A DNA stretch of 57,792 bases from Acidobacteriota bacterium (GTDB lineage: Bacteria; Acidobacteriota; Vicinamibacteria; Vicinamibacterales; UBA2999): contig JAUSDY010000059.1 of assembly GCA_030650395.1 (NCBI GenBank), positions 1-57,792 on the forward strand. The letters run 5' to 3'. This document shows positions 1 to 57,792 of this stretch, one piece after another (the stretch's first letter is position 1; each line of letters opens with the position of its first letter). The position numbers were made by a program, and so were the translations under genes. A model generated the notes under the pieces. It did not search any database and was not told the DNA's origin. It was given only the letters and a program-made list of their open reading frames with translations.

Positions 1-153
1 GGTGGCGTAGGCGGCCACGCCGCCGCCGACCAGCACGATCGCGCCGATCGTGACGAGCAGGGTGCGCTGGTTCTCGCCCAGCCAGCCCTGCGCCTGTCCG
101 AGCGCCATGGCCAGCTCGTTATCTTTCAGGTGATGCCGTTCTGTCGTCTTCAT
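1..153 (-). CDS. N-terminal part of a single-pass membrane protein (truncated by window edge)
   Basis: Fifty-one codons run leftward from an ATG at 153 to the window edge without a stop. The first 30 residues are hydrophilic (starts MKTTERHHLKDNELAMALG). A hydrophobic stretch rich in Val, Gly and Ala begins at about residue 34 (TLLVTIGAIVLVGGGVAAYA) and would be an N-terminal membrane anchor with the rest of the protein outside. This layout is like YfgM-type or other tetratricopeptide proteins anchored by one helix, but no repeat is visible in the part present, so the family is a guess. The DUF707 gene ends 15 nt upstream on the same strand. Confidence 0.6.
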   Translation of the reverse strand, partial: MKTTERHHLKDNELAMALGQAQGWLGENQRTLLVTIGAIVLVGGGVAAYAT

Positions 154-167
154 GTTCGATATCGCTC

Positions 168-815
168 TTACTTCCTGGACTGCCATTCGGCCAGCATGCG
201 CTGGCACTCTTGCTCGGCGGTTTCTCCCCGCCCGTTCTTCCACCGGTTCGACTGGACGGGGCGGATGTGCGTGACCGGAAAACAGTCGACGATCGCCATG
301 CCCTGAGACTTGAGAATATCATTCCACAGGTACTCGAGTCCCCAGCCGAGCTCGCTCAGCGTGAAGGTCGGGGCGCATTTCTCCAGCGCCTCGTGGCTGA
401 GAAACGGCGCCATGATCTCCACGAAGTCAGTCGCGCGGACGTAGCTTCCGGGATTGGCCTTTGAAAACTCGTGCGAATAATGGCTCCGCGCCGTCAGCGC
501 GGGTTGATAGAGGTTCAACTGGAGCAACTCACCGAGCTGAAACAGCCCGTTCAGCGTGTCGACCGAGGCGTCGATGTCTTCGTCGATGAACGCGTAGATC
601 CGGTAGCCGGGGATGCGCGGCAGCAGCTTCGCCACCGTCGGCCATTTGTGGCCCTTCTCCGAGAACGAGAACTCCGCCTGCTGCGCCGCTTTCGAGAAGC
701 GCCCGTCGCCGGTCCAGTCGTTGACCGCCAGATCGAACAGCCGCGACGGGTTCACGAAGTCGCCGGCGAACTCGCCCCATTTCGCCGGTGTGTAGACGCA
801 GTAATCTCTCGGCAT
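168..815 (-). CDS. DUF707 family protein (glycosyltransferase-like)
   Basis: The 215-residue product has no signal peptide. The central stretch YAFIDEDIDASVDTLNGLF has the acidic D-E-D motif seen in DUF707 and GT-A-like proteins. It is followed by LYQPALTARSHYSH, RATDFVEIMAPFLS, a GWGLEYLWNDIL box and a final AIVDCFPVTHIRP. The order acidic motif, QPAL, R-x-TDFVE, GWGLEY and VD..P..H is the DUF707 pattern. Proteins of this family are thought to act on sugars, but no substrate is established. The ATG at 815 is the only sensible start. Upstream lies a repeat-derived hairpin and a tRNA gene rather than an operon partner. Family call fairly sure; function unknown. Confidence 0.75.
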   Translation of the reverse strand: MPRDYCVYTPAKWGEFAGDFVNPSRLFDLAVNDWTGDGRFSKAAQQAEFSFSEKGHKWPTVAKLLPRIPGYRIYAFIDEDIDASVDTLNGLFQLGELLQLNLYQPALTARSHYSHEFSKANPGSYVRATDFVEIMAPFLSHEALEKCAPTFTLSELGWGLEYLWNDILKSQGMAIVDCFPVTHIRPVQSNRWKNGRGETAEQECQRMLAEWQSRK

Positions 816-823
816 TCTTTTTA

Positions 824-882
824 CAGGAGGTCAGGAGGTCAGGAGTATTTTGGGTTAAGTCTCCTGGTCTCCTAACCTCCTG
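824..882. repeat. Inverted array of AGGAGGTC-type repeats
   Basis: CAGGAGGT is repeated on the left (824-845) and its degenerate complement CTCCTGGTCTCCTAACCTCCTG lies at 861-882, separated by about 15 nt (TATTTTGGGTTAAGT). The whole can fold as one hairpin between the tRNA gene and the DUF707 start. It has the same layout as the arrays at 5723-5863, 35069-35114 and 49732-49820, but a different unit. Confidence 0.65.
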
Positions 883-904
883 TTATTCCGGTTTTCGTGT
901 CGAA

Positions 905-981
905 TGGTGCGCCTGACAGGAATTGAACCTGTGACCCCCGGTTTAGGAAACCAGTGCTCTATCCAACTGAGCTACAGGCGC
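905..981 (-). tRNA. tRNA-Arg (anticodon CCT), CCA encoded
   Basis: Read on the minus strand, the acceptor stem GCGCCTG pairs with CAGGCGC, the D stem is GCTC/GAGC, the anticodon stem CTGGT/ACCGG holds the loop TTCCTAA (anticodon CCT), the variable loop is GGGTC, and the T stem ACAGG/CCTGT encloses TTCAATT. Discriminator A and CCA (907-905) are encoded. All arms are complete. Confidence 0.95.
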
Positions 982-993
982 CAATAGTGTTGT

Positions 994-1020
994 GGGTACC
1001 CCTTAAAGGGGTGCCCTACG
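994..1020. repeat. TAAA-loop palindrome (GGGTACCCC/GGGGTGCCC stem), copy 1
   Basis: A near-perfect inverted repeat with arms GGGTACCCC and GGGGTGCCC, centre TTAAA and right flank TACG. It lies between the end of apt and the tRNA-Arg gene. The same element, stem GGGCACCCC, recurs at 18648-18697, 24380-24442 and 57586-57610. Confidence 0.8.
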
Positions 1021-1024
1021 AGTT

Positions 1025-1540
1025 TCAATATCGCAACACAGAATAAACCGGCTCGCCTTCGAGTTTGGCCCGGCCGTTGAGAAAATCGAGCTCGATCAAA
1101 AAGGCCGCGCCGATCACCTTGCCGCCCACTTTGCGCACCAGATCGATCGCCGCGCGCGCGGTGCCACCGGTCGCCAGCACGTCGTCGACGATCAGAATCC
1201 GATGATCGGTCGGGCACGCATCCTGGTGAATCTCGAGCGCGTCGGTGCCGTATTCGAGGTTGTAACTCTCCTTGTGCGTCAGCGACGGCAGCTTGCCGGG
1301 CTTTCGAATCGGAATGAAGCCCGAGCCGAGCGCGTTGGCCACGGCGGCCCCGAGAATGAAGCCGCGGCTCTCGATGCCGACGACTTGATCGATGTCCTCG
1401 CCCATGTACGGCGCCGCCAGCGCGTCGATCGTGTCGGCGAACCCGCGCGCATCGCTCAGCAGCGTGGTGATGTCGTAAAAGAGAATGCCCTTCTTGGGAA
1501 AGTCGGGGACGTGGCGAATCTTGGCCTTCAAGTGATCCAT
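1025..1540 (-). CDS. apt: Adenine phosphoribosyltransferase
   Basis: The 171-residue cytosolic enzyme would convert adenine and PRPP to AMP and pyrophosphate (purine salvage). The type I phosphoribosyltransferase PRPP loop is at residues 116-129 (ILIVDDVLATGGTA). The family's N-terminal segment is also present: IRHVPDFPKKGILFYDIT, then VVGIESRGFILG at about 53-64. Length matches the family (about 170-180). The ATG shares one base with the TGA of acyP upstream (TGATG), so the two are translationally coupled. A TAAA-loop palindrome follows its stop and may act as a 3' hairpin. Identity secure. Confidence 0.95.
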   Translation of the reverse strand: MDHLKAKIRHVPDFPKKGILFYDITTLLSDARGFADTIDALAAPYMGEDIDQVVGIESRGFILGAAVANALGSGFIPIRKPGKLPSLTHKESYNLEYGTDALEIHQDACPTDHRILIVDDVLATGGTARAAIDLVRKVGGKVIGAAFLIELDFLNGRAKLEGEPVYSVLRY

Positions 1541-1812
1541 CAGCGAATCTCGAATCCTGTGTCGTGCCCTGTGGGTCCGGTATCGTCCACCGTGACTTGC
1601 GCCACCCGCGCGCCCGAGGGGCCGCGGCGCAGCGCCATCTCAAATCGATCGAGCGCGGCGTCGTCGCCCTCCGCCTGCGCCTCGACCCGTCCGTCCGGCA
1701 AGTTGACGACGTAGCCGTGCAGGCCTTCGCGCCGGGCCGCGTCGAGCGCGAAGAAGCGGAAGCCCACGCCTTGCACGCGTCCGCTCACCAGGAACCGTCT
1801 GGCTACGCGCAT
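1540..1812 (-). CDS. acyP: Acylphosphatase
   Basis: The 90-residue product matches the usual acylphosphatase length and hydrolyses the carboxyl-phosphate bond of acyl phosphates. The phosphate-binding loop GRVQGVGFRFF is at residues 11-21 with the catalytic Arg at 19. The catalytic Asn is in GYVVNLPDGRVE (Asn37). The C-terminus contains GPTGHDTGFEIR, near the usual end of the fold. It is first in a two-gene unit with apt, overlapping by one base. It diverges from the c-di-AMP riboswitch and kimA unit, so about 80 bp between 1812 and 1890 must hold both promoters. Confidence 0.93.
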   Translation of the reverse strand: MRVARRFLVSGRVQGVGFRFFALDAARREGLHGYVVNLPDGRVEAQAEGDDAALDRFEMALRRGPSGARVAQVTVDDTGPTGHDTGFEIR

Positions 1813-1854
1813 CCGCCCATTGTAGCCCAGCCGCGCGCGGCGTGGCCGTGTGGC

Positions 1855-1883
1855 TTGACGCGCTGATTACAGAAGCGCATCAT
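1855..1883 (+). promoter_or_regulatory. Candidate sigma-70-type promoter for the riboswitch-kimA transcript
   Basis: TTGACG at 1855-1860 and CATCAT at 1878-1883 are separated by 17 nt. This would place the transcription start near 1890, directly at the 5' side of the aptamer. The -10 match is only moderate, so this is a position-based inference. Confidence 0.35.
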
Positions 1884-1889
1884 CGTACT

Positions 1890-1995
1890 AGCTGAATCCG
1901 CCACCGGCGGAACGGGGGACCCACTCATCGGGGCGAATCGCGCACGCGACAGAGACCACCACCTCTGAGCCCGACAGCTAACCTCGCAGGCACGT
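1890..1995 (+). promoter_or_regulatory. c-di-AMP riboswitch (ydaO/yuaA type)
   Basis: The conserved blocks of the ydaO aptamer appear in order. They are TGAATCCGCC at 1892-1901, a CCGCC/GGCGG hairpin, AACGGGGGACCCA near 1911-1923, CGGGGCGAATC near 1929-1939, an AGAG/CTCT hairpin, and GCCCGACAGCTAACCTCG near 1969-1986. The last block is the most diagnostic element of the class. The class senses cyclic di-AMP and typically turns off K+ uptake and cell-wall genes when the ligand is high. Here it sits directly upstream of a KimA-type K+ importer. The ribosome binding site GGAGG (1996-2000) abuts the 3' edge of the aptamer, which suggests control of translation initiation. The exact P1 boundaries were not resolved by eye. 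Confidence 0.9.
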
Positions 1996-2005
1996 GGAGG
2001 CTTTG

Positions 2006-3832
2006 TTGTTCGATCTCAAGCGCGCAGTTGTCGGCCGTCCGATCGCCAGTTATCACGCCGATCATCACCGCTTCGGGCTGCTCGGTGGGCTTGCGGTCCT
2101 GTCGTCCGACGCGCTGTCGTCGGTCGCGTACGCGACCGAGGAGATCTTGCGCGTGCTCATGGTCGGCGGCGTCGCCGCGCTGAGCCTCGGGCAACCGGTC
2201 AGCCTCCTGATCGCCACCCTGCTGGTCGTTGTGGTCTTCTCGTATCGCAAGACCATCCACGCATATCCCGGCGGCGGCGGCGCGTACATCGTCGCGAGAG
2301 ACAACCTCGGTCCGACCTTCGGGCTGGCGGCGGCCGCAGCGCTGCTGATCGACTATACCCTCACGGTCGCGGTCAGTATCGCGGCGGGCGTGTCGGCCAT
2401 CGCCTCGGCGCTGCCGTCGATGCATCTCAACCGCGTCGCGCTCAGTCTCGGCTTCATCGCGATGCTGATGATGGGTAATCTGCGCGGGCTGAGAGAGTCG
2501 ACGAAGCTGTTCGGTATCCCGGTGTACGTATTCGTCGGCGTCATGTTGTCGTTGATCGCCGCCGGCGGCTACCAGGTCTTGACGGGATCGGCGGTACCGG
2601 TCGAGCCGGTCGATCCGCTGCCCATATTGGGTACCGGCTCAATCACGCTCTTCGTCCTGCTCTCGGCATTTGCCAACGGCTGCACGGCCATGACCGGCGT
2701 GGAGGCCGTCTCCGACGGCGTGCCGGCGTTCAAGGCGCCGTCGGCGCAGACGGCGACGCGCACGCTGATCCTGATGGCCGTGCTCGCCATCACCATGTTC
2801 GTCGGCATCAGCTTTCTGGCACACGCCTATCAAGTCGTGCCGAGCGAGACGGAGACGGTCGTGTCGCAACTGGCGCGCGGCGTCTTTGGCGGCCGCAACG
2901 CTCTCTACTACATCGTCCAGGCGGCGACGATGCTGATTCTCGTGCTGGCGGCGAACACGGCGTTTGCGGATTTCCCGCGGCTGGCGTCGATCGTGGCGCG
3001 CGATCGCTACATGCCGCGCCAGTTCATGAACCTCGGCGACAAGCTGGCCTTCTCGAACGGCATTGTCGCCCTGAGCGTGGCGGCCGGGGTCCTGTGCGTC
3101 GTCTTCGGCGGCGATCCGCACGCGTTGATCCCGCTCTATATGATCGGTGTGTTCCTGTCGTTCACGCTGTCGCAGACCGGCATGTTCCTGCGGGCACGGC
3201 GGATACGCGAGCCGGGTTGGCAGGTCAGCGCCGCGATCAGCGGGGTCGGCGCCGTGGTGACCTTCGTCGTGTTACTGGTGGTCGCGATGACCAAGGGCCT
3301 GGACGGCGCGTGGATCGTCGTGGTCCTGATTCCCTTGCTGTCGATGCTGTTTCGCTCGACGCGTTCGCATTACGACGCCGTCGCGCGTCAGCTGTCGCTG
3401 TCCGGTAAGACCGTGGATACGACCGCGCGCGGGCACATGGTGATCGTGCCGATCGGCGGCGTGCAGCGGGCGGTGGTCGAGGCGCTCGGCTACGCCAGCT
3501 CGCTGTCGAACGACGTTCGAGCCGTCTACGTCAATGTGTATCCAGACGCGCTGGAAGCGCTCAAACGCGATTGGCCGCACTGGGGCTCGCACGTCAAGCT
3601 GGTGGTGCTGCAGTCGCCCTATCGATCGATGACCGAGCCGCTGCTCGACTACATCGATCGCATGCGGATCGAACATCCTGATGACTACATGACGGTCGTG
3701 CTGCCGGAATTCGTGGTCAAGCACTGGTGGCACCATCTGCTGCACAACCAGAGCGCGCTGACGCTGAAGGCGGCGCTGCTGTTCCGCAAGCGGATCGTGA
3801 CCACGTCGGTGCCGTTCCATCTAGAGGAGTAA
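2006..3832 (+). CDS. kimA: KimA-type potassium importer (APC superfamily), copy 1
   Basis: About 608 residues, like Bacillus KimA (607). The APC-type membrane half begins with LSSDALSSVAYATEE (about residues 33-47) and continues through AYPGGGGAYIVA, LLIDYTLTVAVSIAAG, FANGCTAMTGVEA and VLAANTAFADFPRL, all closely matching KimA. The C-terminal cytosolic domain (from about residue 470) ends in a KHWWHHLLHNQSAL box and VTTSVPFHLEE, as in KimA. KimA is a high-affinity K+/H+ symporter inhibited by c-di-AMP. An upstream in-frame GTG at 1994 lacks an SD and lies in the riboswitch edge. I prefer the TTG at 2006, which has GGAGG 5 nt upstream and aligns with the start of the second copy (MFEELKR). Confidence 0.9.
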   Translation: MFDLKRAVVGRPIASYHADHHRFGLLGGLAVLSSDALSSVAYATEEILRVLMVGGVAALSLGQPVSLLIATLLVVVVFSYRKTIHAYPGGGGAYIVARDNLGPTFGLAAAAALLIDYTLTVAVSIAAGVSAIASALPSMHLNRVALSLGFIAMLMMGNLRGLRESTKLFGIPVYVFVGVMLSLIAAGGYQVLTGSAVPVEPVDPLPILGTGSITLFVLLSAFANGCTAMTGVEAVSDGVPAFKAPSAQTATRTLILMAVLAITMFVGISFLAHAYQVVPSETETVVSQLARGVFGGRNALYYIVQAATMLILVLAANTAFADFPRLASIVARDRYMPRQFMNLGDKLAFSNGIVALSVAAGVLCVVFGGDPHALIPLYMIGVFLSFTLSQTGMFLRARRIREPGWQVSAAISGVGAVVTFVVLLVVAMTKGLDGAWIVVVLIPLLSMLFRSTRSHYDAVARQLSLSGKTVDTTARGHMVIVPIGGVQRAVVEALGYASSLSNDVRAVYVNVYPDALEALKRDWPHWGSHVKLVVLQSPYRSMTEPLLDYIDRMRIEHPDDYMTVVLPEFVVKHWWHHLLHNQSALTLKAALLFRKRIVTTSVPFHLEE

Positions 3833-3851
3833 GCAGAGAGGGGCGTCGCTT

Positions 3852-3866
3852 CCGGTAGAATACCGG
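3852..3866 (+). promoter_or_regulatory. Perfect 6-bp inverted repeat in the kimA1-kimA2 spacer
   Basis: CCGGTA-GAA-TACCGG lies in the 51-nt spacer between the two importers, and its centre contains TAGAAT (3856-3861), a possible -10. It could be a small processing hairpin, an operator or part of a promoter for the second copy. No second riboswitch is visible here. Confidence 0.4.
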
Positions 3867-3883
3867 GTCGTGAGCGGAGCCCT

Positions 3884-5713
3884 GTGTTCGAAGAGCTGAA
3901 GCGGTTCGTCGTCGGCGCCCCCATCCCGTCCTTCCACGCCCACCACCAAAAGCTCGGCATGCTCGCCGGTCTGGCCGTGCTGTCGGCCGACGCCTTGTCG
4001 TCGGTGGCGTACGCGACCGAGGAAGTCCTTCGTGTGCTGGCCCAGGGCGGCGCCGAGGCGCTCCAGAACGGCCCGGTCATCGCGGGCCTGATCGCGCTGC
4101 TGCTCTTGATCATCGTCTCGTCGTACCGGCAAACGATCTTTGCCTACCCGCAAGGCGGCGGCGACTACGTCGTCACCAAGGAGAACATCGGCACGTCGGC
4201 GTCGCTCGTGACGGCCGCCGCCCTGCTGATCGATTACACGCTGACCGTCGCCGTCAGCATTGCCGCCGGCGTGTCGGCGGTCACGTCGGCGCTGCCGAAC
4301 CTGCACGTCGGCCGTGTGCCGATGGCGCTGGCGTTCATCGCGCTGATCGCGATGGGCAACCTGCGCGGTGTTCGGGAATCGGCCAAGCTGTTCGGCATTC
4401 CGGTCTATTTCTTCCTGGGCAGCATCTTTGTGCTGTTGATTGTCGGTGCCTGGCGGGAGTTCTTCGGCACGGCGGCGCCGTTCGAGCCGGCCGAACCGGT
4501 GGCCTTCCTGGGCACCGGCACCATCACGACTTTTATCCTGCTGACGGCATTTGCCAACGGCTGCACCGCGATGACCGGCGTCGAGGCGATTTCTGACGGC
4601 GTGCCGGCGTTCAAGGAGCCGGCCGCGCGCACGGCGGCGCGGACCCTGACGCTGATGGGGGGACTGGCGATCACGATGTTCGTCGGCATCAGCCTGCTGG
4701 CGTACCACTTCGGCATCGTGCCGGCGGAGAAAGAGACCGTGGTCTCGCAGCTGGCGCGCGCGATCTTCGGCGGGCGCAACGTCTTCTATTACCTGGTGCA
4801 GGCGGCGACGGCGATGATCCTGGTGCTCGCCGCGAACACGGCCTTTGCCGACTTCCCCCGCCTCGCCTATTTCGTGGCGCGTGACCGGTTCATGCCCCGG
4901 CAGTTCATGAACCTCGGCGACAAGCTGGCCTACTCGAACGGCATCGTCGCCCTCAGCATCGGCGCGGCGACCTTGATCATCGTGTTCCGTGGCGATCCCC
5001 ACGCCCTCATCCCGCTCTACATGATCGGCGTGTTCATGGCGTTCACCCTGTCGCAGTCGGGCATGTTCCTGCGATGGCGCCGGCTGCGGCCGTCCGGCTG
5101 GCAGTTCCGCGCGATGATCAGCGGCCTCGGCGCCGTGGTCGCGGCCGTGGTGCTGGGCATTGTCGCCGTCACCAAGGCCCTCGAAGGCGCGTGGATCGTC
5201 CTCGTGCTGGTCCCGATTCTGACCTACGTGTTCCGGCAGACGCGCGAGCACTACGACAGCGTGGCGGCGCAGTTGTCGCTTGAGAGTGTCGAAGTCGACA
5301 CGACACCACACGGACATATCGTGATCGTGCCGATCGGCGGCGTGCAGCGGGCGGTGCTCGAGGCGCTGCGCTACGCCAGCTCGCTGGCCAAGGACGTGCG
5401 CGCGGTGTACGTGAACCTGAACCCGGAGTCGCTGGATGCACTCAAGCGCGACTGGCCGCAGTGGGGCTCACACGTGAAGCTGGTGGTGCTGCAGTCGCCC
5501 TATCGATCGATGACCGAGCCGCTGCTCGATTACATCGATCGCATGCAGCGAGAGCACCCGGACGATTACGTGACCGTGATCCTGCCGGAATTTGTCGTGA
5601 AGCACTGGTGGCATCACCTGCTGCACAACCAGAGCGCCCTGACGCTCAAGGCCGCCTTGCTGTTTCGGCCACGCGTGGTGACCACGAGCGTGCCATTTCA
5701 CTTGAAGAAGTGA
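3884..5713 (+). CDS. kimA: KimA-type potassium importer (APC superfamily), copy 2
   Basis: The 609-residue product is a close paralogue of the preceding protein over its whole length. It has the same LSADALSSVAYATEE start, LLIDYTLTVAVSI, FANGCTAMTGVEA, ARDRFMPRQFMNLGDKLAYS and HALIPLYMIGVFMAFTLSQSG blocks, and the same C-terminal domain ending VVTTSVPFHLKK. It should import K+ at the inner membrane. The GTG at 3884 follows a GGAG-like SD (GAGCGGAGC). It is 51 nt downstream of copy 1 on the same strand, so it is probably on the same c-di-AMP-controlled message. Long tracts are nearly identical at the DNA level near the 3' ends, consistent with local tandem duplication followed by divergence. 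Confidence 0.9.
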   Translation: MFEELKRFVVGAPIPSFHAHHQKLGMLAGLAVLSADALSSVAYATEEVLRVLAQGGAEALQNGPVIAGLIALLLLIIVSSYRQTIFAYPQGGGDYVVTKENIGTSASLVTAAALLIDYTLTVAVSIAAGVSAVTSALPNLHVGRVPMALAFIALIAMGNLRGVRESAKLFGIPVYFFLGSIFVLLIVGAWREFFGTAAPFEPAEPVAFLGTGTITTFILLTAFANGCTAMTGVEAISDGVPAFKEPAARTAARTLTLMGGLAITMFVGISLLAYHFGIVPAEKETVVSQLARAIFGGRNVFYYLVQAATAMILVLAANTAFADFPRLAYFVARDRFMPRQFMNLGDKLAYSNGIVALSIGAATLIIVFRGDPHALIPLYMIGVFMAFTLSQSGMFLRWRRLRPSGWQFRAMISGLGAVVAAVVLGIVAVTKALEGAWIVLVLVPILTYVFRQTREHYDSVAAQLSLESVEVDTTPHGHIVIVPIGGVQRAVLEALRYASSLAKDVRAVYVNLNPESLDALKRDWPQWGSHVKLVVLQSPYRSMTEPLLDYIDRMQREHPDDYVTVILPEFVVKHWWHHLLHNQSALTLKAALLFRPRVVTTSVPFHLKK

Positions 5714-5722
5714 CACGGACGT

Positions 5723-5863
5723 TCTTCACGAGGGTTCCTCACGAGGGTTCCTCACGAGGGTTCACTGACGATTCTGAGTGCCGGCTTGACGAACCGTCAG
5801 GAAGAACCCCGGTGAGGAACCTCCGTGGGAACCTCCGTGAGGAACCTCCGTCAGGAACCTTCT
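5723..5863. repeat. Inverted arrays of degenerate GAGGGTTCCTCAC repeats between convergent genes
   Basis: The left arm (5723-5766) repeats CACGAGGGTTCCT. The right arm (about 5805-5863) repeats the complementary AGGAACCTCCGTG with variations. Between them a short TGACG/CGTCA inverted repeat flanks the centre. The array fills the space between the stops of kimA2 and kup and can fold into one long hairpin from either strand, so it may serve as a bidirectional terminator. Confidence 0.75.
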
Positions 5864-7763
5864 AGAGTTCCACCTGCATCCCGATCTCGACGACCCGCTC
5901 GGGCGGAATGCGGTAGAAAGTCGTCGCGCGCAGCGCGTTTCTCGACATCATCACGAACAGCCGCTCGCGCCACAATGGCAGGCCCGGGCGGTCGGTCGCG
6001 AGCAGGGTTTCGGTCCCGAGGAAGTAGGTCGTGTCCGCGGGCACCAGTGGCCCGCCCGCGAACGAGGCCTGGGCGAGGGCGGCCGGCACGTCGGGATCCT
6101 CGGTGAAGCCGTAGCAGATGCGGACGCGGAAAAAACCCAGGCGAAGCGGCGTGACCGTCACGCGGTCGTCGGGCGCCACGACCGGTCCGTCGGTGGTGAC
6201 GACGGTCAACAGGATGACCCGCTGGTGCAGGATCTTGTTGTGTTCCAGGTTATGCAGCAGCGTCGGCGGCGTGCCGTCGGGGTTGCCGGTCATGAAGACC
6301 GCCGCGCCGCTGACTCGATGCGGCGGCTTACTCGTGATGCCGTCGAGGAAGGTCTCGAGCGGGTGGAGCCGATCGACAAACCGCGAGGCCAGCAGCGCGC
6401 GGCCCTGCTTCCAGGTCGACAATGTCAAGTACAGCAGCACCCCGGTCGCCAGCGGGAACCAGCCACCCTCGGCGATCTTGGTGAGATTGGCGGAGAGAAA
6501 ACCGAACTCGATGAACAGGAACAGCGCCGCCACCGAGCCGGCCATTCCGCGACTGACGCCCCAGGAGCCGCGCGCCACCAGGTACGCCAGCATCGTCGTA
6601 ATCACCATCGTCGACGACACCGCGATGCCGTAGGCAGCCGCGAGGGCGCTCGAACTGCCGAAGCCGAGCACCAGTCCCACGGTCGCCACCATCAGCGCCC
6701 AGTTCACTTGCGGAATGTAGATCTGGCCGCGCTGGCTCGCCGAGGTGTGCGCGATCCCCATCCGCGGGCAGTAGCCGAGTTGTATCGCCTGGTGGGTCAA
6801 TGAGAACACGCCGGAGATGAGCGCCTGCGATGCAATCACCGCCGCCATCATCGCCAGGATCACGAGCGGAATCAGCGCCCACGTCGGCGCCATCAGATAA
6901 AACGGCGCCGCGGCTGCCTCGGGCTTGATCAGGAGCATGGCGCCTTGCCCCAGGTAGTTCAGCAGCAGCGCGGGAAACGCCAGCGCGAACCACGCCAGGC
7001 GAATCGGCCGCCGTCCGAAATGCCCCATGTCGGCGTAGAGCGCCTCGCAACCGGTCACCACCAGGAACACGGAACCCAGCACGACGAAGCCGTGCGAGCC
7101 GTTGCGCATGAAGAAGCTCACGGCGTGGACCGGGTTGAACGCCACGATGACGTGTGAATTCAGACGAATCCAGGACAGACCCATCACCGCGATTGTGACG
7201 AACCACACGACCATGATCGGCCCGAACATCGCGCCAACCATGCCGGTGCCGCGCGACTGGATCACGAACAGGCCAATCAGGATGGCGATCGTAATCGCGA
7301 CCACGTAGGGTTGGAAGATCGGCGTGGCGATGGTGAGGCCCTCGACGGCACTGAGGACCGAGATCGCCGGGGTGATCATTCCCTCGCCTGATAGCAGTGC
7401 CGCGCCGAACAGGCCCAGAGCGATCAACCGCGCCCGGCTCTTGCGAGTGGCATCGGGTTGCCGCGAGACGAGCGCCATCAACGCGAGCACACCGCCCTCG
7501 CCGCCGTTGTCGGCGCGCATCACGAAGGTCAGGTACTTGATTGAAACGACCAGGGTGAGCGACCAGAAAATCAGCGACAGCACTCCGAGCACGTTGGCCG
7601 GAGAGGGATCAATGCCGTGAGGACCGTGAAAACACTCCCGCAGCGCGTACAGCGGGCTGGTGCCAATGTCTCCGTAGACAATGCCAATCGCCCCGAGCGT
7701 GAGAACGGCGAGGTCGCGGCCCCGAGGCGCCGGCCTGGCGCCGGCATGACTCGGTGCGCTCAC
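5862..7763 (-). CDS. kup: Kup (KUP/HAK/KT) potassium uptake protein
   Basis: The 633-residue protein matches Kup length (E. coli about 622). The family signature GIVYGDIGTSPLYALRECF occurs at about residues 27-45, followed by RADNGGEGGVLALMAL and LSGEGMITPAISVLSAVEG. About twelve hydrophobic segments precede a C-terminal cytosolic tail ending VVEIGMQVEL. Kup is a low-affinity K+/H+ symporter of the inner membrane. Its ATG overlaps the TGA of the VPS10-like gene upstream by four bases (ATGA), so it is probably co-translated with that unrelated secreted protein. It converges on the two kimA genes, giving three K+ importers in 6 kb. The hairpin array at its 3' end probably terminates it. Confidence 0.95.
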   Translation of the reverse strand: MSAPSHAGARPAPRGRDLAVLTLGAIGIVYGDIGTSPLYALRECFHGPHGIDPSPANVLGVLSLIFWSLTLVVSIKYLTFVMRADNGGEGGVLALMALVSRQPDATRKSRARLIALGLFGAALLSGEGMITPAISVLSAVEGLTIATPIFQPYVVAITIAILIGLFVIQSRGTGMVGAMFGPIMVVWFVTIAVMGLSWIRLNSHVIVAFNPVHAVSFFMRNGSHGFVVLGSVFLVVTGCEALYADMGHFGRRPIRLAWFALAFPALLLNYLGQGAMLLIKPEAAAAPFYLMAPTWALIPLVILAMMAAVIASQALISGVFSLTHQAIQLGYCPRMGIAHTSASQRGQIYIPQVNWALMVATVGLVLGFGSSSALAAAYGIAVSSTMVITTMLAYLVARGSWGVSRGMAGSVAALFLFIEFGFLSANLTKIAEGGWFPLATGVLLYLTLSTWKQGRALLASRFVDRLHPLETFLDGITSKPPHRVSGAAVFMTGNPDGTPPTLLHNLEHNKILHQRVILLTVVTTDGPVVAPDDRVTVTPLRLGFFRVRICYGFTEDPDVPAALAQASFAGGPLVPADTTYFLGTETLLATDRPGLPLWRERLFVMMSRNALRATTFYRIPPERVVEIGMQVEL

Positions 7764-10700
7764 TTCGGCGGCGCCGGTGGCGCCGGCTTGGCCTTCGGGT
7801 CTACGGCGTCGAGCTTCTCGCGCTTCAGGGCGGCATTCAGCCTCGGCAATTCGGTCTTCAGGGTCTCGCGCATCTTCTGCAGCTGCGCGTCGAGCTGGGC
7901 CGACAGCTCGTTGAACACTGCCACGCTCTGATCGGTCGGCTTGCTATCAGCGCTTTCGATCACGCCCGAGAGTGCCGCGATCTTGTTGTTCAACCTGATC
8001 GGATAGTTCAGCGGGTCCTGGCCGCTGCGGTTCTTCACCTGGTAGGCTTCTTCCTCGACGAGTGTGAGCGGTACCAAGAGGCCGTCGGCCAACTTCTGGA
8101 TCTCGACTTTCTTGCGCGGCGCTACCTTCTGCAGCCGCTGATTCACCTGGTCGCGCAGGTTGCGGATGTCGATCACCGCCTGGTTCGCTTCGCTGACCTT
8201 GTCGCGAACGCGCATCGACAGCCTGAATTGCTCGAGCAGATCCGCCTCGATGATGCCGGCTGCTCGTAAACGGGGATCGAGTCCCACCGTGAAATCGCGC
8301 GACTTGGTGTCGCCGTTTGCTGTGATGCGAATGGTGTAGCGCCCGGTCGGCGCGGCGGGACCCCGTTGCGGCGCCGCCGCCCACATGATCATCCCCGGGA
8401 AGACGGTGGCGCCGTCGTAGCGCATGTCCCAAGTGAAGCGATTGATGCCCTTCGCAGTCGTGACGCGCGCCGGCCCGGGATTGAACGGGTTATCGTCTCC
8501 CCCAGCCGCGCCCGCAGCCGGCTCGGCTTTCGGGGTGCCGGTGAACGTGCGGAGGACAGTGCCCTGCGCATCAAGGAACTCGACCTTGACCTCGTTGGCA
8601 TCTTTGTTCAGGTAGTAGTCGAACGTGACGTTGCGATCGCGGCCGCGCATCGGGCTGAGCGGCTCGAACAGATGCAGGGCGTTGTTGGTCAGCTCCGCGC
8701 TGGCCTGCCGCAACACGCCGATGTTGTCGAGCACGTAGAAGCCGCGGCCATGCGTGCCGATCACCAGGTCGCGCTCTTCGGCGACGATGCCGTGGACGGG
8801 CGTGACGGGCAGGTTCAACTTCAGCGATTGCCAGCTGGCGCCGTCGTTGAACGAGATGAAGATTCCGTGTTCGGTGCCGAGATAAAGCAACCCGCGCCGC
8901 TTGGGGTCTTCACGAATCGTGCGCGCGAAGTCTGTTTCGGGGATGCCCGTAATAATCTTCTGCCAGCTCTTTCCAAAATCGGCCGTCTTATAGACGTACG
9001 GCTTGCGATCGCCGAGCTGGTAGCGATTGCCGGCCAGATACGCCACGCCGTTCTGATGGGGCGACGCCTCGATCAGGCTGATGCGCGTGAACTCAGGCAG
9101 ATCCGGCGGCGTGACCTTGCTCCAGTTCTTGCCGCCATCCTGCGTCACATGCACCCAGCCATCGTCGGAGCCGGTCCATAGGGTGTTGGCGTCCTGACGT
9201 GACGGCGCGATGGTGAACACCACCGCGTAGGTTTCCACGCCGGTCTGATCCTTGGTGATGGGCCCGCCCGAGGCCTGCATGCTCTTCGGGTCCGAGCGCG
9301 TCAGGTTCGGGCTGATCTTCTGCCAGTTCTGCCCGCCCGTCGTGGTGCGATAGACGTGCTGCGACGAGGAGTACAGGACCGTCGAATCGACCGGCGAGAA
9401 GACGATCGGGAACGTCCACTGGAAACGCTCCTTGATGTCGATCGACGACCACCCCATCGGGTTGTCCGGGTAGATGTTGACGGCCCGCTGCTGGCCGGTT
9501 TCGCGATCGAGACGGGTGAGGTAGCCGCCGTAACTGCCGGCATAGAAGACGTCGAGGTCGTTCGGGTCCGGCGCGATGTAACCGCTCTCGCCGCCGCCGA
9601 CCGCGTAGAAGATCGGCGGCAGGCTGCCCTCGCCACCGCCCGGATTGGCCTGGCTGCCCACGCACGCCGTGCTGTTGTCCTGCTGCGCGCCGCAGATGTG
9701 AAACGGCGTGTGCTTGGTGGTGAAGACGTTGTAGAACTGCCCGGTCGGGATGTCCTGGCCGGTCCACGTCTGCCCGGCGTTGACAGAGATGTTGGCGCTG
9801 CCGTCGTTGGACTGGACCATGCGCTTATTGTCGGCGGGCGAAATCCACAGGTCGTGGTTGTCGCCGTGCGGCACGCGGATGGTGGTGATCGTCTTGCCGC
9901 CGTCGGTCGATCGGAAGAACTGGACGTTGAGGACATAGACCGTGTCCTTGTTCACCGGGTCGGCATTGACGCGGGTGTAGTAAAACGCGCGCTGCCGCAT
10001 GTTGCGGTTGTCGTTGATCAGCTTCCACGTGGCGCCGGCATCATCCGAGGCGTAGAGGCCGCCGGCGGCTTCATTTTCGATGATCGTGTAGACGCGGTTG
10101 CCGTCCGCACCAGAGACCGCAACGCCGACCTTGCCCCAGAGGCCGGTCGGCAGACCGGGGTTCTTCGTGATCTCGGTCCATGAATCGCCGCCGTCAGTGG
10201 ACTTGAAGAGCCCGCTGCCCGGGCCGCCGCTCGACATGCTCCACGGCGTGCGATGGGCTTCCCACAGCGCGGCGAACACCACGTTCGGGTTCTTCGGATC
10301 GATCGACAGATCGACGCCGCCGGTTTTCTCGTCGCGGAACAACGTGTGTCGCCAGGTCTTGCCGCCGTCGGACGACTTGAAGATGCCGCGCTGCGGATGT
10401 TCGTTGTAGACCTGGCCGAGCACGGCCGCGTACACGACATCGCAGTTGGTGGGATGGACGCGGAGGCGCGCGATGGCCTGCGATTCGCGCAGGTCCGTGA
10501 GCTGATCCCATTTCACGCCGCCATCGGTCGTCTTGTAGACGCCGTCGCCCTGGATGATGTTGCCGCGGAACTGGGTCTCGCCGCCGCCGATGTAGACCAC
10601 GTCGGGATTCGACTGGCACACGGCCAACGACCCGATGGACGACGTGTTGATCTTCCCGTCGGTCATGGGCGACCAGTTACTGCCGCCGTCCGTGGTCTTC

Positions 10701-10939
10701 CACGCGCCGCCGCCGGTGGCGCCGAACCAGTACTCCATCGGCCGCGCGTCGGTGCCGCCCACCGCCAGCGACCGCCCGCCGCGTGCGGGGCCGACGCTGC
10801 GCCAGCGCATGCCGCTGTAGAGGGAGGGGTCGACCGTGGAGCTGCCCTGGGCTGAGGTGGATGGCGCGAGCGAGATGATTCCGGCAACTGCTGAGACGGT
10901 CATCACGCCGATTACCAGGGATCTGTTCAGGAATTTCAT
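7760..10939 (-). CDS. Secreted VPS10/sortilin-like multi-Asp-box propeller protein
   Basis: The 1059-residue protein has a signal peptide (MKFLNRSLVIGVMTVSAV, cleavage near STSAQG). The body carries many Asp-boxes (S/T-x-D-x-G-x-T-W type), for example TTDGGSNW, SSDGGKTW, STDGGDSW, SDDAGATW, TQDGGKNW and FNDGASW. These are the hallmark of sialidase/VPS10 beta-propellers. The last 250 residues form a separate region with a predicted helical tail (QRLQKVAPRKKVEIQKLAD) and a proline-rich end. Such proteins are common in Acidobacteriota and often annotated as glycosyl hydrolases, but no catalytic residue set is visible and the activity is unknown. A TAGAAT box 6 nt before the ATG suggests a leaderless message. 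Its stop overlaps the kup start. Confidence 0.85.
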   Translation of the reverse strand: MKFLNRSLVIGVMTVSAVAGIISLAPSTSAQGSSTVDPSLYSGMRWRSVGPARGGRSLAVGGTDARPMEYWFGATGGGAWKTTDGGSNWSPMTDGKINTSSIGSLAVCQSNPDVVYIGGGETQFRGNIIQGDGVYKTTDGGVKWDQLTDLRESQAIARLRVHPTNCDVVYAAVLGQVYNEHPQRGIFKSSDGGKTWRHTLFRDEKTGGVDLSIDPKNPNVVFAALWEAHRTPWSMSSGGPGSGLFKSTDGGDSWTEITKNPGLPTGLWGKVGVAVSGADGNRVYTIIENEAAGGLYASDDAGATWKLINDNRNMRQRAFYYTRVNADPVNKDTVYVLNVQFFRSTDGGKTITTIRVPHGDNHDLWISPADNKRMVQSNDGSANISVNAGQTWTGQDIPTGQFYNVFTTKHTPFHICGAQQDNSTACVGSQANPGGGEGSLPPIFYAVGGGESGYIAPDPNDLDVFYAGSYGGYLTRLDRETGQQRAVNIYPDNPMGWSSIDIKERFQWTFPIVFSPVDSTVLYSSSQHVYRTTTGGQNWQKISPNLTRSDPKSMQASGGPITKDQTGVETYAVVFTIAPSRQDANTLWTGSDDGWVHVTQDGGKNWSKVTPPDLPEFTRISLIEASPHQNGVAYLAGNRYQLGDRKPYVYKTADFGKSWQKIITGIPETDFARTIREDPKRRGLLYLGTEHGIFISFNDGASWQSLKLNLPVTPVHGIVAEERDLVIGTHGRGFYVLDNIGVLRQASAELTNNALHLFEPLSPMRGRDRNVTFDYYLNKDANEVKVEFLDAQGTVLRTFTGTPKAEPAAGAAGGDDNPFNPGPARVTTAKGINRFTWDMRYDGATVFPGMIMWAAAPQRGPAAPTGRYTIRITANGDTKSRDFTVGLDPRLRAAGIIEADLLEQFRLSMRVRDKVSEANQAVIDIRNLRDQVNQRLQKVAPRKKVEIQKLADGLLVPLTLVEEEAYQVKNRSGQDPLNYPIRLNNKIAALSGVIESADSKPTDQSVAVFNELSAQLDAQLQKMRETLKTELPRLNAALKREKLDAVDPKAKPAPPAPPK

Positions 10940-10945
10940 AAGGCG

Positions 10946-10951
10946 ATTCTA
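10946..10951 (-). promoter_or_regulatory. -10 box (TAGAAT) of a probably leaderless transcript
   Basis: On the minus strand TAGAAT ends 6 nt before the ATG at 10939 and no SD is present. The transcript would begin at or next to the start codon. The same spacing is seen before the genes at 12728, 34213 and 36970. Confidence 0.45.
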
Positions 10952-10996
10952 TCTGAGACCAGTTACGGACGTTAGTTGCGTGGTCCACGTGGACAG

Positions 10997-11965
10997 TCAC
11001 TGCCGCGCGAGCCGGATCAGCCCGAACACGTTCAAGAACATGATCCGCAAGCGCCGTACCAGCGCCAGTGTGACTCCGGTGACGGGATTCAAGCCGAGCA
11101 CCTGCGCCACGGCGCCGGAACCGGCCTCGTCGATGCCGAGGCGGTATGGGATGAACTTGAAGGCAATCGTGACGAACCGCCCGGCGCTTTCCATCAGGAA
11201 CGCATCAACGAGCGTGGTCCCACCGCCGCCCGGCAGGTGCCTGAGGACGAGCCAGACCTCGGCAACGGCGGCGACATGAAATGCGGTCTCCCACCCAACG
11301 ACCCTGCCGATCTGGGCGATCGGCCATTGCAGCACGCCGTAGATCCGTGATTCCACTTCACGAACCGCGTCCGCCGGGACCGCCGATTTGCCGGCGAGCC
11401 TTGTGACGAGCGGTGCGAGGTTCGACAGGATCGCCGGCTGCGAGCGCGCGGCCCAGAGTCCGACGACTCCGATCAGCGCAACGCCGACCACGATGAACTG
11501 GGCGACGTACTGCAGGGCGGGCGGGACCTCGGCGCGCTGAAAAAAGAACCACGTGCCGGTGAGCAGCACCACGGCCACCGAGGCGATGTAGAACGCGTTT
11601 TCGATCGCCACCGACGCGACGCTGGTCACCGTGGTGATCCGCGCGCGCGTCATCAGGATTTTTGTCGGCTCGCTGGCCAGCAGGCCGAGCGGTGTCAGAT
11701 TGCCGGCCGCATCCGCGGCGAGCATCGCCCCGAACGCCTGACCGAAGGTGAGCTGCTCGGAGCCCGAGTTAGCAGCGACCATCCAGGCCCGCGCGCGGAA
11801 GGCCATGCGGCTGGCGCCGAGGATGACGACCAGGGCGAACCACCAGCCGACGCTGGCCACGCCGGCGACGACGTCGCTCCACCCCACACGACGGATCGTG
11901 TAGAACAGCAGGGCGGCGCCGACGATGGCGACGATGATGTTGAGGGCTGAGAATCGGGGGCGCAT
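10997..11965 (-). CDS. Flippase-like / lysylphosphatidylglycerol synthase-type membrane protein
   Basis: The 322-residue protein is almost entirely hydrophobic segments. The first 18 residues lead into a TM helix (LNIIVAIVGAALLFYTIRRVG), then FGAMLAADAAGNLTPLGLLASEPTK, then a middle region of paired helices. A late segment reads FLMESAGRFVTIAFKFIPYRLGIDEAGSGAVAQVLGLNP. The G-x-L-x-P-x-G-x-x-x-x-E-P block and the late F-x-P-x-x-x-G-x-x-E/D-x-G block are those of the LPG synthase transmembrane-domain family (UPF0104, AglD/MprF-like). No catalytic lysyl-transferase domain is present, so a lipid-flipping role is more likely than lipid aminoacylation. The VPS10-like gene lies downstream, 57 nt away. 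Confidence 0.7.
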   Translation of the reverse strand: MRPRFSALNIIVAIVGAALLFYTIRRVGWSDVVAGVASVGWWFALVVILGASRMAFRARAWMVAANSGSEQLTFGQAFGAMLAADAAGNLTPLGLLASEPTKILMTRARITTVTSVASVAIENAFYIASVAVVLLTGTWFFFQRAEVPPALQYVAQFIVVGVALIGVVGLWAARSQPAILSNLAPLVTRLAGKSAVPADAVREVESRIYGVLQWPIAQIGRVVGWETAFHVAAVAEVWLVLRHLPGGGGTTLVDAFLMESAGRFVTIAFKFIPYRLGIDEAGSGAVAQVLGLNPVTGVTLALVRRLRIMFLNVFGLIRLARQ

Positions 11966-11981
11966 CTGTGCCAGAGGGAGC

Positions 11982-12362
11982 CTACAGCTTCTCTGATCCC
12001 GCGAGCCCGCTCAGTCCTCGGTCGAAGGTCCCGAGGGGCAGGTGCCCCGCTTTCCTCGCCATCTCCAGCAACAGGCAGTCGGAAAAGCGCACCTCCGGGC
12101 GGGCGCGAAACGAGTCGAGGGCAGCCTCGACGACATCAGGATCTTGCAGCGCGATGTGCTCGTGGTCGAGCAGCATGCGGATCGAGACCGCGAGTTCGGC
12201 GGCGCTTCGTCCGTAGACCTTGGTAAGCACCCAAGATGCTTCGGCGAGCGCGAACAGCGACACCCACACGCCGCGCTCGACGAACCGATCGGCGGCCGCG
12301 GCCTGCCGGGCATCGTCGCGAATGATGATGCGCACCAAAACGTTCGTGTCAATCGCGCGCAT
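11982..12362 (-). CDS. PIN-domain toxin (VapC-like)
   Basis: The 126-residue protein starts MRAIDTNVLVRIIIRDD. The PIN-domain acidic set is visible as Asp5 (AIDTN), Glu41 (LAEASWVL), Asp95 (RFSDCLL) and Asp114 (TFDRGL). These four residues bind the Mg2+/Mn2+ used for RNA cleavage in VapC nucleases. Length matches the family (about 125-140). Its ATG lies 14 nt inside the antitoxin gene, as in vapBC operons, so the pair is co-translated. The natural RNA target cannot be read from the sequence. Confidence 0.88.
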   Translation of the reverse strand: MRAIDTNVLVRIIIRDDARQAAAADRFVERGVWVSLFALAEASWVLTKVYGRSAAELAVSIRMLLDHEHIALQDPDVVEAALDSFRARPEVRFSDCLLLEMARKAGHLPLGTFDRGLSGLAGSEKL

Positions 12363-12612
12363 GGCGCTTCCGCATCCGCTGCCGGATACCCGCCTTCATT
12401 TCCGCAATGGACCGCCGTTGTGGCGGACCCTTGGGAAATAGCGCCTGGTGAATGTCCTTGGATGAATACCGGCCCATCCGCCGGACGACGATCTGCTCGC
12501 CATCGGCGTCCCATTCGATGACGGAGCCGGGCGCGAGGCCGAGGCGCCGCCGCACCTCGGCCGGCACCGAGATCTGTCCTTGAGCGGTGAGCTTGGAGTG
12601 AGCCAGAGCCAT
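12349..12612 (-). CDS. AbrB/MazE-fold antitoxin of the PIN-domain toxin
   Basis: The 87-residue protein begins MALAHSKLTAQGQISVPAEV. Residues 1-45 are a swapped-hairpin AbrB-type DNA-binding domain (QGQISVPAEVRRRLGL, then GSVIEWDADGEQIVVRRM). The C-terminal half is basic and would wrap the toxin (IRQRMRKRHARD). A GTG at 12627 would add five residues, but the ATG at 12612 fits the family and leaves the palindrome at 12620-12633 free as operator. It is first in the toxin-antitoxin operon and probably represses it. Confidence 0.87.
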   Translation of the reverse strand: MALAHSKLTAQGQISVPAEVRRRLGLAPGSVIEWDADGEQIVVRRMGRYSSKDIHQALFPKGPPQRRSIAEMKAGIRQRMRKRHARD

Positions 12613-12619
12613 GGCATAT

Positions 12620-12633
12620 ATTACCACGGTAAT
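12620..12633. promoter_or_regulatory. Palindromic operator of the toxin-antitoxin operon
   Basis: ATTACC-AC-GGTAAT is a perfect inverted repeat 8 nt before the antitoxin ATG. It overlaps an AT-rich -10-like stretch (TAATATAT on the minus strand). Position and symmetry are typical of autoregulatory AbrB-antitoxin sites. Confidence 0.65.
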
Positions 12634-12714
12634 GAATCAATGCGGAAAAACCCGATCTGGAGCCGCGACAGTTCCGGATCGTTGCTCGCATGGCCCGGAC
12701 TGACGGGACGGCAG

Positions 12715-12720
12715 TATAAT
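12715..12720 (+). promoter_or_regulatory. Perfect -10 box TATAAT, probably leaderless start
   Basis: TATAAT is followed by 7 nt and then the ATG at 12728, with no SD in between. Transcription would start at or within a base or two of the start codon. No clear -35 is seen at 16-18 nt. Confidence 0.6.
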
Positions 12721-12727
12721 CCGGGCC

Positions 12728-15271
12728 ATGGCCGAGCGACTCGTCGGCAGCAACTACATCACGCCAGACATCGTGGCCAAGGTCACCGGCCGCGCCCGGT
12801 ATGCGGAAGATTTCCGCGCCGACGGCATGCTGTTCTGCAAGTTGTTATGCAGCGAGCGGCCGCACGCGCGCGTCCGGCAGATCGACACGACCCGCGCGCT
12901 GGCGCTGCCGGGCGTCCGCGCCATCATCACGGCGGAGGATGTGCCGCAATTGGGCGGCAGCACCGAGCACTGCCTCACCAATGAGCCGCTCTACGCGGGC
13001 GAGCCGATTCTCGCGGTGGCCGCCACCAGCGAAGAGATCGCCGCCAATGCGATCGAGCTGATTGACCTCGATCTCGAGCCACTGCCCCACGTCATCGACC
13101 CGATCGAAAGCTTGCGCCCCGGCGGTCCAAATGCCCGCACTGACGGTAACGTGTGGGCGCCCGCCTCCGACCTTCGAGGGCCTCAGGTCGCCCCGAGCCT
13201 GTCGAGGGGCGCCGAGGCTACGGCGGGCAGGCCCGCGGCGCCGCCAGCCACCGAAGTCGCGACGGGCAAACCGGCACCACCGCAGCCGCCGCGGCCATCG
13301 ATTCAACGGCTCAAGTGGACCGACGCTGACTTCGCCGAGGCGGCCGAAGGGCGCATGCCGATGGGCAAGGCGCTCGAGGAATGGGGGTTTGGCGATCTCG
13401 ACGCCGGCTTCAAGAACGCCGCCGTCATCGTCGACGAGACCTTCGTCGTGCCGTCAACCGGCCATCATCCGCTCGAAACGCGCAGCGCGATGGCGCTGTG
13501 GCAGAACGGCAAGCTGCACCTGCACTGCTCCACCCAAAGCGTCGTCCGCACCGTCGACGCGGTGGCGCGGTGGGTCGGCATCGAGCCGAAAGATGTCGTG
13601 CTGATCTGCGAGTACACCGGCGGCGGATTCGGCAGCAAAGGCGGCGGTGCCGTGTCGATGGCGATCCCGGCGCTGCTGTCGAAGAAGGCCAACGCGCCGG
13701 TGATGATGCGCATCAGCCGCGAGGAAGAAAGTTACATCGGGCGGGCGCGCACCAACATGGTCGGCCGCGCCAAGCTTGGCTTTGCGAAGGACGGGCGCAT
13801 CCTCGCGCTCGATTTGTTCATCGTCCAGGACAACGGCCCGTACGGTCCGATGGGCGACCACCGTTCGGCCGGCAACGCGGCGTCGTTGATCTGGCAGCCG
13901 GCCGCCATGAGGTGGCGCGCGGTCAACGTGCTCACCAACACGCCGCCGCGCACGCAGCAGCGATCGCCGGGGCCGATGCAGGCCAACGGCATCATCGAAG
14001 GCGTGGTCACGAAGGCCGCGAAGCAACTCGGGCTGGACCAGGTCGCGATCCGCCGCTTGAATTCTCCTCAGGGCAAGGCGCTGTATGGCCCGCCCGACGC
14101 CAAGGGCGCGCGGCGTCACATCACCAGCGCGTTTGTGAAAGAAGCGCTCGACAAGGGCTCGGAAGTCTTTGACTGGAGCACGCGCGTCGCGCGCGCCGGG
14201 CAACGTCGCGGCTCAAAAGTCCGCGGGGTCGGCGTCGCGATCGGCCCGCACGGCGCCGGCTCGATCGGTTTCGACGGCCTGATGACGATCCGGCCCGACG
14301 GCCGGCTCCATGTTCAATCGGGCGTCGGTAATCTCGGCACGCACTCGGTGATCGATCTCGCGCGTGTCGCCGCCGACGTGCTCGAGATGCCGTGGGAGAA
14401 GGTCGAGGTCAACTGGGGCAACACCAGCAAGGGATTGCCGTGGACGTGCCTGTCGGTGGGCAGCCAGACCACGCATGCGATGACGCGCGCGAATCACGCC
14501 GGCGCGATGGACGCGAAGCGCAAGCTGCAGGAGATCGCCGCGAAGGATCTTGGCGGATCGCCGGACGACTACATGCTGGGTGGCGAGCGGGTATTTCGCC
14601 GGGGCAACCCGTCCCGGGGGCTGAGCTATGCGCAGGCCGCGGCGCGCGCCATCGAGCTGGGTGGTCGCTACGACGGACACGAGCTGCCGTCCGACATTCA
14701 CGCGGTGACGAAAGCTGCCGCCGCGATTCATGCCGGCCTCGGGCTGATGGGCGTGGCGAAAGACGTCTATCCGCGCGACGGCGACACCTATTCATTCGTC
14801 GCCGGGTTTGCCGAAGTCGAGGTCGATGTCGAAACCGGCGTGGTGTCGCTGGTCGATTTCCTGGCGGTTGGCGATGTTGGGACCGTCGTGAACCCGCGCA
14901 GCCTGATCGCACAGATCAACGGCGGCTGCTGCCTCGGCATCGCGCACGCGCTGCACCAGAAACTCATTTACGATCCGCATTACGGCCTGTCGCTGGGCCG
15001 CCGCTTCCATTACAACAAGCCGATCACGATCCTCGACGTGCCGAACAACATGCAGGCCATCGCGCTCGACATGGCTGATCCGGAAACGCCGGTTGGCGCG
15101 CGAGGCGTTGGTGAGCCGCCGGTCGGCGCCGGTTTCGGCGCGGTGCTCAACGCGATCGCGGATGCGATCGGCGTGGACGCGTTTCGCCGCGCGCCGGTGA
15201 CATCCGATATCGTCTTGATGTCGCTGACACACGGCAAGCGGATGCACGAACCGCTGCAGTCGCATATCTAA
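12728..15271 (+). CDS. Xanthine dehydrogenase family, molybdopterin-binding large subunit (orphan)
   Basis: The 847-residue protein belongs to the CoxL/XdhA-type molybdenum hydroxylases. The N-terminal domain starts VTGRARYAEDF and includes VRAIITAEDVP. The molybdopterin-binding part has GGGFGSKGGG at about residues 297-306 and RSPGPMQANGIIEG. Near the end is GARGVGEPPVGAG (about 788-800), whose Glu corresponds to the catalytic base. The FAD and 2Fe-2S partner subunits are not adjacent, so the electron acceptor and substrate are unknown. Residues about 145-188 are a Pro/Ala-rich insertion that includes the recurring GAEATAGRPAAPP peptide, encoded by an interspersed repeat. The remaining length is normal. 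Confidence 0.85.
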   Translation: MAERLVGSNYITPDIVAKVTGRARYAEDFRADGMLFCKLLCSERPHARVRQIDTTRALALPGVRAIITAEDVPQLGGSTEHCLTNEPLYAGEPILAVAATSEEIAANAIELIDLDLEPLPHVIDPIESLRPGGPNARTDGNVWAPASDLRGPQVAPSLSRGAEATAGRPAAPPATEVATGKPAPPQPPRPSIQRLKWTDADFAEAAEGRMPMGKALEEWGFGDLDAGFKNAAVIVDETFVVPSTGHHPLETRSAMALWQNGKLHLHCSTQSVVRTVDAVARWVGIEPKDVVLICEYTGGGFGSKGGGAVSMAIPALLSKKANAPVMMRISREEESYIGRARTNMVGRAKLGFAKDGRILALDLFIVQDNGPYGPMGDHRSAGNAASLIWQPAAMRWRAVNVLTNTPPRTQQRSPGPMQANGIIEGVVTKAAKQLGLDQVAIRRLNSPQGKALYGPPDAKGARRHITSAFVKEALDKGSEVFDWSTRVARAGQRRGSKVRGVGVAIGPHGAGSIGFDGLMTIRPDGRLHVQSGVGNLGTHSVIDLARVAADVLEMPWEKVEVNWGNTSKGLPWTCLSVGSQTTHAMTRANHAGAMDAKRKLQEIAAKDLGGSPDDYMLGGERVFRRGNPSRGLSYAQAAARAIELGGRYDGHELPSDIHAVTKAAAAIHAGLGLMGVAKDVYPRDGDTYSFVAGFAEVEVDVETGVVSLVDFLAVGDVGTVVNPRSLIAQINGGCCLGIAHALHQKLIYDPHYGLSLGRRFHYNKPITILDVPNNMQAIALDMADPETPVGARGVGEPPVGAGFGAVLNAIADAIGVDAFRRAPVTSDIVLMSLTHGKRMHEPLQSHI
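13211..13230. repeat. Interspersed ACGGCGGGCA-type element read in frame (degenerate copy)
   Basis: GCCGAGGCTACGGCGGGCAG matches one half of the elements at 18863, 40905, 42935 and 46627. It encodes AEATAGR inside the insertion of the xanthine-dehydrogenase-like protein. Confidence 0.55.
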
Positions 15272-15350
15272 AGGCGAACGGCCTTCCCCCTCCGCGCCAG
15301 GGCGCTTCGGCGGGACAAGTCGGCCGTTCGTGGGAGTCGCGACCATCGAG

Positions 15351-17897
15351 TCACCACGGGCCGCGATCGTTCACGAAGATGTCCATGGCCCCGTTGGTGT
15401 CGGATCTCACGAGGCCGACAGCTTCGGAGACAAAGGCGATGACGCGGCCGCTCGCACTCAGTTGCGCGAAGCGACTGTCACCACCGGTCGCCTGCGTCTG
15501 GACGGGCTGTACCGCTCCGGGCGAGTCGGTCGCTGCGCTCATCCGACGGGTGTCGCCGGTGGTGCGGTCGTGCACGAAGACGTCGATGCGAGCGTTGGTG
15601 TCATCAGCGACGAGGTTGGTCGCCTCGGAATCGAACCCGACATAGCGGCCATCAGCGCTCAGCGAGGGAAAGCTGCTGCTGAGGTCGCCCTGGACGCCAC
15701 CACTCGAGACGCTGACGCGGGTTGTTGCTCCGGTCTGGCGATCATGAGTAAACACGTCCCACGTCGAATTGGTGTCGCCCGGCACGAGCGCCACGTTCGA
15801 TCCAAACGCAACGTAGCGGCCGTCGGCGCTGATCGCGGGTTGTCCCGAGCTGCCAGAACCGCGCGTGCCATCTGTGGCCGCGTCTGTTCGCGACGTCCGG
15901 CCGGTCTGGCGATCCCGCACGAAGATGCCGATGGTGCCGGGGAAACTGCCCGCAACGAGATTGCTGGCCAAGGATGAAAACACCACGAAGCGGCCATCCC
16001 CGCTCAACGCCGGGTCCAGGCTGTTGCTGTTCGCCTGGGCACCATCGTCGGCGACGCTCACGCGAGAGGTCTCGCCGGTCTGCCGATCGTGAACGAACAC
16101 GTCGTACGAACCATTGGAATCATTCGGCACGAGGTTCGTGGCGGTAGAGACAAACGCGATGTAGCGTCCGTCGTGGTTGATCGCCGGAAAATAGCTCAGT
16201 CCGTCGGCCTGGCCCCCTGAGGTGGAGACGCTCACACGCGTGACAGCGCCCGAGACGAGGTCGCGCACGAAGATATCGCCGAGCCCATTGGTGTCGCCCT
16301 GAACCACGTTGGTGGCCTCGGATCGAAAGGCAACCACGAGGCCGTTTCCGCTGATCGCCGGGTTCGAGCTTCCGTTATTCAGTTGTGCCCCGCCGGCGGC
16401 AAGGCTGATACGCGTGGTTACGCCAGTAACGCGATCGCGAAGAAAGATGTCGCCGAGGTTGTTCGTATCGTTCGCGACGAGATTGGCTGCTGCCGACGCA
16501 AATACGACATAGCGGCCGCTGCCATCGATTGACGCTGCGCTGCTGGCGCCGCTGGCCTCCGTGCCGGCGGTCGAGATGCTGACACGATCGGTTCCCGCGA
16601 GGCGATCGTGCACGAAGACTCCTCCGCGGTAGCCATCGCGCCACCCCGGAAGATTGGTGCCGGGGGATGAGAACGCAACCATGCGTCCATCGGGCGTCAT
16701 CGCGGGCTCGAGACTGCGGCCGTCCACAAATCCGCGCAGTAGAAGCGTGGTCGTTCCAGCCAGACGATCGCGGACGAAGAGATCCGGATAGCCGTTGGTG
16801 TCGGTCGACACCAGGTTCCTGGCCGCGGAGACAAAGACAATGTAGCGTCCGTCACTACTCAGCGATGGACTACCGCGGTCGTCGGGCGCAACGGTGCCGC
16901 CCAAGGCAGCCTGGCCGCCGCTGGTTGAAACGCTCACCCGCGTCGTTTGCGCGCTGGCGCGATCGTGAACGAACACATCCCAGTTCGCATTGGTATCGCC
17001 AGGAACCAGATTGGAGGCGAGCGACGGGAAGCGACGATGAGGCCGTTCGCGCTGATGGCGGGCGCCCAGCTGAATTGATCGGCCTGGCTGCCGTTACTGG
17101 CGACGCTGACGCGCGTCGTTTGCCCGGTGATGCGGTCGCGGACGAACACGTCAACCCGCGCGTTCGTGTCGCCGCTCACCAGGTTGGAGGCGCTGCTCAG
17201 AAATGCCACAAAGCGGCCGTCGCCGCTGATCGAAGGAAACGCACTCGAGCTGTTGGCCTGTTGTCCAAGGTTCGCGAGACTGACCCGCGAGGTCTCCTGG
17301 GCCTGCAGGTCGCGGACAAAAATATCCGACACTCCGTTGCTGTCGCCGACGACGAGGTTGCTGGCGTTGGATTGAAACACCGCGAATCGGCCATCGGCGC
17401 TGATGGCGGGGGTGCCGCTGTACGAGTTCGCCTGCCGGCCCAGGGTGGACACGCTGACTCTACTGGGCCTGCCGGTCTGACGATCGTGCACGAATGCGTC
17501 GGCGGCGCCGTTGGTGTCGAGGCTGACCAGGCCTGCGGCCGTTGAGCTGAAGGCGACGAATCGGCCGTCTGCACTGATGGAGGGGTGGCTGCTGCCCCCC
17601 TTCACTTGTTGGCCCGCGGCCGTCACGCTGATGCGTGTTGTGGTACCAGTCTGTTGATCTCGAACGAAGATGTCCCAGTTGGCGTTGGTATCGCCGCTCA
17701 CAAAGCCGGAAGTTGGTGATGTAAACGCGACATACCGGCCGTCAGCACTAATCGACGGATATCTTCCAACGACACCCGCCGCGCCAGTGTGGTTTGGCGT
17801 GACGGAGATGCGCGTGGTGTTACCCCGTGTTGCTTTGCGACGCCGCAGGTGAGGACAGCGCCAGCAGCACGAGGACAGAAAGCACAATGCGTTTCAT
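15351..17897 (-). pseudogene. Secreted PD40-repeat (TolB-like propeller) protein gene with two frameshifts
   Basis: The natural start is the ATG at 17897, overlapping the TGA of the upstream gene (ATGA). It encodes a clear signal peptide (MKRIVLSVLVLLALSSPAAS) but meets a TAA after 25 codons. The body continues in another frame from about 17825 (NTTRISVTPNHTG). A second shift near 17020-17035 moves it to the third frame, which stays open to 15351. Together this gives about 845 residues made of roughly fifteen modules of about 54 residues. The module consensus is D-x-FVRDRxTGxTTRVSV, then PAISADGRYVAF, then NLVxGDTN. The modules resemble PD40/TolB blades, and the function is unknown. The shifts may be real decay or assembly errors. 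Both flanks remain perfectly alignable, which favours recent events. Confidence 0.75.
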
Positions 17898-18634
17898 TGG
17901 CCCACCCGGACATTCAACCGCGTGCGCTCTGTGAATTCAGAATCGGTTGCCGTCAGCTCGAGCTCGTAGAGCCCCGGCGCCGAGAACGTCGCCTTCGTGC
18001 GCGCCGCGCCGGGAATCGTAAAGCTCACCGTGCCGGGGCCTTTCAACATCTTCCACTCGACCACCAGTGCTTTACCTCGCGGCAGGCCCTCGTCGTGCGC
18101 GCTGCCAAACAGGTTCAGCTCTTCGTTGAGCGCCACCGACAGCGTGGGCGGGTTGTTCGGCCGCGCGGTCACGCCGAGCACGCGCACGGTTGGCGCACGA
18201 TTGAGGCAGACGCCGCGCGGCACCTTGGCGGAGTCGATCTTCGACAGCGCCGGCGCGCCTTCGACGAGATTCCAGTTCGATTGCAACATCCGCTCGCTGG
18301 TGCCGGTGCTGGTGCCCGCGTAGGCCAGCGTCCATTTCAGCTTGCCGTCGAATTCGGGGCCGACCACCATGACGCACTGGAAGCGCCAGTGGCCCGGCTT
18401 GAAGGTCGTCGGCTGCATGCGATCACCGGGGGTGGGAGCGAAGGTGTTGGCGGGACCGGGCTGCACGGTTACGACGTCGGCGTTATGGCTGAAGTAGGCG
18501 AACGACAAGGTGTAGCTGCCGTCGGGGTTCTTGAGGAAGCCGTCGTAGACCGGGTAGATGGGCTGGTTTTGCTGGGCGTGGGCCGCGCCCACGAGGAGAA
18601 AAACCACGGCCAAAGAGCATGCACCAGCCTTCAT
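17894..18634 (-). CDS. Secreted protein with a C-terminal Ig/PKD-like domain
   Basis: The 246-residue product starts with a signal peptide (MKAGACSLAVVFLLVGAAHA). The ATG at 18634 has AGGAGG 7-12 nt upstream. A longer reading frame back to 18745 only translates the palindromic repeats and is not used. The first half (YDGFLKNPDGSYTLSFAYFSHN, RFQCVMVVGPEFDGKLKWTLAY) is unfamiliar. The last 80 residues resemble a PKD/Ig-type domain (VEWKMLKGPGTVSFT, TKATFSAPGLYELELTATD). Its stop overlaps the start of the PD40-repeat gene, suggesting a two-gene secreted unit. It diverges from the cytochrome operon. No enzymatic motif seen. Confidence 0.72.
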   Translation of the reverse strand: MKAGACSLAVVFLLVGAAHAQQNQPIYPVYDGFLKNPDGSYTLSFAYFSHNADVVTVQPGPANTFAPTPGDRMQPTTFKPGHWRFQCVMVVGPEFDGKLKWTLAYAGTSTGTSERMLQSNWNLVEGAPALSKIDSAKVPRGVCLNRAPTVRVLGVTARPNNPPTLSVALNEELNLFGSAHDEGLPRGKALVVEWKMLKGPGTVSFTIPGAARTKATFSAPGLYELELTATDSEFTERTRLNVRVGQ

Positions 18635-18647
18635 CCGACCCTCCTGA

Positions 18648-18697
18648 GGCACCCCATAAAGGGGTGCCCTACGCACCCCATAAAGGGGTGCCCTGCG
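18648..18697. repeat. Two direct copies of the GGCACCCC/GGGGTGCC TAAA-loop palindrome
   Basis: CACCCCATAAAGGGGTGCCCT is present twice in tandem, each an inverted repeat with a central ATAAA. They lie between the divergent genes at 18634 and 18776. Confidence 0.8.
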
Positions 18698-18775
18698 CGG
18701 TATCGCGGTGCTAAAGTATGCCCGAGAGTTCGGAAAGCGCGCCACAGATTAGACGCAGATTAGTCAGGAGGCCTC

Positions 18776-20269
18776 ATGGTCACCGCCAGGCAGCTCACCG
18801 GCGTCACGGGAATGGCCCTCGCCGCCGCCCTGCTGATCTTCACGCAGCCGGTCACTTATGCGTCCACCTTCGCGCAAAGCGCTACGGCGGACAAGCAGGC
18901 GCCCGCAGCCGCGCCGAACCCCACCTTCACCAAAGACGTGCTGCCGATCCTGCAGCGCTCGTGTCAGAACTGCCATCGTCCTGGCACGCCCGCGCCGATG
19001 GCGCTGCTCAACTACCAGGATGCGCGCCCGTGGGCGCGCGCGATCAAGCAGAAGGTCACCAGCCGCGAGATGCCGCCATGGCACATCGATCGCAGCATCG
19101 GCGAGTATCTCGAGGACCCGTCGCTGAGCGATCGCGAGGTCGCCTTGATCGCCGCCTGGGTCGATAGCGGCGCGCCTGAAGGCCGTGCCGCCGATGCGCC
19201 GCCGGCCAGGGTGTTTCCGCCGGCGACGGAATGGACCTACGGCCAGCCCGACCTGATCGTCCGCATGGCGAAGGGTTTCAAGATTCCGGCCAACGGTCCC
19301 GACTTCATTCCTGAAGAGGTCGTCGATCCCGGCATCACTGAAGATCGTTACGTGAAGTGGGTCCAGATCATTCCCGACGCGCATCGTGCCGTGCATCACT
19401 CGCACGTGTATGTCGATCTGCCGGAGGGAACCGACACCGCGGGCCTTGGCCTCGGCATGGGATCCAACGTCGGCAACTCGATGGACCTGATCGAGTACGG
19501 CGCAGGCAACGACGCCGACATCTTTCCCGACGGCACCACGAAGGTCCTGAAGAAGGGCGCGTTGTTTCGCTTCGAAGCTCATTACCATCCGTACGGCGAA
19601 GAGACGTTCGATCGCCAGCGCGTCGGCATCAAGTTTTATCCCAAGGGCGTCGTGCCGAAGCTGGCCGTGACCTCGCATCGCATTCGCACCGGCGTGGGCA
19701 ACGACTGGGTGCTGAATCGCGAGCGCATCGAGGACCTGTTGCTGCGCGCGGGACACAAGCTGTCGATCGACGAGCCATCGATGCCGACCGGCGCGCTCGT
19801 TGCGGAGAACCCGCTCCATGCCGCCGCGTTGCTCAGCATTCCTCCCAACTCAGTTGTGCAGCACGAGCGCTTCTGGCCGCTGCCGAAGGCGGCTCTAATC
19901 GTCAGCTTTCAGCCGCATATGCATTTCCGCGGCTCGAAGATGATGCTCGAGGCGATTCATCCCGATGGCCGGCGCGAGATGCTGACCAGCGCGACGCACT
20001 ACGAGCAGAACTGGCAGATCACCTATAAGTTCAAAACGCCGCACTTGTTCCCGGCCGGCACCATCCTGCACACCGTGTCGATCCACGACAACACGGCGAA
20101 CAACAAGCACAACCCCGACCCGACCGCGTGGGTCGGCTGGGGCAGCCGGACGATGGACGAGATGGGACATGGCTGGACCGACGTCGCGTTCCTGAGCGAC
20201 GCGCAGTATCAAGAGGAATTGGCGAAGCGTAAGGCTCAACGCAAAACCACCACCGACGTTCGCCAGTAG
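18776..20269 (+). CDS. Secreted c-type cytochrome with copper type II monooxygenase-like domain
   Basis: The 497-residue protein is exported (hydrophobic residues 13-28) with AGGAGG before the ATG. A haem-attachment motif CQNCH is at residues 63-67, in a mono-haem domain that includes SREMPPWHIDRS. The C-terminal two thirds carry histidine clusters in the order RAVHHSHVYVD, RFEAHYHPYG and FQPHMHFRGSKMM. This matches the copper sites of ascorbate-dependent (PHM-type) monooxygenases. It might couple haem electron transfer to a copper hydroxylation centre, but that is inference. Residues about 30-40 (STFAQSATADK) are encoded by an interspersed repeat and lie just after the signal peptide. It heads a co-directional series of redox genes to 26563. 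Confidence 0.78.
   Translation: MVTARQLTGVTGMALAAALLIFTQPVTYASTFAQSATADKQAPAAAPNPTFTKDVLPILQRSCQNCHRPGTPAPMALLNYQDARPWARAIKQKVTSREMPPWHIDRSIGEYLEDPSLSDREVALIAAWVDSGAPEGRAADAPPARVFPPATEWTYGQPDLIVRMAKGFKIPANGPDFIPEEVVDPGITEDRYVKWVQIIPDAHRAVHHSHVYVDLPEGTDTAGLGLGMGSNVGNSMDLIEYGAGNDADIFPDGTTKVLKKGALFRFEAHYHPYGEETFDRQRVGIKFYPKGVVPKLAVTSHRIRTGVGNDWVLNRERIEDLLLRAGHKLSIDEPSMPTGALVAENPLHAAALLSIPPNSVVQHERFWPLPKAALIVSFQPHMHFRGSKMMLEAIHPDGRREMLTSATHYEQNWQITYKFKTPHLFPAGTILHTVSIHDNTANNKHNPDPTAWVGWGSRTMDEMGHGWTDVAFLSDAQYQEELAKRKAQRKTTTDVRQ
18863..18895. repeat. 33-bp interspersed element read in frame (FAQSATADK)
   Basis: It starts TCCACCTTCGCGC and ends CTACGGCGGACAAG. The closest relative is in truA at 40905-40937; inverted copies lie at 42935-42970 and 46627-46656. 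Confidence 0.75.
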
Positions 20270-20284
20270 GCGCAGGAGTTCCCC

Positions 20285-22420
20285 ATGAAGCGCATGATGG
20301 CCGCGTGCATCGCGGCCGGTATCGCAGTTTCCCTGACTTCGATCAACGCGCGACAGGCGGCTGTCGCCGTTGACGCCGACGACCTGGCCGGCACGGTCCG
20401 GAGCTCGAAAGGGCCCGAGGCCGGTGTCTGGGTGATCGCCGAAACCAGCGACCTGCCGACCAAGTTCTCAAGGACCGTCGTCACCGACGATCAGGGGCGG
20501 TACCTGATGCCCGACCTTCCGAAGGCGAGCTACAGCGTGTGGGTGCGTGGCTACGGCCTCGTCGATTCCTCGAAGGTGACGACCACACCCGGCAAGGCGT
20601 TGAACCTGACGGCGGTGATCGCCCCGAGCGCGCACGCCGCCGCGCAGTATTACCCTGCCGCCAACTGGCTCTCGATGCTGCGCATTCCCGAAGGCGCGGA
20701 TTTCCCCGGCACCGGTCCGACCGGCAACGGCATTTCTCCCGATATGAAGAGCCAGGCGCAATGGCTTCGCGCCATCAAGTCCGGCGGCTGTACCGCGTGC
20801 CATCAGCTCGGCACCAAGGCGACGCGCGAAATCCCGAAAGAGCTCGGTAACTTCCCGTCGCTGTCATACGCCTGGGAACGCCGGCTGGCGTCCGGGCAGG
20901 CGGGCGGCAACATGATCGGCGGGCTGAACAACATGGGCAAGGAGCGCGCGCTGCTGCTCTTTGCCGACTGGACCGATCGCATCAACCGCGGCGAGCTGCC
21001 GCCGGTGCCGGCGCGGCCGCAAGGCGTCGAGCGAAACGTCGTGATCACGATGTGGGACTGGGCGGATCCGAAAGCGTACCTGCACGACGTGGTGTCGACC
21101 GACCGGCGTAACCCGACGCTCAACGCCAACGGCCAGCTCTACGGCGCGCTCGAGCTGAGCGCCGATTACATTCCGGTACTCGACCCGGTCTCGCACACCA
21201 TCAGCCAGATCAAATTGACCGTGCGCGATCCGAATACACCCGCGGCCTCTCCGAAGATCCCGGCAGCCTCGCCCTACTGGGGCGAGGAAGTGATTTGGAC
21301 CAGCAAGAACAACGTCCATAACCCGATGCTCGACGAGCGCGGCCGCCTGTGGCTGACCTCGGCGGTGCGCAGCCCGGACAACGCGGCGTTCTGCAAGGCC
21401 GGATCCGATCATCCGTCCGCCAAGCTGTTTCCATTGCAACGCTCCGGCCGCCAGCTCGCGATGTACGACCCGAAGACCAAAGAGCTCAAGCACATCGATA
21501 CGTGTTTCGGGACGCATCACCTGATGTTTGCCGAAGACGCCAACAACACGCTGTGGACGAGCGGCGGCGGCCAGGTGGTCGGCTGGTTGAACCGGAAGAT
21601 GTACGACGAGACCGGCGACGAGCAGAAGTCACAAGGGTGGACCGCGCTCATCATGGACACTAACGGCAACGGCAAGCGCGATGCGTATGTCGAGCCGACC
21701 GAGCCGGTTGATCCCACGAAGGACAAACGCTTCGGCGCGGCGTTCTATTCAGTGGCCCCGGCGCCCGATGGCGCCATTTGGGGAACCGTGCTCGGCTACC
21801 CCGGCCAGGTGGTTCGGCTCGTGCCCGGATCGAACCCCCCGGAGACGGCCCTGGCGGAAGTGTACGAGCCGCCGTATCTCGATCCGAAGGCGCCCGGCTT
21901 CTCACCGCGCGGTGGGGACGTCGATCGCAACGGCGTGTTCTGGGCGGCGCTGTCGAGCGGTCATCTCGCGAGTTTCGATCGGCGCAAGTGCAAAGGCCCG
22001 CTCAACGGTCCGAAGGCCACCGGCCAGCACTGCCCCGAGGGCTGGACGCTCTACACCGAGCCGGCGCCGCAGTTCCGCGGTGTGAGAGACGGCGGCAGCG
22101 TCGAAGCGAGTTACTACACGTGGGTCGATCAGTTCGACACCCTCGGCCTCGGCAAGAACGTGCCGATCAACACCGGCAACGCGTCTGAAGGACTGCTGGC
22201 GTTGAAAGACGGCAAGTGGGTGGTGTTGCGCGTGCCGTACCCGCAGGGTTTCTACACGAAATGGATGGACGGCCGCATCGACAACCCGAACGGCGGCTGG
22301 AAGGGCAAGGGCCTGTGGGCCACGGTGAGCACGCGCACGCCGTTCCACATGGAAGGCGGCAAGGGCACCACGAGCAAGGTGCTTCACTTGCAAATGCGGC
22401 CCGACCCGCTCGCGAAGTGA
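20285..22420 (+). CDS. Secreted haem protein: CarboxypepD-regulatory-like domain, CxxCH motif and propeller
   Basis: The 711-residue product has a signal peptide (MKRMMAACIAAGIAVSLTSI) and an AGGAG SD. Residues 30-110 form a Ig-like carboxypeptidase-regulatory-like domain (AGTVRSSKGPEAGVWVIAET, DDQGRYLMPDLPKASYSVW). A c-type haem site CTACH is at 169-173. The remainder resembles a streptogramin-lyase/Vgb-like propeller (ELKHIDTCFGTHHLMFAEDA, NTLWTSGGGQVVGW). This fusion suggests a periplasmic redox protein that may bind or oxidise an organic substrate; no substrate can be read. It starts 15 nt after the copper-cytochrome gene, and its TGA overlaps the ATG of the PQQ dehydrogenase. Confidence 0.75.
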   Translation: MKRMMAACIAAGIAVSLTSINARQAAVAVDADDLAGTVRSSKGPEAGVWVIAETSDLPTKFSRTVVTDDQGRYLMPDLPKASYSVWVRGYGLVDSSKVTTTPGKALNLTAVIAPSAHAAAQYYPAANWLSMLRIPEGADFPGTGPTGNGISPDMKSQAQWLRAIKSGGCTACHQLGTKATREIPKELGNFPSLSYAWERRLASGQAGGNMIGGLNNMGKERALLLFADWTDRINRGELPPVPARPQGVERNVVITMWDWADPKAYLHDVVSTDRRNPTLNANGQLYGALELSADYIPVLDPVSHTISQIKLTVRDPNTPAASPKIPAASPYWGEEVIWTSKNNVHNPMLDERGRLWLTSAVRSPDNAAFCKAGSDHPSAKLFPLQRSGRQLAMYDPKTKELKHIDTCFGTHHLMFAEDANNTLWTSGGGQVVGWLNRKMYDETGDEQKSQGWTALIMDTNGNGKRDAYVEPTEPVDPTKDKRFGAAFYSVAPAPDGAIWGTVLGYPGQVVRLVPGSNPPETALAEVYEPPYLDPKAPGFSPRGGDVDRNGVFWAALSSGHLASFDRRKCKGPLNGPKATGQHCPEGWTLYTEPAPQFRGVRDGGSVEASYYTWVDQFDTLGLGKNVPINTGNASEGLLALKDGKWVVLRVPYPQGFYTKWMDGRIDNPNGGWKGKGLWATVSTRTPFHMEGGKGTTSKVLHLQMRPDPLAK

Positions 22421-24366
22421 TGCGGGCGCTCGTTCTTGTTTTGTTCGCGTCGATCACGCTGAGCGCGCAGCACGGCGCCACTGGCGGCGAATGGCGCACG
22501 TGGGGCGGCGACCTCGGCGCGACCCGCTACGCGCCGCTCGATCAGATTAGCGGCGCCAATTTCAGCACGCTCGAAGTGGCGTGGCGCTTCAAGACCGAGA
22601 ACCTCGGCTCGCGTCCCGACTTCAACCTGCAAACCACGCCGCTGATGATCAACGGCGTGTTGTACGCGACAGCCGGCGAGCACCGCAATGCCGTGGCGAT
22701 CAACGCGGCCACGGGCGAGATGCTGTGGATGCACCGGCTCGAAGAAGGCCGCCGCGCGCAGCTGTCGGCACGCCGATTGTCGGGCCGCGGCGTCGGCTAC
22801 TGGACCGACGGCAAGGGCGACGAGCGGATCTTCTACGTCACGATCGGCTACCAGCTGGTCGGCCTCGATGCCAGGACCGGCGTGCCGCTCGCCGACTTCG
22901 GCGTGAAGGGCGTCGTCGATCTGAAGAAGGACGCCGATCAGGATCTCGATCCGGTTGATGGCGAGATCGCGTGGAACGGCGCGCCGGTGGTCGCCAAGAA
23001 CGTCGTGCTCGTCGGCGCGGCGCATCGCGCCGGCACCACACCCGCCAGCCGCAAGAACGCCAAAGGCTACATCCGCGCCTACGACCCGCGCACCGGCAAG
23101 CGACTGTGGATCTTCCATACCATCCCGATCGCCGGCGAGTTCGGCAACGACACGTGGCTCGAAAAGTCGTGGGAGTACACCGGCAATACCGGCGTGTGGA
23201 CGCAGATGACGGTCGACGAGCAGCTCGGCATCGCGTATCTGCCCGTCGAGATCCCGACCGGCGATTATTACGGCGGCCACCGGCCCGGTAATAACCTGTT
23301 CGGTGAAACGCTGCTGGCCGTCGATCTGCAAACCGGCAAGCGCATCTGGCATTACCAGTTCGTGCACCACCCGATCTGGGACTACGACATTCCGTGCGCG
23401 CCGATCCTGGTGGACATCACGGTGGGCGGCCGCAAGATCGCGGCGATCGCGCAACCGACCAAGCAGGGTTTCATCTTCGTGTTCGATCGCAAGACCGGCG
23501 AGCCGGTGTGGCCGATCGAGGAGCGCCCGGTCGAGCAAGGCTTGGTGCCGCGCGAGTGGTACTCGCCGACCCAGCCCTTCCCCACCAAGCCGCCATCGGT
23601 CGAGCGGCAGGGTTTTCTTGCCGATTACGCGATCGACTTCACGCCCGAGCTCAAGGCCGAGGCGCTGGCGCTGATTGCGAAGTACAAGATCGGCCCGCTC
23701 TACACGCCACCGATCGTGCGCGGGCAGGACGGCAAGGACGGGTTGCTGTTCATCCCGAACGGCCCGAACTGGCCGGGCGGCTCGTTCGATCCGGAAACCG
23801 GGATGCTCTACGTCTACTCGCACACGCTGGTGCGCGTGCTGTCGATGGTGAACGACCCGAAGCGATCCGACATGGCCTACATCAGCGACGGCAGCGCGTC
23901 GGAGGGTGGAGGCGGCGGGCTCAGCGTGCGCGGATTGCCGTTGGTGAAACCGCCATGGGGACGCATCACCGCGGTCGATCTGAACAAGGGCGAGATCGCC
24001 TGGCAGATCGCGCATGGCGAGACGCCTGATGCGGTGAAGAACCACCCGGCGCTCAAGGGCGTCACGATTCCGCGCACCGGCCGGCCCGGCGGCGCCGGCG
24101 GCAGCTCGGGCGGCATCGGCACGCTGGTCACCAAGACGCTGGTGATTTCGGGCGAGGGCGGCACCGTCGCGATGCCGGATGGCCAGCGCGGCGCGATGCT
24201 GCGTGCCTACGACAAGCGAACGGGCGCCGAGCTTGGCGCGGTCGCGATGCCCGGCGCGCAAACCGGCTCGCCCATGACCTACATGTCGGGCGGCAAGCAG
24301 TACATCGTCGTCGCCACCAGCGCTTCGACCAGGCCCGGCGAGCTCATCGCCTATAAACTCCCATGA
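22420..24366 (+). CDS. PQQ-dependent dehydrogenase (eight-bladed quinoprotein family)
   Basis: The 648-residue protein starts at the ATG overlapping the previous stop (TGATG) and has a short signal peptide (MRALVLVLFASITLSAQ). Tryptophan-docking propeller motifs recur (AINAATGEMLWMHRL, GLDARTGVPLADFG, YDPRTGKRLWIFHT, VDLQTGKRIWHYQFVHH, FDRKTGEPVWPIEE). HHPIWDYDIPCAPILVD and the start WRTWGGDLGATRYAPLDQI are family-typical of quinoprotein glucose/alcohol dehydrogenases. No C-terminal haem domain is present, so the adjacent haem proteins are plausible electron acceptors. An earlier in-frame start (22216) lies inside the preceding gene and is rejected. Substrate unknown. Confidence 0.88.
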   Translation: MRALVLVLFASITLSAQHGATGGEWRTWGGDLGATRYAPLDQISGANFSTLEVAWRFKTENLGSRPDFNLQTTPLMINGVLYATAGEHRNAVAINAATGEMLWMHRLEEGRRAQLSARRLSGRGVGYWTDGKGDERIFYVTIGYQLVGLDARTGVPLADFGVKGVVDLKKDADQDLDPVDGEIAWNGAPVVAKNVVLVGAAHRAGTTPASRKNAKGYIRAYDPRTGKRLWIFHTIPIAGEFGNDTWLEKSWEYTGNTGVWTQMTVDEQLGIAYLPVEIPTGDYYGGHRPGNNLFGETLLAVDLQTGKRIWHYQFVHHPIWDYDIPCAPILVDITVGGRKIAAIAQPTKQGFIFVFDRKTGEPVWPIEERPVEQGLVPREWYSPTQPFPTKPPSVERQGFLADYAIDFTPELKAEALALIAKYKIGPLYTPPIVRGQDGKDGLLFIPNGPNWPGGSFDPETGMLYVYSHTLVRVLSMVNDPKRSDMAYISDGSASEGGGGGLSVRGLPLVKPPWGRITAVDLNKGEIAWQIAHGETPDAVKNHPALKGVTIPRTGRPGGAGGSSGGIGTLVTKTLVISGEGGTVAMPDGQRGAMLRAYDKRTGAELGAVAMPGAQTGSPMTYMSGGKQYIVVATSASTRPGELIAYKLP

Positions 24367-25169
24367 TCCCGATCCAGATGGCGCCCCTAAAAGGGGCGCC
24401 CTACGTTGACTTTGCTCGTAGGGCACCCTTTTATGGGGTGCCATTGGTTGTCGCGCTCTTTGTGGTGCCTCTGCTAGCCGACAAGTACGGCGACGTGGAG
24501 ATCACGACGTTCACGCATTCGAGCATTCAACTTGAACATGCCGGAAAGGTCATCCAGATCGATCCGTGGAGCGTCGGCGATCTGTCGCGCGCGAAGCCGG
24601 CGGATCTGATCCTGATCACGGACGATGTGGGCCATCACCTGGATGTGAAGGCGATCGCGCGGGTGCGAAAGCCTGGCGCGCCGATTGTGATCGCGGCCAA
24701 CGGCCGCCCGCAGGTTCCCGGCGGCATCGTGATGGCCAACGGCGAGACCCGTGAGGTGGCCGGCGTGAAGATTGAAGCCGTCGGCGCCTACGACATCAAG
24801 CCCGGCGATCCGTATCATCCGAAGGGTGAAGCGAACGGCTATGTCGTGACGCTTGGCGGCACACGCATCTACGTGGTCGGCGTGACCGAGTGCGTCCCAG
24901 AGGTCAGGGCCGTGAAGAACGTCGACGTCGCATTTTTTCCGCTCAACCTGCCGCTGGCACGCATGGAGCCGGCGGCGGCGATCGAATGCATTCAAGCCCT
25001 CGCGCCGAAAGTGGTCTACCCCTATCACTACGATCAGGAATGGGTGCGGCCCGTGCCCGCGGGCGGCTCGCGTCCCACACCGACGACACGTGGACTACAG
25101 GAGCTCAAGACCGCGCTCGAGCGCCGGAAGATTGAAGTCAGATTCGCGGACTGGTACCCGAAGTTCTGA
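24363..25169 (+). CDS. Metallo-beta-lactamase-fold protein with degenerate metal motif
   Basis: The 268-residue protein has its ATG overlapping the PQQ-dehydrogenase TGA (ATGA). Residues 1-27 are partly translated TAAA-loop palindromes (APLKGAPYV, RRAPFYGVP). They are followed by a hydrophobic export-like segment, PLVVALFVVPLLA. The core is UlaG-like: ITTFTHSSIQLEHAGKVIQIDPW, ADLILITDDVGHHLDVKAI, EANGYVVTLGGTRIYVVGVTE and KVVYPYHYDQEW. The usual H-x-[EDH]-x-D-H motif is replaced by D-D-V-G-H-H, so metal binding may be altered. A GTG at 24439 just before the hydrophobic segment is an alternative start that would leave the repeats untranslated. Confidence 0.72.
   Translation: MIPIQMAPLKGAPYVDFARRAPFYGVPLVVALFVVPLLADKYGDVEITTFTHSSIQLEHAGKVIQIDPWSVGDLSRAKPADLILITDDVGHHLDVKAIARVRKPGAPIVIAANGRPQVPGGIVMANGETREVAGVKIEAVGAYDIKPGDPYHPKGEANGYVVTLGGTRIYVVGVTECVPEVRAVKNVDVAFFPLNLPLARMEPAAAIECIQALAPKVVYPYHYDQEWVRPVPAGGSRPTPTTRGLQELKTALERRKIEVRFADWYPKF
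24380..24442. repeat. Two TAAA-loop palindromes in opposite orientation at the 5' end of a gene
   Basis: Copy one (24380-24405) has arms GGCGCCCC and GGGGCGCC around TAAAA and ends CTACG. Copy two (24418-24442) begins CGTAG and has arms GGGCACCC(TTTTAT)GGGGTGCC. They form a head-to-head pair and are translated if the ATG at 24363 is used. Confidence 0.78.
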
Positions 25170-25206
25170 AAGGTTCAGAAAGGTTCTGAATGGTTCTGAA
25201 AGGTTC
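25164..25206. repeat. Tandem TTCTGAAAGG-type repeats
   Basis: TTCTGAAAGG/TTCAGAAAGG/TTCTGAATGG/TTCTGAAAGG occur as four degenerate 10-mers in a row. They cover the stop of the preceding gene and the start codon (ATG at 25190) of the next one. Confidence 0.75.
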
Positions 25207-26563
25207 GGTCTCAACACTCCTGGTTCTCGCCCTTGTGGCCACCGTCTCCGCGCAAACGCCGAGCGGTCCTCGGGCCGGCATCGACTGGCCCGGCTTCCGC
25301 GGCATCGCGGCGCGCGGGGTCGATGACGGCAAGGCCTTGCCGGTGAGCTGGAGCGTGCCCGAGTCGCGCTCGATCAAGTGGCGCGTGCCGGTCGCCGGCC
25401 TCGGGCACTCGAGCCCAGTGGTGTGGGGCGACATGGTGTGCACCGCCAGCGCCGTGAGCGGCACGCCCGACCCGCAGCTCAAGGTCGGTCTCTACGGCGA
25501 CATCGGTTCCGTGCTCGACACCACCTCACATAAGTTCCTGGTGATGTGCTTCGACAAGAACACCGGCAAGCTGCGATGGGAGCGCACCGCGAAGACCGGC
25601 GTGCCGATCGTCAAGCGGCATCCCAAGTCGACGCACGCGAGCTCGACGCTCGCCACCGACGGCCGTCTCATCGTCGCGATGTTCGGCTCCGAAGGCCTCT
25701 ACGCGTACGACCTGAAGGGCGGGCTGGTGTGGCAGAAGGATTTTGGAACGCTCGACTCCGGCTTCTTCATGGTGCCCGATGCGCAGTGGGGATTTGCCAG
25801 CTCGCCGATAATCCACAACGGCCGCGTGATCGTGCAAGCCGACGTGCAGAAAGGCTCGTTCGTGGCGGCGTTCGACGTGCGCACCGGCAAGGAGTTGTGG
25901 CGCACGGCGCGCGCCGACGTGCCGACGTGGAGCACGCCCGCCGTGGTGTCGATGAACGGCCGCGACCAGGTGATCGTCAACGGCTGGAAACATATCGGCG
26001 GTTACGATCTCGAAACCGGCAAAGAGCTGTGGCGCATGACGGGCGGCGGCGACATTCCGGTGCCGACCCCGATCGTCGCGCACGGCCTCGTCTTCATCAC
26101 CAACGCGCACGGCAAGTTCTCCCCCATTTACGCGATCAAGCCGACGGCGAACGGCGACATCACGTTGAAGGAGGGTGAGACGTCCAACGCGCACATCGCC
26201 TGGAGCTACATGCGCGACGGCGGCTACATGCAGACGCCGATCGTCTACGACGACGTCCTGTATGTCTGCCGCGACAACGGCGTGCTGAGCGCGTTCGATG
26301 CGAAGACCGGCGTGCGGCACTACCAGTCGCGGCTTGGCGACGGCAAGACCGGGTTCTCGGCCTCGGCGGTCGCGGCTGGTGGCCGGCTCTACTTCACGAG
26401 CGAAGACGGCGACGTCTACGTTGTCAAGGCCGGTACCACGTACGAACTTCTGGGGACGAATCCGCTGGGCGAAGTGGCCATGGCGACACCGGCGATTTCG
26501 GAAGGGCTGCTCCTGTTCCGCACGCGTAACCACTTGGTTGCCGTCGGCGAACGCCAGGAATAA
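25190..26563 (+). CDS. Secreted PQQ-like beta-propeller protein
   Basis: The 457-residue product starts with a signal peptide (residues 5-22, SVSTLLVLALVATVSAQ). The mature part opens with the outer-membrane-BamB/PQQ_2-type sequence IDWPGFRG, then repeated blades with W-docking: CFDKNTGKLRWERTAK, AYDLKGGLVWQKDF, AFDVRTGKELWRTAR, GYDLETGKELWRMTG and AFDAKTGVRHYQSR. It belongs to the PQQ-binding-like propeller family, which includes structural as well as enzymatic proteins, so activity is uncertain. The ATG lies inside the TTCTGAAAGG repeat array. It is the last gene of the co-directional redox run beginning at 18776. Confidence 0.82.
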   Translation: MVLKGSVSTLLVLALVATVSAQTPSGPRAGIDWPGFRGIAARGVDDGKALPVSWSVPESRSIKWRVPVAGLGHSSPVVWGDMVCTASAVSGTPDPQLKVGLYGDIGSVLDTTSHKFLVMCFDKNTGKLRWERTAKTGVPIVKRHPKSTHASSTLATDGRLIVAMFGSEGLYAYDLKGGLVWQKDFGTLDSGFFMVPDAQWGFASSPIIHNGRVIVQADVQKGSFVAAFDVRTGKELWRTARADVPTWSTPAVVSMNGRDQVIVNGWKHIGGYDLETGKELWRMTGGGDIPVPTPIVAHGLVFITNAHGKFSPIYAIKPTANGDITLKEGETSNAHIAWSYMRDGGYMQTPIVYDDVLYVCRDNGVLSAFDAKTGVRHYQSRLGDGKTGFSASAVAAGGRLYFTSEDGDVYVVKAGTTYELLGTNPLGEVAMATPAISEGLLLFRTRNHLVAVGERQE

Positions 26564-26611
26564 TCCAAAAAACTGTTCGGCCCCGACCGCGTTTCGTGTT
26601 GACGCCCGGAG

Positions 26612-26634
26612 GGTCACCGATACATTTCGTGACC
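26612..26634. terminator. Hairpin GGTCAC/GTGACC downstream of the PQQ-like gene
   Basis: A 6-bp perfect stem with an 11-nt AT-rich loop lies 49 nt after the stop codon. No U-tract follows, so termination would need Rho. The rest of 26564-26728 shows no open frame with gene-like features. Confidence 0.35.
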
Positions 26635-26712
26635 TTCAGTTTCAAGCCGTTCATCCCATCATCCTGGATCTCTGTCACAACAACAAAAACAACTCTAGGC
26701 CAGTCAACGGCC

Positions 26713-26730
26713 GAGGTCGCGCGCGACCTC
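26713..26730. terminator. Perfect palindrome GAGGTCGCG/CGCGACCTC at the 3' end of the regulator gene
   Basis: An 18-bp perfect inverted repeat without a spacer overlaps the stop codon region of the regulator. It lies between convergent genes, so it may be a bidirectional end signal. Confidence 0.45.
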
Positions 26731-27361
26731 AGGTCGATGCGCCCGGCTTGATTTCAAAGCAGCAGCGCGGCCGTTGCGCCCGCTCGCAGCATTCATGCAC
26801 CGACGCGCCCACGATCTCTTTGACCAGACTCTCCATGGCCCGGCAGACGGCGGGATGTTTCCCGGTCAACGCCGACAACGGGCAGCCCTCACCGCGGATG
26901 ACGTAACCACCGTTCTGCACGACGTGAGTCACGGCGCCGAGTTGATCGTTGAGCAATGCGCTGGCGGCCACGACGCGCGAGCGCAGCGTACCAGACGGTC
27001 GCGCCGCCGACAGTTGGCCGGCAAGCTTTTTTCCCACCTGCCTTAATAACTTATCGACCTGACGCGGCGGCAGGCCGGTGGCGAACACCTCCACGAGTTG
27101 CGTGAGCAGTGGAATGTACGCACGCGACAGCAGTTGCTCGACCTCCGGTGTGAGCTCGAAAATGCGCGACGGTCTCGTTGTCCCCGGCCGGCTGCCGACG
27201 CGCTGGACCACGCCGTCACGCTCCATCGCGGTGATCTGCGCTCGGATCCCGCTGGCGCTGAGTTCCAGCCTGGACGCGATATCGTCGACCGTCAGAGGGC
27301 CGCGCTGGAGCAGGCTGACGATGCGTCCACGGCCGGTATCGAGTAACTGTTGTCTGAGCAT
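26729..27361 (-). CDS. SufR-like winged-helix regulator with C-terminal cysteine cluster
   Basis: The 210-residue protein has an N-terminal helix-turn-helix (DTGRGRIVSLLQRGPLTVDD, then RLELSASGIRAQITAMERDG and a wing with RPSRIFELTPE). The C-terminal part carries cysteines at 160, 173, 191, 192, 200 and 201 in GEGCPLSALTGKHPAVCRAM and ECCERAQRPRCCFEI. A similar cysteine/HP arrangement in SufR-type regulators ligates an Fe-S cluster that senses iron, oxygen or nitrosative stress. It is divergent from a dihaem lipoprotein and a Rieske fusion, with a 10+10 palindrome in between. It probably controls that redox unit and itself. Start ATG at 27361; few alternatives. Confidence 0.8.
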   Translation of the reverse strand: MLRQQLLDTGRGRIVSLLQRGPLTVDDIASRLELSASGIRAQITAMERDGVVQRVGSRPGTTRPSRIFELTPEVEQLLSRAYIPLLTQLVEVFATGLPPRQVDKLLRQVGKKLAGQLSAARPSGTLRSRVVAASALLNDQLGAVTHVVQNGGYVIRGEGCPLSALTGKHPAVCRAMESLVKEIVGASVHECCERAQRPRCCFEIKPGAST

Positions 27362-27538
27362 GTGAGCACACGGCGCTGATGATTCGGGCCGGGCGTGGAG
27401 CGCTGTCGTCGATGGCTACATCTGGCGCCCTGATCGACCAAACGTGGCACGATAACCGCCCGGCGAAGGCCTATCGTCCACGGCCACTGCAGTTTACTCG
27501 CCAAGAACTGCTGCCGTGGCAGGCTCGTTTTTTGCAAG

Positions 27539-27562
27539 ATACGCAAGAATGATCTTGTGTAT
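27539..27562. promoter_or_regulatory. 10+10 bp palindromic operator candidate
   Basis: ATACGCAAGA-ATGA-TCTTGTGTAT is an inverted repeat with a single mismatch in ten pairs, 57 nt upstream of the dihaem lipoprotein start. It overlaps a TATTAT -10-like box (27560-27565). It lies in the 257-nt divergent region next to the SufR-like gene. No other clear element is seen in that region. Confidence 0.6.
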
Positions 27563-27618
27563 TATCGGTTCAGCAGTTTCACTCCAACTCGACCGTTGCA
27601 ATGGAAGGAGCAAACGAC

Positions 27619-28827
27619 ATGGCAATTGAACGAAGACTCGTGAAGGCGGCGTCGGTGTTCAGCGTAGTGATCGCGGCAACCGCCCTCACCGCGTGCCACA
27701 CGACGACGGCGGCGGAAAGCCCGCGGCCCGCAGCCACCGGCGAGTCCCTTGCCAGGCAGGAATCAGCGGCCCAGATCACCGAGGGCCAGCGCGTGTTTCG
27801 TTTCGAGACCTTCGGTGATGAAAAGCTGTGGACCGACACGCTTCATCTGAATGAGGTGGTTGAAAAGAGTGTCGATCCGACGACGGCGCTCAAGGTCGGG
27901 CTCAAGGTCGACTCGGACGTGCTGCCCGCCGGCATCCTGCAGAAGGTCGATCTCAAGAGTCCGGCGACGACCGTCGCGTTGCTCAAGATGAACGCCGTTG
28001 TCGGTCTGCAGGCCACCGTCGATGCCAACAACCACATCACACGTCTTGGCGTCACGTGCGCGCTGTGTCATTCCAACGTCGACAACTCGGTGATGGCCGG
28101 CATCGGCAAGCGGAAGGACGGCTGGCCGAATCGCGATCTCAACGTCGGCGCGATCATCGCCTTGTCGCCCGCGCTGCCTGCGGACAAGAAAGCCGTTTAC
28201 AACTCGTGGGGGCCCGGCAAATACGATCCGCGCTACAACCAGGACGGCAAGAGCACGCCCCTGATGCTGCCGCCCCCGTACGGACTGGCGCAGATCAAGA
28301 ACGAAACCTACACGGCGGAGGGGCCGATCTCGTACTGGAATGCGTACGTCGCCGTCACGCAAATGGGCGGGCAAGGCAACTTCTCCGACAAGCGGCTCGG
28401 CATCGACGTCAAGCACTCCCCGGATCTGGTGACGTCGAAACTCCCGGCGCTGCGCGCGTACCAGCACAGTCTGGCGGCGCCTGCCCCACCGGCCGGCAGC
28501 GTCGATGCGGCCGGCGCGCAGCGCGGACGAACCGTGTTCGATCGGACGTGCGCCAGCTGCCACGTGGGCGGATCGGGCACCGATAACAATGATGGGAAGC
28601 TGCACCCGCCAGCCGAGACCGGCATGGATGGCGCGTATGCGGCGCGTACCGCGAACAAGGCGTATCGCACGACGCCGTTGCGCGGTCTCTGGCAGCATGC
28701 GCCCTACTTCCACGATGGCAGCGCCGCAACTCTGGCCGACGTCGTGACGCATTACAACCGCGTCCGCAAGCTTGGACTCACGGCCGAGCAGCAGAGCGAC
28801 CTCGTGGAGTATCTCAAGTCGCTGTGA
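27619..28827 (+). CDS. Dihaem c-type cytochrome lipoprotein (MauG/CcpA-peroxidase-like)
   Basis: The 402-residue product starts at the ATG preceded by GGAAGGAG; an in-frame ATG 18 nt earlier lies ahead of that SD and is rejected. A lipobox ALTAC puts the lipidated Cys at 26. Haem sites CALCH (147-151) and CASCH (311-315) are spaced as in dihaem cytochrome c peroxidase/MauG relatives. The C-terminal sequence YRTTPLRGLWQHAPYFHDGSA is a family-typical second-domain block. It probably acts at a membrane surface in peroxide reduction or substrate oxidation. It precedes the DUF2231-Rieske gene by 28 nt and is probably co-transcribed under the palindrome at 27539. Confidence 0.85.
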   Translation: MAIERRLVKAASVFSVVIAATALTACHTTTAAESPRPAATGESLARQESAAQITEGQRVFRFETFGDEKLWTDTLHLNEVVEKSVDPTTALKVGLKVDSDVLPAGILQKVDLKSPATTVALLKMNAVVGLQATVDANNHITRLGVTCALCHSNVDNSVMAGIGKRKDGWPNRDLNVGAIIALSPALPADKKAVYNSWGPGKYDPRYNQDGKSTPLMLPPPYGLAQIKNETYTAEGPISYWNAYVAVTQMGGQGNFSDKRLGIDVKHSPDLVTSKLPALRAYQHSLAAPAPPAGSVDAAGAQRGRTVFDRTCASCHVGGSGTDNNDGKLHPPAETGMDGAYAARTANKAYRTTPLRGLWQHAPYFHDGSAATLADVVTHYNRVRKLGLTAEQQSDLVEYLKSL

Positions 28828-28855
28828 TCGATCGCACGCGCGAGGAGGCGAACGC

Positions 28856-29650
28856 ATGAAGAGTCGAGCCGTCGTGATGGGACATCCCCTACATCCCATG
28901 CTGATTCCGTTTCCGATCGCGTTTCTGACTGGCGCCGTGCTGTTCGACGCCAGCGGGTCGCTTCGAGACCTCCCGTCGTGGTGGACGACGGGAGGTCACT
29001 TGGGTCTGGCCGGAATCGCGAGCGCGTTGGTGGCCGCGGTCCCCGGTTTGATTGACTATCTCTATACCGTGCCGCCAGACAGTTCGGCGAAAGACCGCGC
29101 GACCAAGCATCTGCTCGTGATGCTGACGGTGGTGGCGCTGTTCGGCGTGGCGTCCTGGCTGCGCGGCGGCCCAAGCCTGCGACCCGATGTGACGGTGCTC
29201 GGGCTCGAGGTGATCGGCCTCGGATTACTCGGCGCCGGCGGATACATGGGAGGCACGTTGGTGACGCGCAACTTGATTGGTATCGATCATCGCTACGCGC
29301 AGGCCGGCAAATGGCGCGAGCAGACCATCGAGGCGCGGGCCGATCAGGCTGTCACCGTCGCCAAACGCGATGAACTGCAGGTGGACCAGATGAAGCTCCT
29401 GCGGGTTGGCAACAAGCGCATTGTGCTGGCACGGACGGAGCAGGGCTACGTCGCATTCGACGACAGGTGCAGTCACCGCGGCGGATCGCTGGCCGGCGGC
29501 GTCATGCTATGTGGCACGGTTCAGTGCCTCTGGCACGGCTCGCAGTTCGACGTGGCCACCGGCAAAGTCAAGGCGGGTCCGGCCACGAAGGACATCGCGG
29601 TGTACCGGGTCACAGAGGAAGAGGGCGAAGTGAGGATGGCTCTCCGATGA
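28856..29650 (+). CDS. DUF2231 membrane domain fused to a Rieske 2Fe-2S domain
   Basis: The 264-residue protein starts at an ATG with GAGGAGG upstream. The first 130 residues contain four hydrophobic helices of the DUF2231 type (VMGHPLHPMLIPFPIAFLTGAVLFD, with the characteristic HPLHP). A linker with a charged stretch follows. The C-terminal Rieske domain has both cluster motifs, DRCSHRGGS and CLWHGSQF, with the right spacing. It should carry a 2Fe-2S centre on the face of the membrane reached by the C-terminus. With the dihaem lipoprotein upstream it looks like a small electron-transfer module. Partner and direction of electron flow are unknown. Confidence 0.87.
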   Translation: MKSRAVVMGHPLHPMLIPFPIAFLTGAVLFDASGSLRDLPSWWTTGGHLGLAGIASALVAAVPGLIDYLYTVPPDSSAKDRATKHLLVMLTVVALFGVASWLRGGPSLRPDVTVLGLEVIGLGLLGAGGYMGGTLVTRNLIGIDHRYAQAGKWREQTIEARADQAVTVAKRDELQVDQMKLLRVGNKRIVLARTEQGYVAFDDRCSHRGGSLAGGVMLCGTVQCLWHGSQFDVATGKVKAGPATKDIAVYRVTEEEGEVRMALR

Positions 29651-29683
29651 TGTTGAGGGTCGACTCAGGCGACTGACGGTGTT

Positions 29684-31227
29684 ATGTTCGGCTGCGGGAT
29701 GCGTATTCTGCTCCTGTCGATGCCGGATTCGTTCGAGCACACCCCGGCTATCGCTGTGCGAATGCCGAACGGCGCCCTCGCCTCGCTCGCCGGCAATCTC
29801 GATCCCCATCATCAGGTCGCCATCGCCGATCTCGTCCTGGTGCAATCGTCGGTCCGGCGTGCCGTCGAACGGTTGATCGAACAGCACAACCCGGATCTCG
29901 TCGGCCTGTCCGTGATGACGTTTCAACGCGCGACGGCGCGGCGGGTCATCGCGCTCATCCGATCGCTGAAGCCTGATGTCCGCGTGGTCGTCGGCGGCTA
30001 CGACCCGAGCCTGGCGCCAGACGCCTGGACGCATCCCGACCTTGGCGTCGATGCGATCGTCCGCGGCGAGGGCGACGTGACGTTTCGCGAACTGGTCCGC
30101 GCCCTCGAGCAACAGCAGCCGCTCGCGGCGATTGCCGGCCTCTGGTATCGGGACGGCGACCGGTTCAGCAAGACGGCGCATCGCGAGGTGGCCAGGCTCG
30201 ATCGCGGCGACATTCGGCCGCCGAACCGCGCCGCGCGCGTGCTGTCCGGTTATACGATGATGGGCCGGCGCGCGGACGTGGTGGAAACCTCGCGCGGCTG
30301 CACCTTCGACTGCAGCTTCTGCTCGATTATCGAGATGCGGGGACGCAATTTTCATCGGTTCCCGATCGCGCGTGTCATCGACGACATCGCCGACGCCTAC
30401 GCCCGCGGCGCGCGCAGCATCTTTCTGGTCGACGACAACATCACGCTGGACGTCGAGCGATTCGAGGCGCTCTGCCACGCCATCATCCAGGCCGGCCTGC
30501 ATCGCATCGACTATCTCGTCCAGGGCATGACGGCTCCAATCGCCGCCCGCGGCGAGACGCTGGCGCCCCTGATGCGCCGCGCCGGCTTCAGGTACGTGTT
30601 TCTCGGGATCGAAAACGTGCTCGAGGACGATCTCGTGTTCCCCTGAAGGCCCGGGCGAAAAACAGCCGGCAACAGGCCGGCGGCGGCCGGGTCAACAGTG
30701 CGCTGGCCGCCGTCAACATCCTCCAGCGTCACGGCATGCTGGTCGTGGGCGGACTGATCGTCGGCAATCCCGACGACCGGCGGGAATCGGTGGCCGCGAA
30801 CCTCGAATTTGCGCGACGGCACGTCGACTGGCCGTACATTCAGCACCCAACGCCGTACCCAGGCACCCCGATGACGCGCGATTTCGAGGAGCGCGGGCTG
30901 GTGGTGAATCCGCGGCTCGAAGAGTACGACGGCACCACCGCCGTGACACGAAGCGCGCACCTGGAGCCGGAAGAAATCGAATTCATGCGATGGAAAGCGG
31001 AACGCTGGATGAAGGTGCGTCATATACCGGCCGTGTTCCGTCACGATCCGTGGTTCGTGATGCGAAACGGACGGCGCATGCTGGCCCACACGTTCAGAGG
31101 TACGACGTGGCGCTCAGTGCTGCGGCTCGAAAAAGACCGGGATGTCTTTCGCCGCTATCGCCGCATCCGCGAGCGCGAGCGCGCATATGTGGACTGGCCG
31201 GATCCGCTGAGCCAACCGACCCCGTAG
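29684..31227 (+). pseudogene. B12-binding radical SAM protein gene with one frameshift
   Basis: The first part (29684-30646) has an N-terminal cobalamin-binding domain (PDLVGLSVMTFQRATARRVI, VVVGGYDPSL, DAIVRGEGDVTF). It then has the radical SAM cluster motif C-x3-C-x2-C at residues 206-213 (GCTFDCSFC). Near 30637, in a CCCC run, the frame meets TGA. The family sequence resumes in another frame (LKARAKNSRQQAGGG, GMLVVGGLIVGNPDD, HPTPYPGTPM) to 31227. Joined, it would be about 514 residues, a normal length for a P-methylase/BchE-like enzyme. A homopolymer site makes a sequencing or assembly error possible. The ATG at 29699 (MRILLLSMP) is an alternative start. Confidence 0.8.
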
Positions 31228-31274
31228 CGGTACATGGAAAAGGCCCGGTCTCCCGAGCCCTCTTAGTGGATGTG

Positions 31275-31352
<78 letters not shown>

Positions 31353-31384
31353 CTGCCCGCCTAGTGTATCGCAAGGGCTGGCAA

Positions 31385-31465
31385 AGTGCCTAGTGTGCGT
31401 ACGGTTCCTAGGGTGCCTTGGGTGCGTGCCTAGGGTGCCGGTGCCAGGGTGCCGGTGCTTTCAGT
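31385..31465. repeat. Degenerate tandem CTAGGGTGCC/GGTGCC repeats
   Basis: GTGCCTAGT, CTAGGGTGCC, GGGTGCGTGCC and CCGGTGCCAGGGTGCC variants follow one another just upstream of the tRNA-Pro gene. The GGTGCC unit is the same as that found inside the MFS gene (38929-39003). Confidence 0.7.
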
Positions 31466-31478
31466 TATTCTTCACGCC

Positions 31479-31598
31479 ATGAATAAGACGCGCAGCGTGT
31501 TGGGGCTGATCGGCGGCGTGATTCTGGTGCTCAGCAGCGGCGCACATTCGATTCTGGGATGACAGGCGATGCGTGATCAGCTGGCCTCGGCTCGTTAG
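31479..31598 (+). pseudogene. Remnant of a small membrane protein gene with an internal stop
   Basis: From the ATG at 31479 the frame reads MNKTRSVLGLIGGVILVLSS and GAHSILG. It then has TGA at 31560 where the context asks for Trp (TGG), and continues QAMRDQLASAR to a TAG at 31596. One hydrophobic helix is followed by an amphipathic start, as in small two-to-four-helix membrane proteins. A TAAA-loop palindrome begins 10 nt after the end. It looks like a gene 5' fragment that was cut short and then acquired a stop. Confidence 0.5.
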
Positions 31599-31607
31599 GC
31601 GATCAAT

Positions 31608-31632
31608 CGCGGAACTAAAGTTCCGCGCTACA
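31608..31632. repeat. TAAA-loop palindrome (CGCGGAAC/GTTCCGCG stem), copy 1
   Basis: Arms CGCGGAAC and GTTCCGCG enclose TAAA and the right flank is CTACA. Related copies are at 37407-37431 and 37449-37473. Confidence 0.85.
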
Positions 31633-31642
31633 CCGTGATCCG

Positions 31643-34111
31643 TCACTCATAACGAAGGGCAACCATGGGATCGACGCGGGCGGCGCGGAGCGCCGGTAAC
31701 CAGACGGCGAAGAATGCGACGACGGTGAGGACGATGGGCACGCCGACGAACACCAGCGGATCGCGTGCGGTCACCTCGAACAGGAACGACGTCATCATCC
31801 GCGCCAGACCCCATGACGTCGCGAGGCCGACGACCACGCCGACCAGCGCCAGTTGCATGCCCTGCCGCACGACCATGCCGCGCACCGTGCCGGCATCCGC
31901 GCCGAGCGATAGCCGGATGCCGATCTCCTGCGTCCGCTGCTCCACCGAGTACGCCATCAAGCCGTAGATACCAATCGCCGCCAGCAGTAGCGCCGACGCG
32001 CCGAAGATCGTCATCAGCCACATGTTGAACCGCTGCCGCGAGGTCGAGCGAATCACGACGTCGGCCATCGAGCGCACGCTCGCGACCGGCAGGCCCGTGG
32101 CCTGTCGCAGCTCCTCCTGGATCGCGGCGCTCATCGCGTACGGATCGCCGGCGGTGCGCACCACCCACGCCATCGGGCCGAGGCCCATGTTCAACGCGTT
32201 CGCGGCATCCGGGACCTGCGCCTGCGGGATGTACATCGCCGGGCCCGGGTTCTGTTGCAGTCCGCCGTCGCGCGTGTCGCCGACCACGCCGATGACCTGG
32301 CGCTCGCCCTCGGAGTTGAACTCGCGCATCACGCCCCGGCCGATCACCAGCCGCTCGTTCAGCGGATCCTTGTCCTTGAAGAACTGGTTGGCCAGCGCCT
32401 CGTTGATGATCACGACCGGCGGCGCCACGCTGTCGTCGCGATCGGTGAACGCGCGGCCGCGCTTCACGGGAATCTTGAAGACGTCGAAATAGCCCGGCGT
32501 GATGTTGATCCACTGCCCGCCGCCATGGTACGGACTGTTGTCGGTCAGCTGACGGCCGACGATCGTGAACGGCAAGCCGTAGCCGCCCTGAAGCGGCACA
32601 CAGCACGTCGAGCTTGCCGCCACCACACCAGGAAGCGCCTTCAGGCGATCGGTGCCATTGCGGACCATCAGGTCGACCGCCTGCGACGCCGCATACTGCG
32701 GCCCCGTCGCCGACATGCTCATCGTCAACACGTTATTGGAATCGAAGCCGGGGTCAACGCGGCCCAATGCAATGGCGGATCGAATCAGCAATGCGGAGCC
32801 GATCAGCAAGGTCAGTGCGAGCGCGACTTCGGTGACGACGAGGATCGAGCGGGTCTTGTTCTGACGGAACCCGGTGCCTGAGCGCCCGCCCGTTTCCTTC
32901 AACGTCGATGTCAGGTCGGTCTTCGAGCTTTGTAGTGCCGGGATCAACCCAAAGAGCAATCCTGTCGCGAGCGACACGGTGAGGGTGAAGGCGAGCACGC
33001 GCCAGTCGATGCCGACGAGCACGCCGTCCTGGCCGATCCTCGGCAGCCCCGCGGTGTTGACCGATAGCAACGCGCGAATCGCCAGCGTGCCGAACGCCAG
33101 TCCGAGCGCGCCGCCGATCAGTGAGAGGACGAGGCTCTCCGTGAGCACCTGGCTGATGATGCGGCCGCGCGAGCCGCCGAGCGCGGCGCGGATGGCGATC
33201 TCGCGCTTGCGTCCCGTGGCGCGGACCAGCAACAGGTTGGCAACGTTGGCGCAGGCGATCAGCAGCACGAAGCCGACCGCGCCGATCAACACGAACAGCG
33301 ACTGGCGGACGTTGCGGACCATGACCTCGCCGATCGGATCGACGCCGAACGATTGATTAGGCACAAGGCCGTTCTTGAATTTCGCATTGAAGTCGGCCGT
33401 CGAGGCCTGCAGCCGCGCCTTGGCCTGGTCGAGCGAAACGCCGGGCTTCAGGCGGCCGGCGACGCGAAAGTAATGGCCCTGGTCAGTGGTGTTCGGATCG
33501 AGTTGGAACGGTACCCACACTTGCGGTTGCTGGGCGCCAAAATCCGAGAGGTTGAAGTCGCCCAGCACGCCGATGATCGTGAACGGGGCGGAGCCAAGCG
33601 ACATCGCCTTTCCCACCACGGCGGGATCGCTGTTGAACCGTGTTTGCCACAGGCCCTTGCTCAGGATCACGACCTTGTCGCCGCCCGGCCTGTCTTCCTC
33701 CGGCGCGAAGGTGCGGCCCAGAACGGTTGGTGCGCCGAAGAGGCGGAAGAACTCCGACGAGACGCGCCCCGACCGCAACTGCTCGGGGAAGGTGCCGTCG
33801 GTGTAATTGACGATGCTCTGGTTCATGGCCGAGACGGCCTCGACGACCTGCGTCTGCTCGCGGTAATGCTGGAACTTGGCGGGCGAGGCGGCCGGGCCGG
33901 AACCCTGCGGCGAGACGTTCAGGAAAAAGACGATGCGGTCGGAGTCGGGGAACGGCAGCGGCCGCAGCAGGACGGCGTTGACCACGGAAAAAATCGCGGT
34001 ATTGACGGCAATGCCCAGAGTGAGGGCGGCCACGGCTGCCAGCGCGAACGCCGGGCTCTGGACGAACATCCGCAGGGCGTGCTTCACGTCACTAAGAAAA
34101 GTGTCGAACAT
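31643..34111 (-). CDS. ADOP-family ABC transporter permease (MacB-like duplicated permease)
   Basis: The 822-residue product starts at ATG 34111 (MFDTFLSDVKHALRMFVQSP); the longer frame to 34219 only translates repeat-rich upstream DNA. It begins with an ADOP-type lead into TM1 (FALAAVAALTLGIAVNTAIFSVVNAV). A MacB-type periplasmic domain follows. A FtsX-type helix bundle then includes VLIACANVANLLLVRATGRKREIAIRAALGGSR. The whole set is repeated in the second half (IYGLMAYSVEQRTQEIGIRLSLGADAG). These are the duplicated orphan permeases of Acidobacteria, thought to work with separate ATPases. No ATP-binding gene is adjacent, as usual for this family. Cargo unknown. Confidence 0.9.
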   Translation of the reverse strand: MFDTFLSDVKHALRMFVQSPAFALAAVAALTLGIAVNTAIFSVVNAVLLRPLPFPDSDRIVFFLNVSPQGSGPAASPAKFQHYREQTQVVEAVSAMNQSIVNYTDGTFPEQLRSGRVSSEFFRLFGAPTVLGRTFAPEEDRPGGDKVVILSKGLWQTRFNSDPAVVGKAMSLGSAPFTIIGVLGDFNLSDFGAQQPQVWVPFQLDPNTTDQGHYFRVAGRLKPGVSLDQAKARLQASTADFNAKFKNGLVPNQSFGVDPIGEVMVRNVRQSLFVLIGAVGFVLLIACANVANLLLVRATGRKREIAIRAALGGSRGRIISQVLTESLVLSLIGGALGLAFGTLAIRALLSVNTAGLPRIGQDGVLVGIDWRVLAFTLTVSLATGLLFGLIPALQSSKTDLTSTLKETGGRSGTGFRQNKTRSILVVTEVALALTLLIGSALLIRSAIALGRVDPGFDSNNVLTMSMSATGPQYAASQAVDLMVRNGTDRLKALPGVVAASSTCCVPLQGGYGLPFTIVGRQLTDNSPYHGGGQWINITPGYFDVFKIPVKRGRAFTDRDDSVAPPVVIINEALANQFFKDKDPLNERLVIGRGVMREFNSEGERQVIGVVGDTRDGGLQQNPGPAMYIPQAQVPDAANALNMGLGPMAWVVRTAGDPYAMSAAIQEELRQATGLPVASVRSMADVVIRSTSRQRFNMWLMTIFGASALLLAAIGIYGLMAYSVEQRTQEIGIRLSLGADAGTVRGMVVRQGMQLALVGVVVGLATSWGLARMMTSFLFEVTARDPLVFVGVPIVLTVVAFFAVWLPALRAARVDPMVALRYE

Positions 34112-34199
34112 GGCTATTTGGACACCGCCAAAGCACTTTTGGTTGGGACAAAAACCAGGGTGCGTACTGTGCGGACGGTGCGTGGGGTGCCAAAAAGCA

Positions 34200-34205
34200 T
34201 AGTAT
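34200..34205 (+). promoter_or_regulatory. -10-like TAGTAT with 7-nt spacing to ATG
   Basis: TAGTAT is followed by 7 nt and the ATG at 34213, with no SD. The spacing equals that seen at 12715 and 36957. Confidence 0.4.
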
Positions 34206-34212
34206 TTCGGGC

Positions 34213-35082
34213 ATGACATTTCTGAGGCGGGTCGGGCTGGTGGGACTGGTGGGACTAGTTGCAGTTGGGGCGCTCGGCGCGGAACAACAGCCGGCGAGAA
34301 AGAAGCTGCTGTTTCTCACCCACGCGGGACTCTACAAGCACACCAGCCTGGGACCCGCCGAGAAGGCGGTGATCGAGCTGGGCAAGGCCGGCGGGTTCGA
34401 TGTGACGACAGTCGAAGGTTACAAGCAGGAGGCGGAGAAAATCGACCTCGGCTTCATCACGCCCGAATACCTGGCCGGCTTCGACGGCTTAATGCTGATG
34501 ACCAACGGCAACCTGCCGATGACCGACGCGCAGAAGAAGGCGCTGCTCGATTTCGTGCGTGGCGGCAAAGGCTTCGTGGGCGCGCACTGCGCCGCCCTCA
34601 CCTTCTACAACTACCCGGAGTTCGGCGAGATGCTTGGCGGGTACTTTCGCCGCTCGATCCGGCAGAACGCGATCGGCGTGTTGAAAGTCGAGGACCCGGC
34701 GCACCCGGCGACCAAGATGCTGGGCGGCAGCTGGCCGCTGGTCGACGAGTTCTACCACTTCGGCACGGCGCCCTGGGACCCCGCGCGGCCGAAAGACAAC
34801 ATCGACGTGCTGTTCGGCAATCACATCCCGATGGGCTTCTCGCGCGATCGCGTGCACGTGCTGCTCAGCCTCGATACGGAGAAGACCAACATTGCCGGCC
34901 TGCCCGAGGTTGTCAAGGGCGGCGACTACCCGCAGGCGTGGACGCGCAGCTACGGCAAGGGGCGATCGTTCTACACGTCACTTGGACATCGTGACGACAT
35001 CTGGTCGAACGATCCGGTCTTCCGCGCCCACATCAACGGAGGCATTCGCTGGGCGTTGGGGCTCGAAGAAAGTCAGAAGTGA
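34213..35082 (+). CDS. Secreted ThuA-domain protein
   Basis: The 289-residue product has a signal peptide with a VGLVGLVGLVA run (encoded by direct repeats). The ThuA fold is recognised by KKLLFLTHAGLYKHTSLGPAE, YLAGFDGLMLMTNGNLPMTD and the hinge GGKGFVGAHCAALTFYNYPEF. The family C-terminal block is RSYGKGRSFYTSLGHRDD. ThuA is a class-I-amidotransferase-like fold linked to trehalose or other sugar-derivative catabolism. The Cys in AHCAA takes the place of the nucleophile elbow. The protein ends in an AGTCAGAAGTG repeat array that supplies part of its last codons and its stop. Substrate uncertain. Confidence 0.85.
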   Translation: MTFLRRVGLVGLVGLVAVGALGAEQQPARKKLLFLTHAGLYKHTSLGPAEKAVIELGKAGGFDVTTVEGYKQEAEKIDLGFITPEYLAGFDGLMLMTNGNLPMTDAQKKALLDFVRGGKGFVGAHCAALTFYNYPEFGEMLGGYFRRSIRQNAIGVLKVEDPAHPATKMLGGSWPLVDEFYHFGTAPWDPARPKDNIDVLFGNHIPMGFSRDRVHVLLSLDTEKTNIAGLPEVVKGGDYPQAWTRSYGKGRSFYTSLGHRDDIWSNDPVFRAHINGGIRWALGLEESQK

Positions 35083-35114
35083 AAAGTCAGAGGTGAGAAG
35101 CCTTCTCACTTCTC
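35069..35114. repeat. Inverted AGTCAGAAGTGAAA-type array between convergent genes
   Basis: AAAGTCAGAAGTG, AAAAGTCAGAGGTGAGAAG and then CCTTCTCACTTCTC form tandem units on the left and an inverted complement on the right. It spans the ThuA stop and reaches the last codons of the convergent gene, so it may be a shared 3' hairpin. Confidence 0.75.
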
Positions 35115-36179
35115 AAACTCGATCATTCGTTCAGAGCGGCCGGTCATGAAGAAGCGCGCGCGACGGCCGGCGAGGCGATCGCTGCCAGTGCCGGGCTCGA
35201 CGCCGACCACCTGCGGATACCAGCTACCGCCGTTCAGGATCTTCGTGGGCGCCGTCCATCGCCGCGGATCGTCGAGCGTTGGCGAGAACGACACGTAGAT
35301 CCCGTCCTGTCCAAACCGATCGTCCTTCGCGCGGTTGAGCAGCATCACGTATTGCTCGAGATACGTATTCCAATGCACGGACGCGCCCCAGAACACGTCG
35401 TTCGTACTCGAGCGATCGTGAAATGGCCGGCTCGCCTTCACCAGCGGCGTACCCGCCGGATAGGTCCAGCCGGTGTCGGCCGACCCTGAAGCCGGCAGCC
35501 ACGCACCGGCATTCCAGATGGTGGCCTTCCCCGCCGGCGCGTCGCGATCGGCCCAGGCCAGACGCGCCACGCCCACGCCCTGTCCCACGGCATCGCGCGA
35601 GTACTGGCTGAAGAAGAGATAGAGATTCTGGCTGTCGGCGTCGAGCATCACCGAAACATCGCCGACACCGCCGAGCACGAAACGGTTTGCGGAATCGCAC
35701 GCGTCCGTTCCCGGCGGCGCGTCGATCACGATGCCGAGGTCGTCCCAGGTCTGCCCGTGATCCGACGACCGCGTGGACCCGAGGCGCGGCAACTGCCGAT
35801 CCGGCCGGCCGCATGCATCCGCCGGACGCTCGTGATGGTAGTACCCGTACCACACGCCCGCAGCATCCTTGCCGATCGACTCCATCCACACGCCATGACC
35901 GGGATGCGAGGCAAACGCGACCGGCGAGCCGTGCTGCAGGCCTTCGAGATTGGGACCCGACGAACGTACGGGCACGCCACCCCACGAGGTGACCACGAAC
36001 ATGCGGCGCACGCCGTCGACGAGGTCCCAGACGATCGGGTTGCTGGAATCGATCTCGCCGGGAATGTTGATGCGGGACGCCGAGACGAGCCTGGCGGAAG
36101 CCGTCGCGGGCGTCTGCGCGCGGAGAGTCGCCGACAGCAGCGCGGTAGCGATGGCGAAGACGGCCAGCCGGGCGTTCAC
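35106..36179 (-). CDS. Secreted predicted five-bladed propeller protein (sialidase/GH43-like)
   Basis: The 357-residue protein has a signal peptide (MNARLAVFAIATALLSATLRA). Recurrent motifs suggest a glycoside-hydrolase-type five-bladed propeller: SSNPIVWDLVDGVRRMFVVTS, GVWYGYYHHERP, RLGSTRSSDHGQTWDDLGIV (a degenerate Asp-box), LYLFFSQYSRDA and SVHWNTYLEQYVMLLNRAKD. Lineages such as GH43 or DUF4185-like proteins have this look. No catalytic triad can be assigned with certainty from sequence reading. It converges with the ThuA gene and follows surE on the same strand 4 nt after its stop, so the two may be co-transcribed. Confidence 0.62.
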   Translation of the reverse strand: MNARLAVFAIATALLSATLRAQTPATASARLVSASRINIPGEIDSSNPIVWDLVDGVRRMFVVTSWGGVPVRSSGPNLEGLQHGSPVAFASHPGHGVWMESIGKDAAGVWYGYYHHERPADACGRPDRQLPRLGSTRSSDHGQTWDDLGIVIDAPPGTDACDSANRFVLGGVGDVSVMLDADSQNLYLFFSQYSRDAVGQGVGVARLAWADRDAPAGKATIWNAGAWLPASGSADTGWTYPAGTPLVKASRPFHDRSSTNDVFWGASVHWNTYLEQYVMLLNRAKDDRFGQDGIYVSFSPTLDDPRRWTAPTKILNGGSWYPQVVGVEPGTGSDRLAGRRARFFMTGRSERMIEFEK

Positions 36180-36183
36180 GCGC

Positions 36184-36924
36184 TCAGCCTAACTGATCTT
36201 CGATGGCTTTGATGGCGTCATACGCGGTCATGTCCGGTTGGAGCGGCGTCACCGACGTGTAGCCGGCCATCACCGTTTCATAGTCGGACTTGCCGCTGTC
36301 CGGCTGGTACTCGTCGAGCGCTTCTTCGATCCAGTAATACGCATTGCCGCGCGGATCGGTGCGCGCGTCGATCTGCGTGACGTGATTGCGCTTGGCCTGC
36401 GTCGTCACGCGCATGCCCTTCGGCGTGCCGGCCGGCACGTTGATGTTCAGCAGCGTCCGCGCGGGAATGCCCTTTTCGAGCACCATCTTCGCGACCGTGG
36501 CCGCGGCCTGCGCCGACGGGCCGAAGTCGAAGGTGCCGTGGGTCCGCTTGAGCGACACCGCGATGCCCGGGCACCCGAGCAGCGCCGCTTCGAGCGCGCC
36601 AGACACGGTGCCCGAATAGGTGATGTCGTCGCCGAGGTTCCAACCCTTGTTGATGCCCGACACGACGAGGTCCGGCAGCCGCTTGAGAATGATCTCGCAG
36701 GCGAGGTTGACGCAGTCGGTCGGCGTGCCATCCACGCCGTAGACGCCGTCGCGAATGGGTTCGATGCGCAGCGGCCGCCGCAAGGTGAGCGCGTGCCCGA
36801 TGGCGCTGGCCTCCTGCAAGGGCCCGACGATGACGACATCTCCGAGGGATTTCATCGCGTCGGCGAGGGCGTGTATGCCGTCCGACTGCACGCCATCGTC
36901 ATTGGTGACCAGGATCAGGGGCAT
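36184..36924 (-). CDS. surE: 5'/3'-nucleotidase SurE
   Basis: The 246-residue product starts MPLILVTNDDGVQSDGIHAL. It carries the metal-binding NDDG motif, GPLQEASAIGHALTL, the PTDCVNLACEIIL box and the signature SGINKGWNLGDDITYSGTVS. SurE dephosphorylates nucleoside monophosphates and is linked to stationary-phase survival. The ATG at 36924 aligns with family starts; one at 36939 would add five residues. It is divergent from nfeD-like, with a shared promoter region of about 46 nt. Confidence 0.92.
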   Translation of the reverse strand: MPLILVTNDDGVQSDGIHALADAMKSLGDVVIVGPLQEASAIGHALTLRRPLRIEPIRDGVYGVDGTPTDCVNLACEIILKRLPDLVVSGINKGWNLGDDITYSGTVSGALEAALLGCPGIAVSLKRTHGTFDFGPSAQAAATVAKMVLEKGIPARTLLNINVPAGTPKGMRVTTQAKRNHVTQIDARTDPRGNAYYWIEEALDEYQPDSGKSDYETVMAGYTSVTPLQPDMTAYDAIKAIEDQLG

Positions 36925-36956
36925 GGAACTCACGATCATAACAGACCGTAAACTCT

Positions 36957-36962
36957 TATAAT
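36957..36962 (+). promoter_or_regulatory. Perfect -10 box TATAAT, probably leaderless start
   Basis: TATAAT is followed by 7 nt and the ATG at 36970 without an SD. It has the same geometry as the promoter at 12715-12720. Confidence 0.6.
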
Positions 36963-36969
36963 CCCCGTC

Positions 36970-37395
36970 ATGTGGTGGCTCTGGCTCGCTGGCGGTCTCG
37001 CGTTGGTGGTGGCCGAACTGGTCACGCCGAGCGGCTTCTTCATCATCTTCTTCGGCCTCGGCGCGCTGGCGGTCGGCGTGCTCGCCGCCCTCGGACTCGT
37101 CACCAGCCTGTGGCTGCAGTGGCTGCTGTTCACGGTGCTGACCGTCACCTTCCTGATGATCTTCCGCGGCCGGCTGCAGGCGCGGTTCCAGATGCCGCCG
37201 CCGCCCGACATCGACTCGTTTGTCGGCAAGCTCGCCGTCGTGCAGGAGCGCCTGGCGCCCGGGTCGGTGGGCCGCGTCGAAGTGCGGGGCGCGTCGTGGA
37301 GCGCGCGCAATACCAGCGCGGTCACGCTTGACCCCGGCCAGCGCGCGCGGGTTGCGTCGGTCGATGGGTTATTGCTGGCGGTCGTGCCGGAATAG
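36970..37395 (+). CDS. NfeD-family membrane protein
   Basis: The 141-residue protein has three hydrophobic segments: WWLWLAGGLALVVAELV, FFIIFFGLGALAVGVLAALG and WLQWLLFTVLTVTFLMIF. They are followed by an OB-fold-like C-terminal domain (FVGKLAVVQERLAPGSVGRVEVRGASW, TLDPGQRARVASVDGLLLAV). This is the short NfeD type that is usually paired with an SPFH protein, as here. The pair is thought to act in membrane microdomain organisation. An intergenic pair of palindromes separates it from the SPFH gene. Length is normal for the short form. Confidence 0.88.
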   Translation: MWWLWLAGGLALVVAELVTPSGFFIIFFGLGALAVGVLAALGLVTSLWLQWLLFTVLTVTFLMIFRGRLQARFQMPPPPDIDSFVGKLAVVQERLAPGSVGRVEVRGASWSARNTSAVTLDPGQRARVASVDGLLLAVVPE

Positions 37396-37406
37396 CAACG
37401 GGCAAT

Positions 37407-37473
37407 AGCGGAACTAAAGTTCCGCTCTACAGACTCACATCACAGCGGTGTAGCGCGGAACTTTAGTTCCGCG
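37407..37473. repeat. Two TAAA-loop palindromes (GCGGAAC/GTTCCGC) in opposite orientation
   Basis: The copy at 37407-37431 reads out with tail CTCTACA, and the copy at 37449-37473 is its reverse complement (TGTAGCGCGG...). The two tails face each other across 17 nt, so the whole can form either two hairpins or one long one. It fills most of the nfeD-SPFH spacer. Confidence 0.85.
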
Positions 37474-37500
37474 ATGATGCAAGCCCTTTAAGGAGTGCCC

Positions 37501-38418
37501 ATGGAAGGCGGACTGATTGTCATCGTTCTGCTCGCGATCCTCACGCTCATTATCCTGTTCAAGACGGCGATCGTGGTGCCGCAACAGAGCGCGTTCGTGG
37601 TGGAACGGCTGGGCCGCTTTGCCGGCGTCCTCCACGCCGGCTTCCACATCCTGGTGCCGTTCATCGACGTCGTGCGCTACCGCCACTCGCTGAAGGAAAT
37701 GGCGCTCGACATCCCGGCGCAGATTTGCATCACGCGCGACAACGTGCAGGTGCAGGTCGACGGCGTGCTGTATCTCAAGGTACTCAATCCGGAGCGGACC
37801 TCGTACGGAATTACCGACTACATGTTTGCGATCTCGCAGCTCGCGCAAACCACGCTTCGTAGCGAGGTTGGCAAGATCGATCTCGATCGGACGTTCGAAG
37901 AACGCACCAACATCAACATCTCGGTGGTGGCGGAGCTCGACAAGGCGACCGAGCCCTGGGGCGTGAAGGTGCTGCGCTACGAGGTGAAGAGCATCACGCC
38001 GCCGGCCGACATTCTTGCCGCGATGGAAAAGCAGATGCGCGCCGAGCGCGAAAAGCGCGCGGTGATCCTGACCTCGGAAGGCCAGCGCGACGCGGCCATC
38101 AACTCGGCGGAAGGCGAAAAGCAGCAGGTGATCAAGGCGTCGGAAGCGCGGCGCCAGCAGCAGATCAACGAAGCCGAAGGCCAGGCGTCAGCCATTCTCG
38201 CCGTCGCGACCGCCAACGCCGAGGGCATCAAGCGGGTCGCCGAAGCGACGCGCGCGCCCGGCGGCGCCGAGGCCATTCAGTTGAAGGTGGCCGAGCAGTA
38301 CATCGCCGAGTTCGGCAAGGTGATCAACAGCGCCGACACGATCATCCTGCCCTCGAATCTGTCGGACGTGGCGTCAATGATCACCACGGCCATGAATGTC
38401 ATTAAGCAGAGCAAGTAG
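37501..38418 (+). CDS. SPFH/band 7 (stomatin/QmcA-like) protein
   Basis: The 305-residue protein starts at ATG 37501 with AAGGAG 5 nt upstream; the in-frame GTG at 37495 overlaps that SD and is rejected. An N-terminal membrane anchor (GGLIVIVLLAILTLIILFK) is followed by the SPFH domain (PQQSAFVVERLGRFAGVLHAG, LDIPAQICITRDNVQVQVDG). A coiled-coil region then reads AEREKRAVILTSEGQRDAAI, INEAEGQASAILAVATANAEG. It should form homo-oligomeric membrane scaffolds with the NfeD partner upstream. The last 45 nt overlap the convergent MFS gene. Confidence 0.9.
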   Translation: MEGGLIVIVLLAILTLIILFKTAIVVPQQSAFVVERLGRFAGVLHAGFHILVPFIDVVRYRHSLKEMALDIPAQICITRDNVQVQVDGVLYLKVLNPERTSYGITDYMFAISQLAQTTLRSEVGKIDLDRTFEERTNINISVVAELDKATEPWGVKVLRYEVKSITPPADILAAMEKQMRAEREKRAVILTSEGQRDAAINSAEGEKQQVIKASEARRQQQINEAEGQASAILAVATANAEGIKRVAEATRAPGGAEAIQLKVAEQYIAEFGKVINSADTIILPSNLSDVASMITTAMNVIKQSK

Positions 38419-39567
38419 CACGGCGGCCACCAGCGCCAGGGCTGCGCCCGTCGTGAAGGCGGCGGGCGCGCCGAAGTACTGCCAGATCAGGCCGAACGAA
38501 ATGCCGGCCGCCAGCGCGCCCACTCCCTGGACGGCCGCATGCCAGCCGAATGCGGTGGCGCGCTGGGTGTCTGGTGTGAGGTCGGCGATGAGCGCCTTCT
38601 CGCTCCCTTCCACCGCGGCCGCGTAGACGCTGTAGATCAGGAACCATCCAATCAGCGCCTGCACCGACTGGCTCCAGGCAAAGCCGGCGTAGACGGCGGC
38701 GTAGATCAGCCAGCCGGTGGTGATGAGCGCGCGGCGGCCGAAGCGATCCGACAGCATGCCGCCCTTCATCGACAACAGCGCTTTGATGGCATGCTGCGCG
38801 CTCCACAGCGCGGTTAATCCCATCAACGGCACCCCGGCGTTCGATAGTTGCAGTAGCAGGAACGCGTCGGACGAATTGCCCAAAGTAAAAACCGAGAGGA
38901 TGACGAGGTACTTCTTGAGTGGTCTCGGTAAAGGTGCCAAGGGTGCCAAGGGTGCCAGGGGTGCCGGGGTTGGTGCCAATGGTGCCGGTGCCAAGGGTGC
39001 GGCTGTTTCGGGCACCTTGAGTAAGGTCAATACTGCGAGCGCGCCGGGGATGATGGTGAGGCCGAACAGCAGACGGTATTCGGTCGGCGAGAAATACAGG
39101 AACACCGTCGCCAGCAGCGGACCCACGGCGGCGCCGGCGTGATCCATGGCCCAGTGATAGCCGAAGACGCGGCCGCGCTCGCCCGGCGGGGCCAGCGCCG
39201 CGAGCATCGCGTCGCGCGGGGCGCTGCGCAGGCCCTTCCCCACCCGATCGGTCACGCGGATCGCAAAGACATGCGCCCACGAAGTGGATAACGCGATGAA
39301 CGGACGGACCAGCGACGACAGCGCGTAGCCGGCGACGACGATGGGCTTGCGGGCGCCGAGCCGATCCGACCAGCGGCCGGCGAAGACCTTGAGGATGCTG
39401 CTGGTGGCATCCGCCGCGCCCTCGACGATACCGAGCGCGATCGGCGGCGCGCCAAGGACCTGGGTGACGAAGACCGGCAGCAGCGGGTAGACCGCTTCAG
39501 TGGCCGCGTCGGTCAGCAGGCTGACCCAGCCGAGGAGCTTGACCGGGCGTGGTAGCGGGTGGGACAC
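38374..39567 (-). CDS. MFS transporter with repeat-encoded Pro/Ala loop
   Basis: The 397-residue product starts at the GTG at 39567 (VSHPLPRPVKLLGWVSLLTD); a longer frame to 39720 runs through repeats and a gene remnant and is rejected. Twelve hydrophobic segments are recognisable. The motif GRWSDRLGARKP follows TM2 and DRFGRRALITTGW follows TM8. The central cytoplasmic loop reads LAPAPLAPTPAPLAPLAPLA. It is encoded by about 75 nt of GGTGCC-type repeats, so the loop is probably variable in length. Substrate unknown. Its end overlaps the SPFH gene by 45 nt. Confidence 0.82.
   Translation of the reverse strand: MSHPLPRPVKLLGWVSLLTDAATEAVYPLLPVFVTQVLGAPPIALGIVEGAADATSSILKVFAGRWSDRLGARKPIVVAGYALSSLVRPFIALSTSWAHVFAIRVTDRVGKGLRSAPRDAMLAALAPPGERGRVFGYHWAMDHAGAAVGPLLATVFLYFSPTEYRLLFGLTIIPGALAVLTLLKVPETAAPLAPAPLAPTPAPLAPLAPLAPLPRPLKKYLVILSVFTLGNSSDAFLLLQLSNAGVPLMGLTALWSAQHAIKALLSMKGGMLSDRFGRRALITTGWLIYAAVYAGFAWSQSVQALIGWFLIYSVYAAAVEGSEKALIADLTPDTQRATAFGWHAAVQGVGALAAGISFGLIWQYFGAPAAFTTGAALALVAAVLLALLNDIHGRGDH
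38929..39003. repeat. GGTGCC-type tandem repeats inside the MFS gene
   Basis: AAGGGTGCC, CAGGGGTGCC, GGGGTTGGTGCC and AATGGTGCCGGTGCC units follow in series. All spacings are multiples of three bases, so the frame is kept. Confidence 0.78.
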
Positions 39568-39570
39568 GCT

Positions 39571-39627
39571 CGCTAGTTGAAAGTTGAAAGTTGAAAGTTC
39601 CAAGTTTTCAGTTTCAGTTCTAAGTTC
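39571..39627. repeat. Tandem GAAAGTT repeats
   Basis: TTGAAAGTTGAAAGTTGAAAGTT is followed by degenerate units CCAAGTTTTCAGTTTCAGTTCTAAGTT. The block separates the MFS start from the S46 remnant. Confidence 0.78.
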
Positions 39628-39751
39628 AATAGGACGCAGTGCCGGCCCTGGGAATCCGGTTGAAGGGCCAGAACCCCTCGTCCGCGTGGCCGGCCAGCGG
39701 CAACGCGATAACGAACGCAAGGATGGTCAGCAGGTGCTTGTGCTGTTTCAT
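39626..39751 (-). pseudogene. N-terminal remnant of an S46-family (DPP7/DPP11-type) peptidase
   Basis: From the ATG at 39751 the frame encodes 41 residues. These are a signal peptide (MKQHKHLLTILAFVIALPLAG) and then HADEGFWPFNRIPRA, ending GTASY before TGA at 39628. The ADEG-x-W-x-F-N-x-x-P motif right after the signal peptide is the mature N-terminus of S46 peptidases. The remaining 650 or so residues are absent. The break coincides with the GAAAGTT repeat block. Confidence 0.55.
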
Positions 39752-39760
39752 CTGTCGATT

Positions 39761-40147
39761 CTACGGCACGTAGGCGATGCAGTCGATCTCGACCCGCAAC
39801 CCGACGCCCGGGAGCCCCGCAGCCTGGATGGTGGTCCGGGCCGGGCGGTGATCGCCGAACACCCTCGAGTAGACGCCGTTCATCTGCGTGAACTCCTTCA
39901 TGTCGAGCAGAAACACGCCGCAGCGCAGCACGTGCTGCAGATCGGATCCGCCTGCTTTCAGGATCGCCTGCACGTTCTTCAGGCACTGCTCGGTCTGCGT
40001 TTCGATATCGGCGCCTGCCAGCTCGCCGGTCGCCGGGTCGGTGGCGCCCTGGCCCGACACGAAGATCAAGCGGTCGAAGTTCATTCCCGGCGAATAAGGC
40101 CCGACGGGTTTTGGAAGATTCGCGGCGTGCACGGGTTTATGTGTCAT
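39761..40147 (-). CDS. RidA-family protein (YjgF/YER057c/UK114)
   Basis: The 128-residue protein has PKPVGPYSPGMNFDRLIFVSGQ at its start and the Arg-containing signature near the C-terminus (HRPARTTIQAAGLPGVGLRVEIDCIA). RidA enzymes hydrolyse reactive enamine/imine intermediates such as 2-aminoacrylate. The catalytic Arg corresponds to the one in RPART. A second, more divergent member is at 49316. Start ATG 40147 with a weak SD. It is followed by a repeat array on its upstream side. Confidence 0.88.
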   Translation of the reverse strand: MTHKPVHAANLPKPVGPYSPGMNFDRLIFVSGQGATDPATGELAGADIETQTEQCLKNVQAILKAGGSDLQHVLRCGVFLLDMKEFTQMNGVYSRVFGDHRPARTTIQAAGLPGVGLRVEIDCIAYVP

Positions 40148-40149
40148 GG

Positions 40150-40201
40150 GAAGTTCAGAGGTCAGAGTTAAGAGTTAAGAGTTAAGAGTTAAGAGTTAAG
40201 A
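40150..40201. repeat. Tandem GAGTTAA heptamer repeats
   Basis: CAGAGTTAA then AGAGTTAAGAGTTAAG run as at least five exact heptamers in a row, with TTCAGAGGTC before them and GAGGGC after. They lie between the divergent ridA-like and truA starts. Confidence 0.85.
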
Positions 40202-40232
40202 GGGCTGCGCGAGCGCATTATCATGGGTCTCC

Positions 40233-41114
40233 GTGCCGAGATACAAGCTCACCATCGAATACGCGGGGACGCGGTATAGCGGCTGGCAGAAGCAGAAGAA
40301 CGCGCGCACCGTTCAAGGCGAGATCGAACGGGCCATCGGCGAGCTGACGCGCGACAAGACCTTCGAGTTCCAGGGCTCCGGCCGCACCGACGCGGGCGTG
40401 CACGCACTTCGCCAGGTGGCGCATCTCGATGTGCGCAAGGCGCTGCCGGCGGAAACGCTGAGGCGCGGCGTCAACGACGGCTTGCCGGCCGACATCCACA
40501 TTCTCTCGGTCGACAGCGTGCCGCATCGCTTTCACGCGCGCCATGCCGCGGTGGCGCGCAGCTACCTCTATCAGATCTCGCGCCGCCGGAGCGCGTTTGC
40601 CAAACCGTTCGTGTGGTGGGTGCGCGAGCCGCTGGACGTGGCGCGGATGCGGGCCGCGGCCGCCGCATTCACCGGCATGCACGACTTTCAGTCGTTCAGC
40701 GATGACGACCCGGAGGAAAAATCCACCGACGTGCTGATCGAAGACGTCGCGATCGGCGAGGACGGCGATTTGATCCTGGTGCGCGTGGCGGGTTCGCACT
40801 TCATCTGGAAGATGGTGCGGCGCATGGTCGGCGTGCTGGCCGAGATCGGCAAGGGCGGCCTCGCGGTCGAGGACATCGGGCGGTTCTTAGGGGTGGACAA
40901 ACCTTCCACCTTCGCGCGCAGCGCTTCGGCGGACAAGAAAGGTTTGTCCCCACATGCCCAGGACAAACCTAAAGGTTTGTCCCCACAGAAGCCGACGCCG
41001 GCGGAGCTTACCGCGCCGGCATCAGGTCTCTTCTTAGAGCGAGTGTTCTATGAAGGTGATTCCCGTCAGCTTCCGCTGCAACCGGCGCTTGCTGTCCCAT
41101 CGGCACGTGGGTGA
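40233..41114 (+). CDS. truA: tRNA pseudouridine(38-40) synthase with repeat-encoded insertion
   Basis: The 293-residue product starts at GTG 40233 (MPRYKLTIEYAGTRYSGWQ). The catalytic Asp lies in FQGSGRTDAGVHAL. Later blocks are ARSYLYQISRR, FTGMHDFQSFS and FIWKMVRRMVGVLAEIGKG. TruA modifies positions 38-40 of the tRNA anticodon arm. Near the end the family's short PxxLTAPASGLFLERV segment is preceded by about 30 extra residues (STFARSASADKKGLSPHA). Those residues are encoded by a composite of two repeat families. Length beyond the usual 245-270 is explained by this and by a C-terminal tail. Confidence 0.92.
   Translation: MPRYKLTIEYAGTRYSGWQKQKNARTVQGEIERAIGELTRDKTFEFQGSGRTDAGVHALRQVAHLDVRKALPAETLRRGVNDGLPADIHILSVDSVPHRFHARHAAVARSYLYQISRRRSAFAKPFVWWVREPLDVARMRAAAAAFTGMHDFQSFSDDDPEEKSTDVLIEDVAIGEDGDLILVRVAGSHFIWKMVRRMVGVLAEIGKGGLAVEDIGRFLGVDKPSTFARSASADKKGLSPHAQDKPKGLSPQKPTPAELTAPASGLFLERVFYEGDSRQLPLQPALAVPSARG
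40893..40986. repeat. Composite repeat: 33-bp element inserted into a GGACAAAC/GTTTGTCC palindrome
   Basis: The left arm GGACAAACCT (40895-40904) is followed by the 33-bp element (40905-40937) and then AAAGGTTTGTCCCCACA. A complete uninterrupted palindrome (GGACAAAC, CTAAAG, GTTTGTCC with tail CCACA) follows at 40961-40986. The interruption falls at the loop of the palindrome. The reading frame of truA remains open. Confidence 0.85.
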
Positions 41115-41265
41115 CATGACGGTGATAGCAGCGGTAGCACAGCGCATAGTACGGATCCCACGAGCTGATGCCCTGCTGGCGGAACATCGCGCGGCGGGTC
41201 TCGCAGTGCTGGCACACCTTCTTGGCGGCTGGAGCGGGTCGGCGAAATCGGATGCGAATTGTCAT
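41008..41265 (-). CDS. Small zinc-ribbon protein
   Basis: The 85-residue product has two C-x2-C pairs (KKVCQHCETRRAMF and ALCYRCYHRHVTHV), the layout of a single zinc ribbon. It starts MTIRIRFRRPAPAAKK. The basic N-terminus suggests nucleic-acid contact. The first 50 residues look conserved in type with short single-zinc-ribbon proteins of other bacteria; the last 35 overlap the truA 3' end by 107 nt and are low in feature. Likely real because the cysteine pairs are intact, but no function can be given. Confidence 0.55.
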   Translation of the reverse strand: MTIRIRFRRPAPAAKKVCQHCETRRAMFRQQGISSWDPYYALCYRCYHRHVTHVPMGQQAPVAAEADGNHLHRTLALRRDLMPAR

Positions 41266-41293
41266 ACCCTCACCCTAACTGGTGCCCGTGACA

Positions 41294-41310
41294 GATCAGG
41301 TCAGCTGATC
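41294..41310. promoter_or_regulatory. Inverted repeat GATCAG/CTGATC upstream of the WYL regulator
   Basis: Perfect 6-bp arms separated by 5 nt lie 90 nt before the WYL gene start, in a region with no other gene. It is a candidate operator only by position. Confidence 0.3.
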
Positions 41311-41400
41311 ACTACTGCATGCGTTTACACACCGCTGCCTGTCTTTGCATACGGCGTGCCGTAACCTTGAGCGCTGGCAGATGCCCTAATTGCCCTTCCC

Positions 41401-42396
41401 ATGGAACGCCATACCGAAATCGTGCGCCAATGGCGCGTTTTACTGGCTCTTGAGGGGAAAGCTCGCGGCCTCACGCTGGCCGAGGCCCAGGAGGTCGCGG
41501 GCGAAGGTGTGTCTGAGCGGACCATCCGGCGCGACTTTGACGCTCTGACCCAGGCTGGTTTTCCAATCGAAACCGGCAAGCGGGACGGCAAGACCGTGTT
41601 CAGCCTCAATCGCGACGTGTTTCGCGGCGTCGCCGCGGCCGGGTTCTCGCTGTCCGAGCTCTGCGCCCTCTACCTGAGCCGCACGGTGTTGACGGCGGTC
41701 ACGGGCAGCCCGTTTCACGACAGCCTGGCGTCGGCGTTCGACAAGCTCTACGAAGCGCTGCCGGCCGCGCTCTGGAAGTTCATCGAAAGCCTCCCGGATG
41801 CCCTCGCGGCGAAGGACCACGGCTCCCGACCGCGCGCCGCCGCCGGCTCGGCCAAGTTCATGGACACGCTGATGTCGGCCATCCTCGGCCGCCGCCGGGT
41901 GCGCATGCGCTATCACTCGTTCTCCAGCCAGAAGATCAAAGAGTACGTCGTCGAACCGTATCGGCTCGCGTACGCGCAGGGCGGGCTCTACCTGCAGGCG
42001 TTCGTGCCCGAGTACGGCGAAATGCGGACGTTCGCGGCGCAGCGCGTCGAACTGGCGGTGGCGCTCGAAGAAAGCTTCAGCCCCGTGGCCGATGCGCCCT
42101 CCGATGTATTCCCGCACTCGCTGGGCGCGTTTTCCGGAACGCCGGAAGAGGTTGTGATCGAATTCAGCGCCGTCGAAGCGCCCTACATTTGCGAGCGCCA
42201 GTGGCACCAGTCACAGCGGATCGAGGATCTGCCGGGCGGCCGCATTCGTCTCACGCTGAACGTGGTGATCGACTGGGAACTGCAAGCGTGGGTGATGGGG
42301 TTCGGCGCCGCGGCGACGGTCGTGACGCCGCAAGCGTTTGCCGATCGGATTGTCGAGAACCTGGACGAGGCGCGCGCGTCTTACCTCAAGACCTGA
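41401..42396 (+). CDS. WYL-domain transcriptional regulator
   Basis: The 331-residue protein has an N-terminal HTH (LTLAEAQEVAGEGVSERTIRRD), then a WYL domain with MRYHSFSSQKIKEYVVEPYRLAYA and GLYLQAFVPEYGEMRTFAAQR. A WCX-type C-terminal extension begins around EEVVIEFSAVEAPYICERQWH. WYL regulators often sense nucleic acid or nucleotide ligands and control DNA damage or defence genes. No defence gene lies nearby. The divergent zinc-ribbon gene is the only neighbour sharing the upstream region. No SD is visible before the ATG. Confidence 0.88.
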   Translation: MERHTEIVRQWRVLLALEGKARGLTLAEAQEVAGEGVSERTIRRDFDALTQAGFPIETGKRDGKTVFSLNRDVFRGVAAAGFSLSELCALYLSRTVLTAVTGSPFHDSLASAFDKLYEALPAALWKFIESLPDALAAKDHGSRPRAAAGSAKFMDTLMSAILGRRRVRMRYHSFSSQKIKEYVVEPYRLAYAQGGLYLQAFVPEYGEMRTFAAQRVELAVALEESFSPVADAPSDVFPHSLGAFSGTPEEVVIEFSAVEAPYICERQWHQSQRIEDLPGGRIRLTLNVVIDWELQAWVMGFGAAATVVTPQAFADRIVENLDEARASYLKT

Positions 42397-43142
42397 AACG
42401 GATCGATGGGAGTGCCCTCCCACCAGCGCTTCTCGTCCGTCATCTTGAAGATCGCAAAGTGCAGGTGGGGCGTATCGCGCGGCGCGTTACCCGTGGTGCC
42501 GACGTAGCCGAGCAGCTGACCGCGCTTGACCTTGTCGCCTTCCTTCAGCCCATCGGCGTAGCGTTCGAGGTGCGCGTAGTAATAGACGTAGGTGTTGGTC
42601 GGGTCGAATTGATAGATGGTGATGCCGCCGGCCTGGCTGAAGAACAGGCGGCCGATCGTGCCGGCCTCGACGGCGACCACCGGCGTATTGCGCGGCGCCA
42701 GCATATCGATCGCCTCGTGCCGCCGCGTGCCGCCGCGCATTTCGTTGAACATGTCATGGACGTCTTCAGGAACGGCACCCTTGACCGGCAAGTCGAGATG
42801 ACGGCCTCTGAGGTCTTCGACGGGGGCAACGCCGATTGACGGGATGGCGACCGCCTGCGGTTCCTCCGGGGCGGTAACCGCCGGAGGCTCGCCCGATGGC
42901 GTGGGGCGAACTTCGGTCGGCGCGGGCTCGAGGGCTTGCTTGCCCGCCGTAGCTTCAGCGAAGGCGGGAGGGCTCGAGGACTTGAAAGGCGCGGCAATAG
43001 GATTGGCGTTGGCCAGCGCGGGCCGCGTCTGATCGGGAAAGATCGCAAAGAGCGCCGCCATCACGAGCATGCCCGCGAGAAACCCGCAGGACGCCGCAAA
43101 GACCAGCCACGTGCGCGACGGCCGCCCCTTCTCCATTCTCAT
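42381..43142 (-). CDS. M23-family metallopeptidase with N-terminal membrane anchor
   Basis: The 253-residue protein starts at ATG 43142, overlapping the L,D-transpeptidase TGA (ATGA). An N-terminal TM helix (TWLVFAASCGFLAGMLVMAAL) is followed by a low-complexity linker. The LytM/M23 domain contains RRHEAIDMLAPRNTPVVAVE (first Zn ligands) and PHLHFAIFK (last His). Such enzymes cut peptide cross-links in peptidoglycan or act as amidase activators. The linker at residues about 58-70 reads AFAEATAGKQALEPA, encoded by an interspersed repeat. Coupling to the L,D-transpeptidase supports a cell-wall role. Confidence 0.87.
   Translation of the reverse strand: MRMEKGRPSRTWLVFAASCGFLAGMLVMAALFAIFPDQTRPALANANPIAAPFKSSSPPAFAEATAGKQALEPAPTEVRPTPSGEPPAVTAPEEPQAVAIPSIGVAPVEDLRGRHLDLPVKGAVPEDVHDMFNEMRGGTRRHEAIDMLAPRNTPVVAVEAGTIGRLFFSQAGGITIYQFDPTNTYVYYYAHLERYADGLKEGDKVKRGQLLGYVGTTGNAPRDTPHLHFAIFKMTDEKRWWEGTPIDPFQVLR
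42935..42970. repeat. Inverted copy of the 33-bp element (encodes AFAEATAGK on the minus strand)
   Basis: CTTGCCCGCCGTAGC followed by TTCAGCGAAGGCGGGA is the reverse complement of the element at 18863 and 40905. It is read in frame in the M23 peptidase linker. Confidence 0.75.
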
Positions 43143-44179
43143 TCGACGAAGAGGACCTTGCTCCCCTTCGCCACCAGCGACGCGAGCGTCATGGCATCCC
43201 AGTTGGTGAGGCGCACGCAGCCGTGCGACGCGGTATGGCCGACGGTCCGCGGCTCGGGCGTGCCGTGAATGCCGTAATGCTCTTTCGTGATGTCGATCCA
43301 GACCACGCCGACCGGGCCGTTCGGCCCCGCGGGAATCTTCGCCTTGGCGTGCGCGGGGTCGGCATCCCAGAACAGATCGGGGTTGTAGTTGAAGGTCGGA
43401 TTCTTGACGACGGCGGTCACGGCCCACTGCCCAATCGGCAGCGGATCATGCTGGCTGCCGGTTGTGACCGGCGCATAGAAAATCGTCTTGCCTCCCTCGT
43501 CGGTGACGGTGAGCGCGGACGATGCCTTCGAGACCGTGACGGTGACCGCGGGCTGCGGCGCGGCCTTGACGGGCGCAGCCGGCTTGGCCGTCGGCGATGC
43601 ATTGCCCGACGCGGCCGGCTTCGCCGTATGTGGGGACAAACCTTTAGGTTTGTCCGGGCCTGTCGCAGGAGCGGCCGGCGCTGCGGGTACCGCGTCGACG
43701 GCGACGTTCGGCACCTGGATTTCTTCACCCGCGGCAAATCGCGCCGATGGATTGAGGCGCTTGAGTAGGGCCGGTGCGGCGTGGAAGCGCTCGCTCAATG
43801 CCTCGAGCACCGAGGTGTAGTCGAGCCGCTTCAATTTCGACTTCTCCATCATGTCTTCCGGAATCGGCAGAAACGGTCCGGCCGCATCTTCGGCGGTGAT
43901 GGTGTATGCGACGGTGGCCGGCGCGCTGGCTTTCAGGGCCTCGGCGATGGACGTGCCTGTCGCCTTCTCAAAGGCCGCGATTGCCTTGTTGGTGTTCGCA
44001 CCGCCGCGCCCGTCGATTTCTCCAGGCGAGAACTTCGCGCGATCGACCAGCACCTGGGCCGGAAGCATGTCAGCGCCCGCGGCCTTGGTGTGTTTCTGGG
44101 CCGTAATCGGGGCGGCGCTTACGAGTAATGAGCACACTACCGCCGCGGTGGCGACAGAAACAGACGTGATTCGAGCCAT
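43139..44179 (-). CDS. L,D-transpeptidase (YkuD) with N-terminal extension
   Basis: The 346-residue product starts with a signal peptide (MARITSVSVATAAVVCSLLV, cleavage near APITAQ). The N-terminal half has a peptidoglycan-binding-like segment (VLVDRAKFSPGEIDGRGGAN) and a LysM-like stretch (ALSERFHAAPALLKRLNPSARF). The C-terminal YkuD domain has HYGIHGTPEP and the catalytic SHGCVRLTNWD. It makes 3-3 cross-links or attaches proteins to peptidoglycan. The middle linker includes DKPKGLSPHTAKP, encoded by a GGACAAAC palindrome. It is co-translated with the M23 peptidase. The longer start at 44227 is not preferred. Confidence 0.9.
   Translation of the reverse strand: MARITSVSVATAAVVCSLLVSAAPITAQKHTKAAGADMLPAQVLVDRAKFSPGEIDGRGGANTNKAIAAFEKATGTSIAEALKASAPATVAYTITAEDAAGPFLPIPEDMMEKSKLKRLDYTSVLEALSERFHAAPALLKRLNPSARFAAGEEIQVPNVAVDAVPAAPAAPATGPDKPKGLSPHTAKPAASGNASPTAKPAAPVKAAPQPAVTVTVSKASSALTVTDEGGKTIFYAPVTTGSQHDPLPIGQWAVTAVVKNPTFNYNPDLFWDADPAHAKAKIPAGPNGPVGVVWIDITKEHYGIHGTPEPRTVGHTASHGCVRLTNWDAMTLASLVAKGSKVLFVE
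43631..43657. repeat. TAAA-loop palindrome (GGACAAAC/GTTTGTCC), in-frame copy
   Basis: TGGGGACAAAC, CTTTAG and GTTTGTCC form the inverted repeat. On the minus strand it has the same sequence as the copy at 40961-40986 including its CCACA tail. It lies inside the L,D-transpeptidase linker. Confidence 0.8.
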
Positions 44180-44221
44180 GCCCCGACAAGGAGCAAGTAA
44201 CGTGCCCGGGAGTCCCGGTGG

Positions 44222-44242
44222 CGACAAACCTTTTGGGTTTGT
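44222..44242. repeat. Degenerate GACAAACC/GGTTTGTC palindrome
   Basis: GACAAACC-TTTTG-GGTTTGTC lies between the cyclase stop and the L,D-transpeptidase start and is related to the elements at 40961 and 43631. Confidence 0.65.
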
Positions 44243-44251
44243 CGGCGGTCA

Positions 44252-45232
44252 TCAGAATGTCGCCAAAATATTCGCCGGCGATCCGGTGCCGCCCGTCACG
44301 ACCAGAGGCGCGATGGTCAGCATGAATTCCCATCGATTGAGCCTGGCCGCCATTACTGCCACGCCTTCGAGATCTTGATTGTCGAGCAGGTTGATGCCGA
44401 GGCCCGTGAGCAGCAGCACGTGGACGGGCAGCGCGATGTCCTGGACCATCGATGGCACCACGTCCTGGGCCGCGTCGCTGCCGACAAACGCCACGCCGCG
44501 TGCCTTGATCCACGGCGCCACCGACGCATGGAAGCCGGCCGCGTTGCGGCCGACGGCCCACGGCCCCACCTTGTCGCGCCGCGCCCATCGGCCGGTGCGC
44601 AGCAGGATGGCATCGCCGGGACCGATCTTGACGCCGGCCTTCTTCTCCCACGCTTCGAGATCCTCGACATACACCGCGGTGCCCGGCTCGAGATACGGCA
44701 GGCCGCGAAGGCGCGGGATGTCGATCAGCACGCCGCGCGTGATGACGCCCTGCTTGAGGTTGTCGATGCCGAGCTTGGTGCAGCCCTTGTCGGTGTTGAC
44801 GTCGGCGCGGGCGTAACCGTTGTAGGTCTGGTCCTTGTAGAGGATGTGGCAGAGCCCGTCGATGTGGCTATGGGCGTAGCCGTGATACGACACGCGGTAG
44901 TTGTCCATGCTGAACCCGGTCAGCATGGTGTGCTCGAAGGGGCTGGTGTTGTCGTCGGCCTTGTCAGTCATCAGCTGGTGCGAAAGCGACACCGACTGCC
45001 CTGTTTTCGCCAGGCGGATCGCTTGCTTGCGCTTGGCATCAGTGAGCAGATTGGCTGAGCCCAGTTGATCGTTGGCGCCCCACCGGCCCCAGTTCTTGAT
45101 CTGCTGGAACATCGTGTCGAACTCGGCGGCGTTGCGCGGCGCGCGCGACAGGGGTGCCTGGGTCGAGGTATCGACCGTCGAGTACGAAAGGGCGGCAGCG
45201 AAACAGATTGCGGTGAGCAGTGCTCGAACCAA
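44252..45232 (-). CDS. Secreted cyclase-family (kynurenine formamidase-like) metallohydrolase
   Basis: The 326-residue product starts at a TTG (45232) with AAGGAAG upstream and has a short signal peptide (MVRALLTAICFAAALS). The cyclase-family metal site appears as YHGYAHSHIDGLCHILYKD, a variant of the usual H-G-T-H-x-D-x-P-x-H. GWARADVNTD-like and ILLRTGRWARRD blocks follow, and the end has AHVLLLTGLG-type sequence (VHVLLLTGLGINLLDNQDLE). Members hydrolyse amides or lactones with a metal. Export suggests an extracellular substrate; which one is unknown. It is followed by a repeat and then the L,D-transpeptidase unit. Confidence 0.82.
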   Translation of the reverse strand: MVRALLTAICFAAALSYSTVDTSTQAPLSRAPRNAAEFDTMFQQIKNWGRWGANDQLGSANLLTDAKRKQAIRLAKTGQSVSLSHQLMTDKADDNTSPFEHTMLTGFSMDNYRVSYHGYAHSHIDGLCHILYKDQTYNGYARADVNTDKGCTKLGIDNLKQGVITRGVLIDIPRLRGLPYLEPGTAVYVEDLEAWEKKAGVKIGPGDAILLRTGRWARRDKVGPWAVGRNAAGFHASVAPWIKARGVAFVGSDAAQDVVPSMVQDIALPVHVLLLTGLGINLLDNQDLEGVAVMAARLNRWEFMLTIAPLVVTGGTGSPANILATF

Positions 45233-45252
45233 GAGTCACTTCCTTTTTGAAA

Positions 45253-45278
45253 GGCGGGTCTAAAGACCCGCCTCTACA
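45253..45278. repeat. TAAA-loop palindrome (GGCGGGTC/GACCCGCC stem)
   Basis: GGCGGGTC-TAAA-GACCCGCC with tail TCTACA. The stem differs from the GCGGAAC elements but loop and tail are identical. It lies between the serine hydrolase and the cyclase genes. Confidence 0.85.
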
Positions 45279-45284
45279 TCGTCA

Positions 45285-46514
45285 TTAGTCGATCAGCGCT
45301 TGGTGGACGGCTGCCTTGAACTTCTGGCGCAGCCCGTCGGGGCTTGCCGGCACGCTTTGCGTCATCAATATCACGACTGTCTCGCGCGCCGGATCGATGG
45401 CGAAGAATGTCCCGGCCGATCCGTCCCAGCCGTATTCGCCCGCCGACGTGAGGTAGCCGCGTGCGTTCGGTGTCACCACGACGTCAACGTTGCCGAGGCC
45501 CCAGCCCATGGCGCCGCCGCGCTGCTGGAGAACGGACGCCGGCAAGCCGTTCTTCGTCATCGCCCCCGCGGTCTTCGCGCTGATCAACCGCACGCCGCCG
45601 AGCTCACCCTTATTGAGCAGCATCTGGCTGAAGCGCAAGAAATCCGGCACGGTCGAGACCAATCCCACCGCGCCTTCGAAGAGTTTGGGACGCTCGGTGA
45701 ACGGGACCTCCTCGATCTCGAACGGCGCCAGCGGCCCGCCCTGCGCCGACTGATAGACGGTGACGAGCCGCGGCCGCGCCTCGGCCTCGACCCAGAATGA
45801 TGTGTCGGACATGCCGAGCGGCCGCAGGATGCGTGCGGTCACAAACGTGTCGAACTTCTGTCCCGACCAGACTTCAACCAGCCGCCCGAGCACGGTCGTG
45901 GCTTCGCTGTAGCGGAAGCGGGTGCCGGGGTCCTCCATCAGCGGCGCACGTGTGATGTTGGTGATGAACTGCGGCAGCTCGATCGCTCGCGATCGCACCT
46001 GCAGTTGGCGGTACAGGTCCGACGTCCGATGGCTCAAACCGGACGTATGCAGCAGCAGGTCCTCGATGGTGATCGCGCGCGACGGGTGCCGCCTCGGGGC
46101 GTCGGGCGTGTCCTGGACCATGACGTCCTTGAACTCGAGCAGATACTTCGAGACCTGATCGGTCAGCTGGAACTTGCCTTCCTCGTGCAGCATCATCACG
46201 GCCACCGCCGTGACGGCCTTGGTCATCGAGTAGATGCGGAAGAGCGAACGCTCCGTCATTGGCGTGCGGCTCTCGAAACTCTGCAGGCCGACCGGCTCGA
46301 GATACACGACCTTGGCTCGACGCGCCACGCCGGCGACGGCGCCCGAGATCTTGCGATCGGCGACGAACTGCCTGAGGAGAGCGGTCGCGTTCTGCAGGCG
46401 ATCGGCGGACATGCCGACGGCATCGGGAGTCGCGCGCGGCAACGAGGCCTGCGCAGAGACGCACAGGACCGCGGTCAGCACGAGGCAGGCGGCCGAAACG
46501 CTAAGTGTTTTCAT
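45285..46514 (-). CDS. Secreted serine hydrolase (beta-lactamase/esterase family)
   Basis: The 409-residue product has a signal peptide (MKTLSVSAACLVLTAVLCVS, then AQA). The class C-type nucleophile motif S-x-x-K is SMTK in LFRIYSMTKAVTAVAVMM. The second motif Y-S-E is in RYSEATTVLGRLVEV. Other blocks are TPDAVGMSADRLQNATALLR and LTDQVSKYLLEFKD. The family includes esterases, D-amino-peptidases and penicillin-binding-like proteins; resistance to antibiotics cannot be inferred. The palindrome TCGCTCGAGCGA sits upstream of the start near 46521-46534. Upstream 46515-46674 holds no other gene. Confidence 0.87.
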   Translation of the reverse strand: MKTLSVSAACLVLTAVLCVSAQASLPRATPDAVGMSADRLQNATALLRQFVADRKISGAVAGVARRAKVVYLEPVGLQSFESRTPMTERSLFRIYSMTKAVTAVAVMMLHEEGKFQLTDQVSKYLLEFKDVMVQDTPDAPRRHPSRAITIEDLLLHTSGLSHRTSDLYRQLQVRSRAIELPQFITNITRAPLMEDPGTRFRYSEATTVLGRLVEVWSGQKFDTFVTARILRPLGMSDTSFWVEAEARPRLVTVYQSAQGGPLAPFEIEEVPFTERPKLFEGAVGLVSTVPDFLRFSQMLLNKGELGGVRLISAKTAGAMTKNGLPASVLQQRGGAMGWGLGNVDVVVTPNARGYLTSAGEYGWDGSAGTFFAIDPARETVVILMTQSVPASPDGLRQKFKAAVHQALID

Positions 46515-46626
46515 ACGTAATCGCTCGAGCGATGGGAAGTGACCTCCCCATCGCAGGACAGCATTTTACGTACTTTAAGGCTGAACTTGCTGGCCGATGC
46601 TCGAGCTGGCGGCCTGCCGCGCCGGC

Positions 46627-46656
46627 TTGTCCGCCGTAGCCTTGGCGAAGGTGGAA
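46627..46656. repeat. Inverted copy of the 33-bp element between genes
   Basis: CTTGTCCGCCGTAGCCTTGG followed by CGAAGGTGGA matches the reverse complement of the element at 18863. It lies in the 160-nt gap after the response regulator gene and is not within any convincing reading frame. The rest of that gap shows nothing else. Confidence 0.72.
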
Positions 46657-46674
46657 GCCTTGGCGCAGGCGGGG

Positions 46675-47133
46675 TTAGCTGGGAGCGAAGCCGTTTCCGT
46701 TGCGGTGTAAGTCGGCCAGCACCGCCTGGAGGGCGGTCGGCTCGACCGGTTTGACCATGTGCATGTTGAGGCCGACCTCGGCGGAGCGGGCGCGGTCTTC
46801 CGCCTGGCCCCAGCCGGTGACGGCAATCAGGAACATCGTCGTGCCCCACGCGCTTTCGCGGATGCGCTGGGCCACCTCGTAGCCGTTCATCTTCGGCAAT
46901 CCGATGTCGAGCAGCACCACGTCCGGGTGGAAGCTCTCCGCCGTGGCGAGCGCCGTCTCGCCGTCGTGCGCGGTGCGGGTCTCGTGACCCATCATCGTGA
47001 GCACCATGGCGAGGCTGAGCGCGGAATCGTGGTTGTCGTCGACGACGAGGATCCGAAACCGGCGCAGCGCGGTATCGATCGAAGCAGACTGAAGGGGCTT
47101 AGGTTCCATCGTGTCGTTGGCAAGCATAATCAT
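46675..47133 (-). CDS. Stand-alone response-regulator receiver domain
   Basis: The 152-residue protein is a single CheY-like domain. The acidic pair is VVDDNHDS, the phosphoacceptor Asp76 is in VVLLDIGLPKMNG, Thr is in AVTGWGQ and Lys in MVKPVEP. No output domain follows, so it would signal through a partner, as receiver domains of hybrid kinases do. No kinase is adjacent. The ATG at 47133 is used; an ATG eight codons later is also possible. Its leader carries two stable hairpins (47150-47195). Confidence 0.9.
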   Translation of the reverse strand: MIMLANDTMEPKPLQSASIDTALRRFRILVVDDNHDSALSLAMVLTMMGHETRTAHDGETALATAESFHPDVVLLDIGLPKMNGYEVAQRIRESAWGTTMFLIAVTGWGQAEDRARSAEVGLNMHMVKPVEPTALQAVLADLHRNGNGFAPS

Positions 47134-47149
47134 CTCTGTCAGGCCTCCA

Positions 47150-47195
47150 CCCCACCACGCAAAGTCCGCGTGGCGGGGGCCCCGGCCTGCCGGGG
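47150..47195 (-). promoter_or_regulatory. Two adjacent GC hairpins in the response-regulator leader
   Basis: One stem pairs CCACGC (47155-47160) with GCGTGG (47168-47173) over a 7-nt loop and is extended by CCCC/GGGG with one mismatch. The next pairs CCCCGG (47180-47185) with CCGGGG (47190-47195). They lie about 17-60 nt upstream of the start codon. They may be an attenuator or an mRNA-stability element; no known riboswitch class was recognised. Confidence 0.4.
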
Positions 47196-47245
47196 GGCAG
47201 GAGACCTTCTAGCAGATAGCAAGTGCAATGCCAAGCCAACCGGGC

Positions 47246-48226
47246 CTATCGGCGCGGCAACAGCGATTTTCGGACCTTTGCCACCATCGTGAAGTTTGGA
47301 TCGACCACGTTGGCCACCTCGTATTCGAGCGCCTGGCCCATCAGTGACGCGGCCGCACGCTCCGAGAACCCGTAGTCAGCGATGAGCCAGCGCTGCATCT
47401 CCGTGGTTGCGTGTTGTAACGCCTGCAGCAGCGGCCGGGCACTGCCGAGCACCATGATGTGCGTGTCGTTCTCGAGCCGCGGCCACCCCACTGGTTTCTT
47501 CTTGATGAGCTGAACGCTGAACTCGACATCCATCGACGTCTCGATGCCGGTGCCGACGACCTCGCCCTCGCCCTGCCGCGCGTGGCCGTCACCGAGAAAC
47601 AACAGCGCGCCCACTTCGTTGACGGGCAGCGTGACCTTCACCCCGGCGTTGAGGCCGGCGTAGTCCATGTTGCCGCCGAACGCCCCCGGCGTGCTGGTGG
47701 CAATCGCTTCCTTGCGCGCCGGCGCGACGCCGAGGCAGCCGAGCATGGGCCGCAGCGGCAGCTCGATGGCCGGCGAAATATCGGCGGCCGCTTCGAGCCG
47801 CGCCACTCCCCTGGCCTTGGCGATGGTCCACGTCACCCGGCGGCCCTCGAGCGTCCCGCGCTGCAGCAAGGCCGCGGGATCGACGGTATAGGGCGCGAGC
47901 AGGCTCGACGAGTAACCCGTGGCGCGATTGGTCTCGATCTTCTCGATCGAGACCACGATCGCATCACCGGGCTCGGCGCCTTCGATAAAGAACGGTCCGG
48001 TCTGCGGGTTCGGACCGGCCGCGACTTGCTTGCCGTCCCAATCCGTGCCGCCCGCGTCGATCGTCTTCGTGATCACGCGCTCGCCGGGCTTGATGCGCAG
48101 CGCCGGCGCGTGCGAGTGGGCAAACGTGTTGTAGAACTGCGTCGGCACGAACCGCGTGCCGGCCTGGGCCGACAGTTCCGCGACGACGAACAAAACAAAT
48201 CCGATGCTAGCGAGCGCGCGCATCAT
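47246..48226 (-). CDS. Secreted acetamidase/formamidase-family protein
   Basis: The 326-residue product starts at ATG 48226 with GGAGG upstream (a longer frame to 48295 is not supported) and has a signal peptide (MMRALASIGFVLFVVAELSA). Family blocks are present: HAPALRIKPGERVITKTIDAG, GPFFIEGAEPGDAIVVSIEKI, MLGCLGVAPARKEAIAT, NMDYAGLNAGVKVTLPVNE and LFLGDGHARQGEGEVVGTG. These are the core sequences of the FmdA/AmdA fold, which hydrolyses short amides such as formamide. Export is unusual for the better known cytosolic enzymes. Stand-alone; the S41 peptidase gene is co-directional upstream. Confidence 0.85.
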   Translation of the reverse strand: MMRALASIGFVLFVVAELSAQAGTRFVPTQFYNTFAHSHAPALRIKPGERVITKTIDAGGTDWDGKQVAAGPNPQTGPFFIEGAEPGDAIVVSIEKIETNRATGYSSSLLAPYTVDPAALLQRGTLEGRRVTWTIAKARGVARLEAAADISPAIELPLRPMLGCLGVAPARKEAIATSTPGAFGGNMDYAGLNAGVKVTLPVNEVGALLFLGDGHARQGEGEVVGTGIETSMDVEFSVQLIKKKPVGWPRLENDTHIMVLGSARPLLQALQHATTEMQRWLIADYGFSERAAASLMGQALEYEVANVVDPNFTMVAKVRKSLLPRR

Positions 48227-48299
48227 CAACCTCCGCAAGTGTGGTGACAGATACATCACACAGAAACACGGAACCACTGAAACACGGAGAACCACTTGG

Positions 48300-49319
48300 T
48301 TATTTCTTATCAGCTTCGAGCGATTTCAACACCGCACGTAGTTCGTCGCGCCTCGGGCCTGGAGTCGAGGCCTTCAATAACGCCTGGATCGCCTGCATGT
48401 GACCGATCCGGAGCGCGTCCGCCGCGTCGACGCGCATGTCGGGCATCACGCCGTCGCCCTCCCAGTTCTTGCGGCTGATCGCGCTCAGGAGCTGCCCGTT
48501 CGGCACGACGACCTCGAACTGATCGTTGATGGGGTACGGACGTCCGGGATTGGCCGCGCCGGCGGTCGGCTCGCCGATGATCACCGCGCGCTTGTGATCC
48601 TGAAGCAGGAACGCGATCCCCTCCCCTCCGGAGAACGATTTCGACGACGTGAGCACGACCACCGGACGCGAGGCATCCCGATAGGCAATCGGATCGGTCG
48701 TGGTCGAATACATCTGCCGCTCACCCCGGCGCGGCGTGATATCGAACAGCGGCATTCCCGGCCGCTCGAACAAGTAGCTCATCAACAGAGCGACCGTGTC
48801 GGGCGAGCCGCCGCTGTTGTCGCGCATGTCGAGGATCAACGCATCGGTCGTCTGCAGCTTCGCCATCGCGGCCGTCATCGCATCTCGATGCTCGACGAGC
48901 CGAAGGAAGAACGCGAGGTCGAGCAGCCCGACATTACCTGGCAGGACTTCCGTCCTTCTGAAACCTGCCGTGGTCGGTGTGTCCCGACGTTCGGATGGCG
49001 CTCCGGGCGGGCGCGGCACAATTGCGCGCACATCCACATGTTTGTCTTGGGCAATGGCAAACACGTCGCGGTTGAGTAAGGTCGTGAGTTCGTTCGGCGC
49101 GCGGGCAGCGGCATAGCGGCCCTCGGCCAGGCCCTTCCTTAACTCCACTTCGACACGGCTGGAGATGCCAACGTCGAAGTATTCCCGGTTGAAGACGTCG
49201 ATGAACGAAAGCACGGTGCTCTCAGCAAGCCGCGGATCCAGAGAATTCGCCTGCTGCGATGAGAGGGGCCCGACCAAGGACGCCAGCACGATCGACGCGG
49301 CCAACAGCTTGGCGATCAT
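48300..49319 (-). CDS. S41-family (C-terminal processing-like) serine peptidase
   Basis: The 339-residue product starts at ATG 49319, which overlaps the TGA of the upstream RidA-like gene (ATGA). It has a signal peptide (MIAKLLAASIVLASLVGPL). The S41 fold is seen in DALILDMRDNSGGSPDTVALL and VVVLTSSKSFSGGEGIAFLLQ. The nucleophile Ser lies in SFSGGE, and the later block is AVIIGEPTAGAANPG. There is no PDZ domain, as in tricorn/IRBP-like S41 members of Bacteroidetes and Acidobacteria. The N-terminal region resembles an IRBP-type lead (FIDVFNREYFDVGIS). Substrate unknown. The longer frame to 49628 lies antisense and over the RidA gene. Confidence 0.87.
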   Translation of the reverse strand: MIAKLLAASIVLASLVGPLSSQQANSLDPRLAESTVLSFIDVFNREYFDVGISSRVEVELRKGLAEGRYAAARAPNELTTLLNRDVFAIAQDKHVDVRAIVPRPPGAPSERRDTPTTAGFRRTEVLPGNVGLLDLAFFLRLVEHRDAMTAAMAKLQTTDALILDMRDNSGGSPDTVALLMSYLFERPGMPLFDITPRRGERQMYSTTTDPIAYRDASRPVVVLTSSKSFSGGEGIAFLLQDHKRAVIIGEPTAGAANPGRPYPINDQFEVVVPNGQLLSAISRKNWEGDGVMPDMRVDAADALRIGHMQAIQALLKASTPGPRRDELRAVLKSLEADKK

Positions 49320-49714
49320 TCTCTCGTCACGGCCGTCAGATTCATCGTGAGCAGAATACCCGGCCGCGGTAGCTCTTTCACACCGATCACGGTTCGCGCC
49401 GGGCGGTGCGCGACGAACTTTTCGACGTAAGCGTGGTTCATCGCCTCGAAGTCCCGCATGTCGCGGAGGAACACATTCACGTGGACGACGTGATCGAGAT
49501 CCGAGCCGACCGAGGCGAGCATGATCTCGAACGACTCGAGGATGCGCCGCGTCTGCGAGGCGGCGTCGTGGCCCGCCAGCTCGCCGCTGACCGGATCGAA
49601 CCCGGCCGTGCCGCCGATGGTGATCCACGTGCCGACCTTCGCGATGTGGCTGTAGGGCCCGATCAGTGCCGGCGTATTTGGCGGGGTCGACGTTTCAACG
49701 CGCTGTGGCTTCAT
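49316..49714 (-). CDS. Divergent RidA-family protein
   Basis: The 132-residue protein has the RidA layout PNTPALIGPYSHIAKVGTWI, GFDPVSGELAGHDAASQT and a C-terminal VAHRPARTVIGVKELPRPGI. The Arg of RPART matches the catalytic Arg of RidA, but the final E residue pattern (RVEI) is replaced by LTMNL, so enamine hydrolase activity is less certain. It is co-translated with the S41 peptidase gene (ATGA overlap). Upstream is the GGGATCA array. Confidence 0.82.
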   Translation of the reverse strand: MKPQRVETSTPPNTPALIGPYSHIAKVGTWITIGGTAGFDPVSGELAGHDAASQTRRILESFEIMLASVGSDLDHVVHVNVFLRDMRDFEAMNHAYVEKFVAHRPARTVIGVKELPRPGILLTMNLTAVTRE

Positions 49715-49731
49715 TTGAGGTGGCTCACTCA

Positions 49732-49820
49732 GGGATCGGGGACCAGGGATCAGGGATCAGGGATCAGCGCATTGGTGCGCCGAGCCCCGAGCCCCGAGCC
49801 CCGATCCCTGATCCCCGAGA
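49732..49820. repeat. Inverted array of GGGATCA / CCCGAGC repeats before the sigma factor gene
   Basis: The left arm has GGGATCGGGGACC and three AGGGATC units. The right arm has GAGCCCC three times and CCCGATCCCTGATCCCCG. The arms are complementary in their ATC-rich parts. The array lies between the RidA-like and sigma factor genes and may overlap the sigma promoter. Confidence 0.78.
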
Positions 49821-49843
49821 ATCCGTATGATACGCTCCGATCG

Positions 49844-50452
49844 ATGAGCAGCGCGACACCTGTTGATGTCGACGAGGCGGACCTGCTCGCGCGGCTGCGC
49901 GCGGGCGAGGAATCGGCGTTCGAGCAAGTCGTGCGCACCTACGGCGGCCGCCTCCTGGCCGTGACCCGCCGCATCATGGGCTCCGACGAAGACGCGCGCG
50001 ACGTCGTGCAGGACGCGTTTCTGAACGCCTTCAAGAGTCTCAACCGCTTCGAGGGCAACGCCAAGCTCTCGACCTGGCTGCACCGCATCGCCGTGAACGC
50101 GGCGCTGATGAAGCTGCGGACGCGCAAGCGCAAACCCGAACAATCCATCGACACGCTGCTGCCCGCGTACCTCGACGATGGCCATCATGAGGAACGATTT
50201 CAGAGCTGGGAAGAGCCGGTTGACAAGGCAATGGAGCGGGCGGAAACCCGCGAGCTCGTCCGCAAGCACATTGACGAGCTCCCCGAGGGCTACCGTACCG
50301 TTCTCGTCCTGCGCGACATCGAAGGGCTAGATACCGAGGAAACCGCCAAGATGCTGGGGCTGACCGTGAACGCAACCAAGATTCGCCTGCATCGCGCCCG
50401 CCAGGCGCTGCGCACGCTGCTCGCTCCCCACTTCAGGAGCGTGCCGTCATGA
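49844..50452 (+). CDS. ECF-type RNA polymerase sigma factor
   Basis: The 202-residue product starts at ATG 49844; the larger frame beginning at 49406 crosses the ridA gene and is rejected. Region 2 is visible as DEDARDVVQDAFLNAFKSLNRFEG and STWLHRIAVNAALMKLR. Region 4 is DELPEGYRTVLVLRDIEGLDTEETAKMLGLTVNATKIRLHRAR. It would direct RNA polymerase to a stress-type regulon. TATGAT lies 12 nt before the ATG. Its stop overlaps the start of the anti-sigma gene by four bases. Confidence 0.9.
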   Translation: MSSATPVDVDEADLLARLRAGEESAFEQVVRTYGGRLLAVTRRIMGSDEDARDVVQDAFLNAFKSLNRFEGNAKLSTWLHRIAVNAALMKLRTRKRKPEQSIDTLLPAYLDDGHHEERFQSWEEPVDKAMERAETRELVRKHIDELPEGYRTVLVLRDIEGLDTEETAKMLGLTVNATKIRLHRARQALRTLLAPHFRSVPS

Positions 50453-50691
50453 AGTGCCGGGAGCTGGCTGAATTCCTGATCGACTACGTGAGCGGCGAGC
50501 TGCCCGAGGAAACCCGGGTGCACTTCGAGCTGCACCTCACCCGCTGCCGCAATTGCCACGCGTATCTGATTCAGTACGAGAGCACCGTCAAGGCGGGCAG
50601 GATCGCGTGCGGCGAACATAGCGACGAGTTGCCGGCCGACGTCCCTGAGGATCTGGTGAAGGCCGTGCTCGCGGCGCGCAAGCTAATCTAG
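50449..50691 (+). CDS. Zinc-finger anti-sigma factor (small, membrane-free)
   Basis: The 80-residue product begins MKCRELAEFLIDYVSGELPEE. It has the H-x3-C-x2-C type zinc motif of ZAS anti-sigma proteins in HFELHLTRCRNCHAYL. No transmembrane helix is present in the short C-terminal half, so it is a cytosolic anti-sigma, possibly redox-responsive like RsrA. The ATGA overlap with the sigma gene supports stoichiometric expression. Confidence 0.87.
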   Translation: MKCRELAEFLIDYVSGELPEETRVHFELHLTRCRNCHAYLIQYESTVKAGRIACGEHSDELPADVPEDLVKAVLAARKLI

Positions 50692-50722
50692 GGCCGCGCG
50701 GTACCCTGAACACGTGAGTTCT

Positions 50723-51589
50723 CTAGGACATCCTCAGCAGACGGGCGAGCGGCCACAGGATGATGCCGACGACGCGCGTGATTCCCCGCATCACGGGCAT
50801 CGACATCTTCACCAGCGGTGTGACGAGCCGGCGAACCGCGCCATCGGCTTCGTAGAACAGCGCGATCCAGATGATCACCAGGATGCCGACGAACTTGAAG
50901 TACGGTGGCAGGTGGATCGGCGCGCCGGTAATCAGGTGATACGCCTCTTCGCCAATCAAGATCCCGCCGACGTAGCCAATCAACACAAAGGCGGTGGGCT
51001 CGAGGATCGGATACTTCTTGAGCAGGTTCACCGCGTGCGGCGCGATCTGTTGCAGCGCGAGGATCGCGATCAGCACGCCTGTATAGATCGGCCACATCAC
51101 CGGATCGCCTGAGGGGGTCTTCGGCGCCAGGCCGACCGCGGCAATCACGTTGTCGATACTGAGGCTGAGATCCATCAGGCCGATCTGCAGCAGGACGACG
51201 CGAAAGGTTCTCGGCGCGGTGCGTTGAACTGGCGCGGCGTCGTTGCTCGGGTCCGCGTCGGCCAGCACCTCGCCGACATCATGGGCATGGCCCTTGGTGA
51301 GGTGCGACGACATCAGCCAGATGAGGTAGCCCGCCCCGAGCCACCGCACCCAGGTATTGGTGGCGAGCCAGCCGGCCACAAACAGCGCCAGCACGCGGAA
51401 GAGATAGGCGAGGAACAGGCCGATACGGATCGCCTTGCGTTGCTGCGCGCCGGGAAGTTCCCTGGCCAGCGCGGCAATGCCCAACACGTTATCGACCGAG
51501 AGCAACCCTTCGAGGACCACGAGGCCGGCGATTACGGAGAGGCCGGCGAGCAATTCCTGCAACGACATCGACCATCTATCGTATGCCAT
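50723..51589 (-). CDS. TerC-family membrane protein
   Basis: The 288-residue product has about seven hydrophobic helices. The two family repeats with acidic motifs are visible: VVLEGLLSVDNVLGIAALA near residues 22-42, and QIGLMDLSLSIDNVIAAVGL. The family (TerC, Alx, MeeF) exports or handles Mn2+ and other metal ions at the inner membrane. The ATG at 51568 (MSLQELLAG) would shorten it by seven residues. An N-terminal fragment of a second, broken member of the family is at 51966-52042. Confidence 0.88.
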   Translation of the reverse strand: MAYDRWSMSLQELLAGLSVIAGLVVLEGLLSVDNVLGIAALARELPGAQQRKAIRIGLFLAYLFRVLALFVAGWLATNTWVRWLGAGYLIWLMSSHLTKGHAHDVGEVLADADPSNDAAPVQRTAPRTFRVVLLQIGLMDLSLSIDNVIAAVGLAPKTPSGDPVMWPIYTGVLIAILALQQIAPHAVNLLKKYPILEPTAFVLIGYVGGILIGEEAYHLITGAPIHLPPYFKFVGILVIIWIALFYEADGAVRRLVTPLVKMSMPVMRGITRVVGIILWPLARLLRMS

Positions 51590-51616
51590 TTTCTTTTCGG
51601 ATATCCTTCATTGCGG

Positions 51617-51960
51617 ATGAGGAGCGCGGTTTCGGAGACGACGGCCTGGCGAATTGCCGCGATCATGTCCGTCGTCGAAGCCGGCGCGTACATCGGCAAT
51701 GAGGCGGCACGGTATTTCTGGGACTTGGCGTCCTACGTCGACGCGCTCGATACCGCAAACCCGTGGCGGTCCGAGAAATCGTATCCGTTTCTCTATCCGC
51801 CATTTGCCGCCGACCTGTTCACGCTCGCGCGAAGCCACCTCTTCGAGTTGCTGTCGATCGGCCTACGTAGCGGCGATCGCGTTGTTCCTGACGACCTTGG
51901 CACAATTGAACATGCGGCGGCGGCCCTCCGCCTGGCCGTGGTGGCTGCAGCACCTCCAGA
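51617..51960 (+). pseudogene. Remnant of a GT87/DUF2029-like membrane mannosyltransferase gene
   Basis: From ATG 51617 the frame encodes MRSAVSETTAWRIAAIMSVV and then YVDALDTANPWRSEKSYPFLYPPFAADLF. This is like the N-terminal part of GT87 glycosyltransferases (the NPW...YPPFAA block). At about 51860 the sense continues in the next frame (AYVAAIALFLTTLAQLNMRRR). All the rest, and any catalytic region, is missing. It is a decayed 5' fragment and meets the opposing TerC remnant near 51960. Confidence 0.5.
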
Positions 51961-51965
51961 TCATG

Positions 51966-52042
51966 GCGTCGACGCTGAGGACGCCTTCGAGTGCAATAAG
52001 GAGGAGGATGGTGAGGACGTCAGAAAGTGTGATCTCGGGCAC
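51966..52042 (-). pseudogene. N-terminal fragment of a TerC-family gene
   Basis: On the minus strand a GTG at 52042 is preceded by GAGAAG and encodes PEITLSDVLTILLLIALEG followed by VLSVDA. This matches the first TM helix and the S-V/A-D motif of TerC proteins. Homology ends there, and the DNA continues into the GT87 remnant of the opposite strand. The rest of 52043-52141 shows only a spacer before the J-protein. Confidence 0.45.
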
Positions 52043-52141
52043 GAGGGTCTTCTCAGCATAAGGCGCGGGTGGGCTTATTCTAGGGAGATGCGAGCGGTGT
52101 ACGGATCAGGTGTCAAACTTGCAAGCGGGCCAGGGACGTAA

Positions 52142-53119
52142 GTGGATTTCAAGGACTACTACACGACGCTCGGCGTCTCGAAGACCGCCAGCGACAAGGA
52201 GATCAAGCAGGCGTTCCGGAAGCTGGCCCGCAAGCACCACCCTGACGTCAATCCGGGCGACAAGGCCGCGGAGGCGAAGTTCAAGGAAGTCAACGAAGCC
52301 AACGAGGTGCTGAGCGACCCGGCGAAGCGGAAGAAGTACGACGAGCTGGGCGCCAACTGGCGCGCGTACCAGAACGCGCCCCCGGGTGCGGGCAACCCGT
52401 ACGCGGGCGGATCGCCCTTCGGCGGCGGCGGCGGCGGCTTCCGCACCATGAGCGAAGAGGAGATGGCCGAGATGTTCGGCGGGGGCGGCGGCGAGAGCCC
52501 CTTCTCGGATTTCTTCACGACGTTTTTTGGCGGCATGGGCCAGGAACCCTCAGCGGGTGGCCGGAGCAGCCGCGGGCGGCCGAGGGCGCGCAAGGGGCAG
52601 GACGTCGAGCACCTGTTCGAGCTCGACCTCGAAGACGCCATCCGCGGCAGCCAGCAGCGCTTGTCGCTGCGGCATGATGGGCACGCGCGCACCGTTGAGG
52701 TGCGAATTCCCGCCGGTGTTACCGAAGGGTCGCGAATTCGCGTCGCGGGCGAAGGCGGGCGCGGTACCGGATCGTCTTCGAGCGGCGACTTGTATCTGCG
52801 CGTGCAGCTCAAGCCGCATCCGGTGTTCGAGGTCAAAGGCCGGGATGTCTACACGCGCACCCGGGTGCCCGTTCCGACCGCCGTGCTGGGCGGCGAGGTC
52901 GACGTGGTCACGCCCGAGGCCAAGACGCTGCGGCTCAAGCTGCCGCCGGGCACGCAAAGCGGCCAACGGTTTCGACTGCGCGGTCACGGACTACCGTCGG
53001 TTGGAAAACCCGACGAGCGCGGTGACCTCTACGCCAACGTCGAAGTCGAGATACCCAAGACGCTCAGCGATGACGAGCGCGAGCATTACGAAGCGTTGAA
53101 GGCGAAGAGCGGAAAATAA
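52142..53119 (+). CDS. J-domain co-chaperone (CbpA/DnaJ without zinc finger)
   Basis: The 325-residue product starts at GTG 52142. The J domain (residues 1-70) contains [20 protein letters not shown] and the HPD motif at 33-35. A Gly/Phe-rich region (about 75-125: [25 protein letters not shown]) follows. The two DnaJ-C barrels come next ([43 protein letters not shown]). The cysteine-rich zinc domain is absent, so it is of type II (CbpA). It would stimulate DnaK ATPase and substrate delivery. It is 36 nt upstream of clpB, consistent with a disaggregase unit. Confidence 0.92.
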
Positions 53120-53147
53120 CGAATAACCAATTACGAATAACCAAAAC
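53119..53147. repeat. Short GAATAACCAAxxAC direct repeats between J-protein and clpB
   Basis: AACGAATAACCAAT and TACGAATAACCAAA occur in tandem in the 36-nt spacer. The A-rich, GC-poor content is unlike the genes on either side. Confidence 0.65.
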
Positions 53148-53155
53148 GAACTGTC

Positions 53156-55702
53156 ATGAATCTCAACAAGTTCACTGAAAAGGCGCAAGAGGCGGTGGTG
53201 GCATCACCGCAGCTGGCAACCGAATTCAAACATGCCCAAGTCGAGCCCGAGCACCTGCTCGTCGCGCTGGTCGAGCAGGAGGGCGGCGTCGTGCCGACGG
53301 TGCTCCGCAAGATGTCCGTGGACCCCGGCGCGATTGGCCAGACGCTGCGTGCGCACCTCGGCAAGCAGCCGCAGGCCCACGGTGGCTCCGAGCCGCACCT
53401 CTCCCCTCGCATGCGCGTCGTCCTCGACGCGGCCCAGGCCGAAGCCAAGGGGATGCAGGACGAGTACGTCAGCACCGAGCACCTGCTGCTCGGCATTCTG
53501 AGCGAGCCCGGCCGCGCGGTGACGATCGAACAACTCAAGCAGCGCGGCGTCACGCGCGAGCGCGTGCTCGAAGCGCTGGCCGGCGTGCGCGGCAGCCAGC
53601 GCGTCACCGATCCGAACCCCGAGAACAAGTACGAGGCGCTCGAGAAGTACGGCCGCGACCTCACGGAGCTGGCCCGCAAGGGCAAGCTCGACCCGGTGAT
53701 CGGACGCGACGAAGAAGTCCGCCGCGTCATCCAGGTCCTGTCACGCCGCACCAAGAACAACCCCGTGCTGATCGGCGAACCCGGCGTCGGCAAGACTGCC
53801 ATCGTCGAAGGCCTTGCCCAGCGCATCATCCGCGGCGACGTGCCGGAAGGCCTCAAAGACAAGCGCATCGTGACGCTCGACATGGGGTCGCTCATTGCGG
53901 GCGCGAAGTACCGCGGCGAGTTCGAAGATCGGCTGAAAGCGGTGCTCAAGGAAGTGGTCGATTCCGAGGGGCAGGTGGTGCTCTTCATCGACGAGCTTCA
54001 TACCGTCGTGGGCGCCGGCGCGGCCGAAGGCTCGATGGATGCCTCGAACATGTTGAAGCCGATGCTGGCACGCGGCGAGCTGCACACGATCGGCGCGACC
54101 ACGCTCGATGAATATCGCAAGTACATCGAGAAGGACGCCGCGCTCGAACGCCGGTTCCAGCCCGTGATGGTCGGCGAGCCCACGGTCGAAGACACCATCA
54201 GCATCCTGCGCGGGTTGCGCGAACGCTACGAGGTGCATCACGGCGTCAAGTTCAAGGACGCGGCGCTGGTCGCGGCGGCGGTGATGTCGCATCGCTACAT
54301 CACAGACCGGTTCCTGCCCGACAAGGCGATCGACCTGATTGACGAGGCGGCGTCAAAGCTGCGAATGGAGATCGACTCGATGCCCGTGGAGCTGGACGAG
54401 ATCCAGCGCCGCATCATGCAGCTCGAGATCGAGCGCGAGGCGCTTCGCAAGGAACGGGACAAGGCGTCGAAAGAGCGGCTGGCAAAACTCGAGAAGGAGC
54501 TGGCGGACCTCAAGGAGCAATCGACCGAGCTCAGGTCTCACTGGGAACAGGAGAAGGACGCGATCCAGGCCGGCCGCAAGCTGAAGGAAGAGCTCGAACA
54601 GGTGCGCCTTGAAGTCGAGCGCGCACAGCGCTCGGGCGACTACGCCAAAGCTTCAGAGCTGCAGTACGGGCGCGCGCCGGATCTCGATGCCAAGATCAAG
54701 GAGCAGGAAGCGCGCTTGCAGACGCTGCAGCAAGCCAAGAGCATGCTGAAGGAAGAAGTCGACGAAGAAGACATCGCGCACGTGGTCGGCAAGTGGACCG
54801 GTATTCCGGTCACCCGGTTGATGGAAGGCGAAGTGCAAAAGCTGCTCAAGATGGAAGAGCGGCTGCACCAGCGCGTGGTCGGTCAGGAAGAGGCGATCCG
54901 CGCGGTCGCCAACGCGATTCGCCGCGCGCGCGCCGGACTGCAAGATCCCAATCGGCCGCTCGGCAGCTTCATCTTCCTCGGGCCCACGGGTGTCGGCAAG
55001 ACCGAGCTCGCCCGCGCGCTGGCCGAGTTCATGTTCGATTCAGAGCAGGCCATGGTCCGCATCGACATGTCGGAATACGGCGAGAAGCACAGCGTCTCGA
55101 GGATGATCGGCGCGCCACCCGGCTACGTTGGCTACGACGAGGCCGGACAACTGACCGAAGCGATCCGCCGCCGCCCCTACTCTGTTGTGCTGTTCGATGA
55201 AATTGAAAAGGCGCATCCCGAGGTCCTCAACGTCCTGCTCCAGCTGCTGGACGATGGCCGGCTCACCGACGGCAAGGGCCGGGTGGTGGACTTCACCAAT
55301 ACCGTCGTGGTGATGACCTCGAACATCCAGAACCAGGAATCGCTGCGCGCGCATTTCCGGCCCGAGTTCATCAATCGCATCGACGACATCATTTACTTCC
55401 ACGCGCTCGACCAGCAGCACATCAGGCAGATCGTGGAAATCCAGCTGCGCGGCCTGCTGAGGCGGCTCGAGGATCGCAAGATCAAGATCCAGCTCACGGA
55501 TGCGGCGAAGGATTTCCTGGTGCGCGAGGGGTATGATCCGATCTACGGTGCCCGCCCGTTGAAGCGGGCGCTGCAGCGCCGGCTGCTCGACCCGCTGGCG
55601 CTCAAGGTGCTTGACGGCGCGTTCCACGACGGCGACACGGTGGCCGTCGATGCCGGGCGCGACGAGTTGAAGTTCGAGAAAGGCCAGACGGTCAATGCCT
55701 AG
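53156..55702 (+). CDS. clpB: ClpB ATP-dependent protein disaggregase
   Basis: The 848-residue product has the Clp_N double repeat (residues 1-145), then AAA+ domain 1 with Walker A GEPGVGKT at 207-214 and [20 protein letters not shown]. The coiled-coil M domain (about 400-530) has [23 protein letters not shown]+ domain 2 has Walker A GPTGVGKT at 609-616, [22 protein letters not shown] and RPLKRALQR. ClpB extracts aggregated polypeptides with DnaK/J help, and the J-protein is directly upstream. The stop overlaps ftsH by 8 nt, so a quality-control operon is likely. Confidence 0.96.
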
Positions 55703-57590
55703 CTCCTCAGTGCCTCCGGGCGGATCTCAGAAGGGACGCCCGTCGGCGACCAAGCCTGCCGCATTGTGGTGGGTGCTCGGCGCGTTAATGCTGCTGGCGA
55801 TCGGCCAGGCGTACTTCCTGGCTCCCGCGGGAAAACAGATCTCGTACAGCGAGTTCAAGGGACTGGTGCGCGGCGGCCAGGTCGCCGAGGTCGCTGTCGG
55901 CGACACGATCATTCACGGCACGCTCAAGAAACCGGAAGAAGGCGTGGCCGGGTTTACCACCACGCGCATTGAAGATCCCAAGCTGGTCGAAGAGCTCGAC
56001 GAAGCCGGCGTGAAATACAGCGGCGAGCTCGTGAGCCGCTGGCTGCCCGAGGTGCTCGGCTGGGTCGTTCCCCTTCTGCTGCTCGTTGCGCTGTGGTCGT
56101 TCTTCTTCAAGCGCATGGGCGGCGCCGAGGGCGGCGTGATGTCGTTTGCCCGGAGCAAGGCGAAGATCTACGCCGAAGACGACGTCAAGACGACGTTCCA
56201 GGATGTCGCCGGCGTCGACGAAGCGGCACAGGAACTGCGCGAGATCGTCGAGTTCCTGAAGACCCCGAAGAAATTCACCAACCTGGGCGGCCACATTCCG
56301 AAAGGTGTGTTGCTGGTAGGCCCGCCGGGCACCGGCAAGACGCTGCTGGCGCGCGCGGTCGCCGGCGAAGCCAAGGTGCCCTTCTTCAGCCTGAGCGGCT
56401 CGGAATTTGTCGAGATGTTCGTCGGCGTGGGCGCGGCGCGCGTCCGCGATCTGTTCGCGCAGGCCGAAGCGAAAGCGCCGTGCATCGTGTTCATCGACGA
56501 GCTCGACGCGCTCGGGAAGGCCCGCCAGCAAAGCGCGTTCGGCGGCCATGAAGAGCGCGAGCAGACGCTCAACCAGCTGCTCGCCGAAATGGACGGCTTC
56601 GACGCGCGCAAGGCCATCATCATCATGGCGGCCACCAACCGCCCCGAGGTGCTCGACCCGGCGTTGATGCGGCCCGGGCGATTCGATCGGCAGGTGCTGG
56701 TCGACAAGCCTGACGTGAAGGGCCGCGAAGAGGTCCTCAAGATCCACGTTCGCAATGTGAAGCTCGACCCGGCGATCGACCTGCGCAAGGTCGCCGCGCG
56801 GACCGCCGGCTTTGCCGGCGCCGACCTGGCCAACCTCGTGAACGAGGCGGCGTTGCTCGCGGCCCGCCGCGACGCCCAGGTCGTGCAGATGCGCGACTTT
56901 GACGAGGCGATCGATCGGCTGATTGCCGGCCTCGAGAAAAAGCGCGTGATGAGCACGAAGGAACGCGAAATCGTCGCGTACCACGAATCGGGTCATGCCA
57001 TCGTCGCCAGCGTGCTGCCCAACATGGATCCGGTCCACAAGATCTCGATCGTCGCGCGCGGCTTCGGCGCGCTCGGCTACACCATGCAGCTGCCGCTCGA
57101 AGACAAGTACCTGATGCAGAAGGGCGACCTGCTCGCCCAGCTCGCCATCCTGCTGGGCGGCCGCGCCGCTGAAGAAATCGCGATCGGCGAAATTTCCACG
57201 GGCGCCCAGAACGACCTGCAACGCGTGACCGACATCGCGCGCTCGATGGTCACCGAATGGGGCATGAGCGAGCGGCTCGGCACGATCAACTTCGACACGT
57301 CGCGGCGCGGGCGGTTCCTCGATCTCGGCATACCCTCTGAGCGCGGCCTGTATAGCGAAGACACGGCCCGGATGATCGACGACGAGGTCAAGCAGATCAT
57401 CAACAGCGCGCTGAACGAGGCCCGCCGCGTCTTACGCGATCGCCGCGACATCCTCGAACGCGTCACCCGCCGCCTGCTCGAAAAAGAAGTGATGGAAGGC
57501 GACGAGCTGCGTGCAATCATGCTCGGAACCCCAGACCCCCCGCCTGAACCGGCGCCCGAACCTGCCCCCGAACCCCTGCGCTTAACGTAG
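55695..57590 (+). CDS. ftsH: FtsH ATP-dependent zinc metalloprotease
   Basis: The 631-residue protein has two TM helices (about residues 23-41, and 116-134 in [19 protein letters not shown]) enclosing an extracytoplasmic domain. The AAA+ domain has Walker A GPPGTGKT at 209-216, Walker [11 protein letters not shown], and [13 protein letters not shown] (SRH). The protease zinc motif is HESGH (430-434). FtsH degrades misfolded or short-lived membrane and soluble proteins. The C-terminus is Pro/Glu repeat-rich ([11 protein letters not shown]). It ends ACG-TAG, and the stop lies in a repeat. ClpB and FtsH are co-translated. Confidence 0.96.
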
Positions 57591-57610
57591 GGCACCCCTT
57601 TATGGGTGCC
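57586..57610. repeat. TAAA-type palindrome (GGGCACCCC) overlapping the ftsH stop
   Basis: CGTAGGGCACCCC-TTT-ATGGGTGCC is an imperfect inverted copy of the element at 994 and 18648. The TAG of CGTAGGGC is the stop codon of ftsH. Confidence 0.7.
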
Positions 57611-57659
57611 GGTGAATGGCGCGGACAGGCCTCCCGGCGTGAGCGGCTCGTCTCGGCGG

Positions 57660-57792
57660 GTGGAGTAGACCCCAGTCTGTCGTACACAACGTGCAGACCA
57701 GCGGCCCCTCGTCAAACCGTACGTGCGGATTTCCCGCATACGGCTTCCCGCGACGTTCACCGCACACCGCGTGCGGTATAGCGCTCGTTGTG
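57660..57792 (-). mobile_element. 3' end of a group II intron (domains 5 and 6), extends beyond the window
   Basis: On the minus strand, domain 5 is at about 57747-57714: AGCCGTATGCGG, a GAAA-type tetraloop, then CCGCACGTACGGTTT. It has the AGC triad and the A-C-G bulge region typical of the 34-nt domain 5. A domain-6-like hairpin (GTCTG/CAGAC near 57697-57674) follows. The sequence ends CTACTCCAC at 57660, fitting the AY/AC 3' splice end of group II introns. An intron-encoded protein would lie further right on the minus strand, outside the window. The 5' end is not present. The exon downstream is the ftsH 3' region. Confidence 0.8.

Follow-up and report, generated by a model that had tools for sequence, protein, structure and literature searches.

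The predicted riboswitch upstream of the potassium importer gene kimA1, in a bacterium of the acidobacterial order Vicinamibacterales, is one without a separate expression platform. It appears that the folded tail of its aptamer doubles as the ribosome-binding site, so that the aptamer itself could block translation, and we consider it probable that this RF00379 c-di-AMP riboswitch represses kimA1 translation in this way, as a translational OFF switch. The stretch of DNA analysed (the window) spans 57,792 nucleotides, and the following features of it are used below.

1855-1883, + strand: predicted kimA1 promoter, with -35 TTGACG (1855-1860), a 17-nt spacer and -10 CATCAT (1878-1883)
1880-2006, + strand: RF00379 c-di-AMP aptamer, with the P1 5' arm from 1890 and the P1 3' arm to about 1992
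1950-1967, + strand: aptamer hairpin CAGAG[ACCACCAC]CTCTG, whose loop (1955-1962) is the predicted 5' strand of the pseudoknot
1994-2000, + strand: kimA1 Shine-Dalgarno sequence (SD) GTGGAGG, the predicted 3' strand of the pseudoknot, pairing with 1956-1962
2006-3832, + strand: kimA1, predicted KimA-type K+/H+ importer, TTG start (TTG 2003 possible), 608 amino acids
3856-3861, + strand: -10-like TAGAAT before kimA2; in two orthologous loci without an aptamer, TAGAAT and TACAAT occur at a similar position
3884-5713, + strand: kimA2, predicted KimA-type importer, GTG start, 609 amino acids, without an aptamer
5862-7763, - strand: kup, K+ importer, transcribed towards kimA2 and lacking an aptamer in this assembly

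A covariance-model search placed an RF00379 match at 1880-2006 of the + strand (67.5 bits against a gathering cut-off of 38, E 1.5e-13) that covers the full length of the model (positions 1-134 of 134) and is the sole match at E <= 0.001 in the whole 5.4 Mb assembly. Both downstream open reading frames encode full-length KimA homologs: in a search of the PDB at E <= 0.001, KimA (6s3k, 8b70, 8b71) was the only distinct sequence matched, at E 1e-153 and 44% identity for KimA1 and E 3e-162 and 46% identity for KimA2, and the two copies are 71% identical to each other. An earlier note had proposed that, in a probable acidobacterium, a c-di-AMP aptamer precedes kimA, to be checked by a covariance-model search, with two KimA-like importers after it and a second copy lacking an aptamer of its own; these proposals were borne out, including the last, as RF00379 had no match before kimA2. 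The aptamer class and its K+ importer target are themselves already known. The K+ site of KimA (D36, Y43, T230, Y377) and its c-di-AMP contacts (R337, V457, L461, P479, V506, H579, N580, Q581, S582) have been described (PMC10284832), and all 13 residues are identical in both copies. Among residues of the cooperativity path, F565, I569, R587 and W592 differ in both copies, while F568 and S582 are kept. Both proteins could therefore still be inhibited by c-di-AMP.

A promoter scan of 1750-5900 returned two promoter-like sites, against a mean of 0.4 in shuffles, and the predicted kimA1 promoter has 9 of 12 consensus matches. It lies at the distance from P1 at which the -35 and -10 signals peak among the other aptamers of the order. 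In 33 of 58 order loci, a TANNNT motif starts between 18 and 9 nt upstream of P1, whereas four windows taken upstream gave 0, 4, 0 and 6 of 58 (L113 and L151 were left out, and for a few rows, L124 and L125 among them, the P1 motif anchor seems to be in the wrong place); the CATCAT of the window does not fit this motif. The predicted promoter ends at the edge of the aptamer, and the aptamer abuts the SD without a spacer. A terminator scan found no terminator-like site on the + strand within 1750-5900, and none between the aptamer and kimA1. That a separate expression platform is absent was a point missed in the earlier note.

Within the window, 1994-2000 and 1956-1962 have the potential to form six of seven pairs, with one mismatch (A1958/A1998), and P1 ends 1-2 nt upstream of the SD. 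Paired with its own tail, the loop reaches a higher score than with any of 59 others, and comparison with a congener (L097) shows one exchange of C-G for U-A in the loop/SD helix. The likely kimA1 start, TTG 2006, falls opposite the GTG with which kimA2 begins when the two are aligned; a mechanical list of open reading frames gives instead the GTG at 1994, which sits inside the SD.

Across 60 aptamer loci of the order, the matched loop/tail pairing score was 15.85, compared with a permuted mean of 14.08 (sd 0.20), and the matched score was not attained by any of 20,000 permutations, either for all loci or with one entry for each of the 19 loop types; these tests take loci as independent and ignore relatedness. 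Position-wise covariation was scored in 59 of the 60 rows (L146, without CC, was dropped), with the anchors chosen blind to pairing. The position 5' of GG was paired in 55 of 57 rows (A-T 35, G-C 17, G-T 3), where shuffles reached at most 51, and the +3 position in 56 of 58 rows (T-A 34, T-G 12, C-G 10), where shuffles reached at most 55. The GG pairs are invariant; the +2 position (55/59 paired, four A/A) and the -2 position (36/54 paired) were not above shuffles, and the -3 position is represented by three rows only. Judged by these alignments, loop and SD covary, at two helix positions only.

The position of the helix relative to the gene is also conserved. The start codon of an open reading frame lies 3-12 nt after the helix (SD fusion) in 52 of the 60 order loci, compared with 4, 7 and 4 of 60 at shifted positions, and this arrangement occurs before kimA, kup, permease and Band_7 genes. 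Eight loci are unfused: two have a terminator-like match between aptamer and gene (L119, L128), four have a longer spacer (L096, L099, L105, L107), one is unfused by count and has an in-frame reading from CTG (L111), and one has a kup frame that looks broken (L135). Terminator-like matches were found in 14 order loci, 12 of them SD-fused with the match inside the coding region. In one congener (L236), the aptamer body before kimA1 is gone and the promoter and SD region are kept.

Acidobacteria outside the order present a different picture. After four loci without the core motif (L203, L207, L209, L212) were removed from 71, SD fusion was found in 2 of 67, which falls below the shifted controls (7, 5 and 5 of 67) and so may be chance. 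A terminator-like hairpin was found in 47 of 67, probably an overestimate given the loose criterion, under which most of the order's own matches (12/14) lie in coding regions. In a smaller sample from outside the order (12 parsed loci of 25, several being in the wrong orientation), the matched loop/tail score was attained in 3 of 20,000 permutations. A single phylum therefore appears to contain both terminator-like platforms, outside the order, and SD-in-aptamer arrangements, inside it.

We propose that transcription would start at or just before P1, so that the leader would consist of aptamer and SD. When c-di-AMP is abundant, under K+ sufficiency, the loop (1955-1962) of the closed aptamer would pair with the SD (1994-2000), and with the SD held in the pseudoknot and P1 ending 1-2 nt upstream, the 30S subunit could not bind; at low c-di-AMP, pseudoknot and P1 would open and free the SD. 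It is likely that ligand and ribosome would be in direct competition for one set of seven nucleotides on completed mRNAs, with kimA2, outside this RNA control, subject only to inhibition at the protein level. The predicted energy of loop:SD pairing in the window (-7.3 kcal/mol) is weaker than that of the SD with an octamer that we take to be the anti-SD sequence (-9.3 kcal/mol), so the loop alone would not outcompete the ribosome there; by the same predictions, loop:SD is the stronger in 36 of the 60 order loci. An ON switch through pairing of CCUC (1982-1985) with GAGG (1997-2000) was considered and not adopted, the switch reported from Corynebacterium glutamicum being OFF; the CCUC strand belongs to the aptamer fold and is nearly invariant, so covariation cannot test this pairing.

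The pseudoknot could also be ligand-independent. A structural part of the aptamer whose overlap with the SD is one of convenience, with regulation exerted by closing of P1 next to the SD or by Rho-dependent termination of untranslated mRNA, would explain why loop/tail pairing is also present in loci with terminator-like matches (L119, L128 and many outside the order), in which no start lies at SD distance from the tail, and P1 in the window does end just before the SD. We regard this as improbable, since the start codon follows the tail at SD spacing in 52/60 order loci against 2/67 outside, and an arrangement shared by four kinds of gene is unlikely to be incidental. The earlier note had envisaged a K+ uptake locus under c-di-AMP, comprising both kimA genes and kup; this does not hold as stated, as kimA1 is the only gene whose ribosome site borders the aptamer, and kup is convergent and aptamer-free. 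A shared kimA1-kimA2 message, switched as one, is suggested by the gap of only 51 nt on the same strand and by the promoter scan, which found no site between the two genes. We nevertheless find it doubtful and rejected it as the default. In its clade, kimA2 falls with copies from congeners that lack an aptamer and carry a -10 motif of their own. Its orthologs L234 and L235, which have no aptamer, each occur singly, upstream of a convergent kup, and their GTG start closely follows a TAGAAT or TACAAT; kimA2 is also preceded by a GGAG of its own (3876-3879). This comparison favors a separate kimA2 promoter; kimA2 would be transcribed and translated on its own, with any c-di-AMP limit acting on the protein, and RNA control should be limited to kimA1.

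The earlier note had counted the absence of a diadenylate cyclase gene against a c-di-AMP riboswitch. Such an absence was literally found: this assembly, 98.4% complete, has neither a PF02457 (diadenylate cyclase, DAC) match nor a PgpH-type 7TM-7TMR_HD match, as would be expected had the organism lost c-di-AMP synthesis and the aptamer become a relic or a sensor of something else. We do not take it as a refutation and read the missing cyclase as an assembly gap, because the neighbors of cdaA are missing as well and congeners have a DAC. DAC matches were found in 8/8 congeners and in 151/162 order genomes (searches over more than 40 genomes used stricter filters, by which weak matches are lost). 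The tilS-ftsH-folP-cdaA-cdaR-glmM block, present in the five congeners examined, is missing here: searches recovered only a 27% relative of glmM, only 29% identity over 160 amino acids for tilS, and Pterin_bind only within a 1249-amino-acid frame, and 10 kb of a congener's cdaA region had as its sole long match a 47%-identical FtsH paralog. The FtsH gene in the window (55695-57590) was rejected as a marker of the cdaA locus, being this clpB-linked paralog. Loop/SD pairing is also intact in the window. Loss of c-di-AMP synthesis is very improbable, and loss in the lineage was rejected.

Several known systems share parts of this arrangement. SAM/SAH and preQ1 riboswitches are pseudoknotted aptamers in which the SD is one strand of the knot; those are small knots, whereas the aptamer here exceeds 100 nt and has two ligand sites. 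The Bacillus subtilis ydaO/kimA riboswitch shares the aptamer class (RF00379), a K+ importer target and the expected OFF logic, but acts by an intrinsic terminator (PMC9960051), whereas here there is no terminator or spacer and the SD lies in the pseudoknot. The B. thuringiensis kdp riboswitch likewise places a K+ importer under RF00379, with an intrinsic terminator in a 370-nt leader (PMC6488665), compared with a leader here of about aptamer length. For the solved ydaO aptamer, a report that gives the sequence mentions a pseudoknot (PMC5393176), and our comparison found the same loop/tail complementarity as in the window. A review groups ydaO with "interdomain docking" riboswitches, in which the aptamer-ligand complex occludes the ribosome-binding site (PMC10907184); this lowers the novelty of the general occlusion idea, although its members are portrayed as keeping aptamer and regulatory sequence apart, unlike here, and the review's passage on ydaO gives no lineage, sequence or covariation. 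The closest parallel is the nlpC riboswitch of C. glutamicum, shown by reporters to be translational with lower expression at high c-di-AMP, for which the authors hypothesized that CTCC pairs with the GGAG of the ribosome-binding site as a pseudoknot (PMC9960051). Its target is a cell-wall peptidase, whereas most targets in the order are K+ importers, and quick adjustment of K+ would be well served by blocking mRNA already present in a reversible way. The aptamer-less congener kimA1 (L236) and the tandem copy without an aptamer offer natural experiments, and covariation over the 60 loci supports the kind of pairing left as a hypothesis for nlpC, providing comparative evidence on the possible mechanism of translational c-di-AMP riboswitches.

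An earlier note had placed a c-di-AMP riboswitch directly before the first of two KimA-type potassium importers with a Kup transporter close by, and this reading of the locus was borne out. The Rfam covariance model for the c-di-AMP riboswitch (ydaO; RF00379) gave a full-length match well above its threshold (67.5 bits versus a cut-off of 38), and KimA (6s3k, 8b70, 8b71) was the only distinct PDB sequence found at E <= 0.001 for the products of both genes. The locus is arranged as follows:

Upstream of the aptamer, divergent: acylphosphatase gene and apt
1880-2006, + strand: RF00379 match
2006-3832, + strand: kimA1, KimA-type importer, after the aptamer
3884-5713, + strand: kimA2, KimA-type importer, after kimA1
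5862-7763, - strand: kup, convergent to kimA2

Between the convergent kimA2 and kup genes, a cluster of repeats with a spacing of 12-13 nt (5713-5864) folds as a single long hairpin (-89.4 kcal/mol, z -7.7 versus shuffles), perhaps a two-way terminator.

Examination of the aptamer revealed that its hairpin loop, ACCACCAC (1955-1962), is complementary to the Shine-Dalgarno (SD) sequence of kimA1. This SD, GTGGAGG (1994-2000), begins only 1-2 nt past the 3' arm of the closing stem, P1, and is followed after 5 nt by a TTG start codon; positions 1956-1962 could form six base pairs with 1994-2000, leaving a single A/A mismatch. Loop and SD are matched in this way at other loci of the order Vicinamibacterales too, with different sequences, including CUUCCAA with UUGGAAG or UUGGAGG, CUUCCG with CGGAAG, and ACUCCA with UGGAGU.

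Among 162 genomes of the order, 53 carried an RF00379 match, for a total of 60 matches (one, in genome G110, under the cut-off), all of which, including that of the window, were inspected. By homology, the genes on their 3' side were kimA (22), kup (18), a 740-aa AA_permease_2 protein (14), Band_7 proteins (5) and a single further gene at locus L117; Pfam assignment was run on four representatives and on the L117 product, the latter giving no Pfam match. A start codon opening a reading frame lay 3-12 nt beyond the pseudoknot helix at 52 of the 60 loci, compared with 4, 7 and 4 of 60 in controls shifted by 20, 40 and 60 nt. Start codons at 47 scored loci were GTG (36), ATG (8) and TTG (3), and the Kup gene at L111 seems to use CTG. 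At L119 and L128 the loop/tail pairing is kept, yet a hairpin resembling an intrinsic terminator precedes the gene. We also searched 396 genomes across the phylum, 67 of which had a match; outside the order there were 71 matches, whose sequences were all retrieved, 67 of them with the core motif. Only two of these 67 (L225, from the same class, and L230) had the pseudoknot tail at SD distance from a start codon (shifted controls: 7, 5 and 5 of 67). A loose test scored a terminator-like hairpin at 47 of the 67.

The loop/tail pairing score for true partners was 15.85, whereas permuted partners averaged 14.08 (sd 0.20). In 20,000 permutations the matched score was never reached, and the same was true of 20,000 with a single entry for each of the 19 loop types, although such tests ignore kinship among loci, for which using one entry per loop type is only a partial correction. 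Covariation was then scored by position in 59 of the 60 rows, with anchors set without regard to pairing. At the position 5' of GG, pairing was seen in 55 of 57 rows, chiefly as A-T (35) or G-C (17), where shuffles reached at most 51; at +3 it was seen in 56 of 58, where shuffles reached at most 55. No variation occurs in the GG pairs, and pairing at +2 and -2 was no higher than in shuffles of these rows. Together, these observations suggest that the riboswitch probably represses kimA1 translation without a separate expression platform; our confidence in this explanation, good at the outset, was lowered very slightly because only two helix positions covary.

At 33 of the 58 order loci scored, a -10-like TANNNT motif starts 18 to 9 nt before P1; the corresponding counts out of 58 for four windows farther upstream are 0, 4, 0 and 6. 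Matches to a TTGACA-like -35 are most frequent at -36/-37. From these positions just before P1 we infer that the leader consists of the aptamer and the SD. A promoter scan located TTGACG-17-CATCAT (1855-1883) in the window, spaced from P1 like the motifs of the order's other aptamers; CATCAT is a poor -10.

The earlier note had also proposed a potassium uptake locus under c-di-AMP, with a second KimA copy lacking its own aptamer. The latter point held, the match at 1880-2006 being the only one in the assembly at E <= 0.001; the former appears, at the RNA level, to apply only to kimA1, directly after the aptamer. KimA1 and KimA2 are 71% identical. A tree places KimA1 beside its counterparts in congeners G078 and G081 (98/96), and KimA2 beside those of G083 and G077 (100/100). 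Neither KimA2-type congener locus has an RF00379 match, and both have TAGAAT or TACAAT a short way 5' of a GTG start, as does kimA2 (TAGAAT, 3856-3861); RNA control is therefore probably limited to kimA1. Among nine genomes of the genus, searched at E <= 1e-40, only that of the window has an adjacent kimA pair and two have no KimA copy; G081 has two copies on separate contigs, each directly preceded by an aptamer. The G078 KimA1 locus (L236 / L040) has no RF00379 match and retains a similar promoter and SD region with a short GC-rich stretch in place of the aptamer body, to judge from sequence a natural aptamer loss. The four K+ site and nine c-di-AMP contact residues named in PMC10284832 are identical in KimA1 and KimA2, so both proteins may be inhibited directly by c-di-AMP; four residues of the cooperativity path published for KimA differ.

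Although 151 of the 162 order genomes have a diadenylate cyclase (DAC) domain, the source assembly has no DAC match anywhere, and no 7TM-7TMR_HD match. In the five congeners inspected, out of eight, the genes tilS-ftsH-folP-cdaA-cdaR-glmM form one contiguous block, and the neighbours of cdaA in it are usually essential genes. When 10 kb of a congener cdaA region was compared with the source assembly, the one long DNA match was a paralogous FtsH; the best glmM match was a 27% relative, TilS gave only a 29% stretch, and the one Pterin_bind match lies in a 1249-aa frame that we read as MetH. The assembly thus lacks tilS, the syntenic ftsH, folP, cdaA and glmM despite an estimated completeness of 98.4%. 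With this many neighbours missing that are normally essential, an assembly gap is more likely than a genome without the cyclase. Just after the clpB-linked ftsH paralogue stands a group II intron match (RF00029; 57660-57748, - strand, 50.3 bits), 44 nt from the contig end.

The riboswitch class and its target are ordinary. The ydaO aptamer of solved structure (4QLM/4QLN) is that of Thermoanaerobacter pseudethanolicus. Its sequence, as printed in PMC5393176, where a pseudoknot is mentioned, shows the same complementarity between loop and tail (-14.1 kcal/mol for the duplex); the pseudoknot is therefore part of the known aptamer. A review (PMC10907184) lists ydaO with riboswitches whose ligand-bound aptamer occludes the ribosome-binding site, and for C. 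glutamicum nlpC the authors of PMC9960051 report control of translation and hypothesize a CTCC-GGAG pseudoknot. Titles and abstract openings, which cover subscription and primary ydaO papers thinly, yielded no description of a lineage-wide c-di-AMP riboswitch with the SD in its aptamer. As far as these searches reach, the lineage-wide variant with the SD as a strand of the aptamer, whose function we infer from sequence, appears new: the pseudoknot is common to it and to the solved ydaO aptamer, but here the pseudoknot tail is itself the SD.
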